32,042 nucleotides of DNA from Candidatus Omnitrophota bacterium. Its GTDB lineage: Bacteria > Omnitrophota > Gorgyraeia > Aquiviventales > Aquiviventaceae. Positions 1 through 32,042 of this stretch are shown here, one piece after another. Location: NCBI GenBank assembly GCA_016192545.1, contig JACPTX010000041.1, forward strand, positions 1-32,042. The letters run 5' to 3'. Position numbers and translations under genes: made by a program. Positions within the stretch are counted from its first letter, which is position 1. The number at the start of each line of letters is the position of its first letter. A model generated the notes under the pieces. That model was not told where the DNA came from, did no database searches, and saw nothing but the letters and a program-made list of their open reading frames with translations.

Positions 1-132
1 TGCCGGCAGGCTCGCCGCAGGATCCGCGCGGCGTTCCGCGCCCTCCAGGAGAACGACGACCGCCAGGGCTATCGCCTGACGCAGGCCCTCCTCAATGACC
101 GGTACCGCTGGCTTGAGGACGGCATCCTCTAG
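1..132 (+). CDS. C-terminal fragment of an unidentified protein, truncated by the window start
   Basis: Frame 1 is open from base 1 to TAG at 130-132 (…RRIRAAFRALQENDDRQGYRLTQALLNDRYRWLEDGIL*); no family recognised. Confidence 0.5.
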   Translation, partial: CRQARRRIRAAFRALQENDDRQGYRLTQALLNDRYRWLEDGIL

Positions 133-149
133 CTCGCGCACCGCTTCTC

Positions 150-1976
150 ATGCCTGACACCATCCCGGCGCTCTTCTTTGAACAAGCCGCCCGGTACGGC
201 CGGCGGACGCTTGCCTGGGCCAAGCGCGACGGCCGCTACCAGCCGATCACCTGGGAACAGACGCGTGAGGCGGTCCGTGCGCTCAGCATGTTCCTGTTGC
301 ATGTCCCGGTCAATCGCGGCGACCGGGTCGTGATCCTGTCCGAAAACCTCCCGGAGTGGGGCGTGGCGGATCTCGCCATCCAATCGATCGGGGCCTGGAC
401 GGTCCCGATCTATCCCAGCTTGACCGAAGGGGACCTCCTCACCATCCTCAGGGATTGCGAGTCGGTGGCCTGCATCGCCTCCACCCACGAGCAGGCGCAG
501 AAGCTCCGCGCGATTCGCTCACAGATCCCGTCCATTCGCCGGCTGATCCTGCTGGAGGGGCCGGCCTCCGGATCGCCCGAGGAGCTCTCCTGGGGGGACG
601 CCCTCCGGCAGGGCGGGGAACTGACCCCGCGGCTCCAGGAGCTCTTCGAACACCGGCTGGCGCAGCTCAGGCCGGACGACACCATGACGCTCATCTACAC
701 GTCCGGCACGACCGGCGAGCCCAAAGGCGTCATGCTGTCGCACCGGAATTTTCTCTCCAATGCCGCCTCCTGTCTGAAGGTGATCCCGATTCACGCTGAC
801 GATCTGCATCTCTCGTTCCTGCCGCTGAGCCACGTGTTTGAGCGGATGGCCGGCTGGTACCTCATGCTGCAAGCCGGCGCCTCGGTCGCCTACGCCGAGA
901 GCATGGACACGATCCCGCACAACATGCTGGAGGTCCATCCGACGATCATGCTCGGCGTGCCGAGGTTTTTCGAGAAGCTCTACGGCCGCATCCAGGAAGG
1001 CCTGGCCGCGGCGCCCCCGCACAAACAGCGCCTGGCCCGCTGGGCGATGGCCGTGGGGCAGCGCGCCGGCCGCGCCCGCCTGGCGCATCAGCCAATGCCG
1101 CCGGGCCTGCGGCTGTCCTACGCCGTGGCGAACCGGCTGGCCTTCAAGAAACTCCAGCAGCGCCTGGGCGGCCGCCTGCGGTTTTTCGTGTCCGGCAGCG
1201 CCCCGCTCTCGAAAACCATCGGCGAGTTCTTCTACAGCATCGGCGTGACGATCCTCGAGGGCTACGGGCTGACCGAAACCTCGCCGGTGATTGCGGTCAA
1301 CCGCCCGGAGGCGCTGAAGTTCGGCAGCGTCGGGCAGCCGATCGAGGGCGTGGACGTCCGCATCGCCGAGGACGGCGAGATCCTGACGCGCGGCCCCCAC
1401 GTCATGCAGGGGTACTACCGCAAGCCGGAGGCCACTCGGGCGGCGATCACCGATGACTGGTTCCAGACCGGCGACATCGGGCATGTGGACGAGGCCGGAT
1501 TCCTGTTCATCACGGACCGCAAGAAGGACCTCATCAAGACCGCAGGCGGCAAATTCGTCGCTCCGCAAAAACTCGAGAACCTCTTCGTCACGGACCCGTA
1601 TGTCGCGCAGGCGTTCGTCTGCGGGGATCGCCGGCCCTATTGCGTGGCGCTCATCGTGCCGCAGTTGGCGCGCCTGCGCGACTACGCCGCCTCCCAGGGC
1701 ATCGCCGCCGCCTCGCCGCAGGAGCTGACGCAGCATCCCGCCGTCCAGGCCTTCATGTGGAGCCGAATCGAGGCGCTTCAGCAGGGGCTGCCCAATTTCG
1801 AACGGGTCAAACGGATCGCCCTCCTGGACCAGGAGTTCACCCAAGCCGCCGGCGAGCTCACGCCGACCATGAAAGCCAAGCGGGCGGCCATCATCTCCCG
1901 GTATGAGGAGGTGCTGGCCCATCTGTACCAGGGGTCAGACCCGACTGGCGGTGTCGACAAGTCTGGGCGGGTCTGA
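150..1976 (+). CDS. AMP-dependent synthetase / long-chain acyl-CoA ligase
   Basis: AMP-binding motif LIYTSGTTGEPKGVMLSHRN, GYGLTETSP, and TGDIGHVDEAGFLFITDRKKDLIKTAGGK; full-length ORF. The last residues lie in a palindromic repeat. Confidence 0.95.
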   Translation: MPDTIPALFFEQAARYGRRTLAWAKRDGRYQPITWEQTREAVRALSMFLLHVPVNRGDRVVILSENLPEWGVADLAIQSIGAWTVPIYPSLTEGDLLTILRDCESVACIASTHEQAQKLRAIRSQIPSIRRLILLEGPASGSPEELSWGDALRQGGELTPRLQELFEHRLAQLRPDDTMTLIYTSGTTGEPKGVMLSHRNFLSNAASCLKVIPIHADDLHLSFLPLSHVFERMAGWYLMLQAGASVAYAESMDTIPHNMLEVHPTIMLGVPRFFEKLYGRIQEGLAAAPPHKQRLARWAMAVGQRAGRARLAHQPMPPGLRLSYAVANRLAFKKLQQRLGGRLRFFVSGSAPLSKTIGEFFYSIGVTILEGYGLTETSPVIAVNRPEALKFGSVGQPIEGVDVRIAEDGEILTRGPHVMQGYYRKPEATRAAITDDWFQTGDIGHVDEAGFLFITDRKKDLIKTAGGKFVAPQKLENLFVTDPYVAQAFVCGDRRPYCVALIVPQLARLRDYAASQGIAAASPQELTQHPAVQAFMWSRIEALQQGLPNFERVKRIALLDQEFTQAAGELTPTMKAKRAAIISRYEEVLAHLYQGSDPTGGVDKSGRV

Positions 1977-1982
1977 CCCCTG
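1929..1982. repeat. Palindromic element A (15-bp perfect arms)
   Basis: CAGGGGTCAGACCCG (1929-1943) … CGGGTCTGACCCCTG (1968-1982). Confidence 0.93.
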
Positions 1983-2816
1983 ATGGTCCGGCGTCATGAG
2001 GATCTCCTTCGCCTTCCTGCAGACGGCCGCGGGCTCTTCTACCGGCTGTGGGAGCCGGCGGCGTGCCAGGCGCTGCTCGTGGTCGTGCACGGGTTCGGCG
2101 AGCACAGCGGGCGGTATGATTCGCTGGGCTGCCTCCTGGCCGAGCAGGGGATGGCGGTGGCGTGCCCGGACCTGTTCGGACACGGACGGTCCGAGGGCCG
2201 GCGAGGCGACGTGGCTGCGGTCAGCCGCTATCTGGACGACCTGAACGCCCTCGCCACGCACCTCGCCGCCCGTCTCCGCCAGGAACGGCTCGCGGTCTTC
2301 GGCCACAGCTTCGGCGGGCTGGCCGCCCTGCACTGGGCGCTCCAGGCTTCTCCGACGCTCGGATGCGTGGTCCTGCAATCGCCGTTGTTGCAGGTGGGGT
2401 TTCCTGTGGCGCGGTGGAAAACCGGGCTGGCCGGACTGCTGGAGCGCGTGGCCCCGATGTTGGCGGTGCCGACCGGCCTGGACCCGCAGCGTCTCAGCCA
2501 TAATCCCCAGATTGTGCAACGCTATCAAGCCGATCCCCTCGTCCAGCATCGCATCACGCTTCGCGGCTATCGGCGACTCCAGGCCGCCATGGCGCAGGGC
2601 AGGGAGCAGGCCGCGCGTCTGGCCCATCCCACCTTGATGCTGTTGGGAGGCGACGACCGGATCGTCTCCACAGCCGCGTGCCGGACGGTGTTTGCGCAGC
2701 TGACGTGCGAGAAGCGCCTCGTCGAATTCCCCGGCTGCTATCACGAGCTGCATCACGAGGCGGTCGGCCCGCAGGTCGTGGAGCTGATCACGCAGTGGGT
2801 CCGCCAGCATGCGTAG
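1983..2816 (+). CDS. alpha/beta hydrolase, monoacylglycerol lipase / serine aminopeptidase S33-like
   Basis: VVVHGFGEHSGRYD, nucleophile elbow GHSFGG, C-terminal CYHELHHE. Confidence 0.9.
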   Translation: MVRRHEDLLRLPADGRGLFYRLWEPAACQALLVVVHGFGEHSGRYDSLGCLLAEQGMAVACPDLFGHGRSEGRRGDVAAVSRYLDDLNALATHLAARLRQERLAVFGHSFGGLAALHWALQASPTLGCVVLQSPLLQVGFPVARWKTGLAGLLERVAPMLAVPTGLDPQRLSHNPQIVQRYQADPLVQHRITLRGYRRLQAAMAQGREQAARLAHPTLMLLGGDDRIVSTAACRTVFAQLTCEKRLVEFPGCYHELHHEAVGPQVVELITQWVRQHA

Positions 2817-4074
2817 CCTGCTCGCATCGCTTGTCATCTGGGGGCTGGGGTGGGCATCGCTGACCTGGGCGGCGGACACCTCGGTCACTTCAGGCGAGGC
2901 GCAGCCGGATTGGCCCGCTGAGATCGCCCGGCTCCAGGGCCAATTGAACCGAACCCCTCACCAGCCGGTGCTCCGCCAACAGCTGGCGATCGCCTACAAC
3001 AACTATGCCGTCGCCTTGGCTGACGCCGGACGGTTCGATGACGCGATCATCCAGATGGGGGAAGCGGTCCACCTGGATTCAGCCAGCACCCAGCTCCAGC
3101 ATAATCTCGCGCTGATCCATCTCAAGGCCGCACAGGAAGCGTATCAGGCGCGCCGGTTGGACAAAGCGCATCAGTTGATCACCCAGGCGTTGGCCTCCAA
3201 TCCGAACTCGGCCGACGCCTACGCGTTCCTCGGTGAAGTGGAATACAACCGCCAGCGCCTTAAGGAAGCCAAGGCGGCGTGGGAAAAAGCGCTGGCGCTG
3301 GATCCGGCCATGAAAGGCGTGAGGGAACGCCTGGCGCAGGTCCAGCAGGAATTGCCGGTGGAGTCCAAGTTCGAGAAGCTCTCCCAACTCCATTTCGACA
3401 TCCGCTACCACGAGGGCCTGGAACGCTCGACGGGGTTCGACATCCAGGACGCCCTGTCGCAGGCCCGCCGGGAGGTCGGCTCGGATTTCGCCTTCTGGCC
3501 GCAGCATAAGACCGTGGTCATCGTCTACAGCGCGGAGCAGTTCCGCCAGCTGCGCCAGAACGCCCCGGAATGGGCCGGCGGGCAATATGACGGCAAGATC
3601 CGCATGCCGCTGCCGGGAACCGGCATGGACCTCAACGAGGTCAAGCGCATTCTTGCTCATGAATACACGCACGCCCTCACCTATGAGCTCACGCAGAACC
3701 GCCTGCCGGCCTGGTTCAATGAGGGGCTGGCGGAATACGAAGGCTGGAAACACGGCCGGCCGCCGTGGCTCCTGCTGCGGCAAGCCATGAAGACCACCCA
3801 ACTGATTCCGTGGGCAGCTCTCTCAAGCTACTTCACCGCCGCGTCCTCGACGCAACAGGCCGCGCTGGCCTACGAGCAAGCGCATAGCATTGTGGCCTAC
3901 CTGGTAGCACGCTACAGCTTCTGGAAAATCAAACGGCTCCTGCAGGAAGTCGCCAACGGCCAGCCGCTGGAGCACGCGCTCACCGCGGTCTACCGGCTCA
4001 AGCCCGCGCGGCTGGAAGAGAACTGGCGGGCGTGGCTGGAAGAACAGCTGGCTGCCTCGCCGGCGGAACCGTAG
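2809..4074 (+). CDS. TPR-containing peptidase MA-like (gluzincin) protein with signal peptide
   Basis: N-terminal signal-like segment, TPR-like repeats (DAYAFLGEVEYNRQRLKEAKAAWEKALALDP), HEYTHAL zinc site followed by WFNEGLAEY. Confidence 0.85.
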   Translation: MRSLLASLVIWGLGWASLTWAADTSVTSGEAQPDWPAEIARLQGQLNRTPHQPVLRQQLAIAYNNYAVALADAGRFDDAIIQMGEAVHLDSASTQLQHNLALIHLKAAQEAYQARRLDKAHQLITQALASNPNSADAYAFLGEVEYNRQRLKEAKAAWEKALALDPAMKGVRERLAQVQQELPVESKFEKLSQLHFDIRYHEGLERSTGFDIQDALSQARREVGSDFAFWPQHKTVVIVYSAEQFRQLRQNAPEWAGGQYDGKIRMPLPGTGMDLNEVKRILAHEYTHALTYELTQNRLPAWFNEGLAEYEGWKHGRPPWLLLRQAMKTTQLIPWAALSSYFTAASSTQQAALAYEQAHSIVAYLVARYSFWKIKRLLQEVANGQPLEHALTAVYRLKPARLEENWRAWLEEQLAASPAEP

Positions 4075-4085
4075 CGAGTCTCTCC

Positions 4086-5276
4086 GTGACCTTCCTCGCC
4101 TGGGCGCTCTACGACCTCGCCAACACGTTTTTTGCGGTGGCGATGCTGTCGTTCTATTTCCCGCTGTGGGTCGTCGAGGACCACGGCGCCAAGGAGCTCG
4201 TCTACAGCATCGCCCTGGCCGCCTCGATGATCTGCGTCGCGCTCCTGATGCCCATCTGCGGGGCGATCTCCGACGCCACGCACCAGCGGGTGCGCTACCT
4301 ATGGTGGACGACGCTGGGATGCGTGGGCGCCACCTTTCTCACCGGCCTGCTGGATGACTTGTGGGCGGCGCTGGCGCTGTTCGCCATCGGCAACGTCTGC
4401 TATCAGCTCGGCACCGTGTTTTATGACGCGCTCCTCTGGCAGGTGGCCCGTCCCCAGCGGCTTGGAGCCGCGTCCAGCATCGGCGCGGCGTTCGGATACC
4501 TCGGCAGCATGACCGGTCTGGCGTTCCTCTGGCCGTTCGTGCGCCACGGGGGCCATCAGGCCGCGTTCATCCCCTCGGCCGTCTTCTTCCTGCTGTTCGC
4601 CGTGCCCTGTTTTGTGGTCCTGCGAGACCCGGCCTCGCTGGGGCGCATCGCCTGGGGCGCGACCATCCGCCAGGCGTTCGCGAGGCTCCGGCTGACGCTG
4701 CGCTCGGTCAGGGCCCACGCCGGGCTGTGGCGGTTCTTCCTGGCCTCCTTCTTCAGCCTGAACGCGATCAACACGGTGCTCGTGTTCATGGCCGTCTATA
4801 CCAAGCGGGCCATGGGGTTCGGGGAAGCGGACGTCGTGCGATTTTTCCTGGTCGGGCAGGCCTTCGCCGTGGCCGGGTCGCTGGCGTTCAGCCGCGTGAT
4901 CGACCGCGTGGGTCCCAAGCGCACCCTGGCGTTCATCTGGACCGGATGGATCGGCGCGCTGGGGCTCGCCAGCCTCAGCCAGGAACCCCGGTGGCTGTGG
5001 GTCGTCGGACCGCTCATCGGGTTTTGCCTGGGCTCCACCTGGGCCACCTCGCGCGTCCTCATCATCGAGCTCAGCCCGAAGGACCAGTTGGCGGAAATCC
5101 TGGGGCTCGCCGGCCTGTTGGGACGCGCCTCGTCCATCCTGGGTCCGCTCTTGTGGGGCTTGATCGTCTGGGACCCGGCCCGCTATCGACAGGCGGTGCT
5201 GGCATTGATAGGATTGTTGGGAATCGGCCTCTGGCTCTTCCGGCGAGTCCCTGATCCTCGAGCAGCCGTCTCATGA
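4086..5276 (+). CDS. MFS transporter, UMF1 / Atg22-like
   Basis: FLAWALYDLANTFFAVAMLSFYFPLWV typical of UMF1/Atg22; multiple TM segments. GTG at 4086 chosen as likely start (track ORF opens at 4032 inside the previous gene). Confidence 0.85.
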   Translation: MTFLAWALYDLANTFFAVAMLSFYFPLWVVEDHGAKELVYSIALAASMICVALLMPICGAISDATHQRVRYLWWTTLGCVGATFLTGLLDDLWAALALFAIGNVCYQLGTVFYDALLWQVARPQRLGAASSIGAAFGYLGSMTGLAFLWPFVRHGGHQAAFIPSAVFFLLFAVPCFVVLRDPASLGRIAWGATIRQAFARLRLTLRSVRAHAGLWRFFLASFFSLNAINTVLVFMAVYTKRAMGFGEADVVRFFLVGQAFAVAGSLAFSRVIDRVGPKRTLAFIWTGWIGALGLASLSQEPRWLWVVGPLIGFCLGSTWATSRVLIIELSPKDQLAEILGLAGLLGRASSILGPLLWGLIVWDPARYRQAVLALIGLLGIGLWLFRRVPDPRAAVS

Positions 5277-7009
5277 AACAACACGAGATCGCGACGCTCT
5301 TTACCCAGATGGCGGATCTCCTGGAGTTCCGCGGCGACAACCCGTTCCGGATCCGCGCCTACCGAAGGGCCGCGCAGAATCTCGAGGGCGTCACCGAGGA
5401 CCTGGAACGCCTCAATCAGGAGGACCGCCTCACCGAGATCCCCGGCATCGGCCGGGACCTGGCGAACAAAATCCGCGAGTACCTGCAGCGCGGCGCCATC
5501 AAGGCAATCGAGCAGGTCAAGCGCACGGTCCCGTCCGGCATCTTCGAGCTGCTGGAAATCCCCGGCGTCGGGCCGAAAACCACGAAGCTGCTCTCCGAGC
5601 GCCTCCGCATCGCGTCCGTCAACCAGCTGGAGGCCGCCGCCAAAGCCCACAAGCTCTGCGCGCTGCCGGGCTTCCAGGAGAAAAAAGAGCAGAACATCCT
5701 TAAAGGCATCGCCATCGTCCGCAAGGGGCAGGCGCGGATGCACCTCGGGATCGCGCTGCCGCTGGCGCGGCAGATCGTCGGCCTGCTGCGCGAGATCCCG
5801 TCCGTGAAGCGCGTGGAGCCGGCCGGCAGCCTCCGGCGCATGCGGGAAACCATCGGCGACCTCGACATCCTCGTCGCCGCGACCACGCCGTCGGCCGTCA
5901 TGAAGGCGTTTACCGCCGGGCCGTTCTGCGCGCGGATTCTGGCGGCGGGCGGGACGAAATCCTCCATCATCACGCCGGAAGGCGTGCAGGTGGATCTCCG
6001 CGTGGTCGCACCGGACTGTTTCGGGTCGGCCCTGCAATACTTCACCGGCTCCAAGGAGCACAACGTCCGCCTGCGCGAGATGGCGATTCGGAGGGGCCTG
6101 AAGATCAACGAGTACGGGGTGTTCCGGACGCGGACCGGCAAGCGGCTGGGAGGCAGGGAAGAAGCGGAGGTGTACGGGGCGCTGGGTCTGCCCTGGATCC
6201 CGCCGGAGATCCGGGAAGACGCCGGGGAGCTGGATGCCGCACGGGCGAAACGCCTTCCGCGGCTGGTGGAGCCGGAGGACATCCGGGGCGATTTCCACAT
6301 CCACACGAACCGCTCGGACGGCAGCAACACGCTGGAGGACGTGGCGGAAGCCGGGCGCCGGCGCGGGTACCAGTACCTCGTGATCTGCGACCATTCCAAA
6401 TCCCTGAAGGTCGCGGGCGGCATGAGCGAGGCGGAATTGGGCCGGCAGATGGCGCAGCTGCGGGACTGGAACGCGCGCCACCCCGGGCGGTTCCAGCTTC
6501 TCATGGGCGCCGAGGTGGACATCCTGGCGCGCGGCCGGATGGATTATGCGGATCGGACGCTCAGCCGGCTGGACTTCGCCATCGGCTCCATCCATTCCGG
6601 CTTCACCCAGGATGAAGGGACCCTCACCGCCCGCCTGGTGGGCGCGATGCGCAATCCGTACGTCGCGCTGATCGCCCATCCGACCGGCCGGCTCATGGGC
6701 CAGCGAGAACCCTACGCGGTCAATCTGGAGCGGGTCTTCCAGGCCGCCAAGGACACGCGCACCGCCCTGGAGATTAACGCGTACCCGAAGCGCCTGGACC
6801 TCAACGACCACGCGGCCCGTCAGGCCAAGGATCATGGCGTGTGGCTGGCGGTCTCAACGGACACCCACAGCCTCGACCAGCTGGACAATATGGCCATCGG
6901 CCTGGGCGTGGCGCGGCGGGCCTGGGTGGAACCGACACAACTCCTCAACTGCCTGACCCGCGAACAGCTCCTCGCGTGGATCCGGCGCAAGCGGGCGCAT
7001 GCCCCGTGA
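5273..7009 (+). CDS. polX: DNA polymerase/3'-5' exonuclease PolX
   Basis: HhH and pol beta-like domain plus PHP domain (GDFHIHTNRSDGSNTLEDVAEAGRRRGYQYLVICDHSKSLKVAGG); ATGA overlap with upstream gene. Confidence 0.95.
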   Translation: MKQHEIATLFTQMADLLEFRGDNPFRIRAYRRAAQNLEGVTEDLERLNQEDRLTEIPGIGRDLANKIREYLQRGAIKAIEQVKRTVPSGIFELLEIPGVGPKTTKLLSERLRIASVNQLEAAAKAHKLCALPGFQEKKEQNILKGIAIVRKGQARMHLGIALPLARQIVGLLREIPSVKRVEPAGSLRRMRETIGDLDILVAATTPSAVMKAFTAGPFCARILAAGGTKSSIITPEGVQVDLRVVAPDCFGSALQYFTGSKEHNVRLREMAIRRGLKINEYGVFRTRTGKRLGGREEAEVYGALGLPWIPPEIREDAGELDAARAKRLPRLVEPEDIRGDFHIHTNRSDGSNTLEDVAEAGRRRGYQYLVICDHSKSLKVAGGMSEAELGRQMAQLRDWNARHPGRFQLLMGAEVDILARGRMDYADRTLSRLDFAIGSIHSGFTQDEGTLTARLVGAMRNPYVALIAHPTGRLMGQREPYAVNLERVFQAAKDTRTALEINAYPKRLDLNDHAARQAKDHGVWLAVSTDTHSLDQLDNMAIGLGVARRAWVEPTQLLNCLTREQLLAWIRRKRAHAP

Positions 7010-7928
7010 GATAGGCGAAGCCGCCATCTCACGGGGCTACCGCTCCGGCTTCGTGGGGCTGATCGGCAAGCCCAACGTGGGCAAGTCCACGCTCCTCAAC
7101 GCGCTCCTCGGGCGCAAGGTGTCCATCACCTCGCCCAGGCCGCAGACGACCCGCACCCGCATCCTCGGCATCCTCACCCGGCCGGACGCCCAGGTGATCT
7201 TCCTCGACAGCCCCGGCTGGCACAAACCCCAGCACCCGCTGGGACGCTCCATGGTCGCCGCCGCCCGGGACGTCATGGAAGAGGCGGACGTCCTGGTGGC
7301 GATCCTCGACGTGACGAGCGGCATCACGCAGGAAGACGAGTGGGTGTTTGACGAGGTGCGAAAGGCCAAGCGGCCCGCGCTGCTCGCCATCAACAAAGTC
7401 GATGCGGTGAACAAGGGGCGGGCCCTGCCGTTGATCGAACAGGCCGCCGCGACGGGATTATTCGCCGAGCACATCCCGGTGTCGGCCGCCCACGGAGACA
7501 ATCTCGACGTGCTCATGGCCCAGCTCCTCGCCAGGCTCCCGGAAGGCCCGCGCTGGTATGAGCCGGAACAGGTGACCGACCAGACGACCGAGCAACTGAT
7601 CCAGGAATTCATCCGCGAGCAGGTCCTCGTGGCGACCCGCCAGGAAGTCCCGCATGCGGTCGGCGTCCTCCTGGAAGGGGTCACGCACAAGGACCGGGCC
7701 GTCGTGATCCAGGCCGTCATCCTGGTGGAACGGGAAGGGCAGAAGGCCATCGTCATCGGCCGGCGGGGGCAGATGCTCAAACACATCGGCACCGAGGCCC
7801 GAAAGGAACTGGAACGCCTGCTGGGCAAGAAGGTGTTTTTGGAGCTGTGGGTCAAGGTCGCCAAGGACTGGCGGAGCGACGCGTCGCTGCTGCGCCAGCT
7901 CGGCTATCACGCGAAGGGCATCCGCTGA
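6999..7928 (+). CDS. era: GTPase Era
   Basis: G1 GKPNVGKST, G3 DSPGWH, G4 NKVD, C-terminal KH domain (AIVIGRRGQMLKHIGTEARKELERLLGKKVFLELWVKV). Confidence 0.97.
   Translation: MPREIGEAAISRGYRSGFVGLIGKPNVGKSTLLNALLGRKVSITSPRPQTTRTRILGILTRPDAQVIFLDSPGWHKPQHPLGRSMVAAARDVMEEADVLVAILDVTSGITQEDEWVFDEVRKAKRPALLAINKVDAVNKGRALPLIEQAAATGLFAEHIPVSAAHGDNLDVLMAQLLARLPEGPRWYEPEQVTDQTTEQLIQEFIREQVLVATRQEVPHAVGVLLEGVTHKDRAVVIQAVILVEREGQKAIVIGRRGQMLKHIGTEARKELERLLGKKVFLELWVKVAKDWRSDASLLRQLGYHAKGIR
7001..7037. repeat. Perfect 12-bp inverted repeat with inner 4-bp stem spanning polX 3' end and era 5' end
   Basis: GCCCCGTGAGAT-A-GGCG-AAGC-CGCC-ATCTCACGGGGC read directly; contains polX TGA (7007-7009) and era codons 2-13. 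Confidence 0.9.
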
Positions 7929-7953
7929 TGGCCCAGGCGCTGGGGCGTCGCGG

Positions 7954-8115
7954 ATGACGCAGCGGCAGATGTCCTGGACGCCACTCATCAAAGAGGCGCC
8001 CTTGAAGGAACCTGGTGTCCTGTGGTGGGCCGATCCAGTCGCCGCCCTGGTGATGCTTCCGCTGATCCTGAAAGAGGGATGGGAAACCCTTGAGGAAGGG
8101 AAACCTACTCAGTGA
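7954..8115 (+). pseudogene. Small ORF (53 aa), probable degraded C-terminal remnant of a cation-transporter-like membrane protein
   Basis: Translation MTQRQMSWTPLIKEAPLKEPGVLWWADPVAALVMLPLILKEGWETLEEGKPTQ*; WWADPVAALVMxPxIxKEGWE resembles the last TM helix of cation efflux-type transporters; upstream part lacks TM character. Confidence 0.45.
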
Positions 8116-8139
8116 GTCGTTGTCCTCCTCGTCAACCGC

Positions 8140-8165
8140 TTGAAGCCCTGACGGAAGTTGTGTAC
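8140..8165. repeat. Left copy of 26-bp imperfect direct repeat flanking fic
   Basis: TTGAAGC-cctga-CGGAAGTTGTGTAC; right copy at 9344-9369 is TTGAAGC-atacg-CGGAAGTTGTGTAC. Confidence 0.85.
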
Positions 8166-8168
8166 CCC

Positions 8169-8197
8169 TTGCGCCTGAAGCGATTCCAGGGTATAAT
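8169..8197 (+). promoter_or_regulatory. Sigma70-type promoter for fic
   Basis: TTGCGC (8169-8174), 17-nt spacer, TATAAT (8192-8197), 35 nt before the fic ATG. Confidence 0.75.
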
Positions 8198-8219
8198 TGC
8201 TTCATAATATGAAGCGATT
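8176..8219 (+). promoter_or_regulatory. Operator-like cluster of three half-sites overlapping the fic promoter
   Basis: TGAAGCGATT (8176-8185), inverted AATTGCTTCA (8195-8204), TGAAGCGATT (8210-8219); AATTGCTTCAT-AAT-ATGAAGCGATT is a dyad with one mismatch. Confidence 0.6.
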
Positions 8220-8231
8220 AATGAGGCGCTG

Positions 8232-9347
8232 ATGACCTATCTCTGGCAGCTGAAGCAGTGGCCCGCGTGGCGCTGGAACAGCGAAGCCCTCCTGCCGTTG
8301 ATCAGCCGGGCGCGTCTTTCGCAAGGCAAGCTCCTCACCAAGGTTGCGAGCCTGGGGTTCAAGCTCAGCCGCGAGGCGCAAGCGGATATCTTGACCGAAG
8401 AGGCCGTCACCACCTCGGCGATTGAAGGGGAGCGACTCAGCCGCGACTCGGTGCGATCATCCGTCGCACGGCATTTGGGGCTTCCGGCCGCAGGACTTTC
8501 GCCTGCGAACCGGTCCGTGGATGGGTTGGTGGAGGTGCTGTTGGATGCCACGCAGCACTACGAAGCCCCGCTGACGGCCGCCCGGCTCAAGCGCTGGCAG
8601 GCCGCGCTGTTTCCAACCGGGCATTCCGGGCTGCGCAAGATCCGCACCGGACAGTGGCGGGGTCCTGAGCAGGCGATGCAGGTGGTCTCCGGCGCGGTGG
8701 GGCGGGAGCGGGTGCATTATGAAGCGCCGCCTGGCCGACGCGTGGGCCAGGACATGACGCGATTCCTGTCGTGGTGGCGGGCCGGCGCCGCGCGCGAAGA
8801 CGGCCTGCTGCGCTCCGGCCTGGCGCATGTGTACTTCGTGACCATCCATCCTTTTGAGGACGGCAACGGCCGCATTGCTCGCGCCTTGACGGAGATGGCC
8901 CTGGCTCAGGATGAGCACCAACCGATCCGCTGCTATAGCCTGTCGTCTCAGATCATGAAAGAGCGCAACGCCTATTACCGCGTGCTGGAGGCGTGCCAGA
9001 AGGGCGATGGCGATGTGACGGCTTGGCTGCAGTGGTACCTCGGGTGTTACACCCGGGCGGTCGAGCGCACCGAGCGGCTCATCGCCGATGTGCTGGCCAA
9101 GGCCGCGTTTTGGCAGCGGCATAGCCAGGCCGACCTGAACGCCCGTCAGCGGAAAGTGCTCAACCGGCTGCTGGATGCCGGGAAAGGCGGCTTTCAAGGA
9201 GGGTTGACAACAAGGAAATATGTGGCGCTGGCCAAGGTGAGCCGAGCCACGGCGTTTCGGGAAATCTCAGAGTTGCTGGAGAAGGGACTGCTTACCCAGC
9301 ATCCGGCCAGGGGCCGGAGCGTCAGTTATGAGGTGAAGTGGGGTTGA
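8232..9347 (+). CDS. Fic family protein with DUF4172-type N-terminus and C-terminal winged-helix-like segment
   Basis: Fic motif HPFEDGNGRIAR; N-terminal inhibitory-type motif TSAIEG; C-terminal TTRKYVALAKVSRATAFREISELLEKGLLTQHPARGRSVSYEV resembles an HTH. Confidence 0.93.
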   Translation: MTYLWQLKQWPAWRWNSEALLPLISRARLSQGKLLTKVASLGFKLSREAQADILTEEAVTTSAIEGERLSRDSVRSSVARHLGLPAAGLSPANRSVDGLVEVLLDATQHYEAPLTAARLKRWQAALFPTGHSGLRKIRTGQWRGPEQAMQVVSGAVGRERVHYEAPPGRRVGQDMTRFLSWWRAGAAREDGLLRSGLAHVYFVTIHPFEDGNGRIARALTEMALAQDEHQPIRCYSLSSQIMKERNAYYRVLEACQKGDGDVTAWLQWYLGCYTRAVERTERLIADVLAKAAFWQRHSQADLNARQRKVLNRLLDAGKGGFQGGLTTRKYVALAKVSRATAFREISELLEKGLLTQHPARGRSVSYEVKWG

Positions 9348-9369
9348 AGCATACGCGGAAGTTGTGTAC
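9344..9369. repeat. Right copy of 26-bp imperfect direct repeat flanking fic
   Basis: TTGAAGC-atacg-CGGAAGTTGTGTAC, overlaps the fic stop codon. Confidence 0.85.
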
Positions 9370-9381
9370 ACTGGAGGTCTG

Positions 9382-9834
9382 ATGCCGACGCTGACCGAAC
9401 GGCTCGAGACCGACTACAAGACGGCGCTGAAGGCCCAAGACCGCCTGCGCGTGGACACCCTGCGGCTCATCAAGGCCGCGATGCAGCGCGTGGCCATCGA
9501 GAAACGTAAGGACACGCTCGAAGACCAGGAGATCATTCAGATCCTGGGCCAGCAGGCCAAACAGCGGCGGGAAACCCTGGAAGCCGCCAAGCAGGGCGGG
9601 CGTCAGGATGTCGCCGAGCAGGCGACGGCTGAGTTGGGCCTAATCACCGCCTACCTCCCGCAACAGCTGTCCGCCGACGCGCTGAAACAACTGGTTGAAG
9701 AAGCCGTCAAGACGGTCGGCGCCAACCAGGGCCAGATCATGAAATTCGTGATGGGCAAGGCCGCCGGCGCCGCTGACGGCAAGCTGGTCAGCCAGCTCGT
9801 CGGCGAACGGCTGAAACAGGGCTCCCCGACATAA
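9382..9834 (+). CDS. yqeY: GatB/YqeY domain-containing protein
   Basis: MPTLTERLETDYKTALKAQDRLRVDTLRLIKAAMQRVAIEKRKD…LGLITAYLPQQLS; ATG 9382 preceded by GGAGG (9373-9377). Confidence 0.92.
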   Translation: MPTLTERLETDYKTALKAQDRLRVDTLRLIKAAMQRVAIEKRKDTLEDQEIIQILGQQAKQRRETLEAAKQGGRQDVAEQATAELGLITAYLPQQLSADALKQLVEEAVKTVGANQGQIMKFVMGKAAGAADGKLVSQLVGERLKQGSPT

Positions 9835-9837
9835 CCC

Positions 9838-10098
9838 ATGGCGACCACGGCTGCGCAGCCCCGGAAAGGGCGTCCCAAGGCCGTGATCAACCCCGACAGC
9901 TGTTCGGGCTGTGAGGTCTGCATCGCCATCTGCCCGGTCGATTGCATCGACAAAGTGCCTGGACCGGAAGCCCCGACGCTCAATCCCGTGTGCGTCATTG
10001 ATCAGCCGCGGTGCATCGGCTGTTTCCTCTGCGAGAAAATCTGCCCGTGGGACGCCATCACCATGGTGCCGCCGCTGGAAGCCCCGGTGCTCGCATGA
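9838..10098 (+). CDS. Ferredoxin with two [4Fe-4S] motifs
   Basis: CSGCEVCIAICPVDCI and CIGCFLCEKICPWDAI. Confidence 0.92.
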   Translation: MATTAAQPRKGRPKAVINPDSCSGCEVCIAICPVDCIDKVPGPEAPTLNPVCVIDQPRCIGCFLCEKICPWDAITMVPPLEAPVLA

Positions 10099-10472
10099 GC
10101 GAAGCAGGGAAGAGCCCGCCGCCCCCATCCCCCGCCGCCGCGCCAGCGCAGCTCTCCATCGAAGAGTTCCAGAAGCTGGCCCTGCGCGTGGGCGTCATCG
10201 TCTCAGCAGAAGAGCACCCCAACGCGGACCGGCTCCTGGTGCTCAAGGTGGACCTCGGCGAGGGCTCGCCCCGCCAGCTCGTGGCCGGCATCAAAAGCTC
10301 TTATCAACCTGCCGAGCTGGTCGGCAAGCGGGTGGTCGTGGTGGCCAACATGAAACCGGCCACCCTGCGAGGCGTCGAGAGCCAGGGGATGGTCCTGGCG
10401 GCCCAGGACGGCACCGCGCTGGCCCTGGTCGTCCCGGAACGCCCGATTCAAGCCGGCGGGATTGTCAAGTAA
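10095..10472 (+). CDS. tRNA-binding domain protein (MetG C-terminal / Trbp111-like)
   Basis: FQKLALRVGVIVSAEEHPNADRLLVLKVDLGEGSPRQLVAGI…MKPATLRGVESQGMVLAA; ATGA overlap with ferredoxin. Confidence 0.9.
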   Translation: MSEAGKSPPPPSPAAAPAQLSIEEFQKLALRVGVIVSAEEHPNADRLLVLKVDLGEGSPRQLVAGIKSSYQPAELVGKRVVVVANMKPATLRGVESQGMVLAAQDGTALALVVPERPIQAGGIVK

Positions 10473-11367
10473 GCGTCAGCGGCCCAGCGTGATCGTCCTC
10501 GAAGTCGCGTTCCTCGCCTTGTTCTGGACGTGGGTGTTTTCCGCCGCGCTCTTCCTGCGCAATACGGTCCTGCCGCGCCTGCCGATGACCGCCTCACCGG
10601 AGGCGTGGCACTTGCCGGCGACGCCTGTCCGGTTCCAGGCCGCCGACGGCGTGTGGCTGTCCGGATGGACCATCGCCGCGGACCCCCGCGAGCCCTGGCT
10701 CATCCTCTGCCACGGTCTCGGCGCCAACCGCGCCGACCTGCTGGACATCGCCGCCGGGCTCTTCAAGGCCCGGTACAACCTGTTGTTGTTCGACTTCAGG
10801 GCGCATGGCGACAGCGAAGGCCGGAGCACCTCGTTCGGCTGGCATGAGCAGCGCGATCTCGAAGGCGCGCTGGCCTTCCTGGGGGCCCAGCCGGAAATCC
10901 CTGACCGGCCCTACGGCGTCTTTGGGGTCTCGATGGGCGGGGCGGTCGCGGTGATGGTTGCAGCTGAGGATGAGCGCATCGGGGCGGTCGCGATTGACAG
11001 CATGTACAGCGATCTGGAAGCCTCCATCAACCACCATATCAAGCTCCTCTACCGCCTGCCGCGCATCCCATTTGGGTGGTTCGTGGCGTCGGCCTACCGG
11101 CTGCGGTTCGGGGTCTGGCCCAGGCAGATGTCGCCCCTTCAGGCCATCGGCCGCATCAGCCCGCGGCCGGTGTTTCTGATTCATGGGGGAACCGATCCCA
11201 GGATGCCTCTCACTGAGGCGCAGGCCCTCCTGGAGGCCGCCCAATCGCCGAAAGACCTCTGGGTCATCCAGGGAACCGAGCATCTCGCCACCTACGCCTC
11301 AGCGCCTGATGTGTACCTTGCCCGCCTGGTGCAGTTTTTCAACTCCAGCCTGAGAACCAGCCGCTAA
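10462..11367 (+). CDS. Membrane-anchored alpha/beta hydrolase
   Basis: N-terminal TM segment, CHGLGANRADLLD, GVSMGGAVA, C-terminal GTEH; start uncertain (TTG 10462 or GTG 10489). Confidence 0.87.
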   Translation: MSSKRQRPSVIVLEVAFLALFWTWVFSAALFLRNTVLPRLPMTASPEAWHLPATPVRFQAADGVWLSGWTIAADPREPWLILCHGLGANRADLLDIAAGLFKARYNLLLFDFRAHGDSEGRSTSFGWHEQRDLEGALAFLGAQPEIPDRPYGVFGVSMGGAVAVMVAAEDERIGAVAIDSMYSDLEASINHHIKLLYRLPRIPFGWFVASAYRLRFGVWPRQMSPLQAIGRISPRPVFLIHGGTDPRMPLTEAQALLEAAQSPKDLWVIQGTEHLATYASAPDVYLARLVQFFNSSLRTSR

Positions 11368-11503
11368 TCCGCCTCAGCTAACCCTCATAACCCCTTCGTG
11401 CTCAAGCGATACCATCTATTTTACAGAATACTCATTATAAGACATTATTGAAACAGGCAACAAGCTCCCAAAGCAATCCGTACGGCAGAAATCCCAGCAG
11501 GCT

Positions 11504-11809
11504 CTACAGACAAACGAGGACGTGGGCGTCCTCAATCTTCACGGGAAGTTTGGTGAGCTGAAAGGCGGGGTCAGGAACCGCGCTGCCGGTCAGCAAATTG
11601 AATGTCCAGCCGTGCCAGGCGCACGTGAGCTCCTCCCCGCGCAGCTTGCCGATCCGCAAGGGGGCGCCGGCATGCGGACAGCGATCGACGTAGGCAAAGA
11701 GTTGTCCCTGCAGGCGTCCGACCAGGATGGACCGGGTGTCCACCTCGACGGCTTTGAACCCCTGCTCCGGGAGATCCTGGAGGGCGAGCACAGGGACAAA
11801 TGCCGGCAT
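11504..11809 (-). CDS. Rieske [2Fe-2S] ferredoxin
   Basis: CPHAGAPL…CAWHGWTFNLLTG; start at MPAFVPV (11809) forming an ATGA overlap with upstream gene rather than the longer track ORF. Confidence 0.9.
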   Translation of the reverse strand: MPAFVPVLALQDLPEQGFKAVEVDTRSILVGRLQGQLFAYVDRCPHAGAPLRIGKLRGEELTCAWHGWTFNLLTGSAVPDPAFQLTKLPVKIEDAHVLVCL

Positions 11810-12561
11810 CAGAACGACCCCCGATCCAGCACGCCGGTGATGGGACCCCACGGGGTGGTCATCTTCATGAAGACCGGCAGCCGGCGCGCATCCGCCGTCA
11901 CATAGACCCACATCCGGCCCCGCTTGATCAGAATCCCCTTGAGCCGGCTGACCGGCTCAATGACCAGGCACGAAAACGTCCCGCGCCTGCGCAGCTCCAG
12001 CGTCACCGTGCGGAGGGGCTGGATGTCCGCATGGTAGACCTTTTCATCGGAATAGACCTGCATGGGGATCGTGCGGGCCGCGTCAACCGATTGCAGCCGA
12101 AGCCAGTAGAAGGCGCTGATGATGTCATGGACGTCCGGGGGGATGGGGATCTCTTTGACCGAACCGTTCAGGAGCGACCGGTAGGTCGCGGTCAGCCGGT
12201 CGTAATCGAAGGTGACGATTTCATCGGCCCGGTAGTGCCCTTCCCGCTGGTATTTCTCGAACTGGAGCGGCCGCAGGGTGTCAACCTCGACGTAGGAGCG
12301 GAGCACGTCATGGACCGGATAGAACGTGGAGAGGAAGTCATTGGAGCGCCCCTCGGCCTCGATGAGGTAGACCGCGCGGCCGTTCAGCTCGGTCTGCGAT
12401 TTCACCTCGATCCAGCCGTGGCCGACCGGAATGCCGAACCACCGCCCATGAAAGCTGAGCCGCTCTCCGACCTGCACCTCAAGGCGGGGCGGGGCGATGG
12501 CCACCGCCTCGGCCGTTTCGCGGACGTCCTCATCGGCCTGCACCCGCGAGGGACAGCCCAC
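11809..12561 (-). CDS. DUF3108-domain protein, probable lipoprotein
   Basis: GERLSFHGRWFGIPVGHGWIEV…DVHDIISAFYWLR…; hydrophobic stretch ending LLVGC continues upstream in frame, so the true start is probably a few codons 5' of 12561. Confidence 0.8.
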   Translation of the reverse strand: MGCPSRVQADEDVRETAEAVAIAPPRLEVQVGERLSFHGRWFGIPVGHGWIEVKSQTELNGRAVYLIEAEGRSNDFLSTFYPVHDVLRSYVEVDTLRPLQFEKYQREGHYRADEIVTFDYDRLTATYRSLLNGSVKEIPIPPDVHDIISAFYWLRLQSVDAARTIPMQVYSDEKVYHADIQPLRTVTLELRRRGTFSCLVIEPVSRLKGILIKRGRMWVYVTADARRLPVFMKMTTPWGPITGVLDRGSF

Positions 12562-12590
12562 GAGCAGACTGACAAGAAGAAGACAACCGG

Positions 12591-12929
12591 CTATTCCCAG
12601 GGGTAGTCGGAGAGCTCCATCCCTTCGTAGGGAGACACGTAATCCTTCGGAATCGGCAGGGGGAAGGTCACGGCCTCATAGGCCCCGACCACCAGCCGCG
12701 TCGCCCCAAGCCCCAGTCCCTTGACGAACCCCCAGCCCACTCCCAACAGCGGGTTTTCTTCCTGCATCCCGAGGTGGAGATTCCTTGGAATCTCAATCCA
12801 GCAGCCCAACACGTTGCCGATCCCCCGGCCGGCCTTGTGGATGGGATCCTGCGCGAACGCCGCCGGGCTCGCCAGCCCCGCCGCCACCAGCACCCCGACC
12901 AGACTCACGAGCCATCGTTGCTGACGCAT
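12591..12929 (-). CDS. TIGR04073-like exosortase system-associated protein
   Basis: Signal peptide then GRGIGNVLGCWIEIPRNL…VGWGFVKGLGLGATRLVVGAYEAVTFPLPIPKDY; ATG 12929 preceded by GGAGG on the - strand. Confidence 0.8.
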   Translation of the reverse strand: MRQQRWLVSLVGVLVAAGLASPAAFAQDPIHKAGRGIGNVLGCWIEIPRNLHLGMQEENPLLGVGWGFVKGLGLGATRLVVGAYEAVTFPLPIPKDYVSPYEGMELSDYPWE

Positions 12930-13049
12930 GGTCCTCCTCCCTCCTGTTGATTGCGCCCCGTCGCCAACCGCCCGCATGCCGTGTCCGCCTTGACGAACGC
13001 GCCCAACATGGTAGTATACTCGCATCAAGAACGGAGTGCGCATCCCGAG

Positions 13050-13334
13050 ATGCCTTTGACGTCCGGAGACCGGCGTTTCATCAGAACGGTAGACCGCCTG
13101 AAGGTCTACGCCTTGGGGCTGTCAGGCACCGTCCTGCTCTTTCTGATGTTCACCCCGGCCAGCCAGATCCATCTGGCCACCATGATCGTCGGATTCGCCC
13201 TCTGCTGGATGGTCTGGCTCACCCAGCGGCTCATCAGCCTCCTCACGATCGTGGACCTCGAGCTCACCAAAGCGATCGACGTTTTGAAACGCACCCTGCC
13301 GGCGGAAGCCCGCCAAGAACTGCACCGTCAATAG
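13050..13334 (+). CDS. Small (94 aa) membrane protein of unknown function
   Basis: Two hydrophobic segments (VYALGLSGTVLLFLMFT, LATMIVGFALCWMVWL); ATG 13050 in the 12951 track frame; divergent from TIGR04073 gene. Confidence 0.65.
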   Translation: MPLTSGDRRFIRTVDRLKVYALGLSGTVLLFLMFTPASQIHLATMIVGFALCWMVWLTQRLISLLTIVDLELTKAIDVLKRTLPAEARQELHRQ

Positions 13335-13383
13335 GGGTCAGACCCAACTGGTAGGGACGACCCTGAGGGGTGGGTCTGACCCC
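13334..13383. repeat. Palindromic element B (13-bp perfect arms)
   Basis: GGGGTCAGACCCA (13334-13346) … TGGGTCTGACCCC (13371-13383). Confidence 0.92.
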
Positions 13384-13384
13384 G

Positions 13385-13762
13385 TCAGGGCGCCCAGTCG
13401 CCGTGCGCGTACACGAACTCCGGCTGCACCAGGGGACGAAAACCCTTTGGGATCGGGATCGGAAACGTCGCCACTTCCACCACGCCGGCAAGCGCCCGCA
13501 CCGCCCCAGCCACCGCACCCTGCACCAGCCCCACCGTGATCGCGGCGAATCCGCCGTCCTGCTGGCCGACGAAATACGGGGTGCGGATCAGCTCCAGCGG
13601 GGCGGTCACGACATTCGCCGCGCCGCGGCCGAGCTTCCTCCCGGCTCCATCCAGGTACCCCTTTGGATGATGCTCCTCTGCCGCCCATCCCAGCGGCATG
13701 ACCAGGCCCATCACCGCCGCCATGCCAAGCGCCCCGAGAGCCCACCGGTGTGTGCGCATCAA
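13385..13762 (-). CDS. Second TIGR04073-like exosortase system-associated protein
   Basis: Signal peptide; GRKLGRGAANVVTAPLELIRTPYF…VGLVQGAVAGAVRALAGVVEVATFPIPIPKGFRPLVQPEFVY. Confidence 0.8.
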   Translation of the reverse strand: MMRTHRWALGALGMAAVMGLVMPLGWAAEEHHPKGYLDGAGRKLGRGAANVVTAPLELIRTPYFVGQQDGGFAAITVGLVQGAVAGAVRALAGVVEVATFPIPIPKGFRPLVQPEFVYAHGDWAP

Positions 13763-13776
13763 CCCCTCCCTTCAAC

Positions 13777-13829
13777 GCGGTGTCTGACACGTCTGGTGGG
13801 TCGCCGTGTCTAGACGTGTCTGACACCGC
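13777..13829. repeat. Palindromic element C (18-bp arms, one mismatch)
   Basis: GCGGTGTCTGACACGTCT (13777-13794) … AGACGTGTCTGACACCGC (13812-13829). Confidence 0.9.
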
Positions 13830-14679
13830 ACCCGCGATGAATCATCCACCCCAGCCCTGCAAGCGCCGCCCACGCTCCGACCCCGTTCACCAGCCGGCTC
13901 GTGCCAAACCACCACTGGAGGGACGGGTCTGCGAACTCCACCAGTAGCTTGTTGACGCGCGCCGCATAAGCCAGCGACGCGTGGAGCCCAATGGCCAGAT
14001 ACAGCTGCTTGGTCCGCAGCACGCTCAGGGCCAGCACCCATCCCAGCAGAAACAGCCCGATGAGCTCAAAGCCGCTGGCCGGCCACTCCGGGTTCGGGCG
14101 CAGATGCACGAGCGCGTAGGCGGCGCTGCTGCCCGCCATCGCGAGCCCTTTTGAGCAGCGCATGAGCTGCTGCAGAATGTAGCCGCGGAAGATCAGCTCT
14201 TCCAGCACGGCGACCAGCCCGGCGCCGGGGATAAACAGCAGGACGGTGCGCCACACCCGCGCGGCATCCGGGTGCACATCGATGCGGCACCACGGCGTCG
14301 CGAGATAGAGGGCCCCGATGAGGACCACCGCCCCGAACCCCAACACCAGCCCGCGTCCCACGTCCCGCTTCCCTGCCCGCCATGCGCCAAGCCCCAGCGT
14401 CCGGATCGGCTGCCCCTGCCGGCGCATCATGACGACCAGCATGCAGGCGGCCGCAACCGACGCGGACCGGCGGAAGACCTTCCACCACGTGAGACCGGTC
14501 CAGGGATGGACCACCCCGCTGATGCCGGCTCCAAGGACGAAGACCCCCAGCGTAAAGAGCGCCACGCGTCGTAGGCCGACACGACAGGAAGAGGGGTCAG
14601 ACCCCTCTGGTGGAGTCGACCTTGAGGGGGGGGTCTGACCCCTCTCTGAGTTAGCGGTCGCTGGTCCCATGTCCGCCAT
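13810..14679 (-). CDS. CPBP family intramembrane glutamic protease
   Basis: EELIFRGYILQQLMR and ALVHLRPNP motifs, multiple TM segments; both ORF ends run into palindromic elements (true start may be GTG near VALFTLG). Confidence 0.85.
   Translation of the reverse strand: MADMGPATANSERGQTPPSRSTPPEGSDPSSCRVGLRRVALFTLGVFVLGAGISGVVHPWTGLTWWKVFRRSASVAAACMLVVMMRRQGQPIRTLGLGAWRAGKRDVGRGLVLGFGAVVLIGALYLATPWCRIDVHPDAARVWRTVLLFIPGAGLVAVLEELIFRGYILQQLMRCSKGLAMAGSSAAYALVHLRPNPEWPASGFELIGLFLLGWVLALSVLRTKQLYLAIGLHASLAYAARVNKLLVEFADPSLQWWFGTSRLVNGVGAWAALAGLGWMIHRGCGVRHV
14590..14645. repeat. Palindromic element D (16-bp perfect arms)
   Basis: AGAGGGGTCAGACCCC (14590-14605) … GGGGTCTGACCCCTCT (14630-14645). 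Confidence 0.92.
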
Positions 14680-14697
14680 CGGCGGATCCGCCCCCCA

Positions 14698-15792
14698 TTA
14701 GACAACGCTCTTGGCGGAGATGAACGCCTCCACCAATCCGCGGGCTTGCTCGTCATCCATGGGCTGCGGGGGGTGCTTCATGGTCCACGCCGAGACCGAG
14801 CGGATCGGACCGCCCAGGCCGCGCTCGCGGGCCAACCGGAGGCACCGGATGGCGTCAATCGCCATGCCGGCGCTGTTGGGCGAGTCCTCGACGGAGAGGC
14901 GCAGCTCGAGCTCGATGGGACAGTCGCCGAACCCCCGCCCCTCGATCCGGAGGAAACAGACCTTGCGGTCATACTGCCAGGGCACGTAGTCGCTGGGGCC
15001 GATGTGGATGTTCTCATCGAACAGCCGGCTGCCCAGCGCCGTCTGGACCGCTTCGGTCTTGGAGATCTTCTTCATGCGCAGGCGGTCCTGGTTGAGCATA
15101 TTCAGGAAATCGGTATTGCCGCCGACGTTCAGCTGATAGGTCCGGTCCACGGCGGCCCCCCGGATGGTGAAGAGCTTCGCCAGGGCGCGATGGAGGATGG
15201 TGGCACCCATCTGGCCCTTGACATCGTCGCCGATGAGCGGAATGCCGCGCTTCGCAAAGCGGCCGGCCCAGGCGGGGTCCGAGGCAATGAAGACCGGCAT
15301 GCAGTTGACCAGGCCGACCCCGGCCTCCAGACAGGCCTCGGCATAGGCCTTGGTGGCCCGTTCGGAGCCGACAGGCAGGTAGTTCAGGAGGACCTCCGCC
15401 CCGCTGTCCCGCAGCACCTTCGCGATGTTGGCCGGCCTGCGCGCGGCCACGACAAAGGTGCGCTTCTGGGGGTAGCGGTGCATGTGCGGGGCCACGCCGT
15501 CCAGGACCGGCCCCATCGCCACGCGGAGGCCATAGCGCGGCAGCGGCTTGCGAAACCACGCCGTGCAGTTCGGGTCCGCCGCGCAGGCCTGCTCGAGGGG
15601 CCGGCCGACCTTGCGGGCGTCCACATCGAAGGCCGCGACGACCTTGATGTGCGCCGGGGTGTAGCCGCCGACCGACCAATGCAGCAGGCCGGCGACGCGG
15701 CGCGAGGGACGCCGCCGGTAATACGCCAGGCCCTGGAGCAGAGCGGTGGCGCAGTTGCCGACCCCGATGATCGCGATCCGGATTGGCTTCAT
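14698..15792 (-). CDS. ino1: Inositol-3-phosphate synthase (myo-inositol-1-phosphate synthase)
   Basis: MKPIRIAIIGVGNCATALLQGLAYYR; GDDVKGQMGATILHRALAKLF; NVGGNTDFLNM. Confidence 0.93.
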   Translation of the reverse strand: MKPIRIAIIGVGNCATALLQGLAYYRRRPSRRVAGLLHWSVGGYTPAHIKVVAAFDVDARKVGRPLEQACAADPNCTAWFRKPLPRYGLRVAMGPVLDGVAPHMHRYPQKRTFVVAARRPANIAKVLRDSGAEVLLNYLPVGSERATKAYAEACLEAGVGLVNCMPVFIASDPAWAGRFAKRGIPLIGDDVKGQMGATILHRALAKLFTIRGAAVDRTYQLNVGGNTDFLNMLNQDRLRMKKISKTEAVQTALGSRLFDENIHIGPSDYVPWQYDRKVCFLRIEGRGFGDCPIELELRLSVEDSPNSAGMAIDAIRCLRLARERGLGGPIRSVSAWTMKHPPQPMDDEQARGLVEAFISAKSVV

Positions 15793-15850
15793 GCGGTGGA
15801 GAGAAACAATAGAAAAAATATTATAGCCAGTCCGGCGCCCGGACGCAAGG

Positions 15851-18067
15851 TCAGACTGACCAGACCTGGCTCTCGAGATCCGCCGGGGGCACGCTCAGAT
15901 GAAACGTCCCCTGGGTGGGATGCCGTTCCAAGACCTCCGCGCCTTCGCTCAGGCTGACCTGCAGCTGGCAGCGGGTGCCGGGCGCAAGCGGCACGCGCGA
16001 GCGCGGGACGGCCGCCTCCACAATCCGCTGATAGGCGCACTCGATGGCTTGCCCTGCTTCGCTCTGCGAGCTTCGCAGAGGCCTCTCCGAAGCGCCAGGC
16101 GCGAAGGAGGGCCCCGACACCCGCCCCCGAATCGCCGCCGCCTCGCGCTCGATGATCACGTCGACCTGCTGGTCCGGAAACGCCAACGCCAGGCGCCAGC
16201 CGGCGTGCCGGCGCAGCTCGGCCGCGTCCACATCCACCCGGAAATAGGCGTGCGTCTGGTCAAACCCATAGAACAACCCCAGGAGGAGCTGCCGGCCCCG
16301 GTGGATGGCGGCGTACCCCTTGCGCAGGTCAAGGTAGCCGGCAAAGAGCCACTCGTAATAGGTGGTTTCCAGCCCGTCGATGGCCGGGTGGACCTCGGCC
16401 GTCGGCTCGGAAACGTAGTGAAGGACCCGGCCCTTGATCGGCTGCTGCAGCACGGCGGGCGGCTCCTGCCCCAGCGCGCGGTACACGTTCTCCAAATTTG
16501 CGCGGCACAGCGCGTCAAACTCTTCGCTCTGGGCGGAGTAGTGCGTATCGCCGTACCACCACATCCAGTCGCTGCCCTCCGCGATGTAGAGGCTGCGCCA
16601 GGCTTCCGCCGGCGCCTGCCCCGCCACCCCATGGGGTGGCGGGGCCTCCCGCGCCGCCGCCAGATCCTGGCGGGCCTTGGCCAGCAGGGTCCACGCGGCG
16701 TTCTTTTCGGGATGGCCGACCCACGTCGCGAAATTGCCGTCGATCCATGAGCCGGCGAACAGGTCCGGCAGGGACGGCTGCTGGTCCACCGGATACTGCG
16801 ACAGGAACTCGCTGACCGTCACGACGCGGATGCGGGGGTCCCCTGCCAGCGCCTGGTACAGCGCGAGCAAGAAGTCGTGCGCATCGCGCGGGTAGTGCTC
16901 CCACGCGTTTTCCCCGTCGAGGATGACGCTGACCAGCGCCGGCTGCGGCTCCTGCCGGAACTGCCGGTGGATGCCCTCCAGCCGCGCGAGGAAATCCTGG
17001 ACCGCCAGCGTCACCTTCCACTGGCTGTAGACGAACCCCAGCAGATCCGACAGCTCGCGGTCGCGGAACACGATCGCCGCGTGCCCCCCTGCGCGGCGCA
17101 AGAGGTGCGGTCGGTACAGCAATGAGGGGGCTCGGGCGGTCTTCAGCGTGCGCCAGAGAATTTCCTCGTCGGTCGCAATCCAGTTGACCCCGGCGTCGAT
17201 CGCCAGACGCACGAACTCTTCGCTGACGCTCCCCTCCGGCGGCCAGACCCCGGTCGCCGGCCGGCCGAACGCGCCGGCGTGGCGCTGGAGGGCCTCGGCC
17301 AGATGCCAGCGGGCGTCCTCCGGATGCTGGAAGCGCGTCTCCTCGGGCAGCGGCAGATGCGGCAAGGCCGCGTGGGCGCTGCGGATGTCGCATAACAGCG
17401 GCATGATGGGATGGTAGTAGGGCGAGGTGGTCAGCTCGATCTGCCCGCGCTGCTGGGCCTGCCGATACGCGGGAATGACCTGCGCCAGGATCGCGATCTG
17501 CTTGTCGAGCACGAGCTGCTTGTCCGCTTCGGTGAACCGGCCTCCCTTCTCTTCCAGCCTGGCCAGGTCCGCGTCCTGGCTCCTCAGCCAGGGATCAATC
17601 CACGCCAGGTTAAACCAGACCTGCAGGTCCAGGTAATCCTGCGTCTTGAACCGCCGCAGCGTCTGCTGCCAGGCCGCGTCATCCGACGGGGTGGCTCGTT
17701 TGACCAGCAGATCATGGTAGCGCGCCTGGGGCTTGATCATGTGCTCCCAGTCGGCCATATAGAAGCGCTCGAGGATCCAGCGTTTGTCCGGCTCGGTGAG
17801 GTCGGCGGCCGGCTTGCGGGACAGGTCGAGAAACTGATCCGAGCGATTGTGAGGCGGCAGGTATTCCTCGAGCTGGTCGAGGAGCGAGGGCACGAGGTTG
17901 AAGGTCTGGTGCAGCGACGGGAAGCTCTCCAGCCGCTGGACCATGTCGAGGTAGTCCTTGGTCCCGTGGAGGCGCACCCACGGCATCCGGCATTCGCCGG
18001 TCCGGGAATCCCGGTAGTAGGGCTGATGCATGTGCCACACAAACGCGAGATAGAGAGGATGACTCAT
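15851..18067 (-). CDS. Glycoside hydrolase family 57 protein
   Basis: LYLAFVWHMHQPYYRDSRTGECRMPWVRLHGTKDYLDM; GVWPPEGSVSEE; AEGSDWMWWYGDTHYS. Confidence 0.93.
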   Translation of the reverse strand: MSHPLYLAFVWHMHQPYYRDSRTGECRMPWVRLHGTKDYLDMVQRLESFPSLHQTFNLVPSLLDQLEEYLPPHNRSDQFLDLSRKPAADLTEPDKRWILERFYMADWEHMIKPQARYHDLLVKRATPSDDAAWQQTLRRFKTQDYLDLQVWFNLAWIDPWLRSQDADLARLEEKGGRFTEADKQLVLDKQIAILAQVIPAYRQAQQRGQIELTTSPYYHPIMPLLCDIRSAHAALPHLPLPEETRFQHPEDARWHLAEALQRHAGAFGRPATGVWPPEGSVSEEFVRLAIDAGVNWIATDEEILWRTLKTARAPSLLYRPHLLRRAGGHAAIVFRDRELSDLLGFVYSQWKVTLAVQDFLARLEGIHRQFRQEPQPALVSVILDGENAWEHYPRDAHDFLLALYQALAGDPRIRVVTVSEFLSQYPVDQQPSLPDLFAGSWIDGNFATWVGHPEKNAAWTLLAKARQDLAAAREAPPPHGVAGQAPAEAWRSLYIAEGSDWMWWYGDTHYSAQSEEFDALCRANLENVYRALGQEPPAVLQQPIKGRVLHYVSEPTAEVHPAIDGLETTYYEWLFAGYLDLRKGYAAIHRGRQLLLGLFYGFDQTHAYFRVDVDAAELRRHAGWRLALAFPDQQVDVIIEREAAAIRGRVSGPSFAPGASERPLRSSQSEAGQAIECAYQRIVEAAVPRSRVPLAPGTRCQLQVSLSEGAEVLERHPTQGTFHLSVPPADLESQVWSV
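16056..16093. repeat. Nested inverted repeat inside GH57 coding sequence
   Basis: GCTTCG-CTCTGCGA-GCT-TCGCAGAG-GCCTCTC-CGAAGC. Confidence 0.75.
16618..16645. repeat. Perfect 28-bp palindrome inside GH57 coding sequence
   Basis: GCCCCGCCACCCC-AT-GGGGTGGCGGGGC. Confidence 0.92.
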
Positions 18068-18075
18068 GGCAACCT

Positions 18076-18112
18076 AAAAAAACGCCCCCTGCCTCTTGCG
18101 AAGCAGGGGGCG
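18076..18112 (-). terminator. Rho-independent terminator of the outer-membrane protein gene
   Basis: - strand CGCCCCCTGC…GCAGGGGGCG followed by 7 T. Confidence 0.92.
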
Positions 18113-18131
18113 GTCAACCGACGACCCGAGC

Positions 18132-19385
18132 TTAGAACTTCAGGCTGATGGTGCTGACCAACTGCTGGGCCGTGTGGTTATCATCCGCCACGCTGTCGTA
18201 CACGGTGCCGGGCCAGAAGACGGCGTAGAGCAGCGGCTTCAAGCTGCCGTAGAAGCCCAGCTGGTGCTGGTTGGTGGCCGCGGACGTATCGCCGGGCTGG
18301 TCGGTGATGTAGAACCCGGCCGCAGTCTGCCCGATGTGGAACTCGCGGATGGCCGAGGTGAAGTAGCCGCGGGCGATCGGATCCCAGCCGGACACCGCAC
18401 CATCGTAATCCTGCCCGGACCAGAAGATCCACTCCGCCCCGAGCTTCGGCGTCATCGCCACGTTCGCAAAGGTGTAGTCCGCCCCCAGGTCAAAGGCCCA
18501 CGCTTTCACTCCGCTTCCGGCTGTCACGAGCCCGGTCGGGTCAGTGGCACTCCTTCCATGCTGGATGGCGATCTCCCCATACGCATAGGCGCCTTCCACC
18601 GGCTTGAGGCTGCCTCGGAGGCCCCAGGTGTTCACGGAGCCATCCTCGTTGATGTCTCCGGCAATGACCGCCGCGCCACGGCTCTTGTCACGCTTGTTCA
18701 GGTAGTACGCTTCCATCTCAGAGTCCATCTGGTCGAAGCGGGTGCTGAAGTTGACCCCCTGGATGGTCACATCATCGGCAACGCCGGTCACGCCTTCATT
18801 CGACTTGATGTAGACGTAGTCGGCCGTCAGCGGGAGGTTGAGGCCGCCGACGTTGGACAGGTCCAGCGTCGCGCGGATGGCGTCGAACGCCGTGAAGTCG
18901 GTGTACTCGTTGGCCGTGATGGCCGTGTTCCGATCCGTGGCTGCATTCAGGATGCTGGGAATGAGGTTGCTCCCGAGCACGAACCCGCGGCCCCAGACGA
19001 TCGGCTGAGTGCCGATCTTCACCGTCAGCGGCGAGTAGAACAGCTCCCTCAACGTGATGTACGCCTGGCTGACGTCGAAGTCACCCGTGGCGCCGCCGTC
19101 CACGTTCCAGTCGCGCTCGTTGGCCAGCCGGATGAACGCCGACACGTTCTCGGTGAGGTCCGCCCCGATGTTGATGCCGGTGGTCGTCATCAAAAACTCA
19201 TCGTGGGAGTCGATGGTGTCAGCCGTCGCTTCGTTATTGTCTTCCGCGAGATCAAGGTATTCGCGATGGAACGCCCGCACCGTGATATCCCCACTGACTT
19301 TCACATTCTGGACCTCGGCGAAGCTCGGGACGCTGATCGCCAGAAGCCCCAGAAGGACTGCGCTGATGAGCGTAGCCTTCATCAT
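18132..19385 (-). CDS. Outer-membrane beta-barrel protein (alginate-export/porin-like)
   Basis: Signal peptide MMKATLISAVLLGLLAISVPSFA, amphipathic strands, LTVKIGTQPIVWGRGFVLGSN, terminal …STISLKF; RBS AAGGAGG upstream of 19385. Confidence 0.75.
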   Translation of the reverse strand: MMKATLISAVLLGLLAISVPSFAEVQNVKVSGDITVRAFHREYLDLAEDNNEATADTIDSHDEFLMTTTGINIGADLTENVSAFIRLANERDWNVDGGATGDFDVSQAYITLRELFYSPLTVKIGTQPIVWGRGFVLGSNLIPSILNAATDRNTAITANEYTDFTAFDAIRATLDLSNVGGLNLPLTADYVYIKSNEGVTGVADDVTIQGVNFSTRFDQMDSEMEAYYLNKRDKSRGAAVIAGDINEDGSVNTWGLRGSLKPVEGAYAYGEIAIQHGRSATDPTGLVTAGSGVKAWAFDLGADYTFANVAMTPKLGAEWIFWSGQDYDGAVSGWDPIARGYFTSAIREFHIGQTAAGFYITDQPGDTSAATNQHQLGFYGSLKPLLYAVFWPGTVYDSVADDNHTAQQLVSTISLKF

Positions 19386-19591
19386 TGACCCCCCTCCTTG
19401 TTGTGTATTGCCGCCAAATTTCCTCATCAACTTCATTCGCACGTCAGTGTGCTCAGACTGCCTCGTGTCAGGACTGCCTAGAACCTCAGACTGTTTGCGT
19501 GGTCGCCTCACAATTCCTTCTCCCTCAAACAACTCTGCGGTCCTCCCCTTTCCCGGGAGTCTGAGGACACCTCCTTTCCACGTTTTCGCTT

Positions 19592-19620
19592 ACTATAAGT
19601 ATGAAGGGAAGCCTTGTCAA
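19592..19620 (-). promoter_or_regulatory. Strong sigma70-type promoter for the outer-membrane protein gene
   Basis: - strand TTGACA (19620-19615), 17-nt spacer, TATAGT (19597-19592). Confidence 0.85.
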
Positions 19621-19701
19621 GCATTTTTTAGCTTGGTTATGCGCCCTTGAGCGCCGCTAATAACCCTCAATACCCCCAGATGTTCCGAGGATGCCAAAAA
19701 A

Positions 19702-19777
19702 TGCCCCAGGGCCGATTCGAACGGCCGACACGCGGTTTAGGAAACCGCTGCTCTATCCATAGCTGAGCTACTGGGGC
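19702..19777 (-). tRNA. tRNA-Arg (anticodon CCT)
   Basis: Acceptor GCCCCAG/CTGGGGC, anticodon arm GCGGT-TTCCTAA-ACCGC, T arm GGCCG-TTCGAAT-CGGCC; no encoded CCA. Confidence 0.93.
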
Positions 19778-19792
19778 GGAGCGTGAAGGCCG

Positions 19793-20650
19793 TCATCGTC
19801 TCTTCTCATCGGTCAGTTGCGCGAGCTCGTCTTTTTTCGGCGGCCCTTCCGCGGCGATATGCGCGCGGAGCTTGCGCATGACGGCGACTTCAATCTGACG
19901 GACGCGCTCGCGGGTGATGCCGAAGAACTTCGCCGTCTCGCCCAGGGTCCGGCTCACCCCGTCGTCGAGCCCGTAGCGCAGCGTGAGGAGCCGGCGCTCG
20001 CGGTCGTTCATGCGGCGCAGCAGTCCCTTGATCCGCTCGCGCTGGAGAAAGCGCGTGATCTCCTCCTGCGGGGAGGGGATCGTCTCGTCCTGGATGAGGT
20101 CGATCATCTCCGTCTCCCCTTCCTCGCCGACCGGCGTCTCGAGCGACGCGGACTGGGAGGCGGTCACGAGCTCCTGCAGGCGCAGCACGCGCTCGACCGG
20201 CATGCGCATCCGCCGGGCCACTTCTTTGGGCGTCGGCTTGCGGCCGAGCCGCTGCGTCATGTCCTCGGACACCCGCTTGAACTTGGAGAGCAGCTCCGTC
20301 ATGTAGACCGGGATGCGCACGGTCTTGCCCTGGTTGGCGATGGCGCGGGTGATGTACTGGCGGATCCACCACGCGGCGTAGGTCGAGAACCGGAATCCCT
20401 TTTTCGGGTTGAACTTCGTCACCGCCTTCATCAGGCCGAGGTTGCCTTCCTCGATCAGGTCGAGGAGCGGCACCCCGAGGTGGGAGTAGCGCTTGGCGAT
20501 GTTGATGACCAGCCGGAGGTTGGCCAGCGTCATCTGGCGCCTGGCCTTCGTATCCCCCCGCTTGATCCGCTTGGCGAGCTCGATCTCCTGCTTGGCGGTC
20601 AGCAGCGAGATGGCCTTGATGTCTTTCAGGTACGCGCGGATCGGCTCCAT
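19793..20650 (-). CDS. RNA polymerase sigma factor, RpoD/SigA family, lacking an extended region 1.1
   Basis: Regions 1.2-4.2: DPIRxYL-like MEPIRAYLKDIKAISLLT, DLIEEGNLGLMKAVTKF, FSTYAAWWIRQYITRAI, TLGETAKFFGITRERVRQIE. Confidence 0.95.
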   Translation of the reverse strand: MEPIRAYLKDIKAISLLTAKQEIELAKRIKRGDTKARRQMTLANLRLVINIAKRYSHLGVPLLDLIEEGNLGLMKAVTKFNPKKGFRFSTYAAWWIRQYITRAIANQGKTVRIPVYMTELLSKFKRVSEDMTQRLGRKPTPKEVARRMRMPVERVLRLQELVTASQSASLETPVGEEGETEMIDLIQDETIPSPQEEITRFLQRERIKGLLRRMNDRERRLLTLRYGLDDGVSRTLGETAKFFGITRERVRQIEVAVMRKLRAHIAAEGPPKKDELAQLTDEKRR

Positions 20651-20660
20651 CAGCAGTTTT

Positions 20661-20703
20661 GGGGACGGTTCTATTTTTCCGAGAGAAAAATAGAACCGTC
20701 CCT
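20661..20703. repeat. Palindromic element E (17-bp perfect arms) between ppdK and sigma gene
   Basis: GGGACGGTTCTATTTTT (20662-20678) - 7 nt - AAAAATAGAACCGTCCC (20686-20702). Confidence 0.93.
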
Positions 20704-23350
20704 ACTTTTTCTTCTCCTTCAACGCGGCTTGGGCCGCGGCGAGACGGGCCACCGGCACGCGGTACGGCGAGCAGGACACGTAGTCCAGCCCGGCCCGGTG
20801 GCAGAACTCGATCGAGGACGGCTCCCCCCCATGCTCGCCGCAGATGCCGACTTTCAGATGCTTCCGGACGCTCCTCCCCTTCTGGACCGCGATCCGGATC
20901 AGCGCCCCGACCCCGTCCTGGTCGAGCTTCGCGAAGGGGTCGCTCTCGAGGATCCCGTCCTTCAGATAGGTCGGGAGGAACTTGCCGATGTCGTCCCGCG
21001 AAAACCCGAACGTCATCTGCGTCAGGTCGTTGGTCCCGAAGCTGAAGAATTCCGCGTCCTGCGCAATGGTCTCCGCGACGAGGGCGGCGCGCGGCACCTC
21101 AATCATGGTGCCGACTGTGTACGGCACCGCCACCTTGGAGCGCGCCATCGTCTCCCGCGCGACCCGGTCAATGACCAGCTTGGCCGCCTGGAACTCCTTC
21201 GGGTGTCCGACGAGCGGCACCATGACCTCCGGCAGGACCTTGACGCCCTGCTTGGTCAGCTCGCAGGCCGCCTCGAAGATGGCCTGCGCCTGCATCTCGT
21301 TGATTTCGGGAAACACGATCCCCAGCCGGCAGCCGCGGTGGCCCAGCATCGGGTTGAACTCGTGCAGGCGATGCACGGTGTCGGTCAGCGCCTGCTCGGA
21401 AATCCCCAGCTGCTGGGCGACCCGCGTGATGTCCTCCGGCGTGTTCGGAAGGAACTCGTGCAGCGGCGGGTCCAGCAGCCGGACCGTCACCGGCAGCCCC
21501 TCCATCGCGCGGAAGATGCCGATGAAGTCCTGCTTCTGGAACGGCAGGAGCTTGGCGAGCGCCTTCCTGCGCGCGGCGGTGTCCTTCGCCACGATCATCT
21601 CGCGCACGACGGGCAGCCGCTCATCGCCGAAGAACATGTGCTCGGTGCGGCACAGCCCGATGCCCTCCGCGCCGAATTCCCGCGCGGTCTTGGCGTCCTG
21701 CGGCGTGTCGCCGTTGGTGCGCACGCCCAGGCGCCTGGCGGCATCCGCCCACTGCAGCACCTGCTTGAACGCGCCGGTGAGCTGCGGCTTGACCAGCGGG
21801 GTCTCGCCGAGCATCACGTCGCCGGTGGTGCCGTTGAGGGTGATGTACTCGCCCTCTTTCACGACGAGGCCGCCGACTTCAAACCACCTCTCCTCTTCGC
21901 GGACGGTGATGTCGTTGCAGCCCACCACGCAGCACTTCCCCATCCCTCGGCCCACCACCGCGGCATGAGAGGTCAATCCGCCGCGCGCGGTCAGGATCCC
22001 CTGCGCCGCGGCCATGCCGGCGATGTCCTCCGGCGAGGTTTCCTGGCGCACGAGGATCACGCGCCCGCCTTTTTCCTCGACGAGCTCCACCGCCTCATGC
22101 GCGGTGAACACCACGCGGCCCACCGCGGCGCCGGGAGAGGCCGGCAGCCCCTTCGCGATCACCTTGACCTTCGCCTTCGGGTCAATGGTGGGGTGCAGGA
22201 GCTGGTCGATCTGCGTCGGCTGAATCCGCAGGAGCGCCTCCTCCTTCGTGATCAGCCCTTCCTTGACCAGGTCCACGGCGACGGTGACCGCAGCCAGCGC
22301 CGTCCGCTTGCCGGAGCGGCACTGGAGCATGAAGAAGTCCCCTTCCTCGACGGTGAATTCGAGGTCCTGGATGTCGCGGAAGTACTTCTCCAGCCGCTTG
22401 CCGACGGACAGCAGGCGGTCGTAGACTTTCGGGAAGTCCTTCTTCATCTGCTCGGCCGGCAGCGGCGTGCGGATGCCGGCGACCACGTCCTCGCCCTGCG
22501 CGTTGACCAGGTACTCGCCGTAGAATCTGTTGGCGCCGGTGGCGGGATCGCGGGTGAACCCGACGCCGGTGAGCGACTTGTTGCCCATGTTGCCGAACAC
22601 CATCGTCTGCACGGTGACGGCGGTCCCGAGCGTGTCGGGGATGCCGTGGAGCTTCCGGTAGGTGATGGCGCGCTCGTTGTTCCAGGAGCTGAAGACCGCG
22701 TTGATGGCCAGCCGCAATTGCTCCATCGGCTCGTCGGGGAAGTCGACCTTGGCATGCCGGTGGACGATCGCTTTGAATTCCCCGACCAGCTCCTGCAGGG
22801 CCTCGGCCGGCAGGTCCGGGTCGTTCGTCACCCCATGCTGCCGTTTTTTGGCGGCCAGCGCCTGTTCGAACGCCTTATGCTCCACGCCGAGCACGACGTC
22901 GCCGAACATCTGGATGAACCGCCGGTAGGCGTCGTAGGCGAAGCGCGGGTTGCCGGTTTTCCGGATGAGCCCCTGGACGGTGCGGTCGCTCAAGCCGAGG
23001 TTGAGGATGGTGTCCATCATCCCCGGCATGGACACCATCGCGCCGGAGCGCACCGAGACCAGCAGCGGGTTCGCCGGATCCCCGAAGCCTTTGCCGCTGA
23101 CGTTCTCGAGCCACTGCACGTTCCGGCCCAGCTCGGCCTCCAGCCCGTCCGGCCACCGCTTGCCCGATTCATAAAATTTCAGGCACGCCTCGGTCGTGAT
23201 GGTGAAGCCGGGCGGCACCGGGATGTTGAGGTTCGTCATCTCGGCGAGGTTCGCGCCCTTGCCGCCGAGCAGCTTCTTCATGTCGGCGCGGCCGTCGGCC
23301 TTCCCGCCGGCGAATCCGTAGATGTAGGCGCCCTTACTACCTCGCTTCAT
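20702..23350 (-). CDS. ppdK: Pyruvate, phosphate dikinase
   Basis: LGGKGANLAEMTNLNIPVPPGFTI, GGLTSHAAVVGRGMGKCCVVG, GTNDLTQMTFGFSRDD, GICGEHGGEPSSIEFCHRAGLDYVSCSPYRVPVARLAAAQA. Confidence 0.97.
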   Translation of the reverse strand: MKRGSKGAYIYGFAGGKADGRADMKKLLGGKGANLAEMTNLNIPVPPGFTITTEACLKFYESGKRWPDGLEAELGRNVQWLENVSGKGFGDPANPLLVSVRSGAMVSMPGMMDTILNLGLSDRTVQGLIRKTGNPRFAYDAYRRFIQMFGDVVLGVEHKAFEQALAAKKRQHGVTNDPDLPAEALQELVGEFKAIVHRHAKVDFPDEPMEQLRLAINAVFSSWNNERAITYRKLHGIPDTLGTAVTVQTMVFGNMGNKSLTGVGFTRDPATGANRFYGEYLVNAQGEDVVAGIRTPLPAEQMKKDFPKVYDRLLSVGKRLEKYFRDIQDLEFTVEEGDFFMLQCRSGKRTALAAVTVAVDLVKEGLITKEEALLRIQPTQIDQLLHPTIDPKAKVKVIAKGLPASPGAAVGRVVFTAHEAVELVEEKGGRVILVRQETSPEDIAGMAAAQGILTARGGLTSHAAVVGRGMGKCCVVGCNDITVREEERWFEVGGLVVKEGEYITLNGTTGDVMLGETPLVKPQLTGAFKQVLQWADAARRLGVRTNGDTPQDAKTAREFGAEGIGLCRTEHMFFGDERLPVVREMIVAKDTAARRKALAKLLPFQKQDFIGIFRAMEGLPVTVRLLDPPLHEFLPNTPEDITRVAQQLGISEQALTDTVHRLHEFNPMLGHRGCRLGIVFPEINEMQAQAIFEAACELTKQGVKVLPEVMVPLVGHPKEFQAAKLVIDRVARETMARSKVAVPYTVGTMIEVPRAALVAETIAQDAEFFSFGTNDLTQMTFGFSRDDIGKFLPTYLKDGILESDPFAKLDQDGVGALIRIAVQKGRSVRKHLKVGICGEHGGEPSSIEFCHRAGLDYVSCSPYRVPVARLAAAQAALKEKKK

Positions 23351-23353
23351 GGC

Positions 23354-25486
23354 TCATGGTTCCTTTCGTGACGACGGGAGGGTGGACTGCAGGATCGCCA
23401 GTTTGGAGAGGTCCGCAACGTGGTCAGTATACAACACCTTGATGGCGTTCATCAACGCCAGGCGGTTCTGCTGCAGCGCCTCGTCCTGGACATTGACCAT
23501 CACCCGCTCGAAGAACTCGTGGAGCGGCTCGAAGAACGTCTCCCCGTAGGCTTTCGTCGCCTCGGCGTACGCGCGGCCCCGGATCAATTCGCCGATCCGA
23601 TCCTTCTGCGCGTCGTAGCGCTGCCAGAGCTCGCGCTCCAGCGGCTCCTGGAATCGGGACGGATCAACCCGGTCCTGCTTCAGCGACGCGCCCTTCAAAA
23701 TATTCGTGGTCCGCTCCACCACTTTCGCCGCGCGCAGGAGCGTCTGGTTGCCGTCGAGCTGGCGGAGGTGGCGGATGCGCTCCATCGCGTCCACGAGGTC
23801 GTCCCACGGGCTGCTGAGCACCGCGTCAATCAGGTCGCGCGGCGGCATCCCTTCGCTCCGCTCAGGACTCGCTGCGCTCGCCGGCGCCGGCCACGCAAAC
23901 GTGTAGAGCCGCTCGGCCAGATAGGCGCGAATGCGCGGCCCTCCGCCCAAGCGGTCGATGGGAAGCGGCTTGCGGACGGCCCAGGCGACTTCCACGACGC
24001 CTTGCGCGGCACGGCGCAATCCAAAGGGGTCCTGGTCGCCGGTCGGCTCGATCCCGATCGCGAAATAACTGGAGAGCGTGTCATATTTGTCCAGCAGCGC
24101 GAGCGCGCTTCCGACGAGCGTCTTGGGCAGCTGGTCGCCGGCCGGGAGGTACTGCTCTCCAATTGCTGCGGCAACGGCGGAAGGCTCCTTTGACGCGATC
24201 GCATAGTACTTCCCCACGATCCCTTGAAGGGTTGGGAACTCTCTGACGACGGAGCTCAAGAGATCGTACTTCGCCAATAGGCAGGCCCGTTCGAGATCCC
24301 GCTGTTCCTGATCGGTCAATTGCCATGCCTCAGCAAGCGCCCTTCGTAATTTATCCAGCCGCTGCGTCTTGTCTTCCATCGAACCGAGCCGTTCGTGAAA
24401 GGTGATATCCCGAAGCCGGCCGAATTTTGCCAGAGGAAGACGTGTGTGGTCCTGCTCCCAAAACAGGAGGCTGTCGGCGAGGCGCGCGTTGAGGATGTGC
24501 TCGTACATCCGCCGCACCTGCGCCATCTTCGCCGGTGTCCCGTCGAGGATCGCGACGAACGCCGGCAGGAGCTTCCCTGCGCTCGTCTGGAGGGCGAACA
24601 CGCGCTGATACTTCGCCATGCTCGCCAGCAGCAGCTCCCGCGGCAGCACCAGATATTTCTTGTCGAACCGCCCTACCAGCGGGACGGGCCGCTCGACCAG
24701 GTGCGTCACTTCATCCAGCAAGCCATGGCTCACGACCTCAGGCGCCGGGACTCCGCCCTGCCGCTTCGCGGCCTGTTTCACCAGTTGGTCGATCCGCGCG
24801 CGGCGGCGGCCCTGATCCAGGATGACGCCGGCGCGCTTGAGCGCGGCCAGGTACGACGCCACGCCCGACACCGCGACCGGCTTCGGCTGCCTGGGCCCGC
24901 CGACCCGCGTCGCGCGACCGCCGATCAAACGCCCGGCCGCCACACGGACCGCCGTGCGGCCATAGCACGCCAGCAGCCATCGGATCGGACGCGCAAACCG
25001 CACGCCGCTCTCATCCCAGCGCATCATCTTGGGACACCGCACCCGGCCGATGAGCTGCGCCAGGAGTTGCGGCAGAACCTGCGCCGTCGGCACGTGCCGC
25101 TCGGACTTGACGAGATAGACGTACTCGCCCTTGCCGGTCGAGACGGTCTTGACCTGCGAGAGGGTCCCGCCCCGGCCCCGCAGAAAGCCTTTCAGCGCCT
25201 CGGTGGGCCTGCCCTGCGCATTGAACGCGGCCTGCTTGGAGGGCCCGCGGATTTCCTCGGCCGGGTTGCGCTGCAGGCTGCCGAGGCCGCGGACGATCAA
25301 CGTCAGGCGCCGCGGCGTCCCGAATGATGCCACCGACGCGAACGTGAGGTGCGAGTCGCGCAGCAGCCGTTCGGCCTCCTCGCCCAGCTGGGCGATCGCC
25401 CCGTCGAGATAGGCGGCGGGAAGCTCCTCGGTGCCGATCTCGAAGAGCAGATCTGCAGAGCCTGGGGCGTGTTTAGGCTTTCTCAT
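23354..25486 (-). CDS. glyS: Glycine--tRNA ligase beta subunit
   Basis: [20 protein letters not shown]…, [24 protein letters not shown]; start at MRKPKHAPG (25486). Confidence 0.96.
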
Positions 25487-26279
25487 CGTGTTTGGCAAGA
25501 TAGAGCTCCGCACAGCGTTTGGCGAGCGTGCGGATGCGCAGGATGAACCGCGGGCGGTCCGACTGGCTCACCGCCCCGCGCGCATCCAGCAGGTTGAACG
25601 TGTGGCTGCACTTCAGGAGCTGCTCATAGGCCGGCAGCAGGAGTTCCTCGTCGAGGAGCCGGCCGGCCTCCCGCTCGTGCCGCTGGAACAAATCCTGATA
25701 CAGCCCGATGTCGGCGGCTTCGAAGTTGTAGCGCGAGCCCTGGAGCCGGTAGATGTCGCGGATGCCGGAGGCGAACATCGCGATCCGTTCCAATCCATAC
25801 GTGATTTCGCAGGACACAGAGTCGAGATCCATGCCCCCGACCTGCTGGAAATACGTGAACTGCGTCGCCTCGAGGCTGTCGAGCCACACCTCCCACCCCA
25901 ATCCCCACGCGCCCAGCGTCGGCGATTCCCAGTCATCCTGCACGAATCGCACGTCGTGCTCTTCCAGCGTGATCCCGCAGGCGCGCAGGCTGTCGAGGTA
26001 GAGCGGCTGGATGTCGTCGGGGGTGGGTTTGACGAGCACCTGATACTGGTAGTACCGCTGCATCCGCAGGGGATTGTCCGCGTAGCGGCCGTCGGTGGGG
26101 CGGCGCGAGGGCTGGACATACGCCACGCGGCGGGGGTCCTTGCCCAGCGCCCCGAAGAACGTGGCGGGGTGGAAGGTCCCCGCGCCCATCTCGACGTCGT
26201 AGGGCTGGACGATGAGGCACCCCTGCTTCTCCCAGAAGGTGTCCAGCGTGCGGATCAGCCGTTGCAGCGTCACGCTCAT
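25473..26279 (-). CDS. glyQ: Glycine--tRNA ligase alpha subunit
   Basis: [67 protein letters not shown]. Confidence 0.97.
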
Positions 26280-27013
26280 GCCGTTGACAGCCTCAAGGTT
26301 TTCAGCGGCCGCTCAAGGCGCCAGTGCAGGAATTGGTCCAGGTAGCGCTGGATGCCCTCGGTGTTCGCCGGATCAACCCGATGCGGCCCGTCGGCCTCGG
26401 CGCAGGCGACAAACGCCTCCAGCATCGCCGGCGCCATCGCCTCGGCGCGGGGGTCCTGGTGCAGGCACCGCTCGCACAGCACCCCGCCCTGCCGCACGCT
26501 CCAGAACGCCTGGCGGCCTGCCGGGCGCTGCATGCAGCCGGTGCATTCGTCCAACTGCGGATGGAACCCCGCCAGCCGCAGCAGCCGGAGGATGAAATGA
26601 ATCCGCACGGTAGCCAGGCGCCGCTCCCCGCCTGACAGCCGCGCCAGGGTGTCCTTGAGCAGATGAAACACCATCGGCTGCGGGTCCTCGGCCTCGAGCA
26701 CCACGTCGGCCAGCTCCGCGCAGGAGGCGGCCAGCCGCATCACGTCCAGGTCGCGCGTCAATTCGGCATAGCCGCTCAGCAGCTCGCACTGGCTCACCAG
26801 ATGCAGGCTGCTGCTGCGCGTGTCATAAAAGAGAATTCGGTTGAGCGTCAGCGGCTCCATCGCGCTGCGGTACCGGGGCCGCTGCTGGTCGCGCAGCCCC
26901 TTCACCAATCCTTTGAGCTTGCCGAACCGGTCGGTCAGGCACGTGACCAGCACGCTCGTTTCGCGATACGGGTACTGCCGCAAGACAATCGCGTCCGCCG
27001 TATGGATGCCCAT
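26276..27013 (-). CDS. recO: DNA repair protein RecO
   Basis: [37 protein letters not shown]; position downstream of ybeY and upstream of glyQ. Confidence 0.92.
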
Positions 27014-27420
27014 TATGGCGTCAGGAGCCGGTCTTCCAGCTTGCGCATGCGGCGCTGCTGCGCGGCGGTGCGGTCGTCGTGCCCGGCCCAGTGGAGCAGG
27101 CCGTGGACCACGTAGCGGGCCAGCTCATCCGCATACGTCAGCCCATGCGCCCTGGCGTAGCGCCGCGCAGCCGCAGGCGCCACAAGAATCTCCCCCGCGA
27201 TCGGTTCACCGTCGTACCGGAAGCTGACGACGTCGGTCAGCCCGCGATGCCGCAGGAACCGCCGGTTGATCCGCTGCATCGTCCGATCGTCCACGAACGT
27301 CACCGCCAGCGTCCCGCGCACCCGAAGGCGGAGCCGCCGGACCGCACGCGCCGCCACCCGGGCCAGCCGGCGCAGCGGCACAGGCTGGCCCGTCTGCCGG
27401 TTCACAAGCTGAATGCTCAC
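27013..27420 (-). CDS. ybeY: Endoribonuclease YbeY
   Basis: GEILVAPAAARRYARAHGLTYADELARYVVHGLLHWAGHDD; GTG 27420 (VSIQLVNRQ) is a likelier start than the 27564 track start. Confidence 0.92.
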   Translation of the reverse strand: MSIQLVNRQTGQPVPLRRLARVAARAVRRLRLRVRGTLAVTFVDDRTMQRINRRFLRHRGLTDVVSFRYDGEPIAGEILVAPAAARRYARAHGLTYADELARYVVHGLLHWAGHDDRTAAQQRRMRKLEDRLLTP

Positions 27421-27433
27421 GTTGTATCGGGGC

Positions 27434-27513
27434 GGGTCCTGCCGCCTCGGGACTCCGCCTGCTGTCCTCGTCCGCCAAAGATCGTTGGCGGACTGCGGCC
27501 AGCGGCAGGAGCC
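27434..27513. repeat. Nested inverted repeat in ybeY leader
   Basis: Outer GGGTCCTGCCGC (27434-27445)/GCGGCAGGAGCC (27502-27513), 11 of 12 paired; inner GTCCGCCAA (27470-27478)/TTGGCGGAC (27485-27493), perfect. Confidence 0.75.
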
Positions 27514-27560
27514 TCCCCTCGGCGTCACCCGCCCCGACCGGCCGGTCTTTGACGGAACCC

Positions 27561-28532
27561 TCACCCACTCTTCCCGTGGTTGTTGCGGTCCGCGCGGTCG
27601 TACGCTTCGATGATGGACTGGACCAATTCGTGGCGCACCACGTCCTGCCCGCTGAACCCCACGAACCGCAGGCCCGGCACGTCCTGGAGGATCTCCTGGA
27701 CATGGACCAGGCCCGACACGCGGTCCGGAGGCAGGTCCACCTGGGTCACATCGCCCGTAATCACCGCCTTCGAGTCGAAGCCGAGGCGCGTGAGGAACAT
27801 CTTCATCTGCTCGCTCGTCGAGTTCTGCGCCTCGTCCAGGATGATGAACGAATCGTTGAGGGTCCGCCCGCGCATGAACGCCAGAGGGGCGACCTCGATG
27901 ATGCCGCGGTCGATGTAGCGCTGGACCATGTCCACTTCCATCATCTCATACAGCGCGTCGTACAGCGGGCGCAGGTACGGGTTGATCTTCTCGGCGATGT
28001 CGCCGGGCAGGTATCCCAATTTCTCCCCGGCTTCCACCGCCGGGCGGGTCAGGATGATGCGGGAGACTTCCCCCTTCGTCAGATTCTCGACCGCCATCGC
28101 CATCCCCAGGTACGTTTTTCCTGTGCCGGCCGGCCCGATGGCGAAGACGATGTCGTGGCTGCGCATCGCCTCGACGTAGACCTTCTGGCCGGGCGTGCGC
28201 GGGATGATGAACCGGCGGCGCGAGGGCACCTCGATGCGCTCCTGGTAAATCTGGCGCAGCTGGATCAGGCGCGGGTCGGAGAGCGCCTTGAGCGCGTAGT
28301 CGAGATCCTCCTTGCGCAGGGGCGCGCCGGAGCGGATGACCACGAACAGGTCGTCGAAGAGCCGCAGGGTCTTGGAGATGGACTCGTCCGCGCCGGAAAT
28401 CTTCAGCTCTTCGCCCCGCGCGACAATGGACACGCCCAGCGCCTGCTCGACTTTCCGCAGATGCTGGTCGTGCTTGCCGAAGAGCGCCTGCGCTTCCTGG
28501 TCGTTGCGCAGTGTCAGCGAGCGTTCCGCCAT
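27561..28532 (-). CDS. phoH: PhoH family protein
   Basis: IGPAGTGKTYLGMAMAVENL; FIILDEAQNSTSEQMKMFLTRLG. Confidence 0.96.
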   Translation of the reverse strand: MAERSLTLRNDQEAQALFGKHDQHLRKVEQALGVSIVARGEELKISGADESISKTLRLFDDLFVVIRSGAPLRKEDLDYALKALSDPRLIQLRQIYQERIEVPSRRRFIIPRTPGQKVYVEAMRSHDIVFAIGPAGTGKTYLGMAMAVENLTKGEVSRIILTRPAVEAGEKLGYLPGDIAEKINPYLRPLYDALYEMMEVDMVQRYIDRGIIEVAPLAFMRGRTLNDSFIILDEAQNSTSEQMKMFLTRLGFDSKAVITGDVTQVDLPPDRVSGLVHVQEILQDVPGLRFVGFSGQDVVRHELVQSIIEAYDRADRNNHGKSG

Positions 28533-28551
28533 GGGGTCAGACCCCTCTGGT
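28533..28551. repeat. Half copy of the GGGGTCAGACCCC palindromic element (F)
   Basis: GGGGTCAGACCCCTCTGGT identical to 14593-14611; fills the phoH/LysM junction. Confidence 0.88.
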
Positions 28552-29087
28552 CACTTGGTGCCCTGCTCCATGCGTTCACCGGCCGGCGCGCCCTTCCGCG
28601 GAATCCGCAGCGTCATCCCGGGACGCAACTGGTCCGGGTTCTTGAGCTGGTCGCGGTTGGCGTCATAAATCCGGCGCCACTTGGAGCCGTCCCCGAGGAC
28701 GTCGGACCGCGCCGCGATCGTCCAGAGCGTGTCGCCTTTTTTCACGACGTAGGTCTCGACCGGCGCGCCGCTGTCAATCGGCGCGAAGGCCTCCGGGCTC
28801 AGCTCCACCTCAGGCGCGGCGGCTTCCCCGGCCTGCTCAGGAGCCGCGGCCGGCTGAGGGGCGGCCGCGCCGAACGCCGGCACCTCGATCTCCGTCTCCA
28901 CCATCTGGCGCTGGGTCCTGCCCGGTCCGGACGCCGGCGGCGGGGTGCCCACCAGATATCCGCGATTGCCCCCCTCCGGCATCTCCAGATCAACGCGCGG
29001 GACCTCCACCACTTGCGTGGCCGTCCGGCAGCCTGACAGCAGACAGACCCCGATCACCCCGAAGAACACTCGATGTCCCGCGCGCAT
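28551..29087 (-). CDS. LysM-domain lipoprotein
   Basis: Lipobox LLSGC; YVVKKGDTLWTIAARSDVLGDGSKWRRIYDANRDQLKNPDQLRPGMTLRIP. Confidence 0.92.
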   Translation of the reverse strand: MRAGHRVFFGVIGVCLLSGCRTATQVVEVPRVDLEMPEGGNRGYLVGTPPPASGPGRTQRQMVETEIEVPAFGAAAPQPAAAPEQAGEAAAPEVELSPEAFAPIDSGAPVETYVVKKGDTLWTIAARSDVLGDGSKWRRIYDANRDQLKNPDQLRPGMTLRIPRKGAPAGERMEQGTK

Positions 29088-29104
29088 GCGTGAACCCTCC
29101 TTAA

Positions 29105-29157
29105 GAGGGGTCAGATACGACCCCTCACTCCTGATTCGTCCTGACGTGTCTGACCCC
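29105..29157. repeat. Palindromic element G, diverged copy
   Basis: GAGGGGTC-AGATAC-GACCCCTC, and outer GGGGTCAGA (29107-29115)/TCTGACCCC (29149-29157). Confidence 0.85.
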
Positions 29158-30541
29158 GATGCTCAGCGGCGAGCCTGATCCCAAGCTCTTTCAACTGCGC
29201 CTCCGTCACCGGCGACGGCGCCCCGGTCATCGGACAGACCGCTTTCTGCGTCTTGGGAAATGCGATCACCTCGCGGATGGACTCGGCCTTCGTCACGATG
29301 GCCACGAGCCGGTCCAGCCCCAGCGCGAACCCGCCGTGCGGCGGCGCGCCGTAGGAGAACGCCTGCAGCAGGAATCCGAACCGCTCCTGCACCGCCTCGT
29401 CGCTCAATCCCAGCACCTTGAAGATCTGCCGCTGGAGCGGCTCCTGGTGGATCCGGATGCTGCCCGAGCCCAGCTCGGTGCCGTTCAGCACCAGGTCATA
29501 CGCCCGCGCGCGGGCCTTGCCGGGATCCGTCGCGAGCAGCCCGGCGTCGTCGGGATGCGGCGCGGTGAACGGATGGTGTTCCGCGTCCCACCGCTTCGTC
29601 TCCTTGTTCCAGGCGAACAGCGGGAACTCCGTCACCCAGCAGAATCCCCACGGATTGGCGTCGGTGTGGACATCCGGCTTGTCGCTGCCGTATGCCGCAT
29701 TCGCCTCGCGGTGCGTCAACCGAGGAAACGGGACGGCCAGCTCAACGCCCAAGACGTCCTTGAACACGCGCTGGAGCGCCTGCTCGACCACCGCGAAGAC
29801 GTCGGCCTCCTCGACGAAGGACATCTCGAAGTCCAGCTGCGTGAACTCCGGCTGGCGGTCGGCGCGCAGGTCCTCGTCGCGGAAGCAGCGCGCGATCTGG
29901 ACGTAGCGCTCCAGCCCCGCCACCATCAGCAATTGCTTGAAGAGCTGCGGCGACTGCGGCAGCGCGAAGAACTGCCCCGGGTTGACGCGCGAGGGCACGA
30001 GATAATCCCGGGCGCCCTCCGGCGTGGATTTGGTGAGGATCGGCGTCTCCACCTCGATGAAGCCCAGCTCGTCGAACACCTCGCGCAGGCGATGGAGGAT
30101 GCGGTGGCGCAGCAGCAGCTTCTGCTGGCTCGAGGGGCGGCGCAGGTCGAGGTAGCGCCACTGCATCCGCACATCCTCGGACACGTCGAGCTGGTCGCCG
30201 ATTTCAAACGGCGGCGGCGTGGCCGCGTTCAAGACCGTCACGGACGCCGCCCCCACCTCCACCATCCCCGACGGCAGTTTGGGGTTCTCGGTCCCTGTGG
30301 GGCGCGGCCGCACCGCGCCGGTGACGGCCAGCACGTACTCCGGGCCGAACGCCTTGGCCTGCTGGTGCAGCGCGGCGTCGGCCTTCGCGTTGAAGACCAC
30401 CTGCGCCAGGCCGCTGCGGTCCCGCAGGTCAATGAAGGTGAGTCCCCCGTGGTCGCGCCGGCGATGCACCCAGCCGCAGAGCGTCACGGTCCGGCCGATG
30501 AGCCCTTCCTTCAGCTCGCCGCAGCCATGGGTTCTGATCAT
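29111..30541 (-). CDS. aspS: Aspartate--tRNA ligase
   Basis: MIRTHGCGELKEGLIGRTVTLCGWVHRRRDHGGLTFIDLRDRSG, CFRDEDLRADRQPEFTQLDFEMSFV, FALGLDRLVAI; start 30541 overlaps hisS stop. Confidence 0.96.
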   Translation of the reverse strand: MIRTHGCGELKEGLIGRTVTLCGWVHRRRDHGGLTFIDLRDRSGLAQVVFNAKADAALHQQAKAFGPEYVLAVTGAVRPRPTGTENPKLPSGMVEVGAASVTVLNAATPPPFEIGDQLDVSEDVRMQWRYLDLRRPSSQQKLLLRHRILHRLREVFDELGFIEVETPILTKSTPEGARDYLVPSRVNPGQFFALPQSPQLFKQLLMVAGLERYVQIARCFRDEDLRADRQPEFTQLDFEMSFVEEADVFAVVEQALQRVFKDVLGVELAVPFPRLTHREANAAYGSDKPDVHTDANPWGFCWVTEFPLFAWNKETKRWDAEHHPFTAPHPDDAGLLATDPGKARARAYDLVLNGTELGSGSIRIHQEPLQRQIFKVLGLSDEAVQERFGFLLQAFSYGAPPHGGFALGLDRLVAIVTKAESIREVIAFPKTQKAVCPMTGAPSPVTEAQLKELGIRLAAEHRGQTRQDESGVRGRI

Positions 30542-31818
30542 CGGTGGCAGGCCGCCTTCACGCCCTGCGCGGCTTCCTCGACAAACGCGTCCAGCGCGAT
30601 GGTCCGCTGGCTGCCCTGCGCCAAATCTTTCACCGTGACCGACTGCGTCTTCAATTCCTGCTCCCCGAGAATCGCGACCCACTGGCAGCGCGCGTCGTCC
30701 GCCTCGCGGAACTGCGCCTTGAGGCTCCGTCCCTCGTAGTCCATGAGCGCGGTCACCCCGCGCCGGCGAAGGCGCTGCACGAGCGAGAAGCCGCCCGCCA
30801 GCAGGTCCGGCCTGGCGACCGCGACGTAGATGCCGGCGCGGTGGTCGTCAGCTGCGTCCGACGGCGTGCCCCCGTGCACCGCCATCAGCAGCCGCTCAAT
30901 CCCCGCGGCGAACCCGATCGCGCCGACGTCCGGGCCGCCCAGCTCCTTGACGAGATGGTCGTACCGCCCGCCCGCCGTGACCGCATCCTGCGCGCCGAGC
31001 CGGCTGCTGCGCACCTCAAAGACGGTGCGCGTGTAGTAGTCCAGCCCGCGCGCGAAGACCGCGGACTCATTGAACGCGATGCCGACGTCCGCGAGCGCCC
31101 GCTTCACCTGCGCGAAGTGCGCCTCGCACTCCGCGCACAGCACGAACGGCGAGCGCTTCTCGCTCCAGACAATCTCCCGGCATGTTGGATTCTTGCAGTC
31201 CAGCACCCGGAAGACGTTCTTGTCAAAGCGACTCTGGCAGTCCTTGCAGAGCTCGGCCCGGTGCGGCGCCAGGCGCTTGCGGAGCCGCTCGGCGGATTTT
31301 GCCTGATCCGCGCGGCAGCCCATGCTCGCCAGCAACAGGGAGGCGTCGGTCAACCCGCAGGCCTTCAGCATCTCCAGGCAGAGCGTGATGACCTCGGCGT
31401 CCAGCCACGGGCTCGAGGAGCCGACCGCCTCGACGCCGAACTGATGGAACTGCCGCATCCGCCCGGCCTGCGGGCGCTCGGCCCGGAACATCGGCCCCAG
31501 ATAGAAGAGCTTCGCGAACCCCTGCGTTTTGTGGAGATGGTGCTCCAGGTAGGCGCGGACGACGGCCGCGGTGCCTTCGGGACGCAGGACGATCTCCCGG
31601 CCGCCGCGGTCCTCGAACCGGAACATTTCTTTCTGCACGATGTTGCTGGTTTCCCCGACGGAGCGCGAAAAGAGCGCCGCGTCTTCGATGACGGGGGTGC
31701 GGAGCTCCTGGTAGCCGTAGCGGCGGGCCAGCCGGCGGACCGTGCGCTCGACGGCCTCCCACCGGGCCAGTTCCCCGGCGAGCAGGTCGGAGGTTCCTCG
31801 AAGAGCCTGGAAGGTCAT
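30538..31818 (-). CDS. hisS: Histidine--tRNA ligase
   Basis: ALRGTSDLLAGE, RPEGTAAVVRAYLEHHL, FRAERPQAGRMRQFHQFGVEAVG, ARGLDYYTRTVFEV. Confidence 0.97.
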   Translation of the reverse strand: MTFQALRGTSDLLAGELARWEAVERTVRRLARRYGYQELRTPVIEDAALFSRSVGETSNIVQKEMFRFEDRGGREIVLRPEGTAAVVRAYLEHHLHKTQGFAKLFYLGPMFRAERPQAGRMRQFHQFGVEAVGSSSPWLDAEVITLCLEMLKACGLTDASLLLASMGCRADQAKSAERLRKRLAPHRAELCKDCQSRFDKNVFRVLDCKNPTCREIVWSEKRSPFVLCAECEAHFAQVKRALADVGIAFNESAVFARGLDYYTRTVFEVRSSRLGAQDAVTAGGRYDHLVKELGGPDVGAIGFAAGIERLLMAVHGGTPSDAADDHRAGIYVAVARPDLLAGGFSLVQRLRRRGVTALMDYEGRSLKAQFREADDARCQWVAILGEQELKTQSVTVKDLAQGSQRTIALDAFVEEAAQGVKAACHR

Positions 31819-31870
31819 GGGGGACAGGTTATTGTATCACAAGCCGACCGGACGAGCGGCGGGAGGGTCG

Positions 31871-32042
31871 TTATTTGATGTGCTGACGCATGAGGAGGCC
31901 AGGCTTGAACACGACGACCCGCTTCGACGGCACCGGAACCTCTTGTCCGGTCTTGGGATTCCGTCCCCGACGCGGCGCGCGCTGCCTGACCTTGAAGACG
32001 CCGAAGTTCCGCAGCTCGATCGTCTTGCCCTCTTTGAGCTGC
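31871..32042 (-). CDS. HU/IHF family DNA-binding protein, 5' end truncated by window end
   Basis: - strand reads QLKEGKTIELRNFGVFKVRQRAPRRGRNPKTGQEVPVPSKRVVVFKPGLLMRQHIK*. Confidence 0.93.
   Translation of the reverse strand, partial: QLKEGKTIELRNFGVFKVRQRAPRRGRNPKTGQEVPVPSKRVVVFKPGLLMRQHIK

What the first reader, a model, noticed from the sequence alone, without database searches (positions are those of the whole stretch)
8169..8219. fic promoter carrying three operator half-sites; possible autoregulation by the Fic winged helix
TTGCGC-17-TATAAT is overlapped by TGAAGCGATT in the spacer and by the dyad AATTGCTTCAT-AAT-ATGAAGCGATT over the -10/start region. The Fic protein has an apparent C-terminal HTH and a TSAIEG inhibitory-type motif, so it could repress its own promoter as well as self-inhibit AMPylation.
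Basis: partly seen in the sequence, partly recalled or inferred. Interest (0 to 1): 0.66.

Follow-up and report, generated by a model that had tools for sequence, protein, structure and literature searches.

The report
Self-regulating operator of a Fic enzyme
The promoter of this AMP-transferring Fic enzyme carries three copies of a short DNA word that the enzyme's own tail almost certainly reads, and the same arrangement, with the word changing in step with the reading helix, sits in front of its relatives across many bacterial phyla.

Summary
It is a real operator. In 178 of 190 non-redundant homologues (32-100% identity, about ten phyla) the fic start is preceded by TGNNNNGAWT(+)-9-(-)-5-(+), threaded through -35, -10 and start. 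Only 2 of 950 control windows from the same loci reach that score. A held-out set gave 54/55 at >=42% identity. The middle NNNN is shared by the half-sites of one promoter but changes between lineages (AAGC, CGGA/T/C, AGCC, CAAC...). These changes track Fic residues 338 and 339, at the start of the recognition helix of a confidently predicted C-terminal winged helix: R/K338 with C6, Q338 with A6, N/T338 with T6; A339 with A3, D339 with C3. In held-out loci the code was right 36/43 and 58/59. The full operator occurs essentially only at fic, and no neighbouring gene recurs. Best explanation: negative autoregulation by Fic's own winged helix. A precedent exists (CccR), but I found no specific DNA target reported for the DUF4172 Fic family; CbFic2 was tested on random DNA only. 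Repression itself and coupling to AMPylation remain untested.

The parts
8169..8174 (+). fic promoter -35 (TTGCGC)
   Evidence: sequence; TTG at this offset is the majority base at each position in 148 aligned homologous promoters
8176..8185 (+). operator half-site A, TGAAGCGATT, in the -35/-10 spacer
8192..8197 (+). fic promoter -10 (TATAAT), overlapping half-site B
   Evidence: sequence; consensus TATAAT at the same offset in homologues
8195..8204 (-). operator half-site B, TGAAGCAATT on the minus strand
8210..8219 (+). operator half-site C, TGAAGCGATT, downstream of the expected transcription start
8232..9347 (+). fic: class II Fic AMP-transferase, DUF4172 (res. 3-84) + Fic (114-224) + C-terminal winged helix (about 304-368), 371 aa
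   Evidence: Pfam; PDB; model; structural match
9141..9335 (+). codons of the winged-helix domain, residues 304-368
   Evidence: AlphaFold2 model
9243..9281 (+). codons of recognition helix alpha3, residues 338-350; R338 and A339 are the operator-covarying residues

Best explanation
The site is the autoregulatory operator of fic. A Fic dimer uses its C-terminal winged helices to grip TGAAGCGATT half-sites that thread through the -35/-10 spacer, the -10 and the start region, and so excludes RNA polymerase and represses its own gene. Shown by computation: the operator is conserved, dedicated to fic, and covaries with recognition-helix residues 338/339. Inferred: physical binding, the sign (repression), and that two of the three half-sites (A-B or B-C) hold a dimer while the third makes binding cooperative. 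Further inferred from CbFic2 biochemistry: the DNA-bound dimer is the deAMPylating or AMPylation-restrained form, so enzyme level and enzyme state are coupled.
For: Triple half-site in 178/190 promoters of non-redundant homologues, modal gaps 9 and 5, integrated with TTG-17-TATAAT. Controls: 0/380 shuffles, and 2/950 windows of the same loci, which just touch the cut-off. Held-out loci: 54/55 at >=42% identity. On a tree built without the HTH, changes of half-site base 6 coincide with changes at residue 338 on 17 of 29 branches (p 2e-10; next best of all columns 1e-4), and bases 3, 4 and 5 also rank columns 339, 344 and 338 first. In 27 control promoter positions the best columns were scattered, with p no better than about 2e-6. 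Code: R338 with C6 55/55, K with C 12/13, Q with A 44/50, N with T 6/6; D339 with C3 108/109, A339 with A3 59/60. Held-out prediction 36/43 (majority base 18/43) and 58/59. Winged helix predicted confidently. No recurring neighbour in 183 loci. A-B dyad found only at fic in the matched genomes, with one 2-mismatch exception. Precedent: CccR represses its own promoter through its C-terminal HTH (PMC9755527).
Against: No binding or expression data exist for this protein. The half-site model and cut-off were set after seeing the sequences, although the held-out set was not used for that. The base 3/residue 339 link rests largely on one deep split; independent switches are few (e.g. L307, L268, L180). 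Residue 344 did not improve on the majority base in held-out loci (51/60 against 55/60). Within the non-CGG subset other columns outrank the recognition helix. 12 of 190 promoters lack a scoring triple, and homologues below 42% identity often do.
Confidence: 0.87

Rival explanations
1. The half-sites are bound by a different regulator, encoded elsewhere, that controls fic; the Fic winged helix binds DNA non-specifically to localise the enzyme.
For: CbFic2 bound random DNA with nanomolar affinity and its authors considered non-specific binding (PMC10628234).
Against: The operator follows fic across phyla with no recurring neighbour; operator bases covary with Fic recognition-helix residues and are predicted by them in held-out loci; in one genome two fic paralogues have different half-sites, CAAC with K338 and CGGT with T338.
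Confidence: 0.06
2. Fic binds here but as an activator, or with both signs depending on its AMP state.
For: Nothing tested here fixes the sign; half-site A lies in the spacer, where some regulators act by distorting the promoter (own knowledge).
Against: Sites cover the -10 and the start region, the usual place for steric repression; CccR represses (PMC9755527).
Confidence: 0.06
3. The dyad is a feature of the RNA or of a mobile element end (hairpin or recombination site) and not a protein operator.
For: The inverted repeat could form a hairpin; fic is horizontally mobile, with homologues on 360 plasmid records and a sharp homology border at the -35.
Against: Half-site A lies upstream of the -10 and so is not transcribed from this promoter, yet is equally conserved; changes follow recognition-helix residues, not hairpin pairing; there is no matching copy at the 3' end of the gene.
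Confidence: 0.01

Closest known systems
CccR of Yersinia pseudotuberculosis (class II Fic with C-terminal DNA-binding domain; PMC9755527)
   Same: Fic enzyme with N-terminal inhibitory motif and C-terminal HTH; inverted repeats near -35/-10 of its own gene; dimeric; negative autoregulation shown by lacZ fusion, EMSA, footprint and ITC
   Different: Operator is two AGATAATCAT repeats 26 bp apart; here there are three TGAAGCGATT half-sites with 9- and 5-bp gaps. CccR is a type VI effector; nothing here suggests secretion
CbFic2 of Coxiella burnetii (PDB 8CIL; PMC10628234)
   Same: Same DUF4172-Fic-winged helix architecture, 48% identity over the whole length; DNA binding through the winged helix
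   Different: Tested with random DNA only and no operator reported; DNA binding was shown to dimerise it and switch AMPylation to deAMPylation, which is untested here
SoFic of Shewanella oneidensis (3EQX, 3ZCN)
   Same: Class II Fic with winged helix
   Different: About 20% identity; no DNA target shown, according to PMC10628234
Autoregulated type II toxin-antitoxin operons with Fic/Doc toxins
   Same: Autoregulation of a Fic-fold enzyme gene by a DNA-binding domain
   Different: Here enzyme, inhibitory motif and DNA-binding domain are in one chain, with no adjacent antitoxin gene

Membership tests
DUF4172 class II Fic (CbFic2 type) | DUF4172 N-terminal domain | tested here: met
   PF13776, E 1e-29, residues 3-84
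DUF4172 class II Fic (CbFic2 type) | Fic motif HPFx[D/E]GN[G/K]R | tested here: met
   HPFEDGNGR at 206-214, invariant in a 37-sequence alignment; PF02661
DUF4172 class II Fic (CbFic2 type) | N-terminal inhibitory motif [S/T]xxxE[G/N] | tested here: met
   TSAIEG at 61-66, I64 and E65 invariant
DUF4172 class II Fic (CbFic2 type) | C-terminal winged helix | tested here: met
   model with mean pLDDT 91, helices 304-316/327-334/338-350 and strands 354-356/366-368; best PDB match 8CIL
DUF4172 class II Fic (CbFic2 type) | DNA-induced dimerisation and AMPylase/deAMPylase switch | not testable with these tools
   biochemistry known only for CbFic2 (PMC10628234)
CccR-type autorepressing Fic | own promoter carries repeats read by the C-terminal HTH | tested here: met
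   operator conservation plus base-residue covariation; computational, not a binding assay
CccR-type autorepressing Fic | operator AGATAATCAT-N26-ATGATAATCT | tested here: not met
   different sequence and spacing (against PMC9755527)
CccR-type autorepressing Fic | repression of own promoter | not testable with these tools
   needs a reporter or in vitro transcription
Type II toxin-antitoxin operon with Fic/Doc toxin | adjacent antitoxin gene | tested here: not met
   fic lies alone between era and yqeY; no flanking family recurs in more than 4 of 183 loci

The most novel reading that the evidence does not exclude
The operator is also an allosteric switch. Binding it locks the Fic dimer in the deAMPylating state, so that one protein measures its own promoter occupancy and gates its own AMPylation, in a module of one gene plus 50 bp of DNA that moves between phyla and re-tunes its DNA word through residues 338/339 to stay independent of resident paralogues.
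Probability: 0.3. Interest if true: 0.8.

Novelty: new variant of a known kind. Interest (0 to 1): 0.66.

Why it matters
For DUF4172 Fic enzymes the role of the winged helix has been open, and the only biochemically studied member found here was tested on random DNA. The conserved operator and the simple residue-base code give a specific, testable DNA target for a family found in many phyla and on hundreds of plasmids. They also imply that any AMPylation assay of these enzymes should be run with operator DNA, because DNA is reported to switch the activity of the studied member.

Tried and rejected
Counting the 10-mer alone does not establish the site (7/100 shuffles do as well). The two other TGAAGCRATT hits in the genome lack partner half-sites; one is in C13, the other spans the first codons of a Fur-like gene. 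A second operator copy in the relative G157 proved to be the same locus split over two contigs. Residue 344 as reader of base 4 looked good in the first set but failed on held-out loci, so I dropped it. A conserved partner gene or antitoxin: none. A regulon beyond fic: a two-half-site dyad search of 17 genomes found essentially only fic promoters, though single half-sites elsewhere cannot be excluded. Literature searches for a reported operator in this family found only CccR and the random-DNA work on CbFic2; only open-licence papers are held.

Full report
The window is part of a 1.35-Mb draft genome. Its closest fic matches lie in Omnitrophota metagenome assemblies, so I take it to be Omnitrophota. 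The fic gene (8232-9347) stands alone between era and yqeY. Its product has DUF4172 and Fic domains, the inhibitory motif TSAIEG at 61-66 and the catalytic motif HPFEDGNGR at 206-214. Its closest solved relative is CbFic2, PDB 8CIL.

The 10-mer by itself is not significant in this window. The A(+)B(-)C(+) arrangement occurs once in the window, against about 0.07 expected.

Conservation shows that it is functional. I collected 190 non-redundant homologues (32-100% identity) from Omnitrophota, Nitrospirae, Acidobacteriota, Desulfobacterota, Chlamydiota, Proteobacteria, Verrucomicrobiota, Planctomycetota, Bacteroidota, Cyanobacteria and others. In 178 the region before fic contains TGNNNNGAWT(+), a 9-nt gap, the inverted half-site, a 5-nt gap, and a third direct half-site; 148 have exactly these gaps and the rest differ by one or two bases. 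Aligned on half-site A, the promoters show TTG at -7 to -5 and TATAAT at +16 to +21, a 17-nt spacer, so operator and promoter are one unit. No shuffled control (0/380) reached the cut-off, and 2 of 950 windows from the same loci just did. By identity to the window protein: >=60% 26/27, 50-60% 59/62, 42-50% 88/93, <42% 5/8. In many promoters a second triple was found, typically 55 nt away.

The four middle bases are the same in the half-sites of one promoter but differ between lineages: AAGC (48), CGGA/T/C (about 90), AGCC (8), AGGC (5), CGTC, CAAC and others. A protein with lineage-specific sequence preference must therefore read them. To ask which, I compared operator bases with every Fic alignment column. 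By mutual information the best column for base 3 is residue 339 and for base 6 residue 338. On a tree built from residues 1-295 only, changes of base 6 coincide with changes at residue 338 on 17 of 29 branches (p 2e-10, next column 1e-4). Bases 5, 4 and 3 put 338, 344 and 339 first. Twenty-seven control positions of the same promoters gave scattered columns, p no better than about 2e-6. Within the CGG group alone, residue 338 again ranks first for base 6 (p 3e-8). In the small non-CGG set it does not, which is a caveat.

The code is chemically sensible in the light of general protein-DNA recognition (my own knowledge): R or K at 338 with C6 (G on the other strand), Q with A6, N/T with T6; D339 with C3, A339 with A3. 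In 79 further loci fetched afterwards, the fixed code predicted base 6 in 36 of 43 cases (majority base 18) and base 3 in 58 of 59 (majority 52). It included a switch inside the CGG lineage, L307: A339 with A3. Residue 344 did not hold up and is not claimed. The window protein has R338 and A339, and its half-sites have C6 and A3, as the code demands.

Residues 338 and 339 begin the third helix of a confidently predicted winged helix (304-368), where DNA-reading side chains are expected. Fic is therefore the most likely reader. The operator is dedicated: a dyad search of 17 genomes returned essentially only fic promoters. No gene family accompanies fic in more than 4 of 183 loci. One genome with two paralogues shows two different words, CAAC with K338 and CGGT with T338.

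Mechanism. Sites overlapping the spacer, the -10 and the start region imply that bound Fic blocks RNA polymerase (inference). CccR, a more distant class II Fic, has been shown to repress its own promoter through its C-terminal domain (PMC9755527). For CbFic2, DNA of 20 bp or more induces dimerisation and favours deAMPylation (PMC10628234). If this holds here, operator occupancy would also restrain AMPylation; that is untested. Which pair of the three half-sites binds a dimer is unknown.

Mobility. Homology between the window and its nearest relative's fic upstream region starts sharply at the -35. In the window fic is flanked by two copies of the yqeY promoter, a sequence conserved before yqeY in relatives in which no fic was found. 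Homologues occur on 360 plasmid records. The travelling unit thus seems to be promoter-operator plus gene.

Limits: all evidence is comparative. Cut-offs were chosen on the first set. Related sequences are not independent, which the tree-based counts only partly correct. The literature held here is open-licence only.

Noticed in passing
8140-8165 and 9344-9369: 26-nt imperfect direct repeat (14 nt exact) flanking fic; it matches the TTGAAGC-17-TACACT promoter conserved upstream of yqeY in relatives, so fic appears to have inserted with duplication of the yqeY promoter.
   Followed up: partly
L066, L050, L023, L069 and others, about 55 nt upstream of the main triple: Many homologous promoters carry a second triple of half-sites at a 51-57 nt offset, giving up to six half-sites; the window has one triple only.
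   Followed up: partly
L191, L193-L197, L315, L324, L346, L347: A more distant Fic lineage (SKATATRDL helix) has TGAGCCGAWT half-sites; in several held-out members (L315, L324, L346, L347) only an A-B pair is clear, so the third half-site may be dispensable.
   Followed up: no
L005 (G000 contig C49, near 9034-9100): Gene resembling a Fur-family regulator with a TTGAGACTGAGTCTCAA dyad in its upstream region; TGAAGCGATT there is part of its first codons.
   Followed up: no
L006, between half-site C and the fic start: About 60 nt, including a GC-rich hairpin-like stretch, are inserted between the operator and the start codon in one close relative.
   Followed up: no
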